Of a stretch of DNA of 64,000 nucleotides, positions 1 through 64,000 are shown in pieces. Source of the DNA: Cupriavidus basilensis OR16 (GTDB lineage: Bacteria; Pseudomonadota; Gammaproteobacteria; Burkholderiales; Burkholderiaceae). Position 1 is the stretch's first letter, and every line of letters starts with the position of its first letter. Both the position numbers and the translations under genes were made by a program. The stretch is from contig NZ_AHJE01000015.1 in the NCBI RefSeq assembly GCF_000243095.1, positions 1-64,000 on the forward strand, written 5' to 3'. The notes beneath the pieces are model-generated. The model worked only from the letters and a program-made list of their open reading frames with translations. It had not been told where the DNA came from and did no database searches.

Positions 1-882
1 ACCCAGGCGCTGGTGCGCGAGGTGATGGGGAAGCTGCCTGGCACGTTGCATGAGCGCCCCTGGATCGATTTCGCGCACAACCGCAACGAAGCGCTGGCGC
101 TGGCCCGCGCGTGTAGCGAGGGCCATGCCCGTGCCGATGACTACGTGCTGTTCATCGATGCCGACGAAACCCTGCGCATGCCGGAGGGTTTCCGCTGGCC
201 CGGGCTGGCCGACGATGGCTACCGTTTCCAGTGCGAGCTGGGCGGCTGGCATTACCAGCGCAACGCCCTGGTAAGGGTCCGCCAGCCCTGGCGCTGGGAA
301 GGCGTGCTGCACGAATACCTGACGCAGGACCCGCCGCACGCCTGGCAGCACCTGGCCGGCCCCGCCATCGTGGTCTCGCGCGACGGCGCCCGCGCCCGGG
401 ATCCGCAGACCTACCTGCGCGACATCGACGTGCTGGAACGCGCCCTGCGAAAGGACCTGTTCCAGGTCGCCGTGCTGACCGAGCGCCTCGGTGCGGCTGG
501 TGCGGCTGGTGCGGCTGGTGCGGCAAATCCGGCCTACGCCCCCGGCGCCGTGCGCGACGCCTACCTCGCGGCCTACCAGGCGCGCCCGGCGCGCGCCGAG
601 CCACTGTGCGAGCTGGCGCGCTACCACCGGCTACGCGGCGAGTTCGCGCAGGCGCATCTCTACGCCCAGCAAGCCGCGTCCATGCCCTGCCCGGCCGATA
701 CCCTGTTTGTCGATACCGCGGTCTATGCCTGGCGCGCGCTCGACGAACTCACGGTCAGCGCGTACTACATCGGCGCGCTGGATCAAGGCAGGGCTGCCTT
801 GAAGAGACTGCTCGATGAGGTGCGCTTCCCACCCACGGAGAGCACGCGCATCGAATCCAACCGGCCTTACTACGGACTGTAA
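1..882 (+). CDS. Family 2 glycosyltransferase, 3' part
   Basis: The reading frame is open from base 1, so the gene starts outside the window; an internal GTG lies at 13. The visible 293 residues include FIDADE, the DxD-type metal/nucleotide-sugar signature of GT-A family 2 transferases, preceded by the WIDFAHNRNEAL segment typical of SunS-like glycosyltransferases. The C-terminal half (ARAEPLCELARYHRLRGEF) looks like helical TPR-type repeats. A 9-bp unit repeated nearly four times at 491-524 encodes a GAA run between the two parts. It probably transfers sugar to a surface or protein acceptor; the acceptor cannot be inferred. A short gap separates it from the convergent thioesterase. Confidence 0.75.
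   Translation, partial: TQALVREVMGKLPGTLHERPWIDFAHNRNEALALARACSEGHARADDYVLFIDADETLRMPEGFRWPGLADDGYRFQCELGGWHYQRNALVRVRQPWRWEGVLHEYLTQDPPHAWQHLAGPAIVVSRDGARARDPQTYLRDIDVLERALRKDLFQVAVLTERLGAAGAAGAAGAANPAYAPGAVRDAYLAAYQARPARAEPLCELARYHRLRGEFAQAHLYAQQAASMPCPADTLFVDTAVYAWRALDELTVSAYYIGALDQGRAALKRLLDEVRFPPTESTRIESNRPYYGL
491..524 (+). repeat. 9-bp tandem repeat inside glycosyltransferase
   Basis: Unit gtgcggctg occurs 3.8 times without mismatch. Being a multiple of three it adds or removes Gly-Ala-Ala units without shifting the frame. Confidence 0.85.
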
Positions 883-928
883 CTTCGAGCGGTAACCACG
901 GGCTGCAGCCTTCCAGCCCTGGCCGGCC

Positions 929-1402
929 TTAGTCTGCCTTGGTCGTCCCACGGTCGACCCAGTTGACCTTGGGAAACTTGCGCGCGAACGCCTCCGGCAT
1001 CGGCACCACCTGCTTGCGCTCGTAGCTGAAAAACACGAAACCGGACTTGGCCATGGCCACCAGCGCCAGGTCTGCCGGGCGCGTGATGCGGAAGGTGATA
1101 TCCCCGCCATAGCGATTGAAGTCCATCACGCCCACCTCGAACAGCAACTGGTCGCGAGCATGGGCTTCGGTGCGGTAGGTGGTGGCCAGGTCGGTCACGA
1201 TGATGCCCACCTTGTCGGTCTCGCCGTCCTCCGCGTCTCCCGCATGCAGGTCGAAGAGAAAGCGCGCCCGCGCCTCGGAAATCATCGAGATCATCGAGTC
1301 GTTGCCGAGGTGGTTGGCCGAGTTGATATCGGTCACGCGTACCGTCAGGTGGGTGGAGTAGCAGTACTGGTCTTCGGGGAATTCGAGATTGAGGCGGGCC
1401 AT
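929..1402 (-). CDS. Acyl-CoA thioesterase, hotdog fold (4HBT-like)
   Basis: The 157-residue protein has the size and sequence style of single-domain hotdog thioesterases: an N-terminal strand (VRVTDINSANHLGND) where the HxxxxD-type catalytic region sits, the long hotdog helix (MISMISEARARFLF), and a closing strand pair ending in VVPMPEAFARKF. Members hydrolyse acyl-CoA or aryl-CoA thioesters in the cytoplasm. The ATG at 1402 has a purine-rich stretch (GGGGAGAA-like on the complement is weak) and no better start follows. It is convergent with the glycosyltransferase and its substrate is not deducible. Confidence 0.7.
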   Translation of the reverse strand: MARLNLEFPEDQYCYSTHLTVRVTDINSANHLGNDSMISMISEARARFLFDLHAGDAEDGETDKVGIIVTDLATTYRTEAHARDQLLFEVGVMDFNRYGGDITFRITRPADLALVAMAKSGFVFFSYERKQVVPMPEAFARKFPKVNWVDRGTTKAD

Positions 1403-1566
1403 GATGTGGAGGGGAGAACTGGGTGAGGTTTTATATTCGCGCTATGTGCGATTGTTGGGGCTGGTGCGGCGCTAGTGGCTTGGTGCCGGCTGGCAGCGAT
1501 TGGGGATTATGCGATGTGGATTTGGGATTTGGGATCTTTTGTTTTTTTTGTGGGCGGTGTTGACCG

Positions 1567-1740
1567 TTGAACCCAAGAGCGTACGACATCCCCCTGCGGG
1601 GGTGGTTGCTTGTTGCTTTGATCGGCGATGGCGTCTTGGACCCAAGGGCGTACGACATCCCCCCTGCGGGGTGGTCGCTATTTGTTTGATCGGCGATGGC
1701 GTCTTGGACCCAAGTGCGTACGACATCCCCCTGCGGGGGC
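1567..1740 (+). repeat. Three direct copies of a ~38-bp palindromic element, 68-69 bp period
   Basis: Copies near 1567-1604, 1635-1674 and 1703-1740 share the core acccaagNgcgtacgacatc followed by a C-run, ctgc and a G-run. Between copies lies the shared spacer ttgatcggcgatggcgtc. The element includes its own small dyad (cccc-ctgc-gggg), as in REP-like intergenic elements. Confidence 0.85.
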
Positions 1741-1750
1741 TGCCGGTCAC

Positions 1751-1774
1751 TCTTCTTTGCGTCGGCAAAGAAGA
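1751..1774. repeat. Perfect 10-bp stem, 4-nt loop hairpin
   Basis: tcttctttgc (1751-1760) and gcaaagaaga (1765-1774) are exact reverse complements around gtcg. It sits at the symmetry point between the direct and inverted repeat copies. There is no strong T-tract, so it may be part of the repeat unit rather than a terminator. Confidence 0.8.
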
Positions 1775-1821
1775 CTAACGAGAAGAAAGCCGACCCTGCC
1801 GCCGTACAAAGAAACAAGCGA

Positions 1822-1928
1822 CCACCCCAGCAGGGGAATGTCGTACGCTCTTGGGTCCAAGACGCCATCACCGCTCAAACAAATAGCGACCACCCCAGCA
1901 CGAGGCATGTCATACGCTCTCGGGTCCA
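1822..1928 (-). repeat. Two inverted copies of the ~38-bp element
   Basis: Copies near 1822-1861 and 1890-1928 are reverse complements of the three upstream copies (tcgtacgctcttgggtccaa and a diverged version), again about 68 bp apart. Overall layout is three forward copies, a hairpin, then two reverse copies. Confidence 0.85.
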
Positions 1929-1954
1929 ATAACCATCGCCGATAAACCATAAAG

Positions 1955-1978
1955 AAAGGCCCCGCAAAGGGGGCCTTT
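1955..1978 (-). terminator. Rho-independent terminator of acnB
   Basis: aaaggcccc (1955-1963) pairs with ggggccttt (1970-1978). On the minus strand the stem is followed by a T-rich stretch. It lies about 30 bp past the acnB stop codon. Confidence 0.75.
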
Positions 1979-2007
1979 CAAACGTACGGCTAGAAAACCA
2001 GGACGGC

Positions 2008-4593
2008 TTAAACCGTCACCGTATCCGCCACACCCTTGAAGTCTTCAATCTTGTCGAAGTTCAAGTACTTGTAGATCTGGTCGCCATTGGTAGCCAGCAC
2101 ACCCATATCCGACATGTACTCTTCCTTGGTCGGGATACGGCCCAGACGCGAGCAGATCGCCGCCAGCTCGGCCGAACCCAGGTACACATTGGTGTTCTTG
2201 CCCAGACGGTTCGGGAAGTTACGCGTGCTGGTCGACATCACCGTCGCGCCTTCGCGCACCTGTGCCTGGTTACCCATGCACAGCGAGCAGCCCGGCATTT
2301 CGGTGCGGGCACCAGCCGTGCCGAACACGCCGTAGTGGCCTTCTTCGGTCAGCTGCTTCGCGTCCATCTTGGTCGGCGGGGCAACCCACAGCTTGACGGG
2401 GATGTCGCGCTTGCCTTCGAGCAGCTTGGAGGCTGCGCGGAAGTGGCCGATGTTGGTCATGCACGAACCGATGAAGACTTCGTCGATCTTGGCGCCAGCC
2501 ACTTCCGACAGGGTCTTGACGTCGTCCGGGTCGTTCGGGCAGGCCACGATGGGCTCATGCACGTCGGCCAGGTCGATCTCGATCACGGCAGCGTATTCAG
2601 CGTCGGCATCCGGCTCCAGCAGCTTCGGATCGGCCAGCCAGGCTTCCATGGCCTGGATACGGCGCGACAAGCTGCGCGGGTCTTGGTAGCCTTCGGCGAT
2701 CATCCACTTCAGCAGCGTGATGTTGCTGTTGATGTACTCGATGATCGGTTCCTTGTTCAGGCGCACCGAGCAACCGGCGGCCGAACGCTCGGCGGATGCG
2801 TCGGAGAGTTCGAACGCTTGCTCGACCTTCAGGTCGGGCAGGCCTTCGATTTCCAGGACGCGGCCCGAGAAGATGTTCTTCTTGCCTTGCTTGGCCACGG
2901 TCAGCAAGCCCGACTTGATGGCGTACAGCGGAATCGCGTTGACCAGGTCGCGCAGGGTGACGCCGGGCTGCATCTTGCCCTTGAAGCGCACCAGCACGGA
3001 TTCCGGCATGTCCAGCGGCATCACGCCGGTGGCAGCGGCAAAGGCCACCAGGCCCGAACCTGCCGGGAAGCTGATGCCGATCGGGAAGCGGGTGTGCGAG
3101 TCGCCGCCGGTGCCGACGGTGTCGGGCAGCAGCATGCGGTTCAGCCACGAGTGGATCACGCCGTCGCCTGGGCGCAGCGAGATGCCGCCACGGGTGCTGA
3201 TGAACTGGGGCAGCGTGTGGTGGGTCTTGACGTCGACCGGCTTCGGATACGCGGCGGTGTGGCAGAACGACTGCATCACCAGGTCCGCCGAGAAGCCCAG
3301 GCAAGCCAGGTCCTTCAGCTCGTCGCGGGTCATCGGGCCAGTGGTGTCCTGCGAGCCCACCGAGGTCATCTTCGGTTCGCAGTACGTGCCCGGGCGGATG
3401 CCCTTGCCTTCTTCCAGGCCGCAGGCGCGGCCGACCATCTTCTGGGCCAGGGTGAAGCCGCGGCCGGTGTCGGCCGGGTTGTGCGGCAGGCGGAACAGCG
3501 TGGACGGGGCCAGGCCGAGCGCCTCGCGGGCCTTGGCGGTCAGGCCACGGCCGACGATCAGGGGGATACGGCCGCCGGCGCGCACTTCGTCGAACAGCAC
3601 GTCGGACTTGACGGTGAACTCAGCGATGACCTGGCCGTTCTTCAGGGCCTTGCCGTCGTACGGGCGCAGCTCGATCACGTCGCCCATTTCCATCTGCGAC
3701 ACGTCCAGCTCGATCGGCAGTGCGCCGGCGTCTTCCATGGTGTTGTAGAAGATCGGGGCAATCTTGCTGCCCAGGCACACGCCGCCGAAGCGCTTGTTCG
3801 GCACGAACGGGATGTCTTCGCCGGTGAACCACAGCACCGAGTTGGTGGCGGACTTGCGCGAGGAACCGGTACCAACCACGTCGCCCACGTAGGCGACCAG
3901 GTTGCCCTTTTCCTTCAGCGATTCGATGAACTTGACCGGGCCGCGCTTGCCGTCTTCTTCCGGGGTGATGCCGGGGCGCGCGTTCTTCAGCATGGCCAGC
4001 GCGTGCAGCGGGATGTCAGGGCGGGTGGTAGCGTCCGGCGCCGGCGACAGATCGTCGGTGTTGGTTTCGCCGGTGACCTTCAGCACGGTCACGGTCAGGC
4101 TTTGCGGCACTTCCGGACGGCTGGTGAACCATTCCGCGTCGGCCCAACTTTGCAGTACCGACTTGGCGATGGCGTTGCCCTTGTCGGCCTTTTCCTTGAC
4201 GTCGTGGAAGGCGTCGAACATCAGCAGCGTCTTCTTGAGCGCTTCAGCGGCGACGGGGCCGATCTCGGCGTCGTCCAGCAGTTCGATCAGGGGGGAGATG
4301 TTGTAGCCGCCCAGCATGGTGCCCAGCAACTCGGCTGCCTTGGCACGGCTGATCAGCAGGCAGGCTTCCTTGCCCAGCGCCACGGCGGCCAGGTACGAGG
4401 CCTTGACCTTGGCGGCATCGTCCACGCCAGCCGGCACGCGGTGCGTGATCAGGTCCAGCAGGACTTGCTCCTCGCCAGCCGGCGGGGACTTCAGCAATTC
4501 GATCAACTCCGCAGTCTGCTTGGCGGTCAGCGGCAGAGGGGGAATGCCGAGCGCGGCGCGTTCGGCTACATGGGCGCGATAGTTTTCAAGCAT
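2008..4593 (-). CDS. acnB: Aconitate hydratase B
   Basis: Bifunctional aconitase/2-methylisocitrate dehydratase of the TCA cycle and possibly the methylcitrate cycle; cytoplasmic [4Fe-4S] enzyme. The 861 residues from [16 protein letters not shown] match AcnB of E. coli (865 aa) almost end to end: N-terminal HEAT-like domain, swivel domain ([18 protein letters not shown]), and the catalytic region with the cluster cysteines in [12 protein letters not shown] and [14 protein letters not shown] chose the ATG at 4593 rather than the frame extension to 4668, because AcnB begins MLE and an AGG-type ribosome site precedes it. Codon use is as in its neighbours. Confidence 0.97.
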
Positions 4594-4671
4594 GGGAACC
4601 TGCGGAGTAATAGGGTTGCAAAAACCGGTTGTGCCGCGATTGTAAAATAAAGAGCACCCTTGGGTCAAACG

Positions 4672-4690
4672 TCTTATATCTTATATAAGA
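4672..4690 (-). promoter_or_regulatory. Palindromic operator candidate upstream of acnB
   Basis: tcttatataaga (4679-4690) is a perfect 12-bp palindrome preceded directly by another half-site, tcttata (4672-4678). It lies about 80 bp upstream of the acnB start in the only AT-rich patch there, so it probably binds a transcription factor controlling the TCA gene. The regulator is not identified. Confidence 0.5.
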
Positions 4691-4768
4691 GTTGGAAACA
4701 GAAAACCCAATCAAATCAAGGCCAGGCCGCATAGAAGAGTTCTCCCGGCGCCAGCAGGTCGCCGACGA

Positions 4769-5562
4769 TCACTCCTGGCTCGGCGGCAGGAAAACCAGCT
4801 TTTCCTCCTCATACAGCCGGTAGATCATGTCCAGCATGGCGCCGATCTCCTCGGTCTCGTCGAGCCTGCGCATGCTCATGATGATGGGAGAGACCAGGTT
4901 GGGATCGTCCAGCTCCCGGTAGCTGATGTCGTCCCGCTTGAGGCCGTGCACGCTGCTCGGCACGATCGAGATCCCCTCCCCGGCCGCCACCAGCCCCAGC
5001 GCGATCTGCAGCTCGCGTGCCTCATGGATGCGCCCTGGCTGCAGGGCCCGGTCGTGAAACGCCGCCAGCACCTGGTCGGCATAGCTGGGCCGGGGCGCCT
5101 TGGGAAAGATGATCAGGGTCTCCCCCAGCAGGTCGTGCAGGGCCAGCACGGGCTTGGCCAGCGAGAGCGGGTGCCCGACCGGCAGTGCCACGATCATCCG
5201 CTCCTCGCGCAGCACGACTCGGTGCGAAAGCGCCGGATGATCTTGGGCAGCATGCCGTACAGGGTCGATCCGACAAAGCCGAGCGACATCTTCCGCTCGA
5301 TCTGCCCCACTCGCCGTGTCATCGACTCCAGTTCCGCGGCTTGCGCCAGCAGCTGCTGGGCGTGCGCGTAGAAAAAACGCCCGGCCTCGGTCAGCTTGAG
5401 CGGGCGCGCGTTGCGCTCGAAAAGTTGCACCCCCAGGCCCTCTTCCAGTTGCTGGATCTGCCGGCTTAGCGGCGGCTGGGCGATATGCAGCCGTTCGGCC
5501 GCGCGAGTGAAGTTGAGCTCCTCCGCGACGGCGACGAAGTAACGTAAGTGACGCAAGTCCAC
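4769..5562 (-). pseudogene. LysR-type regulator of catA-ben (CatR/BenM-like), internal out-of-frame deletion
   Basis: The N-terminal frame (GTG 5562, AAAAGG ribosome site) gives a complete winged helix (DLRHLRYFVAVAEELNFTRA) through RRFRTE. The C-terminal frame resumes with VLREERMIVALPVGHPL and runs to the stop at 4769. In intact CatR/BenM proteins about 40 residues lie between these two parts; here they are adjacent in different frames at about 5208-5222. An internal deletion of roughly 110-125 bp has therefore removed part of the effector-binding domain and broken the frame. A track of only 131 and 148 residues remains against about 300 in the family. It is divergent from catA, as expected for the muconate/benzoate-responsive activator. 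Sequencing error is possible but would have to remove over 100 bases. Confidence 0.8.
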
Positions 5563-5566
5563 GACT

Positions 5567-5581
5567 ATACCTTTTAAGTAT
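5567..5581. promoter_or_regulatory. BenM/CatM-type operator site 1
   Basis: atac-N7-gtat, a perfect match to the known BenM/CatM consensus ATAC-N7-GTAT. It overlaps the ribosome site of the LysR gene, which suggests autorepression. Confidence 0.7.
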
Positions 5582-5588
5582 TCAGCCA

Positions 5589-5603
5589 ATACTAAAACAG
5601 TGT
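5589..5603. promoter_or_regulatory. BenM/CatM-type operator site 2
   Basis: atac-N7-gtgt, one mismatch from the consensus, centred 22 bp (two helical turns) from site 1, as expected for a LysR tetramer contacting two adjacent sites. Confidence 0.6.
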
Positions 5604-5660
5604 TGGACCGCCGATTTTGGCACTCCTATCCTTCGCATCAGGCTGTGACAACGACTTTTT

Positions 5661-5675
5661 ATACCTTTACGGCAT
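5661..5675. promoter_or_regulatory. BenM/CatM-type operator site 3
   Basis: atac-N7-gcat, one mismatch, 94 bp from site 1 and about 85 bp before the catA start. It may be the downstream repression site. Confidence 0.45.
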
Positions 5676-5758
5676 TCTAGTTCGAATCACGCTGCCCTGG
5701 CGGAATGCCACGGCAAAGCCGGACCCCACCTAGAAAACCAGAGACAAGGAGCAGACAA

Positions 5759-6673
5759 ATGACGCACCCGGAAATCGAAGCGCTGGTGAAAGCGTTCATC
5801 CTCGACACCGCCGGCGGCAACGCCGATGCGCGCGTGCAAAGCGTGGTGGTCCGCCTGACCACCGATCTCTTCAAGGCCATCGAAGACCTGGACCTGAGCG
5901 CCAGCGAAGTCTGGAAGGGCATCGAATACTTCGCCGAGGCCGGCCCGGAACTTGGCCTGCTGGCCGCAGGACTGGGCCTGGAGCGCTTCCTGGACATCCG
6001 CGCGGATGAAGCCGAGGCAAAGGCCGGCCTCGCCGGCGGCACGCCGCGCACCATCGAAGGCCCGCTGTACGTGGCCGGCGCGCCCGCGAGCGAAGGCTTC
6101 GCGCGGCTGGATGACGGCAGCGAAGACGGCCAGGGCGAAGTCCTGTTCATGCAGGGCACGGTGTTCGACACCAACGGCAAGCCGCTGCCCGGCGCCTCGG
6201 TGGAGGTCTGGCATGCCAACCTGCTCGGCAACTACTCGTTCTTCGACAAGACGCAGTCTGACTTCAACCTGCGCCGCACCATCGTGACCGATGGCGAGGG
6301 CCGCTACCAGTTCCGCAGCAACGTGCCGATGGGCTACGGCTGCCCGCCGCAAGGCACCACGCAGCGCCTGCTGGACTTGCTGGGCCGCCATGGCCGCCGC
6401 CCCGCGCACATCCACTTCTTCGTGTCCGCGCCCGGCCATCGCAAGCTGACTACCCAGATCAACATCGACGGCGACAAATACCTGTGGGACGACTTTGCCT
6501 TTGCCAGCCGCGAAGGCCTGGTGCCGGCGGTCAGGCACATCGAGTCCCCGCGGGCACTGGCCGAGCACGGCCTGGACAAGCCGTTCGCCTCCATCGATTT
6601 CGATTTCCGCCTGTACGCCAATTGCGCGGCAGCGCCGGCGCCGGAAGTGGAGCGCACGCGCGCCGCCGCGTAA
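5759..6673 (+). CDS. catA: Catechol 1,2-dioxygenase
   Basis: Intradiol ring-cleaving non-heme Fe(III) enzyme converting catechol to cis,cis-muconate, the first step of the ortho pathway. The 304 residues have the usual length. The N-terminal helical dimerisation domain is followed by the catalytic beta-sandwich; the iron ligands are visible as Tyr in NLLGNYSFF, Tyr in PMGYGCPP and two His in RPAHIHFF. The start at 5759 follows aaggag with good spacing; the frame extension to 5705 lacks one. It lies upstream of benABCD in the same direction, so benzoate breakdown to muconate is encoded as one block. Confidence 0.96.
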
Positions 6674-6792
6674 GCCTTGGCGCCTTAGGCACCTCAGGTG
6701 CCCGCACAGCATCAGCAACGTCGCAGCAATATCAGGGCCGCCGAGGACCCCTCACGGCCCGGCGCATCCGCCACGGATGCAGGAGACACCTC

Positions 6793-8168
6793 ATGATCCC
6801 CATTTACCCGGACCACAGCCCGGCCCTGAAGCGCCTGGACGACTACCTGGTGGAAAACCGCGAAACCGGCGACTACCGCCTGCATCGCAGCGCGTTCACC
6901 GACGAGGCCCTGTTCGAACTCGAGATGAAGCACATCTTCGAGGGCAACTGGATCTACCTGGCGCACGAAAGCCAGATCGCCAACAACAACGATTACTACA
7001 CCACCTACATCGGCCGCCAGCCGATCGTGATCGCACGCAACCGCCAGGGCGAACTCAACGCGCTGATCAACGCCTGCAGCCATCGTGGCGCCATGCTGTG
7101 CCGCCACAAGCGCGGCAACAAGGCAACCTACACCTGCCCGTTCCATGGCTGGACCTTCAACAACAGCGGCAAGCTGCTCAAGGTCAAGGACCCGGAAGGC
7201 GCCGGCTACCCCGATTGCTTCAACAAGGAAGCCTCGCACGACCTGAAGAAGGTGGCGCGTTTCGAGAACTACCGAGGCTTCCTGTTCGGCAGCCTGAACG
7301 CGGATGTGGCGCCGCTCAAGGATTTCCTGGGTGAAGCGGCCAAGATCATCGACATGATCGTGGACCAGTCCGCCGACGGCCTGGAAGTGCTGCGTGGCGC
7401 GTCCACCTATACCTTCGAAGGCAACTGGAAGCTGCAAACCGAGAACGGCGCCGATGGCTACCACGTCTCCGCGGTGCACTGGAACTACGCCGCCACCACC
7501 AGCCACCGCAAGCAGGAAAACGCCCGCGAGGACAAGATCCGGGCCATGGATGCGGGCAACTGGGGCCGGCAAGGCGGTGGCTTCTACGCGTTTGATCACG
7601 GCCACATGCTGTTGTGGTCGCGCTGGGCCAACCCGGAAGACCGGCCGAACTTCAGCCGCCGCGAAGAGTTCGCCGAGCGCTGCGGCGCCGAGACCGCGGA
7701 CTGGATGATCCAGAACTCGCGCAACCTGTGCCTGTACCCCAACGTCTACCTGATGGACCAGTTCGGCTCGCAGATCCGCGTGCTGCGCCCGCTGTCGGTT
7801 GGCAAGACCGAAGTCACCATCTACTGCATCGCGCCCAAGGGTGAAGCCGACGACGCGCGCGAGCGCCGCATCCGCCAGTACGAGGATTTCTTCAACGTCA
7901 GCGGCATGGCCACGCCCGATGACCTGGAAGAATTCCGCGCCTGCCAGCAAGGCTACGCCGGCAGCGCGCTGGCATGGAACGACATGTGCCGCGGCGCCAC
8001 GCACTGGGTGGAAGGCGCCGACGAGGCCGCGCAGCAGATTGGCCTCAAGCCGTTGATGAGCGGCGTCAAGACCGAGGACGAAGGCCTGTACACGGTGCAG
8101 CACCGCTACTGGCTGGACGTGATGAAGAAGGCCACTGGTGCCGAAGCCAGCGAGCCAGGGAGCGAAGC

Positions 8169-8172
<4 letters not shown>
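6793..8172 (+). CDS. benA: Benzoate 1,2-dioxygenase, large (alpha) subunit
   Basis: Catalytic subunit of the two-component Rieske oxygenase that dihydroxylates benzoate to the cis-diol 1,2-dihydroxycyclohexa-3,5-diene-1-carboxylate. The 459 residues carry the Rieske [2Fe-2S] motif CSHRGAMLC...CPFHGW near residue 90 and the mononuclear iron region ([14 protein letters not shown], with the bridging Asp and two His) near 220. The ATG at 6793 follows aggaga; a longer frame to 6484 overlaps catA and is not used. The 119-bp gap to catA has no terminator. Its stop overlaps the benB start. Confidence 0.96.
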
Positions 8173-9713
<1,541 letters not shown>

Positions 9714-9756
9714 CCAGCCTTTTCACGGATCACGAATCACGAATCACGGACATGCC

Positions 9757-10542
9757 ATGAACACAAACGCGCGCTTTAGCGGAAAAATCGCCGTGGTAAC
9801 CGGCGCGGCGCAGGGGATTGGACGCGGCGTGGCGCTCGCCGCCGCGTCCGAGGGTGCCAGCCTGGTGCTGGTCGACCGTTCGGCGCTGGTGCACGAGGTC
9901 GCCGCGCAAATCCTCGCCAACGGCGGCCAGGCGCTGGCGGTGGAGGCCGACCTGGAAACCTATGCCGGCGCCCGCCTGATGACCAGCGCGGCGCTGGGAA
10001 CCCATGGCCGCATCGATGTGCTCATCAATAACGTGGGCGGCACCATCTGGGCCAAGCCCTACCAGGAATACGAGGAAGCGCAGATCGAAGCCGAGATCCG
10101 CCGCTCCCTGTTTCCCACCCTGTGGTGCTGCCGCGCCGTGCTGCCCGGCATGATCGGGCGCAAGCAAGGCGTGATCGTCAATGTCTCGTCGATCGCCACG
10201 CGCAGCATCTACCGCGTGCCCTACGCGGCCGCCAAGGGCGGCGTCAACGCCCTGACCGCCAGCCTCGCCTTCGAGCACGCGCAGGATGGCATCCGCGTCA
10301 ATGCGATCGCCACCGGGGGTACCGAAGCGCCGCCGCGCAAAGTGCCCCGCAACCCGGCGGAGCCGACCCCGCAGGAAGCCGCCTGGTACCAGGGCATCGT
10401 CGAGCAGACCATGGCATCCAGCCTGATGCACCGCTATGGCACCATCGATGAACAGGTGCGCGCGATTCTGTTCCTGGCGTCAGATGAGGCCTCATACATC
10501 ACCGGCACCGTCCTGCCCGTGGGCGGCGGCGACCTGGGCTGA
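9757..10542 (+). CDS. benD: cis-1,2-dihydroxybenzoate dehydrogenase (benzoate diol dehydrogenase)
   Basis: Short-chain dehydrogenase that oxidises and decarboxylates the benzoate cis-diol to catechol with NAD+. The 261 residues show the Rossmann TGAAQGIGRG near residue 13, NNVGG in place of NNAG near 92, the catalytic Ser (VNVSSIATRS) and YAAAK Tyr/Lys. The BenD-type tail includes the EAPPRKVPRN segment. I start at the ATG 9757 rather than 9682, which would run back into benC. Three copies of a 7-bp unit (atcacga) lie just upstream at 9729-9749. Its last 51 bp overlap the convergent MarR gene. Confidence 0.94.
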   Translation: MNTNARFSGKIAVVTGAAQGIGRGVALAAASEGASLVLVDRSALVHEVAAQILANGGQALAVEADLETYAGARLMTSAALGTHGRIDVLINNVGGTIWAKPYQEYEEAQIEAEIRRSLFPTLWCCRAVLPGMIGRKQGVIVNVSSIATRSIYRVPYAAAKGGVNALTASLAFEHAQDGIRVNAIATGGTEAPPRKVPRNPAEPTPQEAAWYQGIVEQTMASSLMHRYGTIDEQVRAILFLASDEASYITGTVLPVGGGDLG

Positions 10543-10998
10543 GCCCGGCGCATTGCCTGCCCCGTCACCCAGCAAGCCGAGCAGTTCCGGCCCGAGCCTT
10601 GCCGACAGCGCCTGGTTCGCCGGCAGCCAGAGCGCAAAGGCCCGCTCCAGGCACAGCGCCCCGGTCTCGGTCAGCCAGACCGCGCGCCGCCGCCGGTCGC
10701 TCTCGGCGGTCACGACTTCGACCAGGCCTGCGCCGGCAAGCTGATCCACGTTGCGCGACATGGTGGACTGGTTCAGGCCAGCGCGCAGCGCCAGCGCGCC
10801 CAGCGTGTCGTCCGGTGCCGACGCGATCAGGCACATCAGCCCGAACTGGGTATTGGACAGCCCGGCAGGTGCCAATGCCAGGTCCAGCTCAGCGGTAAAA
10901 CGCCGAGCCAACATGCGCGAGAGCCAGCCAAGATCCGACGTGAGCACTTGCGCGGCGTCCGCGCGCAATGTTCTTGGCGCTTGTCTTTGTGTATCCAT
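10492..10998 (-). CDS. MarR-family transcriptional regulator
   Basis: The 168-residue protein has the MarR winged helix: LSNTQFGLMCLIASAP, then the recognition helix region LNQSTMSRNVDQLAGAGLVEV, then the wing SDRRRRAVWLTETG. It is a dimeric DNA-binding repressor, usually responsive to small phenolic acids or CoA thioesters. The ATG at 10998 is preferred over a frame extension to 11202 that would run through its own operator. The gene is convergent with benD with 3' overlap. Link to benzoate metabolism is suggested only by position. Confidence 0.85.
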   Translation of the reverse strand: MDTQRQAPRTLRADAAQVLTSDLGWLSRMLARRFTAELDLALAPAGLSNTQFGLMCLIASAPDDTLGALALRAGLNQSTMSRNVDQLAGAGLVEVVTAESDRRRRAVWLTETGALCLERAFALWLPANQALSARLGPELLGLLGDGAGNAPGSAQVAAAHGQDGAGDV

Positions 10999-11007
10999 GC
11001 CCCTAGT

Positions 11008-11038
11008 ATATGCACATACATTCAATGTATCTGCATAT
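11008..11038. promoter_or_regulatory. 31-bp palindromic operator of the MarR gene
   Basis: Two 15-bp arms (atatgcacatacatt and its reverse complement with one mismatch) flank a central c at 11023. It starts ten bases upstream of the MarR start codon. MarR proteins bind such dyads and often repress themselves, so this is very likely its own operator. Confidence 0.75.
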
Positions 11039-11052
11039 GAATTCTCACGGAG

Positions 11053-11280
11053 TGCGCCGCCCACTCCCTGCTGCCGCCGGGCGCTGCCTACACCACGATC
11101 GAAACCAAGGGAAACGTCTCCCGGCCAATCAAAACCAACACCGGCCGCGTCCAGGCGGAGGCAAAAGTGGCCAGCCAAGGGCGCCAGATCATTGCTTCGC
11201 AAGCACGGGGCATGGCCGGCGACGGACGCGTGCTAGCACACGGCACATTGACCCTCCTTGTTCTGTCCCCAGGACGATAA
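11053..11280 (+). pseudogene. C-terminal remnant of a PaaI-like hotdog thioesterase
   Basis: A frame with no start codon (a stop lies at 11038) encodes 75 residues beginning CAAHSLLPPGAAYTTIE and continuing NVSRPI, VQAEAKV and GRVLAHGTLTLLVL, which is the second half of a PaaI/YiiD-type hotdog thioesterase. The N-terminal half, including the catalytic region, is absent; the MarR operator occupies the place where it should be. It looks like a gene truncated when the MarR-operator segment was joined to it. Confidence 0.65.
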
Positions 11281-11697
11281 CGTAAGCCTGCACGTGCCTG
11301 GCGCCATGCGCCCGCCCAGCCTGAAGGCACACATTCCATCGAAAAATCAATGACTTAGCCATCCGGCATCGCAACCAGCGCCGGTGCTTCCACGCCCGTT
11401 CTCGCGCTGAAGCAACCGCGCATCGAGATGCCGCCGCCATTCCCGGGCAACCGGATTCCCCTGCGGATTGCGCTGCCATTGCCCGCCATCCGGCCTGCCA
11501 TGCGGGTTTTCGTCAAACATCCCTCTCAAGTTCCGTGCCCGTCATTCGTTAACCCCTGTAAGACCATCCGCGCAATTCGGATGACAAGACCTGTTCGGCT
11601 CAAAGGGCCAAGCTGAGCGGGTTTCACCCTTTTTTTCGGCCCTTTGCTTGCCGGTCATTCCCTCAAGAATGGCAAGGCATTCCGATACAGGCATCTC
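11281..11697. other. 417-bp intergenic region upstream of fliL
   Basis: No convincing gene. A 60-codon minus-strand frame (11347-11529) has no recognisable features. An inverted repeat caaagggcc (11601-11609) / ggccctttg (11638-11646) encloses an oligo-T run. It may hold the fliL operon promoter, but I see no clear sigma-28 or sigma-54 consensus. Confidence 0.5.
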
Positions 11698-12183
11698 ATG
11701 GCGAATACGCTCACTTCTTCCCAGGCTGACGGCAACACGAGCAAGCGCGGGCGACTGCTGCTGGTACTCGGCGTCGTGCTCGTCGCGGCGCTGGGTGCCG
11801 GGGGCTTTTTTCTGGGCAACATCCTGAGCAACCGCCAACCGGCCGCGCCTGCGGCACCGGTTGTACCGCCGCCGATTTTTGTGCCGCTGGAAGCATTTAC
11901 CGTCAATCTGAAGAGCGATGACGGCGACCGCTTCCTGCACACCGGTTTGTCGCTCAAGGTGGCGGACGCGAAGGACCAGGCGCGCATCACCGAATACCTG
12001 CCGGAAGTCCGCAGCCGCATCTTGCTGCTGCTGTCGGCCAAGCAACCGCCCGATCTGGCCACGGTGGAAGGCAAGCGCAAGCTGGCCCAGGAAATCCAGA
12101 GTGCCATCAGCCAGCCGTTCGCGCCCAGCCTGCCCAAACAGCAGATCCTGGACGTCCTATTTACATCCTTCGTGGTGCAGTAG
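11698..12183 (+). CDS. fliL: Flagellar basal body-associated protein FliL
   Basis: Inner-membrane protein at the stator-rotor interface that supports torque. 161 residues: cytoplasmic N-terminus, one membrane segment (LLLVLGVVLVAALGAGGFFL, about residues 20-39), a proline-rich linker and the periplasmic FliL domain (FVPLEAFTVNLKS to LDVLFTSFVVQ). The ATG at 11698 is the start that leaves the normal FliL length. First gene of the fliLMNOPQR run. Confidence 0.93.
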   Translation: MANTLTSSQADGNTSKRGRLLLVLGVVLVAALGAGGFFLGNILSNRQPAAPAAPVVPPPIFVPLEAFTVNLKSDDGDRFLHTGLSLKVADAKDQARITEYLPEVRSRILLLLSAKQPPDLATVEGKRKLAQEIQSAISQPFAPSLPKQQILDVLFTSFVVQ

Positions 12184-12247
12184 GCACTTGCCCTGCCCCA
12201 CCAGCAAATCCGATATGAATGCGAACTTGTTTGCCTTGCCCGTCTCA

Positions 12248-12279
12248 CAGCGCGCGCACCAACGCCAGCGCGCGCGCTG
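12248..12279 (+). repeat. GC-only 10-bp hairpin between fliL and fliM
   Basis: cagcgcgcgc (12248-12257) and gcgcgcgctg (12270-12279) are exact reverse complements around a 12-nt loop. No T-tract follows, so it is more likely an mRNA stability or translation element than a terminator. Confidence 0.6.
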
Positions 12280-12332
12280 ATCGGCGCATGGTCGTTTTCA
12301 CTCATCACGGCACTCACGGGGCAGGACACTAG

Positions 12333-13340
12333 ATGGCCTACGACAAGTTCCTCTCGCAGGACGAGGTAGACGAATTACTGAAAGGCGTGTCAGGCGAGAC
12401 CGATACGCCCGAGGTCGCCGCGCCGGTCTCCGAGGATGGCGTGCGCCCGTACAACCTGGCCACGCAAGAGCGCATCGTCCGCGGACGGCTGCACACGCTC
12501 GAGATCATCAACGAGCGCTTTGCGCGCCAGATGCGCACCCAGCTGTTCAACTTCATCCGCCGCGGCGCCGACATCTCCGTCGGGTCGATCCGCATCGAGA
12601 AGTATGGCGACTTCGTGCGCAACCTGCCGGTGCCGACCAACCTGAACCTGGTGCACATGAAGCCGTTCCGCGGCACGTCACTGTTCGTGTTCGACCCCAA
12701 CCTGGTGTTCCTGGTGGTCGACAACCTGTTCGGTGGCGACGGGCGCTTTCACACCCGCGTGGAAGGCCGCGACTTTACCCAGACCGAGCAGCGCATCATC
12801 CGGCGCCTGCTGGACCTTGCGCTCAATAGCTACGGCCAGGCCTGGAATGCCGTGCATCCGATCGAGCTGGAATATATCCGCTCGGAAATGCACACCAAGT
12901 TTGCCAACATCGCCATGCTTAGCGAGGTGGTGGTGACGACCGCCTTCCATATCGAGCTTGGCGCGGTGGGTGGCCAGCTGCACGTCTGCTTCCCGTACTC
13001 GATGATCGAGCCGGTGCGCGACCTGCTGATGAACCCGCTGCAGGATGAGGTTGAAGTAGACAAGCGCTGGATCTCCCAGCTGTCGCAGCAGATTCGCGCG
13101 GCAGAGGTGGATCTGGTGGCCGAGTTTGCCCACGTGCAGAGCACCGTGGCCGAAGTGCTGGCGCTGCGCGCCGGCGACGTACTCCCCATCGACCTGCCCG
13201 AGCAGATTTTCGGCAAGGTCGATGGCGTGCCCGTGATGCAATGCGGCTTCGGCACCATGAACGGCCAGTATGCGTTGCGGGTAGAACGGATGATCAATCA
13301 CCAAGAAAGCGATTCCAACAAGGAAACCGACCATGACTGA
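12333..13340 (+). CDS. fliM: Flagellar motor switch protein FliM
   Basis: C-ring protein that receives CheY-P and switches rotation. 335 residues: N-terminal CheY-P binding peptide (LSQDEVDELLKGV, residues 5-17), middle CheC-like domain (SLFVFDPNLVFLVVDNLFGGDGRF), and C-terminal SpoA domain (VLALRAGDVLPIDLPEQIFGKV). It overlaps fliN by eight bases. Intact and of normal length. Confidence 0.97.
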   Translation: MAYDKFLSQDEVDELLKGVSGETDTPEVAAPVSEDGVRPYNLATQERIVRGRLHTLEIINERFARQMRTQLFNFIRRGADISVGSIRIEKYGDFVRNLPVPTNLNLVHMKPFRGTSLFVFDPNLVFLVVDNLFGGDGRFHTRVEGRDFTQTEQRIIRRLLDLALNSYGQAWNAVHPIELEYIRSEMHTKFANIAMLSEVVVTTAFHIELGAVGGQLHVCFPYSMIEPVRDLLMNPLQDEVEVDKRWISQLSQQIRAAEVDLVAEFAHVQSTVAEVLALRAGDVLPIDLPEQIFGKVDGVPVMQCGFGTMNGQYALRVERMINHQESDSNKETDHD

Positions 13341-13791
13341 CGGCAAAGACGACAAGCCGGCCGACCCGATGGACGACTGGGCCAGCGCCCTGGCGGAGCA
13401 GACCAGCGCCGAAGATATCGCCGCTGCCGCCGCGCCTGCCCAGGCTGTCGCCGCCACGCCAGCCACGGCCACACCGGCCGCCTCCAAGGTCTTCCAGCCG
13501 CTTGAGAAGGACACGCCGAGCGGCTTCCACAACGACATCGAGATGATTCTCGATATCCCGGTCCAGCTCACGGTAGAGCTTGGTCGCACCAAGGTGCCGA
13601 TCAAGACGCTGCTGCAACTGGCCCAGGGCTCGGTGGTGGAGCTCGACGGCCTGGCCGGCGAGCCAATGGATGTGCTGGTCAACGGCTACCTGATCGCCCA
13701 GGGCGAAGTCGTCGTGGTGAACGACAAGTTCGGCATCCGCCTGACCGACATCATCACGCCGTCCGAACGCATCCGGAAGCTCAACCGATGA
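13333..13791 (+). CDS. fliN: Flagellar motor switch protein FliN
   Basis: C-ring component, 152 residues. An Ala/Pro-rich N-terminal stretch of about 60 residues precedes the SpoA domain (MILDIPVQLTVELGRTKVPI to GIRLTDIITPSERIRKL). It forms heterotetramers with FliM and helps dock the export ATPase complex. Overlaps both fliM and fliO, so translation is probably coupled. Confidence 0.95.
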   Translation: MTDGKDDKPADPMDDWASALAEQTSAEDIAAAAAPAQAVAATPATATPAASKVFQPLEKDTPSGFHNDIEMILDIPVQLTVELGRTKVPIKTLLQLAQGSVVELDGLAGEPMDVLVNGYLIAQGEVVVVNDKFGIRLTDIITPSERIRKLNR

Positions 13792-14309
13792 AACCCAGCC
13801 TGCGCCGGACTGCCACCGCCGCGCTTGCCGCCGGCGTGGCCCTGGCGCATGCGGCAAGCGCGTATGCGCAGGCCAGTGCCGCCGGCACCGGTAACATCGG
13901 CAACACCAGCAGCACCAGCAGCAACGCCGCGGCTGGCGGCCATGTCCCGGTCAGCAGCGCAACGGGACTGGCGCAAGCCGGTCTTGGCCTGTTCGCCGTC
14001 ATCGCCCTGATCCTGTTGCTGGCCTGGCTGGCGCGCCGCGCCGGCCTGGTCCGGCACGGCCAGGGCGGCCAGATGAAGGTGGTCGGCAGCACCATGCTCG
14101 GGCCCCGCCAGCGCCTGGTGATGGTGGAAGTGGGCGACACCTGTCTGGTGCTGGGCGTGAGCGCCGGCGAGATTCGCACGCTCCACACTTTGCCCGCGCA
14201 AGCCGCGCACAAGCCGGACCAACCCTCCGGCAGCACGGCGACCCCGGGTTCGGCCGGCAGCTTTGGACAAAAGCTGCTGCGCGCCATGCAAGACAACCTG
14301 AAGTCATGA
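13788..14309 (+). CDS. fliO: Flagellar biosynthesis protein FliO
   Basis: Assembly factor for the FliP ring of the flagellar export gate. 173 residues: a cleavable-looking N-terminal segment, a low-complexity Ser/Gly/Ala linker, one membrane helix ([18 protein letters not shown], about residues 64-81) and a cytoplasmic FliO domain ([19 protein letters not shown]). Four-base overlaps with fliN and fliP support the identity. Confidence 0.92.
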
Positions 14310-15148
14310 ATTTTCTGCCCGACGCCTCCCGGCGCACGTTTCAACACCACCTGCAACGCCATCTCCAGTCCGTGCGCGAATACGCCAGCCAGCCCTCCCG
14401 GCTTGCGCTCGCGGCGTTGCTGGTGAGCGCCTGCCTTGCGCTGGTGCTGTTGCCGGCCATGGCCCAGGCGCAGGCATTGCCCGGCTTGACCAGCAAGGCC
14501 GGCCCGGGCGGCAGCCAGACCTGGTCGCTGTCGGTGCAGACGCTGGTCCTGCTCACCTCGCTGTCGTTCCTGCCCGCGGCCATGCTGATGATGACGGGCT
14601 TCACCCGCATCATCATCGTGCTGGGGCTGCTGCGCAACGCGCTGGGCACGGCCAGTTCCCCGCCTAACCAGGTACTGGTGGGGCTGTCGCTGTTCCTCAC
14701 CTTCTTTGTCATGTCGCCGGTGTTCGACCGCATCTACACCGACGCCTACAAGCCGCTGTCCGAAAACAAGCTCAGCCTGGAAGACGCCGCCGCCAAGGCC
14801 GCCGCGCCGCTCAAGGCCTTCATGCTCAAGCAGACACGCGAGAAGGACCTGGCGCTGTTTGCACAGATGGCCAAGGTCCCCGAGATGCAAGGCCCCGAAG
14901 ACGTGCAGATGCGCATCCTGGTGCCTGCCTTTGTCACCAGCGAGCTCAAGACCGCGTTCCAGATCGGCTTCACTGTCTTTATCCCCTTCCTGATCATCGA
15001 CCTGGTGGTAGCCAGCGTGCTGATGGCGATGGGCATGATGATGGTGCCGCCGGCTACCATCTCGCTGCCATTCAAGCTGATGTTGTTCGTGCTGGCGGAC
15101 GGGTGGCAATTGCTGCTGGGCTCGCTGGCGCAGAGCTTCCTGAACTGA
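14306..15148 (+). CDS. fliP: Flagellar export gate protein FliP
   Basis: Integral membrane subunit of the FliPQR export gate. 280 residues, about 35 longer than most FliP; the extra residues form a basic N-terminal extension ([19 protein letters not shown]) ahead of the signal-type helix ending in MAQAQA. Family motifs include [18 protein letters not shown] (here beginning VLGLLRN), [12 protein letters not shown] and [19 protein letters not shown] start further downstream cannot be excluded, but the four-base fliO overlap favours 14306. Confidence 0.95.
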
Positions 15149-15182
15149 TCACGGGGCGCTTGCCCCACCCGAGGCCTTCGCC

Positions 15183-15452
15183 ATGACGCCGGAAACCGTA
15201 ATGAGCTTCGCCACCCAGGCGATGAAAATGACCCTGATGCTGGCCGCGCCGCTGCTGCTGGTGGCACTGGTGGCCGGCCTGGTGGTGAGCCTGTTCCAGG
15301 CCGCCACGCAGATCAATGAAATGACGCTGTCCTTCATCCCCAAGCTGCTGGCGCTCTTCGCCACCATGGTGCTGGCCGGCCCGTGGATGATCAACACCTT
15401 CGTCGACTACATGCGCGAAGTGTTCCAGGGCATTCCCGCCCTGGTGCATTGA
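15183..15452 (+). CDS. fliQ: Flagellar export gate protein FliQ
   Basis: Small two-helix membrane protein of the export gate, 89 residues, with the conserved opening MTPETVMSFATQAMKM, a first helix (LLLVALVAGLVVSLFQA), the conserved QINEMTLSFIPK loop, and a second helix. 34 bp after fliP. Confidence 0.95.
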   Translation: MTPETVMSFATQAMKMTLMLAAPLLLVALVAGLVVSLFQAATQINEMTLSFIPKLLALFATMVLAGPWMINTFVDYMREVFQGIPALVH

Positions 15453-15512
15453 GCCCGGGCCTGGCGTCGCACCTGGCTGCGCTCAGCAACATCTAACGCC
15501 GCATCCGCCGCC

Positions 15513-16296
15513 GTGCTCTCCGTCACCTCCGCCCAGCTCTACGCCTGGATCGCCGCCTTCCTCTGGCCCTTGTTCCGCCTGCTGGCCCTGATCGGCACCG
15601 CCCCGCTGTTCGGCGAGTCCACTATCCCCAGGCGCGCCAAGGTTGCCCTGTCAGCGCTGATCGCGGTGATCATCTCGCCCACCATCGACCACCTGCCGCT
15701 GGTGCCGGTGTACTCGCTGGAAGGCTTCCTGATCATCCTCAACGAGGTAGGCATCGGACTGGCGATGGGTTTTAGCATGCGGCTGGTGTTCTCCGCCGTG
15801 CAATTCGCCGGCGAAACCATCGGCCTGCAGATGGGCCTGTCGTTCGCGTCCTTCTACGATCGCTCCTCCGGTGGCCAGACCATGGTGCTGGCGCGCTTTC
15901 TCAATGTGGTCGCCATGCTGATGTTCCTGGCCATGGACGGCCACCTGATGCTGCTGGCCACCATCGCCGACAGCTTCGCCAGCCTGCCCATCGCGGCCCA
16001 GCCCCTCACCGGCGCCGGTGGCCGCCGCGGCCGCCGCCGGCGGCACAGTGTTCTCCTCCGGGATGCTGCTGGCCCTGCCGCTGATCGCCGCGCTGCTCAC
16101 CCTTAACCTCGCCATGGGCATCCTGAACCGCGCATCCCCCCAATTGTCGATTTTCGCGGTCGGCTTTCCGGTCACGCTGGGCGGCGGCATCCTGATGATG
16201 ATGCTGATCATGCCGCAGATGAGCACCTTCATGGCGCGGCTGATCGAGGGCGGGTTGAGTACGGTGGCATCGGTGCTGGGGCAGTTCGGGCGGTGA
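15513..16296 (+). pseudogene. fliR: Flagellar export gate protein FliR, frameshifted
   Basis: Third membrane subunit of the export gate. From the GTG at 15513 the frame encodes a normal FliR (GTAPLFGESTIPRRAKVALS, then ETIGLQMGLSFASFYDRSSG) for about 168 residues. After QPLTG the family sequence continues in another frame (AAAGGTVFSSGMLLALPLIAALL to SVLGQFGR, stop 16296). A one-base gain or two-base loss lies within 16008-16025, in a GC-only stretch (ggcgccggtggccgcc). Read through, the product would be about 260 residues, the usual size. As FliR is essential for flagellar export, a true frameshift would make the cell non-flagellate; a sequencing error in this GC run is a fair alternative. 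Confidence 0.85.
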
Positions 16297-16530
16297 GGGC
16301 CAGGTCACGAGAGACGCGTCCGGGGTTTTAAGAATCCGTTTCAACAGATCGGTGAGCATGGCCCCGTAGCGCCAGGCCTGCAAATCGGCGTCATCGGCAA
16401 ACAGCGACAGCGTCTTGCCCCCAACGGTGGCGTTCTTGGCGCCGTCCTTGCGGCCGATGTGCTGGAGAATTTGTTTGTAACCAACCCTGAAATGGCTCTT
16501 AGATTTCTGTGCCCACCTCTCATCTCAAAA
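16297..16530 (-). pseudogene. Unrecognised gene fragment next to fliR
   Basis: On the minus strand an open stretch encodes HFRVGYKQILQHIGRKD, then ADDADLQAWRYGAMLTDLL and a helix (KRILKTPDASLVT), before running into the fliR 3' end. It lacks a plausible start. I do not recognise the family; it reads like a piece of a larger protein left at the edge of the AT-rich block. Confidence 0.3.
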
Positions 16531-16914
16531 TCATCGATTTTTTGAAATCACACCACTCATGTATTGATTTAAATCGCGCAGATCCTTAATCCTCCAAGAG
16601 TACGGCGATAGCTTTACACCATTCTCTTGCAAAGTTTTTGGAATCAAGTCTCCATTTGGACGAAGTATTATCGATGACACAATAACGCCCGGATAATCAT
16701 TTAGTCGTTTTTTGAAAGCGGATTTTGTAAGATCAGGCGTAAGAGGATTGCTCTTATTAGCCAATGGTCCTGTTCCCTTGAGATCCATTCCGTGGCACAT
16801 GGCACATCTCTGTAAATAGAGATTTCTCCCATTGACATTATCCGCTAAGGATAGTGATGTTTGAATTAGCGATAAAATTCCCAGCGAAGCGATGAATAAT
16901 ATCTTCATTTTCAT
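16531..16914 (-). CDS. Small periplasmic cytochrome c, AT-rich (foreign) gene
   Basis: 127 residues with a signal peptide (MKMKILFIASLGILSLIQT, cleaved near SLA-DN) and a single heme-attachment motif CAMCH near residue 37. The Met ligand is unclear: no MP motif follows, the nearest candidate being QYMSG near the C-terminus. Its codons are rich in A/T (about 40 percent G+C by eye) against about two thirds around it, and gene fragments flank it on both sides, so it was probably acquired. Role as an electron carrier is inferred from the family only. Confidence 0.7.
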   Translation of the reverse strand: MKMKILFIASLGILSLIQTSLSLADNVNGRNLYLQRCAMCHGMDLKGTGPLANKSNPLTPDLTKSAFKKRLNDYPGVIVSSIILRPNGDLIPKTLQENGVKLSPYSWRIKDLRDLNQYMSGVISKNR

Positions 16915-17000
16915 GTGGTCTTGTTGTATAAATCAGATCTGAATCGATGGCAAACCCCGGAGGTGCCACTGCAACACTCAATTCTCTCGATAAAATTTGA

Positions 17001-17357
17001 AGCTGCCACAAGATCAGCAGGGACTTTGACCAGGGCGACATCCTGGCCCACGAAGTGGCCTTCAATCTCGATGCCCTGTGGAAAAATGCCGTGCCGCAGG
17101 GTACGGGCTCCTACATCCCCTTCTGGACCGACGACGACCGCACGCTCGACTTTTCCCTGACGCCCGAGCGCATCAACGGCAACGTGGTCCACGTCATCGA
17201 CGCCCACGCCTGGCACGAACCGCATAGCCTGCCGCCGGGCATGGTAGACCACGTCGATGGCGAGCGCTTCGTTGTCTCCCGCACGGGCGGATTCGTCGCC
17301 ATTCCCGAGTGGAACCTGTTGCCGCCCGGACAGATGCGGGGCACGGCGCCGCGTTGA
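17001..17357 (+). pseudogene. Fragment of an unrecognised protein
   Basis: The frame has a stop at 16998 and no good start before a GTG at 17055. It encodes about 115 residues (DFDQGDILAHEVAFNLDAL, FWTDDDRTLDFSLTPE, VHVIDAHAWHEPHSLPPGM, GGFVAIPEWNLLPPGQ). Composition is like the host chromosome, and the coding signal begins abruptly at the AT-rich block, so its 5' end was probably replaced. An intact small protein from 17055 is the alternative. No family recognised. Confidence 0.4.
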
Positions 17358-17405
17358 GCGCACACGGTTGCGCGGGGGCCACTGGCGGATTGCGGCGCAG
17401 CCCTC

Positions 17406-18632
17406 TCAGCCCTTTACGCACACCACCTGCTTGAGCGTGTGGACCACCTCGACCAAGTCGGACTGCGCCGCCATCACCGCGTCGATATCCTTGTAGGCCA
17501 TCGGGATCTCATCGATCACCTCTGCGTCCTTGCGGCATTCCACGCCTTGCGTGGCGCGCCGCTGGTCGTCCACCGAAAACCGGCGCTTGGCTTCGCTGCG
17601 GCTCATGGTGCGCCCCGCACCGTGGCTGCAGGAGCAGAACGATTCCGCATTGCCCTTGCCGCGCACGATGTAGGAGCGCGCGCCCATCGAACCCGGGATG
17701 ATGCCAAGCTCGCCGGCCTTGGCGCTGACCGCGCCCTTGCGGGTGACCAGCACGTCTTCGCCGAAGTGGCGCTCTTTCTGCACGTAGTTATGGTGGCAGT
17801 TCACCGCCTCCATCGCCGTGGCAAAGGGCTTGCCGATCACGGCGCGCGCGGCGTCCAGCACGTTGGCCATCATCGTCTCGCGGTTGCGGCGTGCGTACTG
17901 CTGCGCCCACTCCACCGCGAACACATAGTCTTCATAGTGCGCGCTGCCTTCCACCAGGTAAGCCAGGTCGCGGTCGGGCAGGTTGATGAAGTGCCGGCGC
18001 ATATCCGCTTGCGCCAGCTCGATAAAGGTGTTGCCGATGGCATTACCCACCCCGCGCGAGCCCGAGTGCAGCATGAACCAGACCGACTGGCTCTCATCCA
18101 GGCAGACCTCGATAAAGTGGTTACCGGTACCCAGTGTGCCCAGGTGGTTGCGGTTGTTGGTGCGCTCCAGCTTCGGGTACTTCCGCGTGATGCGCTCGAA
18201 GCCTCCAGCCAACGCGGCCCAGCTCGCATCCACCGCATCCGGCACATCGCCCCAGGCGCCCTTGTCGCGCCCGCTGCGGTTGTTGGAGCGGCCATGCGGC
18301 ACCGCTTTCTCGATGGCGCTGCGCAGCGAACCCAGGCTGTCAGGCAGGTCGCTGGCGCTCAGCGTGGTCTTGACGGCGATCATGCCGCAGCCGATATCCA
18401 CGCCTACCGCCGCCGGGATGACGGCGCCACGTGTCGGGATCACCGAGCCGATGGTGGAACCCATGCCCAGGTGCACGTCCGGCATCACGGCCAGATGCTT
18501 GAAGATGAACGGCATCTGGGCGGTGTTGGCGAGTTGTGCGCGGGCGCCGTCATCGACGGGCACGCCACGGGTCCACATCTTGACCGGGCGGCCGGTGCCG
18601 GACTGGAATACGTCGTAGTTCTCCTTGCTCAT
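17406..18632 (-). CDS. rtcB: 3'-phosphate/5'-hydroxy RNA ligase RtcB
   Basis: GTP- and Mn-dependent ligase that joins 2',3'-cyclic phosphate or 3'-phosphate RNA ends to 5'-OH ends, used in RNA repair. 408 residues, the E. coli length. Visible motifs: VGVDIGCGM (metal-binding Asp and Cys), NHLGTLGTGNHFIE, LHSGSRGVG, NCHHNYV, the guanylated His in FCSCSHGAGR, and the metal His residues. No rtcA or rtcR is next to it, but two tRNA-like RNA structures lie immediately upstream in the same direction. The ATG at 18632 follows a purine-rich stretch. Confidence 0.96.
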   Translation of the reverse strand: MSKENYDVFQSGTGRPVKMWTRGVPVDDGARAQLANTAQMPFIFKHLAVMPDVHLGMGSTIGSVIPTRGAVIPAAVGVDIGCGMIAVKTTLSASDLPDSLGSLRSAIEKAVPHGRSNNRSGRDKGAWGDVPDAVDASWAALAGGFERITRKYPKLERTNNRNHLGTLGTGNHFIEVCLDESQSVWFMLHSGSRGVGNAIGNTFIELAQADMRRHFINLPDRDLAYLVEGSAHYEDYVFAVEWAQQYARRNRETMMANVLDAARAVIGKPFATAMEAVNCHHNYVQKERHFGEDVLVTRKGAVSAKAGELGIIPGSMGARSYIVRGKGNAESFCSCSHGAGRTMSRSEAKRRFSVDDQRRATQGVECRKDAEVIDEIPMAYKDIDAVMAAQSDLVEVVHTLKQVVCVKG

Positions 18633-18647
18633 GCCGTCTTCTCTCTT

Positions 18648-18764
18648 TGCCTTGCGGCGGGATTCGAACCCGCAAACGCCTCAGCCGTAGTGATGCAGTT
18701 CCACGGGCTTTCGCCCATCAACTCGTCTTGAATCGTAGAACAATGCGGCATCGCCGCGACAAGG
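18648..18764 (-). ncRNA. tRNA-like RNA, proximal to rtcB (YrlA-like candidate)
   Basis: Read on the minus strand, a T-arm with 5-bp stem gcggg/cccgc (18657-18673) and canonical 7-nt loop ttcgaat is followed directly by a 7-nt strand (cgcaagg) that pairs with ccttg-t-cg at 18757-18764, as an acceptor stem with one bulge. Inside are hairpins gcggc-gat-gccgc and gggc-gaaa-gccc; the latter contains ggcgaaag, fitting the GNCGAAN(0-1)G motif that, as I recall, is described for bacterial Y RNAs. It lacks a normal anticodon arm and an encoded CCA, so it is not an ordinary tRNA. It ends about 15 nt before the rtcB start. In Salmonella Y-like RNAs (yrlBA) precede rtcBA; no rsr gene is seen here. Confidence 0.55.
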
Positions 18765-18787
18765 ATCGGCTGGATTCACGCGCCGTT

Positions 18788-18884
18788 CCGTGCGCAGCGC
18801 ACCGGAATTGAACCGGCAATCACCAGATGTATCCTGGCCAGCATTCGGGGCGAGTCCGCATATCGCAGACGCCATGCGCAGCGG
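18788..18884 (-). ncRNA. tRNA-like cloverleaf RNA, distal to rtcB (YrlB-like candidate)
   Basis: The minus strand folds by hand into a four-way cloverleaf: closing stem ccg(c)tgcgca with tgcgcacgg (9 bp, one bulge); a D-like hairpin (ggcg-tctgc around gatat); an anticodon-like arm gccag/ctggt with a 7-nt loop gatacat; and a T-arm gccgg/ccggt with loop ttcaatt, which fits TTCRANY. Loop position 33 is A instead of U and there is no CCA, so a functional tRNA is unlikely. It lies 23 bp upstream of the first element and 50 bp from the beta-lactamase stop. Confidence 0.55.
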
Positions 18885-18937
18885 CTGGCCACGTACCTCG
18901 GCAAATTCGGCCTGACCTTCGCGGCCGCGAGCCAGTC

Positions 18938-19843
18938 CTAGCTTAGCGCCTCGGCCGCGATCCGCGCGGCGGATGCCAGCACGTCGTTGCGATAGACGGC
19001 GTCCTTGCCGGGTTGCGTGAAATAGATGGCCAGCACGATGGGCGGTTTTCCGGGCGGCCATGCCACACCGATGTCGTTGGCCGTACCGTAGTCGCCGGAG
19101 CCCGTCTTGTCCGCCACCAGCCAGTCTGCCGGCACCCCGGCGCGGATGCGCGTGGCGCCGGTGGTATTGCCGCGCATCCATGCCACCAGCCTTTCGCGCT
19201 CTGCACCGCCCAGCGCATCGCCCAGCGTGAGCCGTTGCAGGCTCGCTGCCATGGCCGCGGGGGTCGACGTATCGCGGGGGTCGCCCGGTATCGCGGTGTT
19301 GAGCTCGGTCTCCCAGCGGTCGAGCCGGAACGTGTCGTCGCCGATCGCGCGGGCAAACGCGGTCACTGCGGCGGGGCCGCCGAGCAGCTGCATCAGCAGG
19401 TTGGCTGCCGTGTTGTCGCTGTATTGCAGGGCGGCCGCGCAGAGTTCGGCTACTGTCAGGCCGGCGCCGGCATGCTTCTCGGTGATCGGGGAATAGGCGA
19501 CGAGCTCGGCCTTCGTGTAGGCGATGCGCCGTTGCAGCATGCCGCCTTCCGTTGCGCTGCGGCGAAGGATGGCGGATACGGCGAGTACCTTGAATGTACT
19601 GCAGAGCGCAAAGCGCTCATTGGCGCGGTGGCTGAGCTGCGCGCCGCTGGCGGTGTTCAGCGCGGCCACGCCGAGGCGCCCGCCAGCGGCGGATTCGAGC
19701 GCGGCCAGGCGGTCTTGCGCCGCAGCGTGGCCGGATGTTCCGCCAGCCAACGAAGTACAGGCGGCGGCAAGGGGAACCGAAGCGGCGGTTAGCAACAACG
19801 TGCGGCGAACGGGGGAAATGGGGGAAATGGGAGAGCGTGTCAT
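18938..19843 (-). CDS. Class A beta-lactamase, Tat-type lipoprotein
   Basis: Serine beta-lactamase hydrolysing penicillins and cephalosporins in the periplasm. 301 residues with all class A motifs: S70-xx-K in CSTFK, S130-D-N in YSDN, E166 in WETELN, and K234-T-G in DKTGSG. The N-terminus has a twin-arginine segment (VRRTLLLTAA) ending in a lipobox LAAAC, as in Burkholderia PenA/PenI. Two copies of a 9-bp unit after the start code for SPISPIS. It lies 20 bp downstream of the class D gene and is probably co-transcribed. No ampR-type regulator is adjacent. Confidence 0.92.
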   Translation of the reverse strand: MTRSPISPISPVRRTLLLTAASVPLAAACTSLAGGTSGHAAAQDRLAALESAAGGRLGVAALNTASGAQLSHRANERFALCSTFKVLAVSAILRRSATEGGMLQRRIAYTKAELVAYSPITEKHAGAGLTVAELCAAALQYSDNTAANLLMQLLGGPAAVTAFARAIGDDTFRLDRWETELNTAIPGDPRDTSTPAAMAASLQRLTLGDALGGAERERLVAWMRGNTTGATRIRAGVPADWLVADKTGSGDYGTANDIGVAWPPGKPPIVLAIYFTQPGKDAVYRNDVLASAARIAAEALS

Positions 19844-19863
19844 CGGTCTTTTCCTGTGATGGA

Positions 19864-20673
19864 TCAGCGAGCCTGGAGCGGCCCCAGCAATCCCGGCAGA
19901 GCCTGCAAGAACGCATCACGCGCGCGCAGGCCGGCGCCGACCGGCTCCTTCTTTTCATCCTGGATCAAGCGGGCAAAGACCACGTTCCGGCCGTCTTTCG
20001 CCGCCCAGCCGACAAACCATCCGTAGCCGTGGCTCCAGTCCTCGGCGCCATCGGCCTGGCGCGGTGCGCCGGTGCCGGTCTTGCCGTAAACGGACCAGCC
20101 GTTTGGCAACTCGCCGAGCGCCATGATCCGGCTCGTCATGTCGTAGGCATGCGCGCTGACGGGCAATTTGCGATTCACCACATTTTGCAGGAAGGCGACC
20201 TGCTCCAGCGGCGAGATCTTCAGCGACGAGCTCAACCATGCATGCGTCAGCCCATTGTGCTTGCCGGGGTCGCCGGAGACGTCGCCGTTTCCATATTGGA
20301 ACGCGCTCATGTAGCGCCGAAAGCGCGCTTCGCCGAGTTGTTGCGTCACCTGCCGCGAGTACCAGATGACGGAGGTCTGCATCCAGCGCTGCGGATCCGT
20401 GGTGACGCGCTTGGCGGGGTTGCTCTCGCGATATGCTTCGCGATACGGCATGGCCGGCGCATGCTCGTCCATCAGAAGGCCGGCGTCGAAGCCCATCAGG
20501 CTGAGCGGCACCTTGAACGTCGATGCGGCGGTCACGCGCTTGTCGCAGGTGCCTTCCTGTTTGATCAGCTTGCCGGTGCCGCCATCGGCCAGGACCGTGC
20601 ACAGTACCTCGGCACGGGCGGTTGAGAGGAACAGCGCCGCGCAGAGCGCGCTGAAGATGCCGATTGGCTTCAA
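19864..20673 (-). CDS. Class D (OXA-type) beta-lactamase
   Basis: 269 residues from a TTG start at 20673 (cggag six bases upstream), with a signal peptide ending LFLSTARA. Class D motifs: STFK (carbamylated Lys), S-x-V in TSVIW, YGN in FQYGNGD, and KTGTG. It resembles the chromosomal OXA-22 type enzymes of Ralstonia. The longer frame to 20829 has no signal-peptide logic. Upstream member of a two-gene beta-lactamase operon. Confidence 0.9.
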   Translation of the reverse strand: MKPIGIFSALCAALFLSTARAEVLCTVLADGGTGKLIKQEGTCDKRVTAASTFKVPLSLMGFDAGLLMDEHAPAMPYREAYRESNPAKRVTTDPQRWMQTSVIWYSRQVTQQLGEARFRRYMSAFQYGNGDVSGDPGKHNGLTHAWLSSSLKISPLEQVAFLQNVVNRKLPVSAHAYDMTSRIMALGELPNGWSVYGKTGTGAPRQADGAEDWSHGYGWFVGWAAKDGRNVVFARLIQDEKKEPVGAGLRARDAFLQALPGLLGPLQAR

Positions 20674-20858
20674 GATTATCTCCGTGATTCCTGTTAGCGC
20701 GGCCGAAATGGCTGGCCAGGCCTGCGCACGAACCGGAGCATAGAAGCGCGGCGGCAAGACGCCAAGCCCACTCACTGTAACCTGCGTAACATGGCGTCTT
20801 CGGCCTCGTCCTCGTGGCTGATGGCACAATCCAGCCTACGTCCGCCACACCATCCCCC

Positions 20859-22538
20859 ATGCGCCAGCCCGCTCTCACCGTCGCGCTTTCCGCCCCCTAT
20901 CTCGTCAACGGCGAGCCCGCGCGCTACCAGAGCCTGTGGCTGCTCGCCGCCATCTGCGCGGCCGCACGCAACGGCGGGGCCAGCCTGCCGGCGGTGCACC
21001 TGCAAACCCGCTTCCCCGACGCCGCCAATATCCGCATGCTGGTCTCGCGCGCGTTTGCCGACTTCGCGCGCTGGGGCGTGCCGGTGGGCTGGGGACCGGA
21101 GCGCCACCAGGGGACAGCCGGGCTCAACCCGTCGCGCCGCAGCCGCGGGCCATTCTGGATCGAGCCGGCAGCCTGCAAGCGCGTGCGCTTCACCATGGAT
21201 GGCCGCAGCGCTGACGATGCGGCGCTGGCGCGCTTCGTGGGGCTGGGCACTGCCGCCACGAGGCGCGCCGCCCGCCTGGGGGACGAGGCCCACCCCGCGG
21301 TCGACTACGTGATGCGCGACATCAGCTACTGGAGCCATCTCACGCAAGCCATGCGCGGCATGCAGGACGGCGTGGGCGTTGCCGGTGTTGCAGGCGGCAG
21401 TGCCGGCAACGGGGTGGCGGATGCCCTGCGCGCCGCCCAGCGCTGCGCCACCGACGATTTCCAGCACGCCTTCGCGCTGCTCAAGGAAAGCCTGGCCTGG
21501 CGGCGCGGTGACGACCTCGCGCGCAGCCGCGCGGCGCTGCAACGCTTTGATCGCATCGTGGGCACCGGCACCGTGGACACGGCGGTGCCCACCTTCGCCG
21601 CGATGGCGCGCGTGGTGCGGGCCTGGGAGCGCTACGCCGGCAACCAGATGGCGGCGGCGCAGGCGGAACTGGAAGGCCTCGCGGCCGACCCCGCGCTGCA
21701 GCCGGTGCTGCGCTACAACCCGCGCGTACGCTTCGAAACCCTCAACCTCGGCGCACTGATCCACAAGACGGTGGCCGTACGCGACATGGCAACGCAGCCG
21801 CAGGCGGCCCGGCAAGCGGCCGAAGCGGCCATGGCAGGCTTCTCCGGCGCGCTGCAGGCCGCCTACGAGGCGGACTCGGTGGATGCCGCGCAGCACGTGG
21901 CGGCCAACCTCGGCCTTTGCCTGTGGCTGTTCTGGAACCACGCGCTGATCGATACCGGGCGCGCGTGGCCCGCGAGCCAGGTGCAGCGCCAGGCCGTGCG
22001 CTGGCTGGGCTTGTCGGAATGGATCTGCGACCGCTTTGGCGTGGGTGGTGGCTCGGCGTGGAACATCATCTTCCTGCTGCGCATTGCGCGCGGCAACTGC
22101 GCGCAGGACGGCGGCGGGGCGCTCAAGACGTTTCGCGCGCAACAGCCGCTGCTGCTGGCTGAGGCGGTGGACGCGCTGCGCCCCTTCCATGCGCCCTTTG
22201 CCCGCGCCAAGGGCTTTATCAGCTGGTCATCGCTGGCCAGCTTTGCGCTCGACGAGCACGACACCGGCCACGTGCATTACGGCACCCTGCCACTCGCCAA
22301 CCTGCTGCTGGAAGCCAGCTGGTTCCACGCCTTCGAGCATGGCGCGGCGCCTGCCGCGTTTGCCACGGTGGAACGCCTGGCCGGGCTGCTCGGCAAGCTG
22401 CGCCCGGCGGAGCGCCGCTTCTTTCTTTCGGCCATCACCGCGCTGCCACGCGAGCTGCAACTGGCCGCGGCCGAAGCCCTCCGCGCCGCGCCGCGCCCTG
22501 CCCGCAAGGCCAAGGCAAGGCCGCGCCTGCCAGGCTGA
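20859..22538 (+). CDS. Hypothetical protein, 559 residues
   Basis: No family recognised. The N-terminal ~100 residues (LTVALSAPYLVNGEPARYQS, then VSRAFADFARWGVPVGW) could be a winged-helix-like domain as in some OmpR/BTAD-type regulators; the rest is helical and Ala-rich, with segments such as FALLKESLAWRRGDDLARS that look like TPR-type repeats, and a basic tail (PRPARKAKARPRLPG). No signal peptide or membrane helices. It is divergent from the class D beta-lactamase, separated by 185 bp. The ATG at 20859 is favoured, though its ribosome site is poor. Function unknown. Confidence 0.6.
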   Translation: MRQPALTVALSAPYLVNGEPARYQSLWLLAAICAAARNGGASLPAVHLQTRFPDAANIRMLVSRAFADFARWGVPVGWGPERHQGTAGLNPSRRSRGPFWIEPAACKRVRFTMDGRSADDAALARFVGLGTAATRRAARLGDEAHPAVDYVMRDISYWSHLTQAMRGMQDGVGVAGVAGGSAGNGVADALRAAQRCATDDFQHAFALLKESLAWRRGDDLARSRAALQRFDRIVGTGTVDTAVPTFAAMARVVRAWERYAGNQMAAAQAELEGLAADPALQPVLRYNPRVRFETLNLGALIHKTVAVRDMATQPQAARQAAEAAMAGFSGALQAAYEADSVDAAQHVAANLGLCLWLFWNHALIDTGRAWPASQVQRQAVRWLGLSEWICDRFGVGGGSAWNIIFLLRIARGNCAQDGGGALKTFRAQQPLLLAEAVDALRPFHAPFARAKGFISWSSLASFALDEHDTGHVHYGTLPLANLLLEASWFHAFEHGAAPAAFATVERLAGLLGKLRPAERRFFLSAITALPRELQLAAAEALRAAPRPARKAKARPRLPG

Positions 22539-22616
22539 CACATAACGTTCATCGTGCCGAAACATCCCAACCGTATATTTCCGCCTCGCAATCAGGGATA
22601 ACAGGGAGATATAACA

Positions 22617-24167
22617 ATGGGCAATCGAATAAAGAACCGGCAAGCCGGCCCGGCCATGCGCGTGGGCGCCGGCGCCATCCTCGCCATGCTGGCTGCGGCC
22701 GCCGTGCTGCACGGCTGCGGCAGCGACAGCACGGACGCAGTGCCGGCCGCAGCGCCCCCCGCGCCGATCACGCCGTCCGTCGATGCCCCCAGCGCCAATG
22801 CCAACATCCAGGCCGCGTGGGTCGAGATCGGTGACGGTAACCAGGCCATCGCTCGCGTCATCACCAGCTATGCGGCGCCAGCCGCCGCCGCAGGCAGCGC
22901 GTTGCCCTCGAACGCCCTTTGCCCGCTGCTGACGGTGGACGGCGTGCAGCAACGCATGGCGCTGCGGGTCGGCGCCGGCACGATGGCGCTGCGCACCACC
23001 GCCAGCGCCGCGGCCGACTCCAAACCGTCGGATTTCCCGGTCTCCGTATGCGAGGCCACGCTGCCGGCCGGCGCCGCCGCTGCCAGCGTGGCCGGCCAGA
23101 CGCTGCCGCTGCCCAAGGCACAGCCGCAACGCGTGCTGGTGCTGGCCGACACCGGTTGCCGCCTGAAGAAGGCGGACAACGCCTACCAGCCTTGCAGCGA
23201 CGGCACCGCCTGGCCGTTTGCCGCCCTGGCCGCCACCGCCGCCGGCATGAACCCGGACCTGGTGCTGCATATTGGCGACTACCATTACCGCGAGAACCTC
23301 TGCCCGCCTGACATCGCCGGCTGCCAGGGCTCGCCGTGGGGCTATGGCTGGGATACCTGGCAGGCCGACCTCTTCAAGCCCGCCGCGGCACTGATGGCCA
23401 AGGCACCGTGGGTGGTCGTGCGCGGCAACCATGAGGAATGCGCGCGTGCCGGCCAGGGCTGGTTCCGCTTCCTCGATCCGCGCCCGTACTCGGACGCGCG
23501 CTCGTGCAACGACCCCGCCAACGACGGCAACGCCAACTACTCGGATCCCTATGCCGTTGCGCTGGGCACCGGCTCGCAGGTCATCGTGTTCGACTCGGCC
23601 AAGGCCGGCAAGGCCGCCCTGCCGACTACCGACCCGCAGTTCCTTGCCTACCAGAAGCAGTTCCAGACGGTGGGCTGGCTGGCCGCCAAGCCAGGCATGA
23701 CCACCACCATGTTCACGAACCACCATCCCATCCTGGCGTTTGCGCCGGTGGCGGGCAGCAACCCGGCGCCGGGCAACCTTGCGCTGCAGTCGGTCATGAG
23801 CAACGCCAACGCCCAGGCTTACTACCCGCCCGGCGTGCAAGTCGCGCTGCACGGCCACGTGCATGACTTCCAGGCCATCAACTTTGCCTCCAGCCACCCG
23901 GCCACCATCGTTTCCGGCAACGGCGGCGACAACCTGGACGTGGCGCTGCCCGATCCGCTGCCGCCCGGCACGATTCCCGCGCCCGGCACCGTCATCGACA
24001 AGATCACGCACAGCGCAAGCTTTGGCTTCGTGATGATGGAGCGCAACGCGTCGCCCGCCACCGGCTGGACCTTCAAGGCATACAGCGTGGCCGGTAAGCT
24101 GATGGCTACCTGCGTGCAAACCTCCAATACGCTGGCCTGCGACAAGACCGGCTTCCTGGCGCCGTGA
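22617..24167 (+). CDS. Secreted calcineurin-like metallophosphatase lipoprotein
   Basis: 516 residues. The N-terminus ends in a lipobox-like AAAVLHGC near residue 34, so the protein is probably anchored in the outer membrane or periplasm. Dimetal phosphoesterase motifs occur in order: LVLADTG, HIGDYHYRE, VVRGNHEECA, FTNHHPIL and LHGHVHDF, which supply the Asp, Asn and His ligands of the calcineurin-like fold. Substrate unknown. Its stop overlaps the start of the cytochrome c peroxidase gene by four bases, so the two are coupled. Confidence 0.85.
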   Translation: MGNRIKNRQAGPAMRVGAGAILAMLAAAAVLHGCGSDSTDAVPAAAPPAPITPSVDAPSANANIQAAWVEIGDGNQAIARVITSYAAPAAAAGSALPSNALCPLLTVDGVQQRMALRVGAGTMALRTTASAAADSKPSDFPVSVCEATLPAGAAAASVAGQTLPLPKAQPQRVLVLADTGCRLKKADNAYQPCSDGTAWPFAALAATAAGMNPDLVLHIGDYHYRENLCPPDIAGCQGSPWGYGWDTWQADLFKPAAALMAKAPWVVVRGNHEECARAGQGWFRFLDPRPYSDARSCNDPANDGNANYSDPYAVALGTGSQVIVFDSAKAGKAALPTTDPQFLAYQKQFQTVGWLAAKPGMTTTMFTNHHPILAFAPVAGSNPAPGNLALQSVMSNANAQAYYPPGVQVALHGHVHDFQAINFASSHPATIVSGNGGDNLDVALPDPLPPGTIPAPGTVIDKITHSASFGFVMMERNASPATGWTFKAYSVAGKLMATCVQTSNTLACDKTGFLAP

Positions 24168-25492
24168 TCAGGGCCATGCGTGCCGCCCTCGCCGCCACCT
24201 GCCTTGCGGCGGGCGCTGGCGGCGCTGTCCTGGCAGCGCCCGCGCCGGGCCTGGCGCTGATGCCCGGCGCTCCGCCCGCGGACGTGGTCGGCACCATCGG
24301 CAACGGCACGCCGAAGGTCACCGCCAAGGTCGACCCAACCGCCGCCGTCTTCCGCCCCGATCCGGCGCTGGCCGCGCTGGGCAAGCGCATCTTCTTCGAT
24401 GCACGCCTGTCCGAGCCGCGCGGCACGTCCTGCGCCGGCTGCCACGACCCCGCGCGCGCATTCGCGCCGACGCTGTCGCCCGCGGCGCTGGCCGGCCCCC
24501 ATGTGCCGCAGGGCAGCCGGTCGGGCCGCTTCAGCCTGCGCAACGCGCCCTCGCTGCTCTACGTGCGCTACATCCCGCGCCGGCACTTCTACCAGGACGA
24601 CGACGCGCCTTACGCCTCGCCCTTTGGCGGCCTGTTCGCCGACGGCCGCGCCGATACGCTCGCCGAGCAGGTGCGCGGCCCCTTGCTCGATCCCAACGAG
24701 ATGAACAATGGCAGCCCGGCCAGCCTGCTGCGCAAGCTCAGGGCGACCGAGCTCGCGCCCGCGCTGGCGGCGCGCTTCGGCCCCGCCGTGCAGGACGATC
24801 CCGAGCAGATGCTGCTGGCGCTCGGCAAGGCGCTGGAGGCTTACCTGCAGAGCGATGAGATGGCGCCGTTCAGTTCCCGCTTTGACGACTACCTGCGCCA
24901 TCGCACGCCGCTTGCGCCGGCGGAAGGGCGCGGGCTGGCCTTGTTCAAGAATCCGGACAAGGGCAACTGCATGACCTGCCACACGCTCTCGGACACCGCC
25001 AGCCGGCCGGAGCGCTCACTGTTCACGGATTTTGGCTACGACGCGATTGCCGTGCCGCGCAATCGGGCGCTGGCCGCCAACCGCGATCCCAAGCGCTTCG
25101 ACAACGGCCTGTGCGACACCGCCCGCCGCCTGCGCTGGCCCGAGCCGGAGCAGTGGTGCGGGTATCTGCGCACGCCCGGCCTGCGCAATGTGGCGGTGCG
25201 CCAGAGCTACATGCACAACGGCGTGTTCACCACGCTGCGCGATGCGGTGGCGTTCTACAACACACGCTCGACCGATCCGGGCAAGTGGTATCACGGCGCC
25301 AGGACGTTCGACGACGTGCCGGCGGCGTATCGGGGCAATATCAATATCAACTCGACGCCGATGAACCGGCGCGCGGGGACCACGCCGGCCATGACCGACG
25401 CGGAGATCGACGATCTCGTGGCATTCCTGCGCACGCTGACCGATGCGCCCTATGCGGGCCTCATGCCGGCCGCAAAGGCTGCGAAGCCCTAA
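24164..25492 (+). CDS. Diheme cytochrome c peroxidase (CcpA/MauG family)
   Basis: 442 residues with a signal peptide (ATCLAAGAGGAVLAAP) and two heme c sites, CAGCH near residue 94 and CMTCH near 270, plus the distal MHNGVF segment typical of the family. It reduces hydrogen peroxide, or modifies a partner protein, in the periplasm using electrons from small cytochromes. It overlaps the metallophosphatase start-stop and its last 32 bp overlap the convergent lipoprotein gene. The pairing of a phosphatase with a MauG-like enzyme is uncommon. Confidence 0.9.
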   Translation: MIRAMRAALAATCLAAGAGGAVLAAPAPGLALMPGAPPADVVGTIGNGTPKVTAKVDPTAAVFRPDPALAALGKRIFFDARLSEPRGTSCAGCHDPARAFAPTLSPAALAGPHVPQGSRSGRFSLRNAPSLLYVRYIPRRHFYQDDDAPYASPFGGLFADGRADTLAEQVRGPLLDPNEMNNGSPASLLRKLRATELAPALAARFGPAVQDDPEQMLLALGKALEAYLQSDEMAPFSSRFDDYLRHRTPLAPAEGRGLALFKNPDKGNCMTCHTLSDTASRPERSLFTDFGYDAIAVPRNRALAANRDPKRFDNGLCDTARRLRWPEPEQWCGYLRTPGLRNVAVRQSYMHNGVFTTLRDAVAFYNTRSTDPGKWYHGARTFDDVPAAYRGNININSTPMNRRAGTTPAMTDAEIDDLVAFLRTLTDAPYAGLMPAAKAAKP

Positions 25493-26069
25493 GGCCCCGC
25501 GCCGCGCAGACGGCGTCGGCCTCGAACCCGCGAAAGACCAGTTGCGTGGGATCCGGCTCTGGCTCGATCTCGCGGCCGTCCCTGCCAGCCAGCCGCAGCA
25601 CCTGGCCGCTGCAGCGCTTCGCCGCTGCGTTGCGCTGGTAGCGCAGCTCGTACTGCCAGCCCGGCAGCGGCACAAAGGAAACCCCAACCGCGCACCGATA
25701 GGGATCTTCGCCGGCGGCAGCCGCCGCGGCCGCTGCCGTGAGGTAGATGCGCTGCCCGGCCACCAGCCACCGCTCGCGCGTGCGGCTGGGCGGCTCGGGC
25801 GACGCGCCCACCATGGCCAGGTCGTGCTCCGTGCCCATCGCGGGCAGCTGCTTGCCCGTACCGCCCAGCAGCAGCGGCTTGGGTGGCTTCGGGCACTTGG
25901 TGGCGTCCACCACATTGAAGGTCGTGTTGTCGTCCGTGTTGGTCACCAGCCGGATGCGGGCGGCGGGCGTGCCGGTCTCGACCCGATAGTGGGAAACGCA
26001 GCCGGACAGGGCAAGCGCCAGAACACAGAGTGCGCCGGGCAGGATGGCGGTGTTGCGGACTTTCGACAT
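25461..26069 (-). CDS. Hypothetical lipoprotein
   Basis: 202 residues starting at MSKVRNTAILPGALC, with a lipoprotein signal ending LALSGC at about residue 24. The mature part (IRLVTNTDDNTTFNVVDATKC, then AVGVSFVPLPGWQYELRY) is beta-rich with no known domain. The frame reaches 26396 but earlier starts would give no signal peptide. Convergent overlap with the peroxidase gene and divergent from a LysR gene. Confidence 0.7.
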   Translation of the reverse strand: MSKVRNTAILPGALCVLALALSGCVSHYRVETGTPAARIRLVTNTDDNTTFNVVDATKCPKPPKPLLLGGTGKQLPAMGTEHDLAMVGASPEPPSRTRERWLVAGQRIYLTAAAAAAAAGEDPYRCAVGVSFVPLPGWQYELRYQRNAAAKRCSGQVLRLAGRDGREIEPEPDPTQLVFRGFEADAVCAARGLRASQPLRPA

Positions 26070-26165
26070 CCCCAAGAGGCCAATTGCGTGTGCCATGGCA
26101 CAATGATCGCGAACGTGCGCGTTCGGTCTGTCAGGTGGCCAGTCAACCAATACCGCCCGCTCAAC

Positions 26166-27068
26166 ATGATAAACATTAATCACATCTACGCATTCCTTGA
26201 GCTGGTGGAGCAGCGCAACTTCAACGCCGCGGCGGAGAAACTGCACCTGACCCAGTCGGGCCTGTCGCGCAAGATCAGCGCCATCGAGGAACGGGTCAAT
26301 CAACGGCTGTTCGAGCGCACCACCCGCTTCGTGCGTCCTACCCGCGCTGCCATGGCGCTGGCGCGCCACTGGCGCGAGGCACTGGTCAGCTATCAAGCCG
26401 GGCTTGCGGAGATTGGCGCAACGGATGCGGACCTGGCCGGCTCGCTGTTGATTGGCGTTAGCGCAACCTCAAGGTTTGGCGAGTGGCAGACGTTCAGCGA
26501 CCTGTTCTTTCAGACCTTTCCCAGCGTGAATGGCCGCGTCGAGTCAATGCCTTCGCAAGACGTGGTGTTCTATGTGCGCAATGGCGACCTGGACGTCGGT
26601 TTCTGCGGCGGCCCGATCGCGGACGACAGCCTGGGCGTCATCCAGATCGAGCAGATCCGCTACCGCGTGCTCCTGCCCGACGATCATCCGCTGGCACAGC
26701 GCGCGTCACTGGCCATGGCGGACCTGCGGGGGGAGGAACTGAGCCTGGTGAACGCCAAGACCTGGCCGCGGGTGCGCGAGAACCTGGATGCCTTGTTGGC
26801 GCAATGCGGCCTGCTCGGCGCGGTCGCCTACGAGTCCAACTTCATCGACCGGGTCCTGCGGGACATCATCGACAACGGCCGCGTCGGCATCCACCCGCTG
26901 GCCGGGAACTACCTGCTGCCCAGGGGCGTGACGTTGCGAGAGATCGATGACCTGGCGCTCTGCCTGGAGAATATGTTCGTGTGGCGAAAATCCACCACGT
27001 CGCCCCTGGTCCGCAGCATGGTCAGCATGCTGACGCGGTACTTCGACGGGGCTGCGGCAAAGTCGTGA
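26166..27068 (+). CDS. LysR-family transcriptional regulator
   Basis: 300 residues with an intact N-terminal winged helix (HIYAFLELVEQRNFNAAAEK, then LTQSGLSRKISAIEERV) and a full effector domain. The start at 26166 follows an AT-rich stretch. It is convergent with the crotonase gene and may control the catabolic operon 27.1-31.6 kb, although most LysR genes sit divergent to their targets; the divergent neighbour here is the lipoprotein gene. Confidence 0.9.
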   Translation: MININHIYAFLELVEQRNFNAAAEKLHLTQSGLSRKISAIEERVNQRLFERTTRFVRPTRAAMALARHWREALVSYQAGLAEIGATDADLAGSLLIGVSATSRFGEWQTFSDLFFQTFPSVNGRVESMPSQDVVFYVRNGDLDVGFCGGPIADDSLGVIQIEQIRYRVLLPDDHPLAQRASLAMADLRGEELSLVNAKTWPRVRENLDALLAQCGLLGAVAYESNFIDRVLRDIIDNGRVGIHPLAGNYLLPRGVTLREIDDLALCLENMFVWRKSTTSPLVRSMVSMLTRYFDGAAAKS

Positions 27069-27097
27069 GAGCGGGCCTTCGCCCGCACCCGTGGCTG

Positions 27098-27835
27098 CTA
27101 TCGCCCAACGAAGTTCGCCCTGCGTTTCTCCGCGATGCTGCCCATGCCCTCCTTCAGGTCATCGCTTTCCAGCATGAAGGACAGCTCTTTCTGCAAGCGA
27201 TAGGCCTGCACGGCTGGGCTGTCCGGCACCACCGCATCGACCAGCCTGCGCAGCCGCGCGATGACCAGCGGCGAGTTGTCCGCCAATGCCCTCGCATACT
27301 CGAGCGCTGCGTTCAGCTGTTCGCCTTCAGGCACCAGCCGGTTGACCAGCCCGACCTCATAAGCGCGCCGGGCCGGCAGCACGCCACCGAGCAACATCAC
27401 CTCCATCGCGACCTTGTGCGGAATCCGCGCGGCCAGACCGGCAATCATGCCCATCGACACGCCCAGCTTGGCTTCCGGGTACATGAACTTGGTCGTCTCC
27501 GTGGCCACGCACAGATCGCACATTTGGACCAGTGTCATCGCCGCACCGAGGCACCAGCCGTTGACGGCCGCCACGAGCGGCTTGCCAGACGGGGCGCCCG
27601 CGCTGGGGATGCTGCGAGCGATATCCTTGGGGAAGGCCCGGAGATCGGCCCCCATCGTGAAGTTCTCGCCGTTGGCGCAAATGACGCCTGCCCGCGCGCT
27701 GCCCTCGTTGAGCCGGCAAAACGAGTCATGCAGCCTCTGTACAACCTCATCGCTGAACAGGTTCTTGCCTGGACGGTTCAGCGTGATGATCGCGACCCGA
27801 TCCCGCTCCTCATACAACACGACCTGATCTGACAT
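27098..27835 (-). CDS. Enoyl-CoA hydratase/isomerase family protein
   Basis: Crotonase-fold CoA enzyme, 245 residues. The CoA-binding and oxyanion-hole segments are recognisable (GADLRAF, NGWCLGAAMTLVQMCD). The second catalytic Glu is kept (MYPEAKLG), but the position of the first hydratase Glu (CELA in classical hydratases) holds Thr, so it may act as an isomerase, hydrolase or lyase rather than a simple hydratase. A strong aaggagg precedes the ATG. Last gene of the ligase-receptor-porin operon, 32 bp after the ligase. Confidence 0.85.
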   Translation of the reverse strand: MSDQVVLYEERDRVAIITLNRPGKNLFSDEVVQRLHDSFCRLNEGSARAGVICANGENFTMGADLRAFPKDIARSIPSAGAPSGKPLVAAVNGWCLGAAMTLVQMCDLCVATETTKFMYPEAKLGVSMGMIAGLAARIPHKVAMEVMLLGGVLPARRAYEVGLVNRLVPEGEQLNAALEYARALADNSPLVIARLRRLVDAVVPDSPAVQAYRLQKELSFMLESDDLKEGMGSIAEKRRANFVGR

Positions 27836-27867
27836 ATGCCTCCTTGGGATTGGTCAAACTGGTAGAA

Positions 27868-29384
27868 CTAGCGCCTCGCGTACCGCTGTTGCAGCGGCAG
27901 CTTGTAGAGCTTCCCGTTGGGCTCACGGGGCAGGGCGGGATCGAAATCGATTGTCTTGGGGCATTTGATCGCCGAAAGCTTGCTGCGGCACCACGCGATC
28001 AGCTCCTGGCCAAGTTCGGGGCCCGCGTCGTGCGGCGCTACGGTCTGCACCACCGCCTTGACTTGCTCGCCGAGGTCCTCGTCCGGAATGCCGAACACCG
28101 CGCAGTCCGCAACCGCCGGATGGGCACCTAGCACATCCTCCACTTCCTGTGGATAGACGTTGACCCCGCCCGTAATGATCGTGAATGACTTGCGGCCCGT
28201 CAGGTACAGATAGCCTTCGGCATCGACGTAACCCAGGTCGCCGTAGGTCCGCCAGCCTTGCGGGCTCGTCACCTTTTCGGTCTTCGCGGCGTCACCGTGA
28301 TAGCTGAAATTGCCCGTGCCCTCGAAGAAGATCATGCCGACCTGTCCCGCCGGCAACGCATGCCATTCGTCGTCAAGGATGTGGATGGGCGCCTGCGTTG
28401 AGCGCCCTACCGAGCCCTTGTGCAGCAGCCACTCCTGGGACGTGATGCCGCATGCGCCGACACCTTCGGTGCCCGCATACACCTCGTAGAGAACCGGGCC
28501 CCACCACGCGATCATGGCCTCCTTCACGTAGACCGGACAAGGCGCGGCACCGTGCACCGCCAGGGTCATCGACAAGAGCTGGTAGCGCCGTTTCACGGCG
28601 TCGGGCAGGCGCAGCATGCGGGAGAACATGGTTGGCACCCACAAGCTGGCCGTGCATTGGTGTCGCTCGATCAGTGCCAGCGCCTGCTCCGGCTCGAAAC
28701 GCTTCATCACGATCAGCGTCCCCCCCGTTGCCAGGACGGCGCACGCATACCGGAACGGCGCGCTGTGGTAGAGCGGCGACGTGGAGAGGAAGACCGTGTC
28801 GCGGGTGCAGGTCTGCATCAGCGCTGCCAGGCGAGGATCGGCGCTGTCGTACGGGCGGGTCATCGTGGCACGCTTGACGCCCTTGGGCTTGCCCGTGGTC
28901 CCGGACGAATACAGCAGCACCTCCCCGCAGGCCGGGTCGGAGAGTTCGCTGTCGTCAAATCCCGCGGCGGCGTGGTCCCAGTCCAGGTAGCCTGCCACCT
29001 CTCCCGCGCAGGCAATGCGGCGTACACCGGGATCAAGCAGGCCAGGCAGGCCCGGCATTGCCGCAGCCTTGCCCGCGGCGATGGCAAGCACGCTGGCGCC
29101 GCTATCCACGTACTGTAGGCGAGCTCTTCCGCCGTCGCCCGCGTCGAGACCGGCGTGAAGTAGACGCCGATGCGTTGCGCGGCGAGACAGACCGCCAGGA
29201 ACACTGCATCGTTCTCCAGGCAGAAGACCAGCGTATCTCCCGCGCGAAGTCCCTGGCTCCTCAACAGGCGCGCGCCGCGATTGGCTCGCCGCTCCAGCTC
29301 GCCATACGTCATCGAAGAGTTGTCGTCCGCAAAAATGGCGCACACGTCGTCTGGCGCGGTCTTTCCAAAAAAGGATGGATGCAT
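27868..29384 (-). pseudogene. AMP-forming acyl-CoA ligase, single-base frameshift
   Basis: ANL-family ligase that adenylates a carboxylic acid and forms its CoA ester. The N-terminus (MHPSFFGKTAPDDVCAIF to STRATAEELAY) and the remainder (YVDSGASVLAIA onwards) lie in different frames; one base is missing within 29105-29118. The rest is complete: P-loop YSSGTTGKPKG, A8 region YGDLGYVDAEGYLYLTGR, and the catalytic Lys in EPNGKLYKLPL. Restored length is about 505 residues, normal for the family. Its place between a Bug receptor and a crotonase suggests it activates the imported acid. Confidence 0.85.
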
Positions 29385-29416
29385 AGTTCAGTTGGCTAAT
29401 CGGCTTGGTGCCTTTG

Positions 29417-29465
29417 CGGCATGTACGGCATGTACGGCATGTACGGCATGTACGGCATGTACGGC
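29417..29465. repeat. 9-bp tandem repeat, five copies
   Basis: Unit cggcatgta is repeated five times without mismatch (29417-29461) plus a partial copy, in the gap between the Bug receptor stop and the ligase start. Confidence 0.9.
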
Positions 29466-29467
29466 TT

Positions 29468-30496
29468 CTATTCTTCGATCGAGATGCCCGAATGGCGCAC
29501 CGCGTCCGACCAGAATTTCAGCTCCGTCTGGAAGTACCGCGCGGATTCCTCCACGCTGAGGTTGAGCGGCTGGAGGTTGTAAGCCAGCGACTTCGCCTTG
29601 ATCTCTTCGTCGACCGCTTCGCGAAACGCCAGGTTCAGCTTGCGCAGGACCGCTACCGGCGTGCCAGCCGGCGCGTACAGGCCTACGTGGAATTTCAGGG
29701 AGAACTTCTCCATGCCCGGAGTTTCGGAGGCCAATGGTATGTCCGGCATGGAAGGACTGCGGCGCGGGCCCGTTTGCGCGATCACCTTGACCCTGCCGGT
29801 AGGCAGCAGCGGCGCCATCCCGGTGTAGCCATCGAAGGTCATGTCGATGACGCCGGAGCCCAGGTCGTTGAGCAGGGTCGGCCCACCTTTGTAGGAAACC
29901 TGTGTCAGCTTGATCCCCGCCATCTGTTCGAGCAGCACCGGGCCCAGGTGCGTCGTGCCGCCTACCGTCGACGTCCCGTAGGTGAGGCCACCCGGCTTGG
30001 TCCTGGCCAGGGCGAGAAAGCCCGCGAGGTTCGTCACGGGCAGCGTGCCGCTGACCGCCACCGCAAAGCCGTCTTCGCCCAGGTAGGCGATGGGAACCAG
30101 ATCGGTTGCCGTGTTGTAGGGCAGCTTGCGGTAGAGCGCGGAGTTGGTCAGCAGCGTGTTGACCGCGATCAACAGGGTGTAGCCATCGGCGGGGCTCTTT
30201 GCCACGGCGCTGGTGGCAATGATCGTGTTGCCGCCCGGCCGGGGCTCGATCACGACGGGCTGGCCCAGTATCCTGGCGACCCGGATGGCAAGCGGGCGAA
30301 GAAAATTGTCGGTGGACCCGCCCGCGGGGAACGGCGTAATGACCCGGACGGGACGCGATGGAAATGCATCGGGCTGCTGCGCCGATGCACCCGCCGCCAG
30401 GGCCGAAAGCCCCAGCAAGAGGGCGGGCGCCGCCGCGAGGCGCGCACGGCGCGTCCATGAGAAAGCTGGGAACCGGCTATTCGAGATCATGTTCAT
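29468..30496 (-). CDS. Bug-family tripartite tricarboxylate transporter substrate-binding protein
   Basis: Periplasmic solute-binding protein, 342 residues from MNMISNSRFPAFSW with agagga upstream. The signal region (RRARLAAAPALLLGLSALA) ends ASA-QQ. The Bug signature FPSRPVRVITPFPAGGSTD follows, and GTSTVGGTTHLG lies in the ligand-binding cleft. Such receptors bind carboxylates; no TctA/TctB membrane genes are nearby, so it is an orphan receptor, common in Cupriavidus and Bordetella. Confidence 0.92.
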   Translation of the reverse strand: MNMISNSRFPAFSWTRRARLAAAPALLLGLSALAAGASAQQPDAFPSRPVRVITPFPAGGSTDNFLRPLAIRVARILGQPVVIEPRPGGNTIIATSAVAKSPADGYTLLIAVNTLLTNSALYRKLPYNTATDLVPIAYLGEDGFAVAVSGTLPVTNLAGFLALARTKPGGLTYGTSTVGGTTHLGPVLLEQMAGIKLTQVSYKGGPTLLNDLGSGVIDMTFDGYTGMAPLLPTGRVKVIAQTGPRRSPSMPDIPLASETPGMEKFSLKFHVGLYAPAGTPVAVLRKLNLAFREAVDEEIKAKSLAYNLQPLNLSVEESARYFQTELKFWSDAVRHSGISIEE

Positions 30497-30522
30497 ACAG
30501 TCCTCTTGGGATGCACGCGGCA

Positions 30523-31638
30523 TCAGAATTTGTGACGGATGCCGACGGCCGCGCCCAGCATGCTGTCCTTGCCCGCGCCAAGGAAATAGCCATTGGCGAA
30601 GCTGATCGCCGAGGTATCGAAATCCAGGCCGGCGTGCTTTGCATAGGCCGTGGTCAGGTACACATCCGTGCGCTTGGACAGGTTGTAGTCCATCATGAAC
30701 GAGACTTGCCACGGGTTCTTGATGTTCGCGCTGCCCAGACTCTTTACGTCGTCGTAGTAGTAGGCCAGCGTGAGACCCAGCACCGGCGTGGCCTGGTAGT
30801 TGGTGCCGAGCCAATAGTAGTCGTCGCGCAGGATCGCAGCGCCGCTGGCGTCAGTGCTCTTGCCCCAGCGGTAGCCACCCATGAGCTTTGCGGCACCCAC
30901 GGTGTAACTAGCGGCAGCGCCGACCTTCTTGAACGTGCCGGTGCCGCCCGCCGCGTTCAGCGTGGGGTTGAACTGGTCATAAGCAAGGCTCGCGCCGAAC
31001 GGGCCGGCTGCGTAAGACACGCCCGCCCCGTAGCCGGTATCGCGGCGGAATTGCCCTGGCACCTCGCCACCACCTGCAACGCCGTTGCCGAAACTCCAGT
31101 GCGCGATGGCGGTGACAGGCCCAAAGACACCGTTGTACTTGACCGTGTTGTCCGACCTGACGTTAAGGCCAAGCAACGCCACGAAGGGTTCGTACTGGCT
31201 CGCGTAGCCCGTGGGGGAAAAATCGGCGAGCATGCTGAACAGCGTGGAGTACTGGCGGCCGAAGGTAACGCGGCCGAAGCTCGCGCTCTCCAAGCCCACG
31301 TAGGCCTGCCGCCCGAACAGGCGGCCACCTTGCTGCAGCTTGCCATCATCGGAGCCAAAACCGTTCTCCAGCACGAACAAGGCTTTCATGCCGCCGCCGA
31401 GTTCCTCCACGCCGCGCAGGCCCCAGCGCGAGCCGGACAACCCACCCGCTGTCATCCGTGCCACGTTGCTGGCCGGGCCGGCGGCGAAGCCATTGGCCGC
31501 GGATGGCGTGACGCCGGAAAAATTGGTGATGTACTCGATATTGGTATCCACCACGCCGTACAAGGTCACACTGGAATCGGCCTGCGCCACACCGGCGAAC
31601 AGGCTGAATGCAGCCAACGCGAAAAGCGATTGCTTCAT
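30523..31638 (-). CDS. General porin (Gram-negative OmpC/OmpF-like)
   Basis: 371-residue outer-membrane trimeric porin: signal MKQSLFALAAFSLFAGVAQA, then SSVTLYGVVDTNIEY, the standard first strand of Burkholderiales porins. The eyelet-loop region YSTLFSMLADF and the aromatic C-terminal strand GAAVGIRHKF are present. First gene of the operon with the Bug receptor, ligase and crotonase, consistent with outer-membrane uptake of the same substrate. Confidence 0.93.
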   Translation of the reverse strand: MKQSLFALAAFSLFAGVAQADSSVTLYGVVDTNIEYITNFSGVTPSAANGFAAGPASNVARMTAGGLSGSRWGLRGVEELGGGMKALFVLENGFGSDDGKLQQGGRLFGRQAYVGLESASFGRVTFGRQYSTLFSMLADFSPTGYASQYEPFVALLGLNVRSDNTVKYNGVFGPVTAIAHWSFGNGVAGGGEVPGQFRRDTGYGAGVSYAAGPFGASLAYDQFNPTLNAAGGTGTFKKVGAAASYTVGAAKLMGGYRWGKSTDASGAAILRDDYYWLGTNYQATPVLGLTLAYYYDDVKSLGSANIKNPWQVSFMMDYNLSKRTDVYLTTAYAKHAGLDFDTSAISFANGYFLGAGKDSMLGAAVGIRHKF

Positions 31639-31930
31639 GCTCGAAATCTCCTCCTGCCATCGTTATTGTTCTGGTCGTGGGAGCATCGCGTCCGGCGCGA
31701 TGTCCTGCCGCAGACTATTTCATATCGCCCCGGGGGCGTCCAATGACGGTTCGGGGTTTATTGATGTGAGAGTGGAATCAATGCGAAAGAGACAGGGCAG
31801 GCGGTATGGCGCGTTTCATGCGAGGTTCGCATCATTAAAGCGCGAATGCGCATTGGACGCGGCGGGCGCACGGCTCGTATAGTTTTTCGAAGCGTTCTTC
31901 CTCCCTCTCTCTATCCCGCAAGGAGATTCC
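31639..31930. promoter_or_regulatory. Divergent promoter region porin / nitronate monooxygenase
   Basis: Holds a 7-bp dyad catcgcg-tccgg-cgcgatg (31684-31702) near the porin start, and a widely spaced 9-bp inverted repeat cgtccaatg (31737-31745) / cattggacg (31851-31859). These could be regulator sites for the divergent pair. No clear -35/-10 pair identified. Confidence 0.4.
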
Positions 31931-32938
31931 ATGGCCATTCCGTCGGCGCTGAACAATACGCTTCGCCTGCCAATCATCGGGTCACCCATGTTCATCAGTT
32001 CGGGCATCGAACTGGTGGCCCAGCAATGCATCAACGGCATCGTGGGGGCCTTCCCGGCGCTCAACGCGCGCCCGCAGGCGCAGCTTGCTGACTGGATCGC
32101 GGAGATTCGCGAGCGGCTGGCCGCCGCGCGGCGGACTGACCCGGCGCGCAAGGTCGCGCCCTTCGCCGTGAACCAGGTCATGAGCAAGCTCAACACGCGC
32201 TGGGAGCAAGACCTCGTCACCATCGTTGAGCACCAGGTCCCCATCATCATCACCAGCCTGAAGGCCCCGCCAATGGAAGTCATCCAGGAAGTGCATGCCT
32301 ACGGTGGCCTGGTCTTGCATGACGTGACCAATGTGCGGCATGCCAGGAAAGCCGCCTCGATGGGCGTGGATGGCCTGATCCTGGTGGCCGCCGGCGCCGG
32401 CGGCCAGGGCGGGGACCGCAGCCCGTTCGCCCTGATCAACGAGGTGCGGCGCTTCTTCGATGGCGTCGTCGTGCTGGGCGGCGCCATATCCACGGGCGGC
32501 GACGTCCTGGCCGCGCAGGCCATGGGCGCTGATCTCGCGTACATGGGCACGCGCTTCCTCGCCGCGCAGGAGTCGTGCGTGAGCGATGTCTACAAGGAAG
32601 AACTCATCCAGAGCACGGCGGCCGACATCGTCTACAGCAACACCTTCACCGGGGTGTACGGCAATTACCTGCGGGCAAGCCTGGTCAAGGCAAACCTGGA
32701 CCCCGACAACCTGCCGCCGTTCAGCCAGGAAACCAGCAAGTACCGCAGTACCGGGGACGGCAACGTAAAGGTCTGGCGCGATGTTCGCGGCGCAGGCCAC
32801 GGATGCGGCTCCATCGATGCGAGCGAGCACGTGGCGGACATCATCGCCACGCTTGAGGCCGGGTATCACCGCGCTGCCGATGAGATGCAGCGCAAGCGCT
32901 TCGCCCCGGCGGCCAGGGCGGGCGCGTCAACGTCCTGA
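31931..32938 (+). CDS. Nitronate monooxygenase / 2-nitropropane dioxygenase family
   Basis: FMN-dependent TIM-barrel flavoprotein, 335 residues. Visible signatures: RLPIIGSPMFISSGIELV at the N-terminus, the FMN phosphate-binding GAGGQGGD and LGGAISTGGDVLAAQAMGAD, followed by MGTRFLAAQES. It oxidises alkyl nitronates or acts as an enoyl reductase-like flavoprotein. aaggag precedes the ATG. Divergent from the porin-Bug-ligase-crotonase operon. Confidence 0.9.
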   Translation: MAIPSALNNTLRLPIIGSPMFISSGIELVAQQCINGIVGAFPALNARPQAQLADWIAEIRERLAAARRTDPARKVAPFAVNQVMSKLNTRWEQDLVTIVEHQVPIIITSLKAPPMEVIQEVHAYGGLVLHDVTNVRHARKAASMGVDGLILVAAGAGGQGGDRSPFALINEVRRFFDGVVVLGGAISTGGDVLAAQAMGADLAYMGTRFLAAQESCVSDVYKEELIQSTAADIVYSNTFTGVYGNYLRASLVKANLDPDNLPPFSQETSKYRSTGDGNVKVWRDVRGAGHGCGSIDASEHVADIIATLEAGYHRAADEMQRKRFAPAARAGASTS

Positions 32939-32941
32939 GGT

Positions 32942-32971
32942 TTGACATACGGTTGCCGTGGTCCGTATAAG
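32942..32971 (+). promoter_or_regulatory. Sigma-70 promoter with embedded dyad
   Basis: ttgaca (32942-32947), an 18-bp spacer, and tataag (32966-32971) form a near-consensus promoter. The spacer carries the dyad atacgg-N10-ccgtat (32947-32968), well placed for a repressor. It reads toward the MFS-GST genes about 290 bp downstream. Confidence 0.6.
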
Positions 32972-33262
32972 AGAGGGACACGCGCATCCGGTTCTCTGCC
33001 TTCAGGCCAGTGGCCTACCCGGTGATGATGGAAGGGCTGTGGGAGGCGGCGCACAAGCCTTGACCTCGCCGGCCAGCCGAACCCAGCCTTTGCCGTATCC
33101 AGATTGACAGCGCTTGCGCCCGGACTTACCCTCGCTCGGGTTATCCGACCAAGCCTGCACATCGCTTCACGGCTACCTGACTTCACGGTTGCCCCTGGTG
33201 TGCCGGCCTGGTCGCGACAAAGAAGAAAACAATAACAATACAAAGCCAGAGACCGTTCCACC
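32972..33262 (+). other. Long untranslated leader of the MFS-GST genes
   Basis: No gene supported. A 12-residue frame (MMEGLWEAAHKP, 33025-33063) could be a leader peptide or the tail of a lost gene. A purine-rich run with aagaagaaaac precedes the MFS start. Confidence 0.35.
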
Positions 33263-34439
33263 GTGCCCCCTCGCCTGTCCGACCTCCGCCCCGTCCTGCC
33301 GATCCTGCTCGGCGCTTCCGTCATGCTGAGCCTGGCCATGGGCCTGCGCCAGAGCCTTGGCATCTTCATGCCACCGTTGACCAAGGACATCGGCATCTCG
33401 GTGTCGGATTTCACGATCGCGATCGCGGTGCAGAACCTGGCGGCCGTTGATGATGAGCGGCTCGCTGCTCTATGTGCTGGGGCTGGCGCTGCTGGCCACG
33501 TCGCACGGCATGGTAGGCGTCACGCTCGGCGCCGGCGTGGCGATCGGGGCGTCGATGGCTTGCACCGGCAGCGCCATTGCCATGGCGGTGGCCGCGCGGC
33601 CGGTGCCTGCGGCGCTGCGCAGCGCGGTGCTTGGCATTGTGTCTGGCGCCGGCTCGCTTGGGGCCCTGGTGGCAGCGCCGATCGGGCAGGTGGTGGCGCA
33701 GTCGTTCGGCTGGCGCGTGGGGCTGGCGGCCTTTATCCTGCTTGCGCTGGTGATGCTGCCGGCCGCGTGGTACGCGGGCAAGGTGGATCGCCTGCCGCTG
33801 CCCACATTGCCCGGCGCCGTGCAGCAGAATGCGCGCGAGGCGCTTGGCGCGGCGCTGCGGAACAAGGCGTTCCTGGTCATGGGCGCCGCGTATTTCGTGT
33901 GCGGCATGCAGTTGGTCTTCCTCACTACGCACCTGCCTTCGTATCTCGACATCTGCGGGATGGACCCGATGCTCAGCGCCAAGGCGCTTGGCGTGATCGG
34001 CGGCTTCAATGTGCTGGGCAGCCTGTTCTTCGGCTGGGCCGGCGGACGGGTCAACAAGCTCGTGCTCCTCGGCACCATCTACAGCGTGCGCTCGCTCGCG
34101 CTGGCCTGGTACTTTTCATCCGCGCCCACGCCGGGCAGCACGCTGGTATTTGCCGCCGTCATGGGCTTCCTGTGGCTGGGCGTGGCACCGCTGGTGGCGG
34201 GCTGGATCGCGCAGACCTTCGGCCTGCGCTGGCAGGCCATGCTGGGCGGCGTGGCGTTCTTCAGCCACCAGATCGGCAGCTTCGTCGGCGCGTTCGGGGG
34301 CGGACTGGTCTACGATGCGCTGGGCTCCTACACCCTGGCATGGCAGATCGGAGTGACACTTGGGCTGGCCGCCGGGCTGGCGCAGATCGCCTTCGCGGTG
34401 GCCACGCGCCCGCGCCCGCCGCAGCTGATCGCGACCTAG
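33263..34439 (+). pseudogene. MFS transporter with internal out-of-frame deletion
   Basis: From the GTG at 33263 the frame encodes a first membrane helix and MGLRQSLGIFMPPLTKDIG, typical of the OxlT/MCT-like MFS clade, up to IAIAVQNLA. The next recognisable segment, MMSGSLLYVLGLALLATS (third helix), is in a different frame starting at 33447. About 20 residues that normally hold the second helix and the GxxxDRxGRR-type loop are missing between, at about 33431-33460. The remaining helices through WQIGVTLGLAAGLAQIAF are intact. A 636-codon frame running on into the GST is only an artefact of the shift. Confidence 0.8.
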
Positions 34440-34477
34440 GCGGTACAACCGTACCTGTACGACAAGGAGCAACCATC

Positions 34478-35173
34478 ATGGCCCTGACGCTTCATTACCA
34501 TCCGCTGTCTTCGTTCTGCCACAAGGTGCTGATCGCGCTCTACGAGAACCAGACGCCGTTTTCCGGCGTTGTGGTGAACCTTGGCGAGAAGGACTCGCGC
34601 GCCGCGTTCCTGGCGCTCTGGCCGGTCGGCAAGATGCCGGTGCTGCGCGACGACAGCCGCGACGCGACGCTCCCGGAAACCACGATCATCATCGACTACC
34701 TCGACCAGCACTACCCGGGCGCGCGCGCGCTGCTGCCGGCCGACGACGACGAGCGCCGCGAGGCGCGGCTGTGGGATCGCATCTTCGACCTCTACGTGCA
34801 CCTGCCGATGCAGAAGATCGTCGGCGACAGGCTGCGGGCGGAGGCAGAGCGCGACCCGCGCGGCGTGGCGGACGCCCAAGCCGCCCTGCGCACCGCCTAC
34901 GACATGATCGAGCAGCGCATGGCCAGCCGCACCTGGATGGTCGGCGAGCACTTCTCGCTGGCGGACTGCGCCGCGGAACCAGCGCTGTTCTACGCGGCAG
35001 CGGTAGTGCCTTTCGCGCCGACGCATCCGTGCCTCGCCGCCTATTTCGAACGGCTGGTGGCCCGTCCCGCGGTTGCGCGCGTGCTGGCCGAGGCCCGCCC
35101 CTACTTCACCATGTTCCCGATCAAGGATGCCATCCCGGCGCGCTTTCTGCAGGACGAGCCGCCGGTTGCCTGA
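34478..35173 (+). CDS. Glutathione S-transferase
   Basis: 231-residue cytosolic GST: thioredoxin-fold N-domain (LTLHYHPLSSFCHKVLIAL; cysteine or serine near residue 12-14 as the likely catalytic residue; PETTIIIDYLDQHYP as the glutathione-binding Glu-Thr segment) and an all-helical C-domain. aaggag lies upstream. It follows the MFS gene by 38 bp and is probably co-transcribed; a role in handling an electrophilic aromatic compound is inference. Confidence 0.9.
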   Translation: MALTLHYHPLSSFCHKVLIALYENQTPFSGVVVNLGEKDSRAAFLALWPVGKMPVLRDDSRDATLPETTIIIDYLDQHYPGARALLPADDDERREARLWDRIFDLYVHLPMQKIVGDRLRAEAERDPRGVADAQAALRTAYDMIEQRMASRTWMVGEHFSLADCAAEPALFYAAAVVPFAPTHPCLAAYFERLVARPAVARVLAEARPYFTMFPIKDAIPARFLQDEPPVA

Positions 35174-35480
35174 TCCCTTTACTTCGTGCTGGCCGTCACC
35201 GCCGGCAACTACGACACGCCGGACCAATGGGTTGCGCCCGTGGCGGCCTTGCGACAGATCTGCCTGGCCAGCCGGGCAGAGTGAATGACTGCACATTGCA
35301 AATACATGACAGCGATGTGCTCAATGTGTCACGAATGGACACTTCATCCCGCCGCCGGGTGATGCACGCGGCAGTTCTTCCGCCCGTGGCCGGCCCGCTT
35401 CGTTCCTAAAGCCGGGATAAGGCCGCAATGGCCCTGCTCCTCTTCGCATTGATCCCCCTTCCCGCTGCTTAATATTCCGC
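35174..35480. other. Intergenic region after GST
   Basis: A short open tail with host-like codons (FVLAVTAGNYDTPDQW to the stop at 35284) looks like the end of a lost gene. No complete gene is visible. Confidence 0.35.
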
Positions 35481-35625
35481 CGCACCTCACGAAACACGAC
35501 GAGGTGCGCCTGAAGCCGAAACTCTGAGGAAATGCAGATTTGCTGGCCCGGCGCGCCCATGCGGGCGTTGCCAAGTCGTCCTGGTCGCCCCGCGTGTGCT
35601 CCCGCCGCGCGGGGTGCTTTTTTTT
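35481..35625 (+). ncRNA. Candidate small RNA with own promoter and terminator
   Basis: A -10 box taatat (35470-35475) with a weak -35 ttgatc (35449-35454, 15-bp spacing) would start transcription at about 35481, exactly at a perfect 8-bp hairpin cgcacctc/gaggtgcg (35481-35508). About 80 nt later a strong stem ccccgcg/cgcgggg (35588-35614) is followed by eight T residues. The 145-nt unit contains no plausible ORF and lies over 300 bp past the GST stop. Confidence 0.45.
35588..35625 (+). terminator. Rho-independent terminator
   Basis: ccccgcg (35588-35594) pairs with cgcgggg (35608-35614); a run of eight T follows. It works only for plus-strand transcripts; no T-run lies on the LysR side. Confidence 0.75.
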
Positions 35626-35666
35626 GCGCGCCGCGGCAATGCGGCGCGCGGCCCCCGGGAGGAATA

Positions 35667-36653
35667 TCAACCTGCTGCGTGCGCGGTCTCGGCGACCAGC
35701 GCATCGATCAGCGCCGCCATGGACGCGCGCTTGAGCGCCGACTGCCTGACCAGCACGCCGATCTCGCGGAACACGGGTTCGCCGGGCAACGGTATCTCCA
35801 TGACATTACGCGCGGCCCGTAGCGGCACCAGCGCGGCCGGAATGATCGCGCAGCCCAGCCCTTCATCGACCAACCGCAGGATCACCGCGGGCTCGTCCAG
35901 CTCCATGCCCTCCTCCACCCATAACCGATGCCGGCGCAGATAGCGGTCCACCAGCTGCCCGCCCATGGAATGCCGGTTGTAGCGGATGAACGGCATGGCC
36001 GCCAGCACCGCCTTGAGATCGTGCGGCGAGCCCGCCGGCGCGATGCCGACAAAGCGCTCGCGCATCAGCGGCAGCCATTTGAGTTCCTGCGGAATGCCCA
36101 GCCTCGGCTTGATCAGTACCGCCACGTCGAGCTCGCGGGCGTCGACCTGGGTGAGCAACTGGGTGGACATGCCAGGGACGATGTTGACGTGCGTCCGGGG
36201 AAACCCGGCGCGAAAGCGCTTCATCGCACCGGGCAGCAGCGTGGCCTGCACGGTGGAGACGGCGCCGAGTTCCAGCGGCGTGATGTCGGAGGCCGAATGC
36301 GCGCGGCCCTTCATCGACTCGTATAGCTCGACAAAGCGAACGGCTTCCGGCAGCAGCTTGCGGCCCTCCTCGCTCAGCGCGACCGATTTGCCGGCCCGGT
36401 CGAACAACGTGCAGCCAAGGTCTTCCTCCAGCCGGCGTATCTGGGTGCTCACCGCTGACTGGGTAAGGGCAAGGCGCGCGCCGGCGGCGGAAAAGGACGC
36501 GGTCTCCGCCGCCACAAGGAAGGTGCGGAACAGGCGACCATGTTCTTCCTCGATCCGTCGGGCAACGCGCTGGAGTTCAAGGCCTTTGGCGACATCAGCC
36601 AGGTCTTCGCGAAGTAATCCCACCCCGCTTTCGTACCAGACGGACCCAGACAT
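35667..36653 (-). CDS. LysR-family regulator fused at its 5' end to foreign sequence
   Basis: The LysR body is complete from [19 protein letters not shown] (winged helix, codon at 36536) to the end of the effector domain. LysR proteins begin a few residues before this motif, but here no start codon is present: the frame continues upstream through antisense of a glyoxalase-family tail (36519-36617) and reaches an ATG only at 36653, opposite the start of the hydrolase gene. A deletion has evidently joined the 5' end of the regulator to the 3' end of the divergent gene. Whether the extended protein is made is unknown. Confidence 0.7.
36510..36617 (+). pseudogene. C-terminal remnant of a glyoxalase/VOC-family protein
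   Basis: The plus-strand frame ending at 36617 encodes [20 protein letters not shown] then [14 protein letters not shown], the standard C-terminus of a bacterial VOC metalloenzyme (the Glu of NALEFK is the usual metal ligand). Upstream the frame runs into the LysR HTH codons and has no start. Only about 33 of roughly 130-140 residues remain. Confidence 0.75.
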
Positions 36654-37347
36654 GACCGAATTCGTTATCCAGCCCGCCGCGCAGGCAAGTGTCGCCGTGG
36701 CCGGCAGCAGCGCCCGCTTTCCCATCCGCCGCGTGTTCTGCGTCGGCCGCAACTACGCCGCGCACGCGCGCGAGATGGGCAATGACCCTGACCGGGATCC
36801 GCCGTTCTTCTTCACCAAGCCGGCCGACGCCGTCGTGGCTGCCGAAGGCACGGTAGCGTATCCGCCGCTCACGGAAAACCTGCACCACGAGATCGAACTG
36901 GTAGTGGCGATCGGCAAGGGCGGCGCGGACATCAAGCCCGAGCAAGCACTCGACCTGGTCTGGGGCTACGGCGTGGGCGTGGACCTGACCCGCCGCGACC
37001 TGCAGGACACCGCCAAGAAGATGAGCCGCCCGTGGGACTGGTCCAAGAGCTTTGACGCCTCCGGCCCGTGCGGCCCGCTGCACCCCGTGGCCAGCATCGG
37101 CCATCCCAGCGCAGGCCCGGTGTGGCTCAAGGTCAACGGCGAGGCGCGCCAGCAAGGCGACCTGAACGAGCTGATCTGGCCTGTGGCCGACGTCATTGCC
37201 TATGTGTCGCAAAGCGTGACCCTGGCGCCGGGCGACCTGATCTTCACGGGCACGCCGGCCGGCGTCGGCGCGCTGCAGCCCGGCGACGAAGTGACGGCCG
37301 GTGTGGCCGGTGTTGGCGAGATCGCTTTCCGCGTGGGCAAGCGTTAA
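36652..37347 (+). CDS. Fumarylacetoacetate hydrolase family protein
   Basis: 231 residues of the FAH C-terminal domain family (acylpyruvases, oxaloacetate decarboxylases, fumarylpyruvate hydrolases). Signatures: CVGRNYAAHAREMG, metal-binding HHEIELVVAIG (Glu-x-Glu), the Asp in GYGVGVDLTRRDLQ, and TGTPAGVGALQPGD. It lies 34 bp after the VOC remnant, so the two may once have formed one operon. Exact substrate not deducible. Confidence 0.9.
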   Translation: MTEFVIQPAAQASVAVAGSSARFPIRRVFCVGRNYAAHAREMGNDPDRDPPFFFTKPADAVVAAEGTVAYPPLTENLHHEIELVVAIGKGGADIKPEQALDLVWGYGVGVDLTRRDLQDTAKKMSRPWDWSKSFDASGPCGPLHPVASIGHPSAGPVWLKVNGEARQQGDLNELIWPVADVIAYVSQSVTLAPGDLIFTGTPAGVGALQPGDEVTAGVAGVGEIAFRVGKR

Positions 37348-37363
37348 GACGTTAGAACGTCTT
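37346..37363. repeat. Perfect 8-bp inverted repeat at the hydrolase stop
   Basis: aagacgtt-ag-aacgtctt, overlapping the stop codon. No T-run follows; it may be a weak terminator or a protein site. Confidence 0.55.
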
Positions 37364-37538
37364 GCCTCTGGCAGACATACTATGACGTGGCTCAACGCGA
37401 GCCATGTCATGGCCTCAGCGCGACTCCCGCCTGTCGCGGGCCTCTCCGAGCACACTAACTTTTCCCAAACCGCACTTAACCTTGCCCCTTCGCTTGACGA
37501 CACGCGGGCGAGGGTTATACTTGCCCCATGTTGTACGA

Positions 37539-37552
37539 TAACTTATAAGTTA
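37539..37552 (+). promoter_or_regulatory. 14-bp palindromic operator upstream of the aldolase operon
   Basis: taacttataagtta is a perfect palindrome 17 bp before the aldolase start, in an otherwise GC-rich leader. The position fits a GntR- or LysR-type repressor site. It shares the cttata core with the acnB upstream palindrome. Confidence 0.55.
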
Positions 37553-37568
37553 AGCCACTGGAGACACG

Positions 37569-38360
37569 ATGCGCGAGAACCGGATTCGGAAAATGTGGGC
37601 GGATGGGCAAGCTGTCGTCAACGGTTGGCTGTCCATCCCCAGCAGCTTTGCCGCGGAGACCATGGCCCACCAGGGCTGGGACTCCCTCACGGTGGACCTG
37701 CAACACGGCGCGCTGGACTACCGCGATGCCCTTAGCCTGTTCACGGCGATTTCCACCACCGACACCATGCCGGTGGCGCGCGTGCCCTGGAACGAGCCGG
37801 GCATCCTGATGAAGGTGCTCGATGCCGGCGCGTACGGCGTGATCTGCCCGATGATCAACACGCGCGAAGACGCGCAACGCCTGGTCGCCGCCACCCACTA
37901 CCCGCCGATGGGCTCGCGCAGCTTCGGGCCGATCCGCGGCATGCTGTATGGCGGCCCCGACTATCCCGAACGCGCCAACGAAACCATCGTCGTCTTCGCG
38001 ATGATCGAGACCAAGCAAGGGCTGGATAACCTGGACGACATCCTGTCGGTCAAGGGGCTCGATGCCGTTTATATCGGCCCATCCGACTTGTCGCTGGCGC
38101 TCGGTTGCCGCCCGACCTTCGACGATGTCGACCCGCCCGTCGCGCAGGCAATCGCGCACGTGGTGGCTCGCGCCAAGGCGCACGGTGTGGTCGCTGGCAT
38201 CCACAACGGCGCACCGGAAGCGGCATTGCGCCGGATCGAGCAAGGCTTCCAGTTCGTCACCGTTGGTTCCGACGCGCGCCTGATGGCGGCCGGCGCCCGG
38301 CAGGTGGTGACGCAGATGCGCGCCGGGCAGGAGGCTGGTGGGCAAGCATCGGGATACTGA
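37569..38360 (+). CDS. HpcH/HpaI-type class II aldolase
   Basis: 263-residue metal-dependent pyruvate aldolase of the HpcH/HpaI/GarL family: VDLQHGALDYRDAL (metal and base region), VARVPWNEPGILMKVLDAG, MIETKQGLDNLDDI (Glu metal ligand) and YIGPSDLSLALG. Such enzymes cleave 4-hydroxy-2-oxoacids to pyruvate and an aldehyde; with tartronate semialdehyde reductase and glycerate kinase following, a 5-keto-4-deoxyglucarate aldolase (GarL-like) role is the best inference. Confidence 0.88.
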   Translation: MRENRIRKMWADGQAVVNGWLSIPSSFAAETMAHQGWDSLTVDLQHGALDYRDALSLFTAISTTDTMPVARVPWNEPGILMKVLDAGAYGVICPMINTREDAQRLVAATHYPPMGSRSFGPIRGMLYGGPDYPERANETIVVFAMIETKQGLDNLDDILSVKGLDAVYIGPSDLSLALGCRPTFDDVDPPVAQAIAHVVARAKAHGVVAGIHNGAPEAALRRIEQGFQFVTVGSDARLMAAGARQVVTQMRAGQEAGGQASGY

Positions 38361-38461
38361 GCCTGATGCCAGGGATTTGAGGCACCGGCATCGCGGTATT
38401 CGCTGCGCGGGCATCCGGCGGCGCGGGCGATGCCAATGATATCGACTAACGGAGAACGAAA

Positions 38462-39352
38462 GTGAAGCTTGGATTTATTGGCCTTGGCATCATGGGCGGC
38501 CCGATGGCCGCCAACCTCATCGCCGGCGGGCACGAAGTCAGCTTGTCCAGCCGCAGCGGCGTGCCGCAATCCCTGCTCGACAGCGGCGGCGTGGCCTGCA
38601 ACTCCGGCAAGGAAGTGGCCGAGCGCGCCGACGTGATCTTCCTGATGGTGCCGGACACGCCCCATGTGGAAGCCGCGCTGTTCCAGGAAGGCGGCATTGC
38701 CGCGGGACTGAGCGCCGGCAAGATCGTGGTCGACATGAGCTCGATCTCGCCGATTGCCACCAAGGGATTTGCCGAGCGCGTGAATGCGCTCGGCTGCCAG
38801 TACCTGGATGCGCCGGTGTCTGGCGGCGAGGTCGGCGCCCGCAACGCCACGCTGTCGATCATGGTCGGCGGCCCGCAAGCCGCGTTCGAGACCGTCCGCC
38901 CGCTGTTCGAGCTGATGGGCAAGAACATCACGCTGGTGGGCGACAACGGCGCGGGGCAAACCGCCAAGGTGGCCAACCAGATCATCGTGGCGTTGAATAT
39001 CGAGGCCGTCGCCGAGGCCCTGCTGTTCGCCTCCAAGGCCGGGGCGGATCCGGCGCGCGTGCGCCAGGCGCTGATGGGCGGCTTTGCGTCCTCCAAGGTG
39101 CTGGAAGTACACGGCGAGCGCATGATCAAGCGCACGTTCGACCCGGGCTTTCGCATCGGGCTGCACCAGAAGGACCTGAACCTTGCGCTGTCGAACGCGC
39201 GCGAGATGGGCGTGGCGCTGCCGAACACGGCCACTTGCCAGGAGTTGTTCAATACCTGCGCAAGCCATGGCGGCTCGGACTGGGATCACTCCGCGCTGGT
39301 CCGCGCGCTGGAGCTGATGGCAAACCATGAAGTAGCGGCCAAGAAGGACTGA
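38462..39352 (+). CDS. garR: Tartronate semialdehyde (2-hydroxy-3-oxopropionate) reductase
   Basis: Beta-hydroxyacid dehydrogenase of 296 residues reducing tartronate semialdehyde to D-glycerate. N-terminal Rossmann motif FIGLGIMGGPMAANL, substrate-binding DAPVSGGEVGARNATLSIMV, and the catalytic Lys region GAGQTAKVANQI. Start is a GTG at 38462. The context of an aldolase upstream and glycerate kinase downstream matches glucarate/glyoxylate use; GarR and GlxR are equivalent here. Confidence 0.9.
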   Translation: MKLGFIGLGIMGGPMAANLIAGGHEVSLSSRSGVPQSLLDSGGVACNSGKEVAERADVIFLMVPDTPHVEAALFQEGGIAAGLSAGKIVVDMSSISPIATKGFAERVNALGCQYLDAPVSGGEVGARNATLSIMVGGPQAAFETVRPLFELMGKNITLVGDNGAGQTAKVANQIIVALNIEAVAEALLFASKAGADPARVRQALMGGFASSKVLEVHGERMIKRTFDPGFRIGLHQKDLNLALSNAREMGVALPNTATCQELFNTCASHGGSDWDHSALVRALELMANHEVAAKKD

Positions 39353-39474
39353 GGGCACGCCACTGCCTGCAGTCGTTGTCATCGGGGCGGCACCTGCGGC
39401 CGCCCCGCCGCCCCCTCCCTTTTTCTCGGTATGGCGTTCGCCTGCGGTGAGCGCCGTTCACCCTGCCTTGCCCC

Positions 39475-40665
39475 ATGCCTAGCCTTCCCGATCCCCTTAT
39501 CGTCATTGCCCCCGATTCATTCAAGGGCTCCCTTGGCGCCAACCAGGTCGCCGCCGCCATCGCGGCCGGGATCCGGCGCGCGCTGCCCGAGGCCACGATC
39601 CGGCAACGCCCGATGGCCGACGGCGGCGAAGGCACCATCGACGCGATGCTGGCCGCCGGCGGCCAGCGCGCCAGCCTGGCCGTGCGCGGGGCGCACGGCG
39701 TCGCGCGCACGGCCACGGTAGCGCTGCTTGCGGGCGACCGCGCCGTGATCGAGTCCGCGGAGATCGTCGGCATCACCGACCCGGCGGGCATGGCCTGTCC
39801 CGTGACACAACGCTCCACCGCCGGCCTCGGCGATGCCATCAAGGCGCTGCTCGACCTGGGCGTGCGCGAGATCTTCATCGGCCTTGGCGGCAGCAGCACG
39901 AACGATGGCGGCGCCGGCCTGCTGCATGGCCTGGGCATGCGCCTGCTGGATGCACACGGCCGCGACATCGAGCCAACGCCCGCCGCCCTGCCGCAGCTGG
40001 CGGCGGTCGATAGCAGCCAGCTCGACCCGCGGCTGGCATCCACCAGGCTGGTGGCCATGTGCGATGTCACCAACCCGCTGACCGGGCCGCAGGGCGCCAC
40101 CGCCGTGTTCGGCCCGCAAAAAGGCGTCCAAGCGCAGGATGTGGCGGCCATCGATGCCACACTCGCCCGCTACGCGAGCCTGCTTGCGCCGGCACTAGGG
40201 CGCTGCGCCAGGGACGCGGCAGGCGCGGGAGCGGCCGGCGGGCTCGGCTACGCCTTGCTGATGCTTGGTGCGCAGATGCGCCCGGGCGCCGACATCGTCG
40301 CGGACTGCGTAGGCCTCGACGGCGCGCTGGCAGGCGCCGACTGGCTGATCACCGGCGAGGGGCGCAGCGATGTGCAGACGCTAAGCGGCAAGGCGCCGTT
40401 GATCGCCTGCCAGCGCGCCCACGCCTGCGGCGTGCCGGCCACCCTGCTCTGCGGCGCCATCGACCCCGCTGCGCTGCCGGCCCTGGGGGCACATTTCACC
40501 GGTTGCTTCTCCCTGGCACCCGGCCCGATCACCGTCGAGCAGGCCATGGCCAGCGCAAGCGCTTTGCTAGCGGATGCTGCGGAGCAGATGGCAAGGCTGC
40601 GTTTCACCAGTACCCACCCGCTCGAGCACCGACGCCCGCGCCAGGCGGGCGAGGCCTTGCCCTGA
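39475..40665 (+). CDS. Glycerate 2-kinase (GarK/GlxK family)
   Basis: 396 residues. Phosphorylates D-glycerate to 2-phosphoglycerate with ATP, feeding glycolysis. Family signatures: IVIAPDSFKGSLGANQVA at the N-terminus, RPMADGGEGTIDAML, FIGLGGSSTNDGGAGLLHGLG, and ITGEGRSDVQTLSGKAP. Completes the aldolase-reductase-kinase route. Start ATG at 39475 with a gap of 122 bp after the reductase. Confidence 0.93.
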   Translation: MPSLPDPLIVIAPDSFKGSLGANQVAAAIAAGIRRALPEATIRQRPMADGGEGTIDAMLAAGGQRASLAVRGAHGVARTATVALLAGDRAVIESAEIVGITDPAGMACPVTQRSTAGLGDAIKALLDLGVREIFIGLGGSSTNDGGAGLLHGLGMRLLDAHGRDIEPTPAALPQLAAVDSSQLDPRLASTRLVAMCDVTNPLTGPQGATAVFGPQKGVQAQDVAAIDATLARYASLLAPALGRCARDAAGAGAAGGLGYALLMLGAQMRPGADIVADCVGLDGALAGADWLITGEGRSDVQTLSGKAPLIACQRAHACGVPATLLCGAIDPAALPALGAHFTGCFSLAPGPITVEQAMASASALLADAAEQMARLRFTSTHPLEHRRPRQAGEALP

Positions 40666-40803
40666 ACGCAGCGGCGCTGCCCGCCTGCAAATTCAGAAAT
40701 TTCCTAAAAGCCAATGACGGCAGAAGCAGTATGCTTTTACGAGTCCGCCACTCTCGCATGAAGCAGGCGGCCTCCTCTTGCCTCCCCTCTCTAAGGAGCT
40801 TGC

Positions 40804-41157
40804 ATGCGTCCTAGCGCCCGAGCCGGTCCCAGCCCGCCTGACTCCCTCCTCGCCATCAGCAAGCAAGGCGATCTCATCGCCGAGCTGATCGGCATGACCC
40901 GCCCCGCCAATGCCGAGGAACAACCCCGCGTCCGCGAACTGATCGACCAGATCGGCGCGCAGGACCGCGGCCTGCGCGAGCGCATGGCCGACCATTGCGC
41001 GGAGCTGCAAAGCGTCAGCGCCGCGCTCGATAGCCTGCTGCATCTGGCGGAACTGCACAGCGAGAAGACGGAGGAGGCGTACGGCTTGTATTGCTTGCTC
41101 AAGTTGCTGAAGCTGCAGCTCGATGAGGCGGTGGGAGAGTTGGCTGGCATGGCCTGA
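40804..41157 (+). CDS. Small helical protein, DUF1484-like
   Basis: 117 residues, cytoplasmic, mainly helical (SVSAALDSLLHLAELHSEKT then YGLYCLLKLLKLQLDEAVGEL). The last half resembles the DUF1484 proteins that are abundant in Cupriavidus and Ralstonia. Function unknown. aaggag lies at a good distance before the ATG, so it is likely expressed. Confidence 0.65.
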   Translation: MRPSARAGPSPPDSLLAISKQGDLIAELIGMTRPANAEEQPRVRELIDQIGAQDRGLRERMADHCAELQSVSAALDSLLHLAELHSEKTEEAYGLYCLLKLLKLQLDEAVGELAGMA

Positions 41158-41209
41158 GACGCCTGCGCCAGGTTGGGGCCTTGGCCAGGTCCTGGGGCGG
41201 CGCCACGCC

Positions 41210-41244
41210 GATCAACGATCAACGATCAACGATCAACGATCAAC
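41210..41244. repeat. 7-bp tandem repeat, five copies
   Basis: Unit gatcaac repeated five times without mismatch. The stop codon of the MarR gene lies inside it, so copy number sets the last residues of that protein. Confidence 0.85.
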
Positions 41245-41676
41245 GAGCGTGCCCAGGTTTTGCCGCACACGCTGGAGCAGGCCGATCAATTGCTCCCGCT
41301 CCGGCTCGCTGAGCCCGGCCAGCGCCTCCGCCGCAACCTCGTCGCCGACCCGCCGGGCCTTGTCCAGTGCTTTTTCCGCCTTGGGCGTCATGCGCACCAC
41401 GCGCTCGCGGCGGTCTTCCGGGTTGGGCACGCGTTCGATCCAGCCGCCCTCTTCCATCCGGTCAAGCAAGCGTCCCGCCGAGATCGCGGCGACTTCGAGC
41501 AGTTCCGCCAGCCGCACCTGGTTGACTTCACCGTAGTGCGACAGGTAGGCGAGTGCGCGGCATTGTGCCCGGGTGAGGTCGAGGGACGACTTGGCCAGTT
41601 CGTCGAAGCGCTTGCCATTGAGGCGGCCAACGTCCGAGACCAGGAAGCCAAAGCGTTTTTCCAGTTTCGTTTCCAT
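41233..41676 (-). CDS. MarR-family regulator of the adjacent exporter
   Basis: 147 residues. MarR winged helix: LTRAQCRALAYLSHYGEVNQ, recognition helix VAAISAGRLLDRMEEGGWIE, wing NPEDRRERVVRMTPKAE. The ATG at 41676 is preferred, an upstream TTG at 41691 being possible. It is divergent from a DHA2 drug exporter, and the operator between them makes local repression by this protein likely. Confidence 0.9.
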   Translation of the reverse strand: METKLEKRFGFLVSDVGRLNGKRFDELAKSSLDLTRAQCRALAYLSHYGEVNQVRLAELLEVAAISAGRLLDRMEEGGWIERVPNPEDRRERVVRMTPKAEKALDKARRVGDEVAAEALAGLSEPEREQLIGLLQRVRQNLGTLVDR

Positions 41677-41732
41677 GGCGCGATTGTACAAAGATCTCTG
41701 TCAGGCAAGCCGCCACACCAGCAAGAAGCGGC

Positions 41733-41772
41733 TTGCCAGACTTCGGCGCAGCCTTATAATAAGCATGCTTAT
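41733..41772 (+). promoter_or_regulatory. Promoter and MarR operator of the DHA2 exporter
   Basis: ttgcca (41733-41738), 16 bp, tataat (41755-41760) is a near-consensus sigma-70 promoter. The perfect 14-bp palindrome ataagcatgcttat (41759-41772) overlaps the end of the -10 box and the start site, where a bound MarR dimer would block transcription. Confidence 0.7.
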
Positions 41773-41817
41773 CATCTGGCCGCTCCAACCCCACCCCTCC
41801 AGCAGGTTGTCTTATCC

Positions 41818-43356
41818 ATGTCTTCGCAAGCGGTAGCCGGGCACGCAGAATTGCCGCTCAACCGGCCCATGATCACCATCGCCATCATGGCCGCGACCCT
41901 GATCCAGACACTCGACAGCACCATCGCCAACGTGGCGCTGCCGCACATGCAAGGCAGCCTGTCGGCGTCGCAGGACGAGATCACCTGGGTGCTGACCTCG
42001 TACATCGTTGCTGCCGCGATCGCCACGCCGCTCACCGGCTGGCTGTCCGACCGGCTCAGCGTCAAGCGCCTGCTGGCCATCTCGATCACCGGCTTCACCA
42101 TTGCCTCGGCGTTCTGCGGGATGTCGGACACGCTGGCGCAGATCGTGGCGTCGCGGCTGCTGCAGGGCATTTTCGGGGCGTCGCTGGTGCCGCTATCGCA
42201 ATCCATCCTGCTGGATATCAACCCCCGCGAGAAGCAGGGGCAGGCGATGGCGGTGTGGGGCATGGGCGTGATGGTGGGGCCCATCCTGGGCCCCACGCTG
42301 GGCGGCTGGCTGACCGACAGCTATAACTGGCGATGGGTGTTTTTCATCAACGTGCCGATTGGCGCATTCGCGTTGTTCGGCGTGATGTCCTTCCTGCCCA
42401 ACCGGGCGCCGGCGCGGGCCGTGAAGTTCGATGCGTTCGGCTTCATCACGCTGGGCCTGGCCATTGGCGCGCTCCAGGCCATGCTCGACCGCGGCGAACA
42501 GCTCGACTGGTTCGGCTCGCTGGAGATCCGCATCGAGGCCATCCTGGCGGGGGTCAGCTTCCTGTATTTCCTGGCGCACACCGCCACGGCCGGGCCCACG
42601 TCATTCTTCCGGTACCCGTTGCTCAAGGACCGCAACTTTGCCACCGGCGCCTGCTTTATCTTCGTGATCGGCGCGGTCATGTACGCCACCCGCGCCTTGC
42701 TGCCGCCAATGTTGCAGAACCTGATGGGCTATCCGGTGGCCACCACCGGGCTGGTCACCGCGCCAAGCGGTGCCGGCACCATGCTCTCCATGCTGCTGGC
42801 CGGGCGCCTGCTCAAGCGGATCGACGCGCGCGTTCTGCTGCTCGCGGGTTTCCTGATTTCCGCGTTCGCGCTGTGGCAGATGATGCAGTACACCGTGGTG
42901 CTGTCGGTGTCCGATATCGTCTGGCCCGGCATCATCCAGGGCTTTGGCCTGGGGCTGGTGTTCGTGCCGCTGAGCGCGCTGACGTTCTCCACGCTGTCGC
43001 CGGCGCTGCGCGCGGACGGCACGGCCACCTACAGCCTGATGCGCAATATCGGCAGCAGCATCGGCATCTCCGTGATCCAGACCTTGATGACGCGCAACAC
43101 GCAGGTGGCCCACGCCGACCTGGCGGCCAATGTGAGCGTGTACAACCCGGCCCTGCAATCGCTGCTGGCAAGCGGCTCGCGCTACGACCTGGCCATGCTC
43201 AACCAGTCGATCAACCAGCAGGCCGCAATGATCGCCTACCTCAACGATTTCAAGGTCATGTTCCTTGCCACGCTGCTGGTGGTGCCGCTCATCCTGCTGA
43301 TCAAGCCCACGCGCCACGCCAGCGACGATGCCGTCGCGCATGCGGCCATGGATTGA
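41818..43356 (+). CDS. DHA2-family multidrug exporter (EmrB/QacA type)
   Basis: 512-residue, 14-helix proton-driven exporter. Motif D1 LIQTLDSTIANVALPHMQG in helix 1, motif A GWLSDRLSVKRLL, and motif C GPILGPTLGGWLTDSYNWRW. The start at 41818 follows the operator; longer frames upstream pass through the MarR gene. No EmrA-type membrane fusion gene is adjacent. Probably inducible through the divergent MarR regulator. Confidence 0.93.
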   Translation: MSSQAVAGHAELPLNRPMITIAIMAATLIQTLDSTIANVALPHMQGSLSASQDEITWVLTSYIVAAAIATPLTGWLSDRLSVKRLLAISITGFTIASAFCGMSDTLAQIVASRLLQGIFGASLVPLSQSILLDINPREKQGQAMAVWGMGVMVGPILGPTLGGWLTDSYNWRWVFFINVPIGAFALFGVMSFLPNRAPARAVKFDAFGFITLGLAIGALQAMLDRGEQLDWFGSLEIRIEAILAGVSFLYFLAHTATAGPTSFFRYPLLKDRNFATGACFIFVIGAVMYATRALLPPMLQNLMGYPVATTGLVTAPSGAGTMLSMLLAGRLLKRIDARVLLLAGFLISAFALWQMMQYTVVLSVSDIVWPGIIQGFGLGLVFVPLSALTFSTLSPALRADGTATYSLMRNIGSSIGISVIQTLMTRNTQVAHADLAANVSVYNPALQSLLASGSRYDLAMLNQSINQQAAMIAYLNDFKVMFLATLLVVPLILLIKPTRHASDDAVAHAAMD

Positions 43357-43374
43357 CGCGCCTTTAGCTGGCCT

Positions 43375-44052
43375 TTAGCTGGCGGACCCGGCGATGCGCA
43401 GCCGGGTATCGAGATATTGCGCCACGGCGCGCTGGAATACCGGCAGCTTGCCGGTGAAAAAATGGTTCGCGCCGGGCACTACCACGACCGGCAACGCCTG
43501 CGGGCGCGCCCAGTCGAACACCGCTTGCAGCGGTACATTGGTGTCGTTCTCGCCGTGGATGACAAAGGCATCGGCGGGCACCGTGGGCGTGTCGTAATTG
43601 CGCCCGCCGGCCGCCGGCCCGGCCGGCATGCCGGCCAGGATCAGGTGCGCGGCCGGCTCGCCGCTCTCCAGCAGGCGCTGCGCCACGCGCGTCTGCACAT
43701 AGGCGCCGAAGGAAAATCCCGCCAGCGCCAGCGGCAGGCCCGGGTGCGCCGCCTTGATCTGCCGGACCACGGCCTGCACGTCGTCCGTCTCGCCCTCGCC
43801 TGCATCGTGGCTGCCTTGCGTGCCGCCCACACCCCGGAAATTCGGCCGCACGGCAAGGAAGCCGCGTGCCTGGAAGATCCTGGCCAACGCCACCGGGATC
43901 TTGTGTTCCGCGCTGCCGCCCAGCAATGGATGCGGGTGCGCCACGACGGCGATTGCGCGGATCGGGCCTTGCGGCGCATCGGTCAGGGCCTCGATGCGGC
44001 CGGCGGCGCCATCGAACCAGCGGCGATTGTCTGAGGGAGGAAGCGAGGACAT
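43375..44052 (-). CDS. Alpha/beta hydrolase (DUF/YqiA-like serine hydrolase)
   Basis: 225 residues with the nucleophile elbow GFSFGA, an HPHPLLGG loop near the N-terminus, catalytic Asp in VIHGENDTNVPL and His in VPGANHFFTGKL, so the Ser-Asp-His triad is complete. Cytoplasmic; substrate unknown. The frame extends to 44883 but the family N-terminus begins at MSSLPPSDN. Convergent with the exporter, 18 bp apart. Confidence 0.85.
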   Translation of the reverse strand: MSSLPPSDNRRWFDGAAGRIEALTDAPQGPIRAIAVVAHPHPLLGGSAEHKIPVALARIFQARGFLAVRPNFRGVGGTQGSHDAGEGETDDVQAVVRQIKAAHPGLPLALAGFSFGAYVQTRVAQRLLESGEPAAHLILAGMPAGPAAGGRNYDTPTVPADAFVIHGENDTNVPLQAVFDWARPQALPVVVVPGANHFFTGKLPVFQRAVAQYLDTRLRIAGSAS

Positions 44053-44292
44053 AGGGTGGTCGGGGATCAGGCTTGGACGAGACAACCAGGCCAGCCAGCG
44101 CTGCGGACAACGCTGCGGCTTTGAAGCCGCATTGTAATGCGGGGAGACGGCCGCAGACGATCGCATTGTTCGGCGCCATGCTGGATGCGGCCATCGCAGG
44201 CTGACCGCCCTCGGGGAGCCGCCCTGCAGCCTGCGCCGCTGCCAAGTAGAATGCACTCCGCCATTCACACAACAGGACAGGAGACAACGCCA

Positions 44293-44733
44293 ATGCAGAT
44301 CCCCGCTACGTTGGAGTGCCTTTGCGGCCAGGTGCAACTGCGCATTGCCGGAAAACCGGTGGCAAGCGCCAATTGCCATTGCCTGGCTTGCCGGGATTTC
44401 TATGCCACACCGGTGTTCGCCGCCACCGCCTGGGAGCCGACGGACGTGGTGGTGGCGCGCGGCGCGCAACACCTTGCCACCTATCACCATGCGACCCGGC
44501 AGCTCCAGCGCCAGTTTTGCCCGCAGTGCGGCGAGACGCTCTTTGGCATCAACCGGCTGGGCATGTCGGTGATCCCGAACACCCTCTTCGCGCGGGCCTG
44601 CGGCGGTGCGCTGCCGGACGCGCTGCAGCCGGCCATGCACCTGTTCTACCGCCATCGCGTGGTGGAGATCGACGATGCGCTGCCCAAGTACCTCGACGGC
44701 TGGGATGGCCCGGTGCACAAGGCCGGTTTCTGA
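44293..44733 (+). CDS. GFA-family zinc protein
   Basis: 146 residues of the glutathione-dependent formaldehyde-activating (GFA/CENP-V) fold. The zinc cysteines are visible in LECLCGQVQL, NCHCLACRD and FCPQCGETLFG. Members bind Zn and may use glutathione; a true formaldehyde-related role is not proven for most. Confidence 0.88.
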   Translation: MQIPATLECLCGQVQLRIAGKPVASANCHCLACRDFYATPVFAATAWEPTDVVVARGAQHLATYHHATRQLQRQFCPQCGETLFGINRLGMSVIPNTLFARACGGALPDALQPAMHLFYRHRVVEIDDALPKYLDGWDGPVHKAGF

Positions 44734-44954
44734 GCCAGGAGCCCTGATGCGGCCGGAACTGCCAGGCCCCCTAAGCGTGGCCAAGTCCAGCGCGGGGCCG
44801 CTGGCGCCTTGGGCGCGGTTTGCGCGTGTGTCCGCGCTGGGCAGGGCTGGCATGGCGTTCTCTCCAGAAGAGGGCGCCGCCATGGTGGGCGCGCGCGGCG
44901 GGAGAACGTTTCAGCTTGCGGCGAAGTATGGATTGCAGGCCACGCCAGCGCGCA

Positions 44955-45482
44955 TCAAGGCGCCCGGCTGGAATCCCCACCCAGCGGATCCAGCGTGATC
45001 TGCACCTGCCGCAGGATGCCCTGCTTGTCGAAGTAGCAATTGAACAGCGACGACAGGTAGCCGTCCTGGCGGAACCGATAGGACCAGACATCGCGCTGCA
45101 TCAGCGGGTAGTACTGCACCGGTTCGAGCGGCTTGCCGAAATGCTCTTCCACGTCGCGCTTGGTCCAGCTGTCGACCTTGGCCTGGTAGATCTCGGAAGC
45201 GACCAGCATCTGCCGGAAGTTCGTGAGTGTTCCGCCGGCATCGAAATCGGCCGCGTAGGCCTCGTAGCCCAGCGGTTGCTTGGAGTAGATCCAGCGCCCG
45301 GAACCGTCTGCCAGCCGGTAGACATCGGTGGGCTCGCCAAAGGCCGCGCGCACGGCGCTTTCCGGGGAGCCGATCAGTTTCTGGCCTTCCTGCACCGGCT
45401 GCAGGATGGCGCAGGCAGGCAGCATCAGCAGGGCGGCCGCGCAGATCAGCCAGCCGCCCATATATTGCGAGGTTGTTTTCAT
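44955..45482 (-). CDS. Lipoprotein with BamE/SmpA-like domain
   Basis: 175 residues. Signal peptide with lipobox LLMLPAC near residue 22. The following segment (QKLIGSPESAVRAAFGEPT, RWIYSKQPLGYEAYAADF) resembles the small alpha/beta SmpA/BamE fold seen in outer-membrane assembly lipoproteins, but true BamE is shorter. Start at 45482 (MKTTSQY). Divergent from the DMT permease. Confidence 0.65.
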   Translation of the reverse strand: MKTTSQYMGGWLICAAALLMLPACAILQPVQEGQKLIGSPESAVRAAFGEPTDVYRLADGSGRWIYSKQPLGYEAYAADFDAGGTLTNFRQMLVASEIYQAKVDSWTKRDVEEHFGKPLEPVQYYPLMQRDVWSYRFRQDGYLSSLFNCYFDKQGILRQVQITLDPLGGDSSRAP

Positions 45483-45601
45483 GGCATTCAGGAGTGGCAA
45501 TCGCCATGCCCGGCACGGCGTCCAAGGCTGGAATATAGAGCATTCCCCGCTGCCACGCCGGAGAGCGACAATACGCTATCGCCACCCTTGCCACCCTTGC
45601 C

Positions 45602-46651
45602 ATGTCCATCCGAACCGCCGCCCCCGCCCTGGCCGCCGCCCTGCTGTTTGGGGCAAGTACGCCACTTGCAAAAGCCCTGGCCGGCTCGATCCCGCCCTTG
45701 CTGCTTGCCGGCCTGCTGTACCTGGGCAGCGGGCTGGGGCTTGGCATCCTGCTCGCGCTGCGGCGCAGCATGGCCGGCGCCGCGGCAAACCCGCTCACCG
45801 TGCCACGCCACGAGACGCCATGGCTGCTGGGTGCCATCCTGGCCGGTGGCGTGGCGGGGCCGGCCCTGCTGATGACCGGCCTGGCCAGCACGAGCGCGGC
45901 ATCCGCCTCCTTGCTGCTGAATGTGGAAGGGGTCTTCACGGCGCTGATCGCCTGGCTGGTCTTCAGGGAAAACGCAAGCCGCCACATCGTGCTTGGCATG
46001 CTTGCCATCGTGATGGGCGGCTTGCTGTTGTCCTGGCAGCCGGGCAGCCTGCAGTTGTCCGCGGGCGCCTTGCTGATCGTCGGCGCGTGCCTGTGCTGGG
46101 CCATCGACAACAACCTGACGCGCAAGGTGTCGAGCAATGACGCCATGCTGATTGCCTGCATCAAGGGGCTGGTGGCCGGGCTGTGCAACACCGGGCTGGC
46201 GCTGGCCGGCGGCGATCACCTGCCGGCGCTGCCCGCGCTGGGCGCGGCCATGATCATCGGGTTCCTCGGCTATGGCGTGAGCCTGGCGCTGTTCGTCATC
46301 GCGCTGCGGCTGCTGGGCACCGCCCGCACTGGCGCGTATTTCTCCGTGGCGCCGCTGTTTGGCGTGGTGATCGCGTTCGGCATGTGGCCGCAGGCGCCGC
46401 AGCCGGTGTTCTACGTGGCGGCGCTGCTGATGGCGCTGGGAGTCTGGCTTCACCTGCGCGAGCATCATGAGCATGAGCATAGCCACGAGGCGACCGAGCA
46501 CAGCCATGCGCATCGCCACGATGCGCACCACCAGCACGAGCATGCGTTCGCTTGGGACGGGCAGGAGCCGCACCGGCACATGCACCGGCACGCGCCGCTG
46601 GTGCACAAGCACCCGCACTATCCGGATACGCATCACCGGCACTCGCACTGA
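45602..46651 (+). CDS. EamA/DMT permease with a His-rich C-terminal tail
   Basis: 349 residues: ten predicted membrane helices in two EamA repeats (ALLFGASTPLAKALAGSIPP in the first; GALLIVGACLCWAIDNNLTR in the second), followed by a cytoplasmic tail of about 65 residues with 24 His (LREHHEHEHSHEATEHSHAH and more). Tails of this kind bind Zn, Ni or Co in CDF and nickel exporters but are unusual for DMT permeases. It may export a metal or metal chelate, or be gated by metal; inference only. Confidence 0.88.
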   Translation: MSIRTAAPALAAALLFGASTPLAKALAGSIPPLLLAGLLYLGSGLGLGILLALRRSMAGAAANPLTVPRHETPWLLGAILAGGVAGPALLMTGLASTSAASASLLLNVEGVFTALIAWLVFRENASRHIVLGMLAIVMGGLLLSWQPGSLQLSAGALLIVGACLCWAIDNNLTRKVSSNDAMLIACIKGLVAGLCNTGLALAGGDHLPALPALGAAMIIGFLGYGVSLALFVIALRLLGTARTGAYFSVAPLFGVVIAFGMWPQAPQPVFYVAALLMALGVWLHLREHHEHEHSHEATEHSHAHRHDAHHQHEHAFAWDGQEPHRHMHRHAPLVHKHPHYPDTHHRHSH

Positions 46652-46687
46652 GGCACGGGTGAACCAAAGCGGCGCCGGCGGCCTTGC

Positions 46688-49600
46688 CTATGGCGCGATG
46701 CCGCCCTCCCGCGTGGCCAGCGTGGCCAGCGCGGCCAGGTAGTCGTAGCGCTCGAGCTGCGCCTGCAAGCGCAGGCAGGCATCGGCGGACAGCAGGCGGG
46801 CAAGGCGGTCACGGTAGCGGGCAAACGTGTGGTTGGCCGCGCTGTCGCCCTCTTCCAGCTGTTCGCGCAGGATCTCAAGCACGGCTTGCGGCGTGACATC
46901 GGGATCCGCAAGGGAGCCGGCCCCATCCGGCGCGCCGGCATCCATTGCGGCGGGCTCGGTTGGCAGGTGCATGCGCAAGATCGCCAGCAATGGCAGGAAG
47001 GTGGTGCGCAAGGCCGCCAGCAGCGTGACGGGATCGGGGCGTCCGGGCGCGTGGGGGAGCTGCAGGCTCGCCTCCAGCGTAGCCGCCGCGCCCGAGATCG
47101 CCATGGCGCCAAGATTGGCGGCCAGGCCCTTGAGCGAGTGCGCGAGCGCCAGCGCGCCGTCGCGGTCACCGCGGGCCAGCCGCTCGCCGATCCGGTCCGG
47201 CATGTCGGCATAGCCGCTGGCAAAGCGATCGAGCAACTGCCGGTAGACTTCCACGCGGCCGCTGACGCGGCCCAGGCCGCCGCTGACATCCAGATGCGCA
47301 GATGTTGCCAACGCGTCCACCCAGGCCGGCCGGGAGCCGGCCTGGCGGGCCGCGTCGTCGCCACCCGGGACCGCCAGCCACTGGCGCAGCATGGCATAGA
47401 AGGCCGGCGGGCTGATCGGCTTGGCGATATGGTCGTTCATGCCGGCCTCCAGGCAGCGCGCCCGGTCTTCCGGCAACGCGTTCGCCGTCATGGCCACCAC
47501 CGGCAGGCTCGCGAACGCCGGGATCTCGCGGATGTGCCGCGTGGCTTCAAACCCGTCCATCACCGGCATCTGCACATCCATCAGGACCAGGTCATAGGCG
47601 CCGGCCTGCAGCAGGTTCAGCGCAACGGCGCCGTTCTCGGCCGTATCGGGGTAGATGCCCGCGGCCTGCAGCAGGTGGACCGCGACCTCCCGGTTGATGT
47701 CGTTGTCCTCCACCAGCAGCACGCGCGCGCTCGGCAACTCCGGCGTGGCGTCCAGCGCCGCCGCGTGCGGCTCCGCCGCCTCCGGCGCCGCGTCATGGTC
47801 CGGGGCCAGCGTGCGCACCGTCGCCTCCAGCAGCAGCGATGCGCTCACCGGCTTGATCAGCGTCGCGTCAAAACCCGAGCGCTCGCCTTCGCGCAACACT
47901 TCCTCGCGGCCATGGGCGGTAATCATGACGCGGCGCGGGCGCGGGTGGCGCAGGCGCATGGCGTCGATATGGCGGGCGGTCTCGATGCCATCCAGGCCGG
48001 GCATCTTCCAGTCGATGAACACAGCCTGGTAGGGGTCGGCGGCCTCATCGGCCTGCGCGATCATTGCCAGCGCGGCCCGGCCGGATGCGGCCTCGTCCAC
48101 CCGGAAGCCAAAGTTGCGCAGCATGGCGATGATGACCTGGCGGGCGTAGTCGTGATCGTCCGCCACCAGCAGGCGGCATCCGGCCAGCTGCGGCGCGAGC
48201 GTGGCGCTGGCTGGCCGTCGCTTGCCGGCCAGCAGGTCCAGCTCGAACCAGAAGTTGCTGCCCTGCCCGAGGGTGCTTTGCACGCCGAGGGTGCCGCCCA
48301 TCAGCTCCACCAGCCGGCGGCAGATGGCCAGCCCCAGGCCGCTGCCGCCGTAGCGCCGGGTGGTGGAGGCATCGGCCTGCTCGAAACTCTGGAACAGGCG
48401 CGAGCAGGTGGCCGCGTCGATGCCAATGCCGGTGTCGCGCACCTCGAAGCGCAAACGGATGCGCGGCTGGGAATCGCCGGCGCCGTGGCGCTCGACGCGG
48501 ATGACGATTTCGCCCTGGTGGGTGAACTTGACCGCGTTGTTGGCAAAGTTGATCAGGATCTGCCGCAGGCGCAGCGGATCGCCGCGCAACGAGTCCGGCA
48601 CGTCCGGGGCGACCTCCACGATCAGCTCCAGGTGCTTGGCAACGGCCCGCTCGGCCACCAGGTCGCTCACCGTTCGCAGCATCCGCTCCAGCGAAAAATC
48701 GACCCGCTCGATCTCCAGCTTGCCGGCCTCGATCTTAGACAGGTCGAGGATGTCATCGATGATCTCGAGCAGATGCTGGCCGGAATGCTGGATCTTTTCC
48801 AGGTAGCCGCGCTGCTTGTCATCGAGCCGCGTGCGCAGCGCCAGGTGCGCCATGCCGATCACCGCGTTCATCGGGGTGCGGATCTCATGGCTCATATTGG
48901 CCAGGAAGCTGGCCTTGGCATGCGCGGCGCTCTCCGCCTCCTGCTTGGCCACGACCAGTTCGGCATTGGCCTGGGCGAGCTCCCGCGTACGTTCCTCGAC
49001 CCGGCGCTCCAGCGTCTGGGACAGGAACGTCAGCCGGTGGTTGGCCTCGACCTGCTCCGTGATATCGATGCCCACCGCGCCGACCCCGACCACTTCCTGG
49101 GTAGCCGGGTTGCGCACCGGGAAGCGCATCACCTGGAGATGGCGCTCGCCACGGGGCGTCTCCAGCGCGTAGACGTGCTCCTCGCCTTGCCCGAGGACAT
49201 CACGCGCGCCTCCATCTCCCGGCGCGCCCGGGCGGTGTCCGGCCGGTCGCCGAAAACCCAGCCGGCGCGGCCGAGCACCTCCCCCTCGCGCGCGCCCAGC
49301 AGCGCCTGCATGGCCGGGTTGAATGCCAGCATGACGTGATGGCGGTCCTTGAGCGACATGATGCGGGCGAGTGCTCGAGCATCGCGCGCATCCTTTCCTG
49401 GCTTTCCGCCAGGCGCCTGCCGTCCCGCCTCGCGATCCACGTAGCGGTGCCGATCAACAACAGGATGATGGCAGTCAGTGCCGCCAGTACGTTGCGGGTG
49501 AACAGGTACGGGGCGAACGCTTCGCCCATGTCCTGCTCCACGATCAAACCCATCTCCAGGCCGGGGACCCAGATGCCTGCGCCCGCGGCCGGCAGGCCAC

Positions 49601-50534
49601 GGTAATCGGTATAGTCGTAGGCAAGCACCGAGGCATGATCGCGCAGCAAGCGCTCGGCAACCAGGGTCAGCGGGCCGTCCTTGCCCCCGTTCTGACCTGT
49701 TTGCCCAGGGACCCGGGCAAACACATTGAGCATGGATGCCGCACCTGGCGCCAGCCGGCCCTTGGCTTCCAGTTCGGGGCCGAAGCGGCTGGGCGACACC
49801 AGCCTGCCCTGCGCGTCGATCGCGTAAAGCTCACCGGTGCGGCCGAACTGGCCGGCCGCGATGATCGGCAGCATCACGGCGCCGGGATCCAGCCGCAGGC
49901 ACAGCACGCCGATGGCGCGTCCCGCGTCCAGCAGCCGCACGCACACCACCTGGAACGGCAGGTCGACCAGCATGCCCCACGGGTCCCGGGTTGGCTTCGG
50001 GGCAGGGTAAGGCGGCGAGGCCGCGCTGCCCTCTTGCAGCGCCCGCCGGGCAGCCTGGGAGGGTTCCGGCAAGAGTGCGTGGCCAATGCGGCCTGGCAGC
50101 TCCGAGGCCACGACCTTGAGCTCAGGCGTAGCCAGGACATAACCCAGGTAGCCATTGCTCTGGAGGACCGGTGTCGCCCACCGCTCGAACCTGGCCACCG
50201 CCTCGCCATCCGGCAACGGCTGGCCTGGCGCCAACAGCAGCGGGCGCGCGAGGCTGAGCGCCTCCGGCAGGTGCGCGATCCGCTCGGCCCGCCGCTGTTG
50301 CTCGCCACTCCAGAGCCCAAGCAACCGTGCGTTCGTCGCCAGCATCGACTCCACCCGCGCGCCCAGGTTGGCCCGGTCGTTCTCGTACACCAGTTGGGCG
50401 GCGCCGCCGGCGAGCAGGCAGACGGTCACCACCAGCAGCATGGGATAGGTGTAGCGCCGGACACCGGCGCGCGTCGCCGCCCGTGTGCGCCAGGCGGCCA
50501 GGAATTTAGAGGCGTAGGCAGATTGGGACATCAT
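46688..50534 (-). pseudogene. Hybrid sensor histidine kinase with two frameshifts
   Basis: One gene in three frames, about 1,280 residues if restored. Order: N-terminal membrane helix (PMLLVVTVCLLAGGAAQLVY), periplasmic Cache-like sensor, second helix ([19 protein letters not shown]), PAS domain, HisKA ([20 protein letters not shown]), HATPase ([19 protein letters not shown]), two receiver domains ([25 protein letters not shown]) and an Hpt domain ([14 protein letters not shown]). Frames change at about 49365-49385 (before [18 protein letters not shown]) and about 49195-49215 (before [16 protein letters not shown]), both inside the PAS domain. It follows the HD-GYP gene by two bases, so they form an operon and probably a signalling pair. 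Confidence 0.85.
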
Positions 50535-50536
50535 GC

Positions 50537-51685
50537 TCAGGGCGTCACGACGGGATAGCCGTTGGCAGCCACTAATGCCGCCTCGCGCTCATGGTCCGCG
50601 GCGGTGTCCGCGTAGCGCTGCGAAATGGCCAGGAACTCAGGCGCGATGGCCAGGAACGCGTCCACCATGTCCGGATCGAAATGACCGCCGCGCCCTTCGC
50701 CGATCATCCTGACCGCCTGCTCGTGCGGAAATGCGGGCTTGTAGACGCGCCGGCTGATGAGCGCATCGTAGACGTCGGCGATCGCCATCAGGCGCGCGGA
50801 GACGGGAATCGCATCGCCCGACAACCCGTCGGGGTAGCCGCTGCCGTCCCATTTTTCCTGGTGATAGTGCGCAATCTCGCGGGCGTAGCGCAGGAAGGAG
50901 TTGGGGGTGCCGCACTGTGCCTCGGCATGCGCGATGGCGTCGCGCCCGAGCGTGGTATGGGTCTTCATGACCTCGAACTCTTCGGCGGTCAGCTTGCCGG
51001 GCTTGAGCAGGATGCGATCCGGGATGCCGACCTTGCCGATGTCGTGCAACGGCGCCGACTTGAACAGCAGTTCGATGGTCTCGTCGTTGAGCTCATCGCA
51101 AAAGCGGGGATGGTGCCGCAGCGCCTGTGCCAGGCGGCGCACGTAGTGCTGGGTGCGCCGCAGGTGGTTGCCGGTCTCGTTGTCGCGGGTCTCCGCCAGC
51201 GATGCCATGGCCATGATGGTGACGTCCTGGATCACGGAGATCTCCCGCAGCCGCCGCTGCACCTCCTGCTCCAGGTAAGCCGACTTGTCCCTGAGGAAAT
51301 CCCTGGCGTTCTTGAGGGTGAGATGGGTGGCGATGCGTGCGTGCATCACCAACGGGCTGAGCGGCTTCATGATGTAGTCCACCGCGCCGACCTGGAACCC
51401 GCGCGTCTCATCGTGCTCGCCGGTACGGGACGTCAGGAAGATGACCGGCACGTCCATGGTGGCCGGGTTGGCCTTGAGCTGGCGGCACGCCTCGTAGCCG
51501 TCCATGTCCGGCATCATCACGTCAAGCAGGATCAGGCTTGGCGGCGCCGCCGTGGCGATGCGCACCGCGGCGCTGCCCGAGGTCGCCACCTTCACCCGAT
51601 AGCGATCCTGAAGCAACGCCGCCATCATCGCGATGTTTTCTGGAAGATCGTCTACCACGAGAATCGTGGGCTGGGCGTCGGACAT
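50537..51685 (-). CDS. Response regulator with HD-GYP c-di-GMP phosphodiesterase domain
   Basis: 382 residues from MSDAQPTILVVDD (an ATG at 51697 is also possible). Receiver domain with phospho-Asp in ILLDVMMPDMDGYE and Lys in YIMKPLS; a coiled linker (LRDKSAYLEQEVQRRLREIS); then HD-GYP with HDIGKVGIPDRILLKPG, HTTLGRD and HYHQEKWDGSGYPDGL. It likely hydrolyses cyclic di-GMP when phosphorylated, here perhaps by the hybrid kinase encoded directly downstream. Confidence 0.94.
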   Translation of the reverse strand: MSDAQPTILVVDDLPENIAMMAALLQDRYRVKVATSGSAAVRIATAAPPSLILLDVMMPDMDGYEACRQLKANPATMDVPVIFLTSRTGEHDETRGFQVGAVDYIMKPLSPLVMHARIATHLTLKNARDFLRDKSAYLEQEVQRRLREISVIQDVTIMAMASLAETRDNETGNHLRRTQHYVRRLAQALRHHPRFCDELNDETIELLFKSAPLHDIGKVGIPDRILLKPGKLTAEEFEVMKTHTTLGRDAIAHAEAQCGTPNSFLRYAREIAHYHQEKWDGSGYPDGLSGDAIPVSARLMAIADVYDALISRRVYKPAFPHEQAVRMIGEGRGGHFDPDMVDAFLAIAPEFLAISQRYADTAADHEREAALVAANGYPVVTP

Positions 51686-51992
51686 ATCAGAGCGCATGGG
51701 GAGATTCAGTTCGGGATACTTGCCGGACAGGCAATTTGACGGCGTTCCGGCGCGCTTCGGAAAACATGCCGTCATATTGCGTTGACATAGCGGATTGCTC
51801 GCACCGGGTCGCCTTTCGCCCGGGCTAGGCCACGGATTGCACGGGACGCGACAACCCTAGGTGCATCCCGGCCCCTGTCTTGCCATAACGGACATCTTGC
51901 GCCGCAATTCACCCCCTTCTGCGGAGGGGGTCAAGTATTGGCACTCGTGGCCGTTAACGCCGCCGCCGAGCAGACGTGGTAAAAAGCAGGGC

Positions 51993-52016
51993 AAAAAAAG
52001 GCCCACCGAAGTGGGC
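51993..52016 (-). terminator. Orphan minus-strand rho-independent terminator
   Basis: gcccac-cgaa-gtgggc (52001-52016) with seven A directly left of it (51993-51999), i.e. a stem followed by T7 on the minus strand. No annotated minus-strand gene ends here; the nearest upstream is the kinase at 52952. Confidence 0.7.
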
Positions 52017-52243
52017 TTTCCCAAGAGAGACGGACATCGGTCGCATGGCATTGACGCTGACACCCCCGCGATCGCTTCAATGCTCGCCGACTACGCCGCA
52101 AGGCGTGTCCGCATTGCCGGCACCGCCACACGGCGCACCGGCATGTCACCCGAACCACAGCGAACGCATGCAGGCATCCAGGCCCGTCTGTCGCTGAATC
52201 GAGGCAACGGCGGCATTGTCATGGGTTCCCGCGGCATCGGAAA

Positions 52244-52257
52244 GAGTACAAATACTC
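52244..52257 (+). promoter_or_regulatory. Dyad GAGTA-N4-TACTC, copy 1
   Basis: gagta-caaa-tactc, extended to agagta/tactct. Upstream of the 139-residue protein gene. Confidence 0.5.
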
Positions 52258-52303
52258 TCCCCCATGCCCTCGGCAACGGATGCGAATACAGGACGCGCAA
52301 GCT

Positions 52304-52317
52304 GAGTACTTCTACTC
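52304..52317 (+). promoter_or_regulatory. Dyad GAGTA-N4-TACTC, copy 2
   Basis: gagta-cttc-tactc, exactly 60 bp from copy 1 and 35 bp before the next start codon. Same-face spacing suggests cooperative binding of one regulator. Confidence 0.5.
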
Positions 52318-52351
52318 TTTCGCGGCAGCCATCGCCAAGCCATCATGAGGC

Positions 52352-52771
52352 ATGGAAACGCATCAGCAAACTATTCGCCATACCTTGCGCATCGACCAAT
52401 GGATGATGGCGGTGGGCAACCAGGAAACCTCGCTGGAGTATGACGACTGGTTAAGCAACGTTCTCAACGGCCTGGCGCCCGGGCTGTCGGAGCACGCCAT
52501 ATCGATAGTGACCCGCGAGGGCAAGACCGAGATCCGGTTCGAACACCGCGCGCGCTATGAGGTCCGTCATCCGAAGATCGGCGTCCGGCGCTTCGTGTGC
52601 GCCGTCGATGGCGATGTGACATTGATCGCCTTCGAGCATACGGTCTCCGGTGTGCGCTACCCATGGGTGACGATCGACGGTGCATTCACCCAGGCCGAAC
52701 TGCTTACGCTCAGGCTCCTGTCCACCGGACTCGACCTGTGTGCTGCCGCGGTCGGCGTGGAGAGCCGCTGA
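52352..52771 (+). CDS. Hypothetical protein, 139 residues
   Basis: No family recognised. Soluble alpha/beta protein (HTLRIDQWMMAVGNQETSLE, AISIVTREGKTEIRFEHRAR, VTIDGAFTQAELLTLRLLST) with no signal peptide. A gaggc precedes the ATG. It stands alone between the HD-GYP and second kinase genes, on the opposite strand, and the paired dyads upstream suggest regulated expression. Confidence 0.6.
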   Translation: METHQQTIRHTLRIDQWMMAVGNQETSLEYDDWLSNVLNGLAPGLSEHAISIVTREGKTEIRFEHRARYEVRHPKIGVRRFVCAVDGDVTLIAFEHTVSGVRYPWVTIDGAFTQAELLTLRLLSTGLDLCAAAVGVESR

Positions 52772-52951
52772 AACGTTGGCGGTTCCGGCGGCCGCTGCGA
52801 TGGGCGGTCGCCCCGATTTTGTAGTCCAGAGCCCGCTTCGCGCGAGAGGCTTACGAGCATGGCCGATTTTTGCAGGGATACAGCACTCCCCTGTGTCCCC
52901 CCCTGCAGATGAAGCGCCAGATTCACGCGCCGGGATGGCTCTGGACTCTTT

Positions 52952-55900
52952 TTATACCGCGCCCACGGCACAAGCCGAACGCATATTGGCGATCAGCGCC
53001 GGGAAGTCCCGGCCCAGCGCGGAGAGCGCCGCGGCATCCGCCCTGCCATCCTGCAAGCCACGGTCCAGCGCCGCGCATGCCCGCGCGAGCTCGGCCGCCC
53101 CAAGCATGCCAAGGATGGCCTTCATGCCGTGGACATGCAGGCTTGCCTGGCCAAAGTCGCCGACCCCGATGGCCTCATGGATCCGCATGACCACGTCCGC
53201 GCGCTCAGCGCATACACGCCTGGCCAGATTGACATAGAGATCCTCCCGGCCGAACAAGAGCTTGATCCCCGCGGCAGCGTCCAGGCCCGGTATGCCCTTC
53301 AGGGCCTGCGTCACCGCTGACGCCGGTGACGTCGCCTGCGCCGTCACCGCCATCATCGTCCCTGCTCCCGCCAAGCCGCGCGCCGCGCCCCTCGGCGCAG
53401 CGACGGGCGGTAACCATGCCGCAATGGTGCGGAACATCGCTTCTGCGTCAATCGGCTTTGAAATATGGTCGTTCATCCCGCCCTCGATGCAGCGGATGCG
53501 GTCCGCCGACATCACGTCGGCTGTCAGCGCCAGCACCGGCAGGGCCTGCAGGCCCAGGCCATGGCGAATCACGCCGGTGGTCTCGATGCCATCCATGCCC
53601 GGCATATGGATATCCATCAGCACGATATCGAATGCGTGTTCCTTGAGCGCCGCCAGCGCCTGCGGACCATCGCCGGCAACGTGCACGTCCATGCCCACCA
53701 GTTCGAGAAGGTCGCGCGCGACCTCCTGGTTGATCGCGTTGTCCTCGACCAGCAAGGCCGTGCGCCCGCGCAATGCCTGCCACTCCGGCGCCGCGGGCGC
53801 GCGGCAACGAGGCGGCGCCATCGCTGGATGCGAGATCCCGGAGCCAGGCCCGGCCGACCTATCCCCTCGCGCAATCTCCAGCGACACCTCGAACGAGAAG
53901 GTACTGCCCACGCCGGCCTGGCTGCGCGCGAAAACGCGCCCCCGCATGAGCTCAGCCAGTTTCCTGCTGATGACCAGCCCTAGCCCCGTGCCTTCAAAGC
54001 GGCGGTTCATCGCGCCATCCAGTTGCTGGAACGGCGTGAACAGCAGCGGCAACGCATCCGGCGCAATGCCTACACCCGTGTCCTCGACCTCGAAACACAA
54101 GGCGATATCGTTGCCGCGGACGAGCGTTTCCCTGACGCGCAGGAATACCTCACCGTGATCCGTGAACTTCAGCGCGTTGCTCAGGAGATTGATCAGGATC
54201 TGCCCGACCCGCTGCGGATCGCCGACAAGGCGCAGCGGAATCGCGGGCGACATGGAAATGGACAAGCTGATGCCCTTGGCTTCCGCCGTTTCCCAGAACA
54301 GGCCGGTGACACGGTCCAGCAGGTCAGGCAAGTAGAACTCGCGCGCGTCGATGGTGAGCCTTTCCGCCTCGATCTTCGAGAAATCCAGGATATCGTTGAC
54401 GATCTCCAGCAAGTGTTCGGCGGACGTGCCGATGCGCTCCAGATAGCGGTCCAGCTTGTCCGCGCGCTCCCGGTTCAGCGCCAGGTGCGACATGCCGATG
54501 ATGGCGTTCAGCGGCGTCCTGATCTCGTGGCTCATATTGGCCAGGAACTTCGCCTTGGCGCGCGCAGCCGCCACAGCCGCCTCGCGGGCCGCCGTCAGCT
54601 GCAGCGTTCGCTCTTCGACGCGTGCTTCCAGCGTGTCAGTCAGCAGCTCCAGGGCCTGCCGGGTGCGCTCCTGCTCGGTGATATCGGCGACCACCGTACC
54701 GACGCCGATGATGCCCGTATCGTCCGGCCCGGGCACCGGGAACTTGACCACGCGGAAGATGCGCTCTTCGCCGTCACGCGGGCTGGTCGTATGCACCTGG
54801 TTTTGGGGTAATCCGCTGGCCAATACCCGCTCGTGCATATCGCGGCTGATCTGTGCGATGCGGCGATTCGGGATGATGTCCCAGACGCGGCATCCCACGG
54901 CAACGCCTGGCGCCACCCCGATGCCTTGCTCGTAAGCGCGATTGGCCATGATGCCCACGCCCTTGGGGTTCATGTAGGCCAGCCCGGTCGGCACATGCTC
55001 GCGGAATGCGCGCATGCGCTCCTCGTTCTCGGACGCGCCGCGGCGCGCGCGCCACTGGAACACCGCCAGCGCGAGGATCAGGCCGATCGCGATCGCGGCG
55101 AGGCTCGCGATCGCGGTGCGGACCAGGAAGTACGACTGATAGGCTTCGTCAACCTGTAGCTCGACGACCAGCCCCATGTCCTGGCTCGCCAGCCATCGGC
55201 CAGCCCCGATGACCTTGTGCCCGTCATGGCCATCATAGCCATCGACGGCCACCACCTCCTCGCCTCTGTCCGCCAGCAGCCGCGACGCAAGTTGAGTCGG
55301 GGCGTCGCCAGCGCCGCCGCGCACCGGCGCATCGCCGGCAGGCCGCACGCCTGGCACTCTCGCCCACAGCGCCCCGGCGTCCTCCGGCCGCGCACGATCC
55401 GGCGCCGCACGGCGCTCCGAGGCGCGGGTCGGGGAGAGAATGCGCGCGGAGGAATCGATCGCGTAAGCCTCGCCCGTTTCGCCTATCCGGCCCGCCTTGA
55501 GAATCTTGAATAGCCTCACATAGGGATCGACGCGCAGGCACAGGAAGCCAGCAATCCGTCCGTCCGCATCGATACGCGCGCACGCAAGCTGATAGAACAT
55601 CCCGGCCGGCTGCTCGACGCCCTGGAGCATGAGCGGCCGCGTCGAGACCGTGGGCGGCGAGATGGCAAATCCAAGCGCCTGCGCCCCCCGCAGCGTCCGT
55701 TTGGTCTGCTCGGTCAGGTTCGAGGTGTTGGCATAGCGCGGGCTGCTCGCCGCGATAATGGTGTTGTCCGGCCGGATCAGGGCATAGCCGTCGAAGCCCC
55801 GGCTCCGGTAGATCGGCAGGATCCACTGATCGAATTCCGTCTGCAAATCGGGGCGGCCGGGATCTGCCAGGATACGTTTCACCAGTTTTATCAGGGCAGG

Positions 55901-56146
55901 ATTCTCGACAATGGTCCCGACTCGCCCCGCCGAATCCTCTCCCATCGTCCAGTTCAGGTCCGACATCGCCTGCAGCACGGATTTCAAGCGGCTTTCGGCA
56001 CTCCGGTGAAATTGCTTTTCGAGGCCCCGGAGCACCTCATGGCTCGAGACCAGCAGCAATACAACGGCGACCGCCGCCATGATGAGATTCAGGCGGACCT
56101 CTCTCCCGCTTGGCCCTCGCAAACTCCTGAAGTAACGCTTGATCAT
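52952..56146 (-). CDS. Hybrid sensor histidine kinase/response regulator
   Basis: 1,064 residues from [14 protein letters not shown] (aggaa six bases upstream). First helix [20 protein letters not shown], a ~300-residue Cache-like periplasmic sensor, second helix ([20 protein letters not shown]), PAS ([17 protein letters not shown]), coiled coil, HisKA with [20 protein letters not shown], HATPase ([25 protein letters not shown]), one receiver ([19 protein letters not shown]) and a C-terminal Hpt ([15 protein letters not shown]). It is a paralogue of the frameshifted kinase at 46.7-50.5 kb but has one receiver. The FixJ-type regulator 125 bp upstream in the same direction is a likely partner. 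Confidence 0.94.
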
Positions 56147-56270
56147 GATTTCCTGCGACGGGTCGCGGCTTATGAAAGGCGAAGCGGCGTTCCTGCCCGG
56201 TGCCGGCAGCAAACGAGACCTCGATTTCCGGGTTTCGCGACGTCTTTTATTGACGCTCTGGCAGGATGGA

Positions 56271-56873
56271 TCAATCGAGAAGCAGCGTTGTCAATTCAAT
56301 CGCTGATTTGACCTGCAGCTTCTCCATCAGGTGCGCGCGGTGATTTTCCACGGTGCGGGTGCTGATTCCCAGTTCCCCGGCGATCGCTTTGCTGGTCTTG
56401 CCGGTGGTGACGTGCCAGGCAACTACCCGCTCCTTCGGGGTCAGGAGTGCAAGGCGCGAGCTTTTGTCGGCCGAGGCCAGCTGCTGCTCGTGCATCTGGC
56501 GGCTGCGTTCCAGCGCGCCCCGCACTTTTTGCATCAGCATTGCGCCGTCGACGGGCTTCACCAGGAAATCGAGCGCGCCCGCCTTCATCGCCTTGACCAC
56601 CGAAGGGACCTCGGAGTAAGCGGAAACAAAGATGGTGGGCGGAAAAACACCCATGCCGACCAGCGCACCCTGCATCTGCAGGCCGCACATCCCCGGCATG
56701 CGCAGATCGCAGACCAGGCATTCAACCGGCGCCGGCCGGTACGATTCGACAAACGCGCGAGCGCTAACGAATGTCCTTATGTCGGCGCCAAGGCCACGAA
56801 GCAACTCATGGTATGTCCAGAGCACAATCTCATCGTCGTCAACTAGATAGATTACGGGTCGCTCAACTACCAC
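56271..56873 (-). CDS. FixJ/NarL-type response regulator
   Basis: 200 residues from a GTG at 56873 with ggag upstream. Receiver domain with acidic pocket YLVDDDE, phospho-Asp in LVCDLRMPGM and Lys in FLVKPVD; LuxR-type helix-turn-helix LTPKERVVAWHVTTGKTSKA, GISTRTVENHRAHLMEKL. The frame reaches 57044 through a tandem repeat coding GPIGPIG, but FixJ proteins start at the receiver, so I reject that extension. First gene of an operon with the hybrid kinase. Confidence 0.9.
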   Translation of the reverse strand: MVVERPVIYLVDDDEIVLWTYHELLRGLGADIRTFVSARAFVESYRPAPVECLVCDLRMPGMCGLQMQGALVGMGVFPPTIFVSAYSEVPSVVKAMKAGALDFLVKPVDGAMLMQKVRGALERSRQMHEQQLASADKSSRLALLTPKERVVAWHVTTGKTSKAIAGELGISTRTVENHRAHLMEKLQVKSAIELTTLLLD

Positions 56874-57279
56874 GGCGTACGTCTCCAATTCCTGGCTCCC
56901 CGCGACCGAATGTCGGTCTGCACGCACGTTCACATACTGCGCGATGGGGTCGATACAGCCAATGGGGCCAATGGGGCCAATGGGGCCAACCGGACCAATG
57001 GGCTCCCGACACGCCCTGCGCCCACCGGCACAGTAAGCCATCATGATGGCAAAGTTGGAATTGGGTTATCCCCGGAGTCGCTAAAAAAAAGAACCTTAAG
57101 TTTCTCAATTTATGCACTAGTTTTTTAAGAAGAAACTTAATAGCGCAACCCTCCATAACGCGCGGCGCTCGGAATGTGCTGCTTTGTGCTCCGCCATATT
57201 CTGCGCCATAATTACTATTAAATAAAATTACAATAAAACAAATACGATAATAATATTAGTATTATTTAAATGTCCGAGC
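56874..57279. other. Leader region with a minisatellite and an AT-rich block
   Basis: Contains the 9-bp repeat at 56959-57003 and a markedly AT-rich stretch at about 57080-57270 (poly-A, taatattagtattattt). No gene seen. The AT block may hold the FixJ operon promoter or be a binding site for a nucleoid protein. Confidence 0.5.
56959..57003. repeat. 9-bp tandem repeat, three perfect and two degenerate copies
   Basis: Unit ccaatgggg at 56959, 56968 and 56977, then diverged copies to about 57003; it lies about 90 bp upstream of the regulator start. Confidence 0.85.
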
Positions 57280-57305
57280 GGCACCCCGGATTCATCCGGG
57301 GTGCC
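57280..57305 (-). terminator. Strong terminator-like hairpin after the chemoreceptor gene
   Basis: ggcaccccgga and tccggggtgcc are perfect 11-bp arms around ttca, 40 bp past the chemoreceptor stop. A T-run does not follow directly, but an AT-rich stretch begins 12 bases on. Confidence 0.6.
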
Positions 57306-57344
57306 GGCCCAGGCCAGCCACATTGCGGGATCGCAGGCGTGCGA

Positions 57345-58982
57345 TCAGGCCGCAGCGGTGGCGTGCTGGCTACGTGCATCCCGGTGGCTCGCCAGTGCTT
57401 GCGGCCGCCCGGCGCCGCCCGCCCCGGGCAGGCGGAAGAATGCCACCACCTCGTTGAGTTCCCTGCCCTGCTCCTCCAGCGCGCGCGACGCGCTGGCGGC
57501 TTGCTCCACCATGGCAGCGTTCTGCTGGGTCACCTGGTCCATCTGCGAGATCGCCTGGTTCACCTGCTCGATGCCGCGGCTCTGCTCCATCGACGCGCTG
57601 GCAATGTCCTCGACGATACTGCTCACGCGCGCCACGGCCTTGGTCACCGAGTCCATGGTCTGCCCGGCTTCGCCCGCCAGCGTGGAGCCGTCCTGGATCT
57701 GCTTGAGCGAGCCCGCGATCAGCTCCTTGATCTCCTTGGCGGCGCTTGACGAGCGCTGCGCCAGGCTGCGCACCTCGCTGGCCACCACGGCAAAGCCACG
57801 GCCTTGCTCGCCGGCACGGGCGGCTTCCACCGCGGCGTTGAGCGCGAGGATATTGGTCTGGAAGGCGATGCCTTCGATCATGCCGGTGATGTCGGCAATC
57901 TTAGTGGAGCTGGCGCTGATGCCGTGCATCGTATCGACCACGCGGCCAACCGCCGTGCTGCCGCTCTGCGCGATATCGGCGGCCTCCCGGGCCAGCTCGT
58001 TGGCCTGTTTGGCGCTCTCGCTGCTCAGGCGTACCGTGGTGGTCAGCTCTTCCATGCTGGCCGCGGTCTCCTCCAGCGAGGCCGCCTGCTCTTCGGTGCG
58101 CTGGCTCAGGTCCGCATTGCCCGCAGCGATCTCCGCCGATGCCCCGGCGATGCTTGCGCTGCTCTGGCGCACGCGGGACACGATCTCGGTCAGGCGTTCG
58201 TTCATGTCACGCAAGGCCGCCAGCAAGCGGCCGGTCTCGTCCCGCGCCACTACGGCGATCCGGCTGCTCAGGTCGCCGCGCGCTACCGTTTGCGCCACCT
58301 CGACGGCCGTTTGCATGGGCCGGGTGATGGAGCGCGTGATCAGTAACCCACCCACCGCGGCCAGCATCACGGCGGCGATGGAAATCACGATCAGCAGGTT
58401 GCGCTCGGCGACGTAGTTGTCCTCGAGCTTGCGCACCGTATCGAGCTGGCGCGCATTGGTGAACTCGGTATAGGCGTCGGTCGCCTTGACCAGCGCCGCC
58501 AGCAAGGGGCGGCATTCCTCGTTCATCTTGACGATGGCCTCGTCGTGCTTGGCGGCAAGCGCGAGTTCGACGATGGCGATGGCCACGGGACCATAGCGCG
58601 ACTCCACGTGGTCGATCTCGCGCACCAGGTTGCGCGCGGCCTCACTGGCGTCGCTGTTGCCCGACACCATGTCCTTGAGCTTTCCCAGCCGTGCCTGCAC
58701 ATCGTCATGCGCGCGCAGCGCTGCAGCCTTTTCCACGGCTACGTCCTCGGGCTTGCTGACAAGCACCAGGTTGCGCGCCGCGATGGCGCGGCGGTCGACG
58801 GCGGTGCGTACCTGCGCGGCGACTTCAGCGCGCGCGTTGATGCCATGGAGGTAGCCGGAAAAGCCCTCCGTGGCCTGGCTCAGCGCGTGTAGCGACAAAG
58901 CGGAGATGAATATTGCGATAAACGCTAGCAGGCTAAAGCTCAGCAGGAGCTTGCCCTTGATGGTCAGGCTTTTGAAGTTCAC
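57345..58982 (-). CDS. Methyl-accepting chemotaxis protein
   Basis: 545 residues: first helix ([20 protein letters not shown]), a four-helix-bundle periplasmic domain of the Tar/4HB_MCP type, second helix ([20 protein letters not shown]), HAMP ([20 protein letters not shown]) and the kinase-control hairpin tip ([20 protein letters not shown]). The C-terminus ([12 protein letters not shown]) lacks the NWETF-type CheR tether. Ligand unknown; single-gene unit. Confidence 0.95.
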
Positions 58983-59319
58983 GTCTTACTCCCCTTGTCC
59001 CGTCGGGACGTTGGCGCTGCGAAATGGTCCATGGGTCATGGTTTGAATCGCCAAGGCGAACCGTTGCGCTGCAATCCCGCTCCCGCTTTTTATATGTGAT
59101 GACTTAGGCGCCCGTCTTCGCGTCGCGCTCTATTGTTATGGCTTAAACAGCACAATTCCAGGTACATTCAGAACCACGCTTGAGAATGGCTAACGGCAAG
59201 AAGTCGGAAGATGCCCCCCCTCCTGGAGAGGGGGCAGGTTTTATGGATTTCGGCGCAAGCGCAAAACATGACGTAAGCGTCGCTCGCGTTGCGCGAGCGG
59301 GCATGAACAGCTTCAGCGC
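58983..59319. other. 337-bp intergenic region
   Basis: No gene seen. A perfect 8-bp hairpin cgctcgcg-ttg-cgcgagcg lies at 59281-59299, and a G/C-run hairpin near 59214-59236. No clear sigma-28 flagellar promoter before the chemoreceptor. Confidence 0.5.
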
Positions 59320-60911
59320 TTAAGACAATGCCGTATCCAGCACCGTCGCAGCACTGACGCCGCGCGAGGGGCTATGCACCAGAGCGGAAACCATATCCAG
59401 GCAAGCCATGGCCTGGCCGACGATGTGCTGCTCGTGATCAAAGCCGCGCGCGGCCTGGACCACCAGCCTGGCGCTCATGCACAGCCGCAAGGCACTGACC
59501 GGGACGCCAGCCCTGTAGCCGCTGTCCACAGGCTGGCCAAGCTGGTATGCCACGGCGCCGGCGGCGCCCGCGGGCACCTAGCGCCCGCGGGCACCTGCAC
59601 CCGGCGAAAGATGGCAGCCGTCTCGTCCCGGCTGAGCGCAACCCTGCCGCCCCCGGGCTGGCACCGGTACAGCAGGAAGGGATGGATGGTCTGGATCTCG
59701 TCCCAGCTGGACGAGGCGTTCAGCGCGGCGCGGTCCAGCGCCGGTACCGTCAGCGCGGCAAAAGCCGGATCACGGCCCAGCCTTTGCTGGACGGCATCGG
59801 CAAAGCACCGCAGAATGCCCGCCGCTTGCGCGGCGGGCACAGCAAGAAATGCGCGCAATTCGTGGATCGCGGCCTGCCAGCGCAGCAGCAAGCCGAAGTT
59901 CGCATAGGTGCCAAGCGCTTGCGCGCTTGCCCAGCCTTGCGGCCACTCCTCGCGCGCGGAGTACAGGCGCAGCTCCGCCGGAACGCCACGCTCGCGCAGC
60001 GTCTTGCCGAGCGCCGCCGGCAACAGCAAGGCGCCGGAAAACGATGGCCCGGTCACAAACTTGGAGCCGGTCAGCGCCACCATGCAGCCACTGCGCAAGT
60101 AGGCCCGGAGGGTGCCCGGCTCAATGCGGAACTGGCAGGCGTCGACCAGGACCTGCACCGCCAAGGGCCAGCGGCGATGCAGCGCCGTCACGCAAGCGAT
60201 GCTCGGCGCGATGCATCCGGTCTTGGAGACATCGATCAGCACCAGCAGCACCTGGCGCCCGTCTTGCACGGCCTGGCTGACGCGCGCTTCGATTTGCGCA
60301 TCGACCGCGCTCGCATCGCGCAAGCTGCCGTCCGCGTTACGGATCGGCACATCGAGGATGTCGCTAGCGCATGCCTGGCTCAGGGACTCGCCCGGGATGG
60401 TGGTACGTCCCAGTGCGTTGTACGTGCTGAAGTGGCGCCCGGCGAGCGCAGCGGCCACGCCGCTGCCGCTCTCGGCCTCGCCGGCCAGGATCACCAGCGG
60501 CCGGCCCGGGACGCCCGCATCGCTGCCAGCCCCATCGGCCGCTACCCGCGCGGCAACGCGCGCCGCGAGCAGGTGCACGTCCGTGCCGGATGCCGAGAAG
60601 ACAAGCCCGGTGCCAGGCGCATCGCCGATGCCGCACAGCGCCAGCAACTCGCCGCGCAGCCGCTCCAGTTCGCGGCAATACAGCTCGGCCGCGCTCTCGC
60701 GCGGCAGCGCCGCGGCAAGCCGGTTGCGCAGCGCGTCCGCCACGGCGAACGCCGCTGGTGAAATCCCCGAGGACGTGGAAGAGCCAAAGGGAACCAGCCC
60801 CGTTGCGGCGAGCGGCTGGCAACCATACTTGTTACAGCCGGTCGCCGGATCCAGCGCGATGCGGTGGTCCCCGCCGCTGACCAGCAGGTCAGCCGTCGAT
60901 GGCAGCGGCAT
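59320..60911 (-). pseudogene. PLP-dependent fold type I enzyme, frameshifted by a 17-bp tandem duplication
   Basis: About 525 residues in two frames. The long N-terminal part has IALDPATGCNKYGCQPLAAT, VDACQFR (Asp binding the pyridine N) and LTGSKFVTGPSFSG with the likely PLP Lys, features of an aminotransferase class V-like or cysteine desulfurase-like fold, but I cannot name the family. After VQVPAG the true C-terminus (GAVAYQLGQPVDSGYRAG to ATVLDTALS, stop 59320) is in another frame because a 17-bp unit is duplicated at 59564-59596. Start may be 60911 or 60935; both overlap the end of the ATP-grasp gene. Third gene of the operon. Confidence 0.7.
59564..59596. repeat. 17-bp tandem duplication inside the PLP enzyme gene
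   Basis: gcgcccgcgggcaccta at 59564-59580 is followed directly by the same sequence (16 of 16 bases before the next g). Removing one copy restores a continuous frame. Confidence 0.9.
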
Positions 60912-62016
60912 CGGGGGCGTGTGCCTGCCCGGCATGGCCGGCCTGGCTAGCGTTGATCAGCATGGTCCGGAACGCAGCGAAGATCTTGTGCATCTGCGGC
61001 TGCTTGTACGGGTACAGGTCGACCGGATCGATATCGTGCACCACCATCGCCGTATCGGCCTCGAACACCAGCAACTCGCCATCCGCCGTCTCGGCGCAAT
61101 CCAGGCCCACGTAGTCAAGGCCCAGCCGCTCCTGGATCTGCGCGAGGGCATCTTTGTGGCGCAGCGCGAAGGCGTCGTCGAAATCGCGCATGATGGCCGC
61201 TTCCTCGTCCCGCTTGGCCGCGCTCTCGGCCATGCCGGCATTGAGATAGTGGATCATCCAGTGCGCCGAGATACCAACGTGGCACACATAGGGGCGCCCT
61301 TCGATCAGGACCAGCCGGTATTTGCGGAACTGGCCATCCGCGCCCCGGTAGTCGATGAAGCAAGAGACATAGAAGGCCGGCTCGTCCGTCTGCGCCAGGT
61401 AGCCGGCGAGTTCGGCCGCGTCGCCGATCTTCTCCAGGCCCTTGCCGGCATGCGAGCCGAGCGGCCTGACGATGATCGGGAAGGCGCCTTCGCCCAGCAC
61501 CGACGAGATCGCGGCCTGCCCGCTGGCGATGCCGGCCAGTACCTGGCGCTCCACGCGCAGCGTCGGCGGCATGCATACGCCCAGCACGTCGTGCTCCGGC
61601 ACGGCTTGCGGCAGCGGGTTTTCCGGCGTGACGTAGAGCGCGTCGAGGGCCACGTCGGAGTTGCCCAGCAAGCACTCCAGCGGCGTGTTGGCCATCAGGT
61701 CGCCCGAGACCATGATGGCCAGCACGCGCAGGCGGGCCTGGCCATCATGCAGGGTCGGCAAGTGATAGAGCTGGCGCGCCTGCAGCGCCTCGGCCTGGAT
61801 GGTCATGGCCAGCGCGTGATCGCCGATCAGCTGCAGGACCAGCGAGAGATCCATCAACGCGTTGGCATCGTCCGGCTGCGACTGCAGGTGGTTGATCAGT
61901 TCGGCGCCGAGCGGGCGCAGGTCCTCGTTCTGATGTGCCGCCCGCAGCAGGTGGCGCAGGCCGATCAGCGTGCCAGGGGCCGGCGTCGTGGTGGCGGGAT
62001 CAAAGATTGCGTTCAT
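60889..62016 (-). CDS. TPR/ATP-grasp ligase
   Basis: 375 residues. The N-terminal ~90 residues look like TPR-type helices (LGAELINHLQSQPDDANALM, LQLIGDHALAMTIQAEAL). The rest resembles a glutathione synthase/RimK-like ATP-grasp: phosphate-binding loop IIVRPLGSHAGKGLEKI, and the metal/ATP segment DCAETADGELLVFEADT. Such enzymes form amide bonds through acylphosphates. Its ATG overlaps the decarboxylase stop by three bases and its end overlaps the PLP gene, so the three genes are translationally coupled. Substrates unknown. Confidence 0.8.
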   Translation of the reverse strand: MNAIFDPATTTPAPGTLIGLRHLLRAAHQNEDLRPLGAELINHLQSQPDDANALMDLSLVLQLIGDHALAMTIQAEALQARQLYHLPTLHDGQARLRVLAIMVSGDLMANTPLECLLGNSDVALDALYVTPENPLPQAVPEHDVLGVCMPPTLRVERQVLAGIASGQAAISSVLGEGAFPIIVRPLGSHAGKGLEKIGDAAELAGYLAQTDEPAFYVSCFIDYRGADGQFRKYRLVLIEGRPYVCHVGISAHWMIHYLNAGMAESAAKRDEEAAIMRDFDDAFALRHKDALAQIQERLGLDYVGLDCAETADGELLVFEADTAMVVHDIDPVDLYPYKQPQMHKIFAAFRTMLINASQAGHAGQAHAPDAAAIDG

Positions 62017-63551
62017 TGTGGTAGGGCGCTGGCTTCGGGGACGGGGACGGGTAATGTGGCGCTCAGCGACCGGCCGAGAGCGAGGGTAGCGTTCAGCAGG
62101 GCTTCGATATCCTGCGAGGCGCTGCGATGATTGAACAGGGCTACGCGGATCGCGAAGCGGCCGTCGAGCACGGTCGACGACGGCGCGGCGAGGCCGGACT
62201 CCTGCAGGGCGACGACGAGATCGCGGTTGACCTGTTCCATGGCGCGGCTGGCATCGGATCCGCCCTCGGCGCCGGCGCCGGTGAAGCGGAAGCAAACGAT
62301 ATTGAGCGATACCGGCGCCAGCAGCTCGAGCTCAGGCTCGGACTCGATGCGCCGCGCGAGTTCCTGTGCCAGCCTGCAGGTGTGGGCGATCATGCCGCCA
62401 AGCCGCTCGGTGCCGTAGACCTTGATCGTGAACCAGGTCTTCAGCGCGCGGAAGCCGCGCGACAGGTCCGGCCCGAAATCACAGGGCCAGGGGGAGCCGG
62501 CAGCCATGCCGCGCTCGCCGCGGCTGAGATACGTGCCCTCGTGGGTGGCAAAGGTGCGCAGGTGCAGCTGCCGGTCGCGGACCACGAAGAAGCCGGCGTC
62601 GTAGGGCACCTGCAGCCATTTGTGAAAATCGAAGGCGATCGAGTCCGCCTGCTCGATGCCGCGCAGGCGCGGCGCCAGTTGAGGGCACAGCATGGCCAGG
62701 GCGCCGAAGGCGCCGTCGACGTGAAAGTGCAGTCGCTCCCGGCGGGCAATGCGCGCGATCTCGGCCAGGTCGTCGATGGCGCCCGTATCCACGGTGCCCG
62801 CGGTGCCCACCACCAGAAATGGCTGGAAGCCGGCAGCGCGATCGACCGCAATGGCGGCGGCAAGGCACGCCACGTCCATGCGCCCCATCTCGTCCACGGG
62901 AATCGAGCGCAGATTGTCCTTGCCGAGGCCGGCCAGGTCCATGCCTTGGGCGATGCAGCCATGCGCCCGGGTGGAGGTGTACGCCGTCAGGCGCCGCGAG
63001 GCCTGCGCCATGCCGGTTGACCGTACCTCGGCCCCGAGCGCGCGGGTCCGGGCGACCAGCACGCCCGACAGGTTGGCCATGGAGGAGCCGGTCAGGAACA
63101 GGCCGCTGGCATCGTCGGGAAAGCCAAACAGCTCGATCACCCAGCGCAGCACCTGCCACTCCACCTCAACCGGGATATGGTCGCGGCCACCCAGGTTGGC
63201 ATTGAGCCCGGCCGCGAGCATCTCCGCCAGCATCCCGACCGGTGTGCCGCCGCCATGCACCCAGCCCATGAAGCCGGGGTGCGCATTGCCCACGGCGAAC
63301 GGCAGGATGCTGTCCATGAAAGTCTCATGCACCTGATCCAGCCCGCTGCCCTCGCGCGGCAGGGGCTCGCGAAAGCGAGCGCGCACCGTGTCGGGAATCG
63401 GCTGCCAGACCGGGCGCGCGCGGATGCCCTCGAGGTGGTCCAGCATATCGTCGAGCATGCTGTGCCCCTGCGCCCTCAGCGCGCTCCAGTCGACGGGGTC
63501 AAGGCTGGTGGGGACTGGCTGCCAGTTGCCCTGGGTGGTAGGTGTTGACAT
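62013..63551 (-). CDS. Group II PLP-dependent amino acid decarboxylase
   Basis: 512 residues, fold type I decarboxylase related to aromatic-L-amino-acid and glutamate decarboxylases. Signatures: GWVHGGGTPVGMLAEML, the pyridine-stacking and Asp region HFHVDGAFGALAML, and PLP Lys in FDFHKWLQVPYD. It would turn an amino acid into an amine. First gene of the operon with the ATP-grasp and PLP enzymes and divergent from an exporter, so the amine may be a building block rather than an end product. Confidence 0.9.
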   Translation of the reverse strand: MSTPTTQGNWQPVPTSLDPVDWSALRAQGHSMLDDMLDHLEGIRARPVWQPIPDTVRARFREPLPREGSGLDQVHETFMDSILPFAVGNAHPGFMGWVHGGGTPVGMLAEMLAAGLNANLGGRDHIPVEVEWQVLRWVIELFGFPDDASGLFLTGSSMANLSGVLVARTRALGAEVRSTGMAQASRRLTAYTSTRAHGCIAQGMDLAGLGKDNLRSIPVDEMGRMDVACLAAAIAVDRAAGFQPFLVVGTAGTVDTGAIDDLAEIARIARRERLHFHVDGAFGALAMLCPQLAPRLRGIEQADSIAFDFHKWLQVPYDAGFFVVRDRQLHLRTFATHEGTYLSRGERGMAAGSPWPCDFGPDLSRGFRALKTWFTIKVYGTERLGGMIAHTCRLAQELARRIESEPELELLAPVSLNIVCFRFTGAGAEGGSDASRAMEQVNRDLVVALQESGLAAPSSTVLDGRFAIRVALFNHRSASQDIEALLNATLALGRSLSATLPVPVPEASALPQ

Positions 63552-63831
63552 GGCTAATGGCGGTCCGGAAAACGCTGCGTCCCCAAGGCAGGCGCTGTTC
63601 GCGACCTGGTCTGCGGGACATCGTGCCGGGGATCATAGCGCCGGGCCAGCCGGGCATTTGGTGGAGGACGGCGGGTTTTCCGCCCTATTTCTCTGCGACC
63701 GAAAAACAACACTGCCGGCGCTGCCTTACCACATTCCGATCATTTGCAAGCGCCGCGCCGCGCGACGATAATTGTGTCGTCAAGCATCTCAAGTATTGCT
63801 CGCGCCACTCCTTCAGCAGCCGCCCTCCCTC
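63552..63831. promoter_or_regulatory. Divergent promoter region decarboxylase / exporter
   Basis: 280 bp without a gene. gacga-N8-tcgtc near 63765-63782 is a small dyad closer to the exporter. No clear promoter consensus. Confidence 0.35.
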
Positions 63832-64000
63832 ATGCAGCCACACCAAGGCCTACCCTATCCCCAACGTTCCTGGGCCATCCTCACTGTGTTCTGCGGCCTG
63901 ATCATGGCCGTGCTCGATGGCTCGATCGCCAATATCGCGCTGCCCTCGATCTCGCGCGAGCTGGCGGCGGACCCGTCCAGCACCATCTGGGTGGTCAACG
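63832..64000 (+). CDS. MFS exporter, DHA2-like, 5' part
   Basis: 56 residues from MQPHQGLPYPQRSW; the gene runs off the window. Helix 1 contains VLDGSIANIALPSISRELAA, the motif D1 of 14-helix DHA2 exporters, and the beginning of the next loop (STIWVVN). Divergent to the decarboxylase operon, so export of its product is a fair inference. Confidence 0.85.
   Translation, partial: MQPHQGLPYPQRSWAILTVFCGLIMAVLDGSIANIALPSISRELAADPSSTIWVVN

Follow-up and report, generated by a model that had tools for sequence, protein, structure and literature searches.

Probable relics of bacterial Y RNAs in a decayed RNA-repair operon upstream of rtcB in Cupriavidus basilensis OR16

The window analysed here is a 64,000-nucleotide stretch of Cupriavidus basilensis OR16 (NZ_AHJE01000015.1, positions 1-64,000), a single strain represented by one draft genome in 416 contigs. 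On its minus strand a class A beta-lactamase ORF, an intergenic stretch and the ligase gene rtcB follow one another, and a remnant of rtcR on the plus strand abuts the beta-lactamase stop (Table 1). The initial annotation had read the intergenic stretch as two tandem tRNA-like RNAs (18648-18764 and 18788-18884) directly upstream of rtcB. The two minus-strand T-arms with TTCRANY loops were indeed seen, rtcB (PF01139) adjoins them, and a relationship to Y RNAs was borne out for both elements; the real elements, termed RNA1 and RNA2, have the different boundaries listed in Table 1. A scan of 18600-19050 returned no sigma-70-like promoter match. No paper on this locus was found in the accessible literature.

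Table 1. Features of the rtcB locus in the window and related features at sister loci
Feature	Position	Strand	Description
rtcB	17406..18632	-	intact, 408 aa; PF01139 443.6 bits, E 1.2e-132
Intergenic stretch	18633..18937	-	between beta-lactamase ORF and rtcB
rtcB leader	18641..18656	-	CGCAAGGCAAAGAGAG, now fused to RNA2 T-arm
RNA2	about 18654..18717	-	5' half of YrlA-type Y RNA; 3' half missing
Deletion junction	18654..18662	-	TCCCGCCGC; in RNA2 T-arm of sisters and, as AGTCCCGCCGCAAGGCAAAGAG, in rtcB leader of G003
RNA2 T-arm	18657..18673	-	matches RNA2 of sisters
RNA2 5' basal strand	18706..18716	-	GGGCGAAAGCC; matches RNA2 of sisters
RNA1	18750..18851	-	YrlB-like Y RNA, orphan, no clear D-arm; close to full length, basal stem damaged
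RNA1 T-arm	18801..18817	-	GCCGG-TTCAATT-CCGGT; 5/5 pairs in window, G040 and G005
rtcR stump	18882..18941	+	last 19 codons and stop (RLATYLGKFGLTFAAASQS, then stop); resembles RtcR C-terminus of G040
Class A beta-lactamase ORF	18938..19843	-	PF13354 152.2 bits; upstream neighbour marking the syntenic slot
Intact RNA2 counterparts	L080:8846..8980; L081:4428..4561		in G040 and G005
Mini-Y	L080:8605..8665; L081:4740..4800	- (L081)	plus 27 other loci (alignment A9)

When the intergenic stretch served as a DNA query against 60 genomes of the genus, eight gave a match, including the window's own, and the strongest matches were in Burkholderiaceae bacterium 16 (G040, locus L080) and C. basilensis GW210010_S58 (G005, locus L081). 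Both of these sisters keep rtcR, rsr, three Y-type RNAs, rtcB and rtcA. In G040 the slot begins with a close relative of the window's beta-lactamase, adjoined by rtcR on the opposite strand, and continues with rsr, the RNAs, rtcB, rtcA and an ORF, presumably fliR-like, that also stands beyond rtcB in the window; a 6.7-kb contig of G005 carries rsr, the RNAs, rtcB and rtcA in this order, with rtcR on another contig. The rsr product of the sisters has a vWA_Ro60 domain (1.5e-24), with a best match to solved Rsr/Ro60 proteins of 3.7e-29. By the Rfam YrlA model (RF02553, cut-off 69), the rtcB-adjacent YrlA-type RNA scores 75.3 bits in G005, 69.5 in G040 and 68.5 in C. pampae (G026), and the RNA preceding it scores 32.7, 30.6 and 35.9 bits, respectively.

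The order in L080 and L081, with rtcR divergent in L080, is that of the Salmonella rsr-yrlBA-rtcBA operon, where two papers (PMC7790460, PMC9879122) place the Y RNA genes between rsr and rtcB; the same papers describe an RtcR-driven operon with a sigma-54 promoter upstream of rsr and a divergent rtcR. Unlike the Salmonella operon, the window is without rsr, rtcA and the body of rtcR, and one of its Y RNAs is halved and the other damaged.

A scan of genome contigs with an rsr alignment found 231 relatives, of which 80 loci were kept; within the fetched DNA, rtcB was found in 78 of them, rtcR in 75 and rtcA in 71. At E up to 1, a covariance model built from five YrlA-type RNAs (R1) had a match downstream of rsr in 78 loci, all but L141 and L155. 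In the spacers of these loci (L086-L165, from Burkholderiales and relatives), two or more Y RNA copies of differing types were present in at least 54/80 loci, and up to five in one spacer, counted from the best 150 matches per model. Many Burkholderiales spacers additionally hold a mini-Y of about 60 nt between rsr and the larger Y RNAs, consisting of two Ro-type stems with no tRNA-like domain. Among 28 distinct hand-picked mini-Y sequences, both partners vary in 12 of 14 pairs and 97.7% of cells are paired; the copy of L080 has a minimum-energy fold without the basal stem. Four of ten loci scanned also carry tRNA arrays beside the rsr operon, namely L159:227-4120 (23 genes), L114:1994-4094 (17), L109:1278-2268 (10) and L103:1062-2270 (8), while L130 has five genes and the rest none or one. 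The hosts of these arrays are Aquabacterium, a beta proteobacterium MAG and Scleromatobacter, and the arrayed tRNAs are possibly spare tRNAs in a setting of tRNA damage.

The covariance search with Rfam, proposed at the outset, returned only sub-threshold results. Four matches at E up to 5, all below cut-off, were obtained on 15000-22000, two of them at this locus: tRNA-Sec with 21.4 bits (18793-18883, cut-off 47) and YrlA with 20.6 bits on RNA1. The latter alignment runs end to end through the full model (positions 1-114), and its score stays below the gathering cut-off of 69. Across the genus, 35 of the 60 genomes had an Rfam YrlA match with E no higher than 0.001, only two of them over the cut-off; the matches outside G005, G040 and G026 reached 30-36 bits and presumably mark ordinary tRNAs, and of 14 control genomes 7 were matched as well. 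Since Rfam YrlA was thus insufficient, own models were built from syntenic relatives. R1 proved noisy likewise (matches at E up to 0.01 in 53/60 genus genomes), and its genus search, run with strict filters, missed the RNA1 of the window, which targeted searches recovered.

The second model, R2, was built from 21 homologues with the window held out, and it matched RNA1 with 50.1 bits (E 2.1e-10 in 678,827 bases, 58 of 88 sources searched; E 3.2e-13 on 1 kb). RNA1 is therefore homologous in sequence and structure to bacterial Y RNAs, and it aligns with the RNA1 of L080 and L081, which score 66.5 and 63.9 bits. The compensatory base changes sought in relatives were found: 14 of 25 pairs change on both sides over 21 sequences, where shuffles gave 4.6 and never reached this value; these sequences were hand-picked from 43 non-window sequences, and one of them served as the template for the structure, giving it an advantage over slid controls. 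In this alignment the basal stem pairs in 126/126 cells, the second stem in 98.2%, the hairpin in 85.4% and the closing helix of the tRNA-like part in 73.0%. The T-arm of the tRNA-like domain is complete, with five of five pairs and a TTCAATT loop.

The damage to RNA1 lies elsewhere. Its R2 score is the lowest of 56 loci compared, the other 55 spanning 51.4-111.9 bits. A C-C apposition stands in the basal stem where the sisters have A-U, the second stem has a C-A mismatch relative to the sisters, and one nucleotide is missing at GAT(T)ACAT. The Rsr-site strands GAAUGC and UUGUC are both present, with five of six standard basal pairs, and ViennaRNA predicts a mean probability of 0.00 for this Ro-binding stem, against at least 0.63 in 53 of the 55 other RNA1s. 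Such signs are not unique to relics, because two other RNA1s also have low probabilities (L114, 0.12; L159, 0.31) and four others have five of six pairs. Broken pairs are more frequent in the window by Fisher test (2/14 versus 3/294, p 0.018), a comparison made post hoc and on related sequences. The window differs from G040 at 12 of 101 sites (11.9%) and from G005 at 19 of 98, and G040 differs from G005 at 15 of 99, so that no clearly faster overall evolution of the window's RNA1 was evident from these counts; the damage therefore sits in the Ro-binding stem and is not part of an overall acceleration. In the register of G040, the RNA1 of G005 misses two of ten stem-2 pairs and five of seven hairpin pairs, and its own fold has a stem 2 of eight pairs. 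As the basal stem is predicted not to form, RNA1 is a Y RNA by descent and not a proven working member.

Two further sequence elements border RNA1. Just 5' of it, CTGCG-TATGCGGACT (18852-18868, minus strand) is kept in the window, G040 and G005, and could be a processing site or part of a promoter. A terminator-like hairpin, GCGGC-GAT-GCCGC followed by ATTGTTCT (18745-18757, minus strand), overlaps the 3' end of RNA1; shuffles expect 0.3 such hairpins.

RNA2 keeps the 5' strand and the T-arm of a YrlA-type RNA; relative to RF02553 its whole 3' half is gone, and with it the anticodon-like hairpin, the D-arm and the 3' strands of both stems. R1 gave 34.1-34.2 bits (E 2.6e-6 in 981,955 bases), a score little above the background of up to about 33 bits in other genus genomes, and the identity of RNA2 therefore rests mainly on synteny and on the sequence match to the sisters. 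To supply the 3' strands, the R1 alignment must enter the rtcB ORF. GTCGCCC occurs on the minus strand of 17.0-20.0 kb only at 17039. The motif GNCGAAN(0-1)G is reported for bacterial Y RNAs, and the proximal gggc-gaaa-gccc hairpin, which had been fitted to this motif, corresponds to the 5' strand of a basal stem that has been lost. Compensatory changes affect 5 of 26 RNA2 pairs over five sequences, against 2.7 in shuffles, of which 11 out of 500 came up to the real count. A leader closely similar to that of the window precedes rtcB in G003, G006 and G040, and G005 has none. The simplest reading of the break is a deletion of about 110 nt (G040 coordinates) between short direct repeats, which would have joined the T-arm to the rtcB leader.

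For rtcA there was no match in the window genome. No recognisable rsr was found with a protein query comprising 443 C-terminal residues out of about 522, and the only hit was a partial 39% match (E 3.1e-4) in a 1552-aa frame elsewhere; RNA1 thus has no recognisable Rsr (Ro60) partner in the whole genome. Pfam TROVE likewise found none, but its sensitivity here is poor, since of the three genus rsr genes it picks up one, below cut-off, and the absence of rsr therefore rests on the protein query. For rtcR there are distant relatives only (best 37% over the AAA part) besides the stump at the locus. The initial view of the locus as a reduced rsr-yrlBA-rtcBA operon thus holds: rsr and rtcA are not recognisable genome-wide, and the locus retains no more of rtcR than the stump; the genes rsr, rtcA and rtcR that mark an rsr-yrl-rtcBA operon are not found intact.

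Among 60 genomes of the genus, rtcB is present in 43, full-length rtcR in five, rtcA in four and rsr in three, so that 40 of the 43 rtcB-bearing genomes lack rsr. The closest rtcB relatives found, G003 (locus L079) and G006 (locus L078), with 96% identity, are both without rsr and rtcA. As read by eye, they share one deletion inside RNA2 that is unlike that of the window, and their upstream deletions differ: some 20 bases of rtcR and a 3' part of RNA1 survive in G003, and roughly 750 bases of broken rtcR and no RNA1 in G006. R2 found no RNA1 match in either locus, and in that of G003 R1 saw no more than a 10.0-bit trace. The rtcB synonymous divergence (dS) is 0.117 between G003 and G006, with the window outside at 0.20-0.25, matching the RNA2 deletion common to the two. 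The rtcB dN/dS is 0.094-0.129 between the window and four close relatives, 0.094-0.125 within the rsr-less trio and 0.110 for G040-G005. Judged by these substitution ratios, rtcB is under purifying selection in the window, G003 and G006.

Among the 39 other rsr-less rtcB-bearing genomes of the genus, 22 loci were examined, namely 20 in which rtcB is preceded by some 0.9-1 kb or more, together with G003 and G006. None gave an R2 match at E up to 1 or anything above 14 bits with R1, and two of them, G003 and G006, keep Y RNA fragments. Like these genomes, the window has kept rtcB without Rsr; the models find no Y RNA in the 22 loci, and the window still has one. Over 299 family genomes, searched with strict filters that may lose weak Y RNAs, R2 gave three matches, two of them in rsr-bearing genomes and the third in the window, so that no other orphan Y RNA came to light within this sample. 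In the rsr-less G015, a different tRNA-like gene lies between rtcR and rtcB (L192:2638-2709), with a shortened anticodon loop and a two-base "anticodon"; ARAGORN reports it as tRNA-??? and the Rfam tRNA model gives 42.0 bits (cut-off 29). Its DNA is full-length only in G015 among the 60 genomes, and matches elsewhere are short, mostly 77% over about 56 nt.

Taken together, both elements are probably relics of bacterial Y RNAs in a decayed RNA-repair operon and not regulators of RtcB. The ancestral operon would have had the order rsr, mini-Y, Y RNA1, Y RNA2, rtcB and rtcA, with rtcR divergent from rsr. One deletion would have taken rsr together with the mini-Y of 60 nt, the presumed sigma-54 promoter region and all of rtcR except its last 19 codons, and rtcA would have been lost downstream. 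A second deletion, between the short direct repeats, may then have cut away the 3' half of RNA2, leaving its T-arm joined to the rtcB leader. Y RNA1 has stayed nearly full length, but in this genome without a recognisable Rsr to bind it the Ro-binding stem is damaged, and both elements would now merely sit in the leader of a stand-alone RtcB ligase still under selection. In bacterial Y RNAs the basal stem is bound by Rsr, and PNPase is held by the tRNA-like domain (PMC8394870); in the species studied, deletion of the Ro protein lowers Y RNA levels (PMC4726728). With rsr missing and rtcR incomplete, the ancestral mechanism cannot operate at the window locus, and since Rsr/PNPase binding of this kind cannot happen here, both elements would be relics.

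The best of the alternatives, though unlikely, is that Y RNA1 is an orphan that still works without Rsr, either mimicking a tRNA for PNPase or tRNA-modifying enzymes or acting in cis within the rtcB leader. The T-arm with its TTCRANY loop and the upstream flank shared with G040 and G005 have been kept, and RNA1 differs from G040 at fewer sites than the synonymous sites of rtcB (28.5%). However, the basal stem is predicted unformed, a nucleotide is missing at GAT(T)ACAT, the second stem has a C-A mismatch, the relatives G003 and G006 retain a 3' part or nothing of RNA1, the models see no Y RNA in the 22 other rsr-less loci, and 18600-19050 gave no sigma-70-like promoter match. That Y RNA1 was kept after the loss of Rsr for a Ro-independent role, as a free tRNA mimic or a structured rtcB leader, is more doubtful still; if this were true, RNA1 would represent a bacterial Y RNA that works independently of Ro.

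The reading offered at the outset, in which two intact tRNA-like RNAs stand in tandem and feed or regulate RtcB, is very improbable in spite of the two T-arms and the tRNA-Sec score, which has a counterpart of 24.8 bits at the corresponding place in L002, also below 47. The acceptor-like closing stem of the distal unit pairs at 9/9 positions in the window, 5/9 in G040 and 2/9 in G005, and the unit is a stem-closed Y RNA seen in another register. The proximal unit is a junction product: with the RNA2 T-arm now fused to the rtcB leader, the closing stem CCTTG/CAAGG of this unit joins the RNA1 3' strand (18760-18764) to the leader (18650-18654). Folded alone, the two units have z-scores of -1.65 and -1.14, ordinary for their composition, and z-scores are uninformative for the window. 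A role as substrates, sensors or regulators of RtcB thus finds no support, with the Ro-binding stem damaged and the 22 other rsr-less rtcB loci devoid of model-detected Y RNAs. Neither element is a normal tRNA, as had been recognized, and tRNA or tRNA-Sec pseudogenes unrelated to Y RNAs are the least credible reading: the weak tRNA-Sec score and canonical T-arms would fit them, but ARAGORN finds no tRNA gene in the 64 kb, the Y RNA model accounts for the whole 102 nt, and the sister elements in L080 and L081 lie between rsr and rtcB.

Read as Y RNA relics, the elements belong to a natural deletion series in one syntenic slot, in which G040 has the full cassette and three relatives have lost Ro, RtcA, RtcR and most Y RNAs in different ways. 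RtcB is under the same selection across this series, which argues that it has a job needing no Ro, Y RNAs, RtcA or RtcR, and the series offers matched strains for testing the contribution of the Ro/Y RNA arm. The state of RNA1 further suggests an order in which an orphan Y RNA decays, with the Ro-binding stem failing while the T-arm is still intact.
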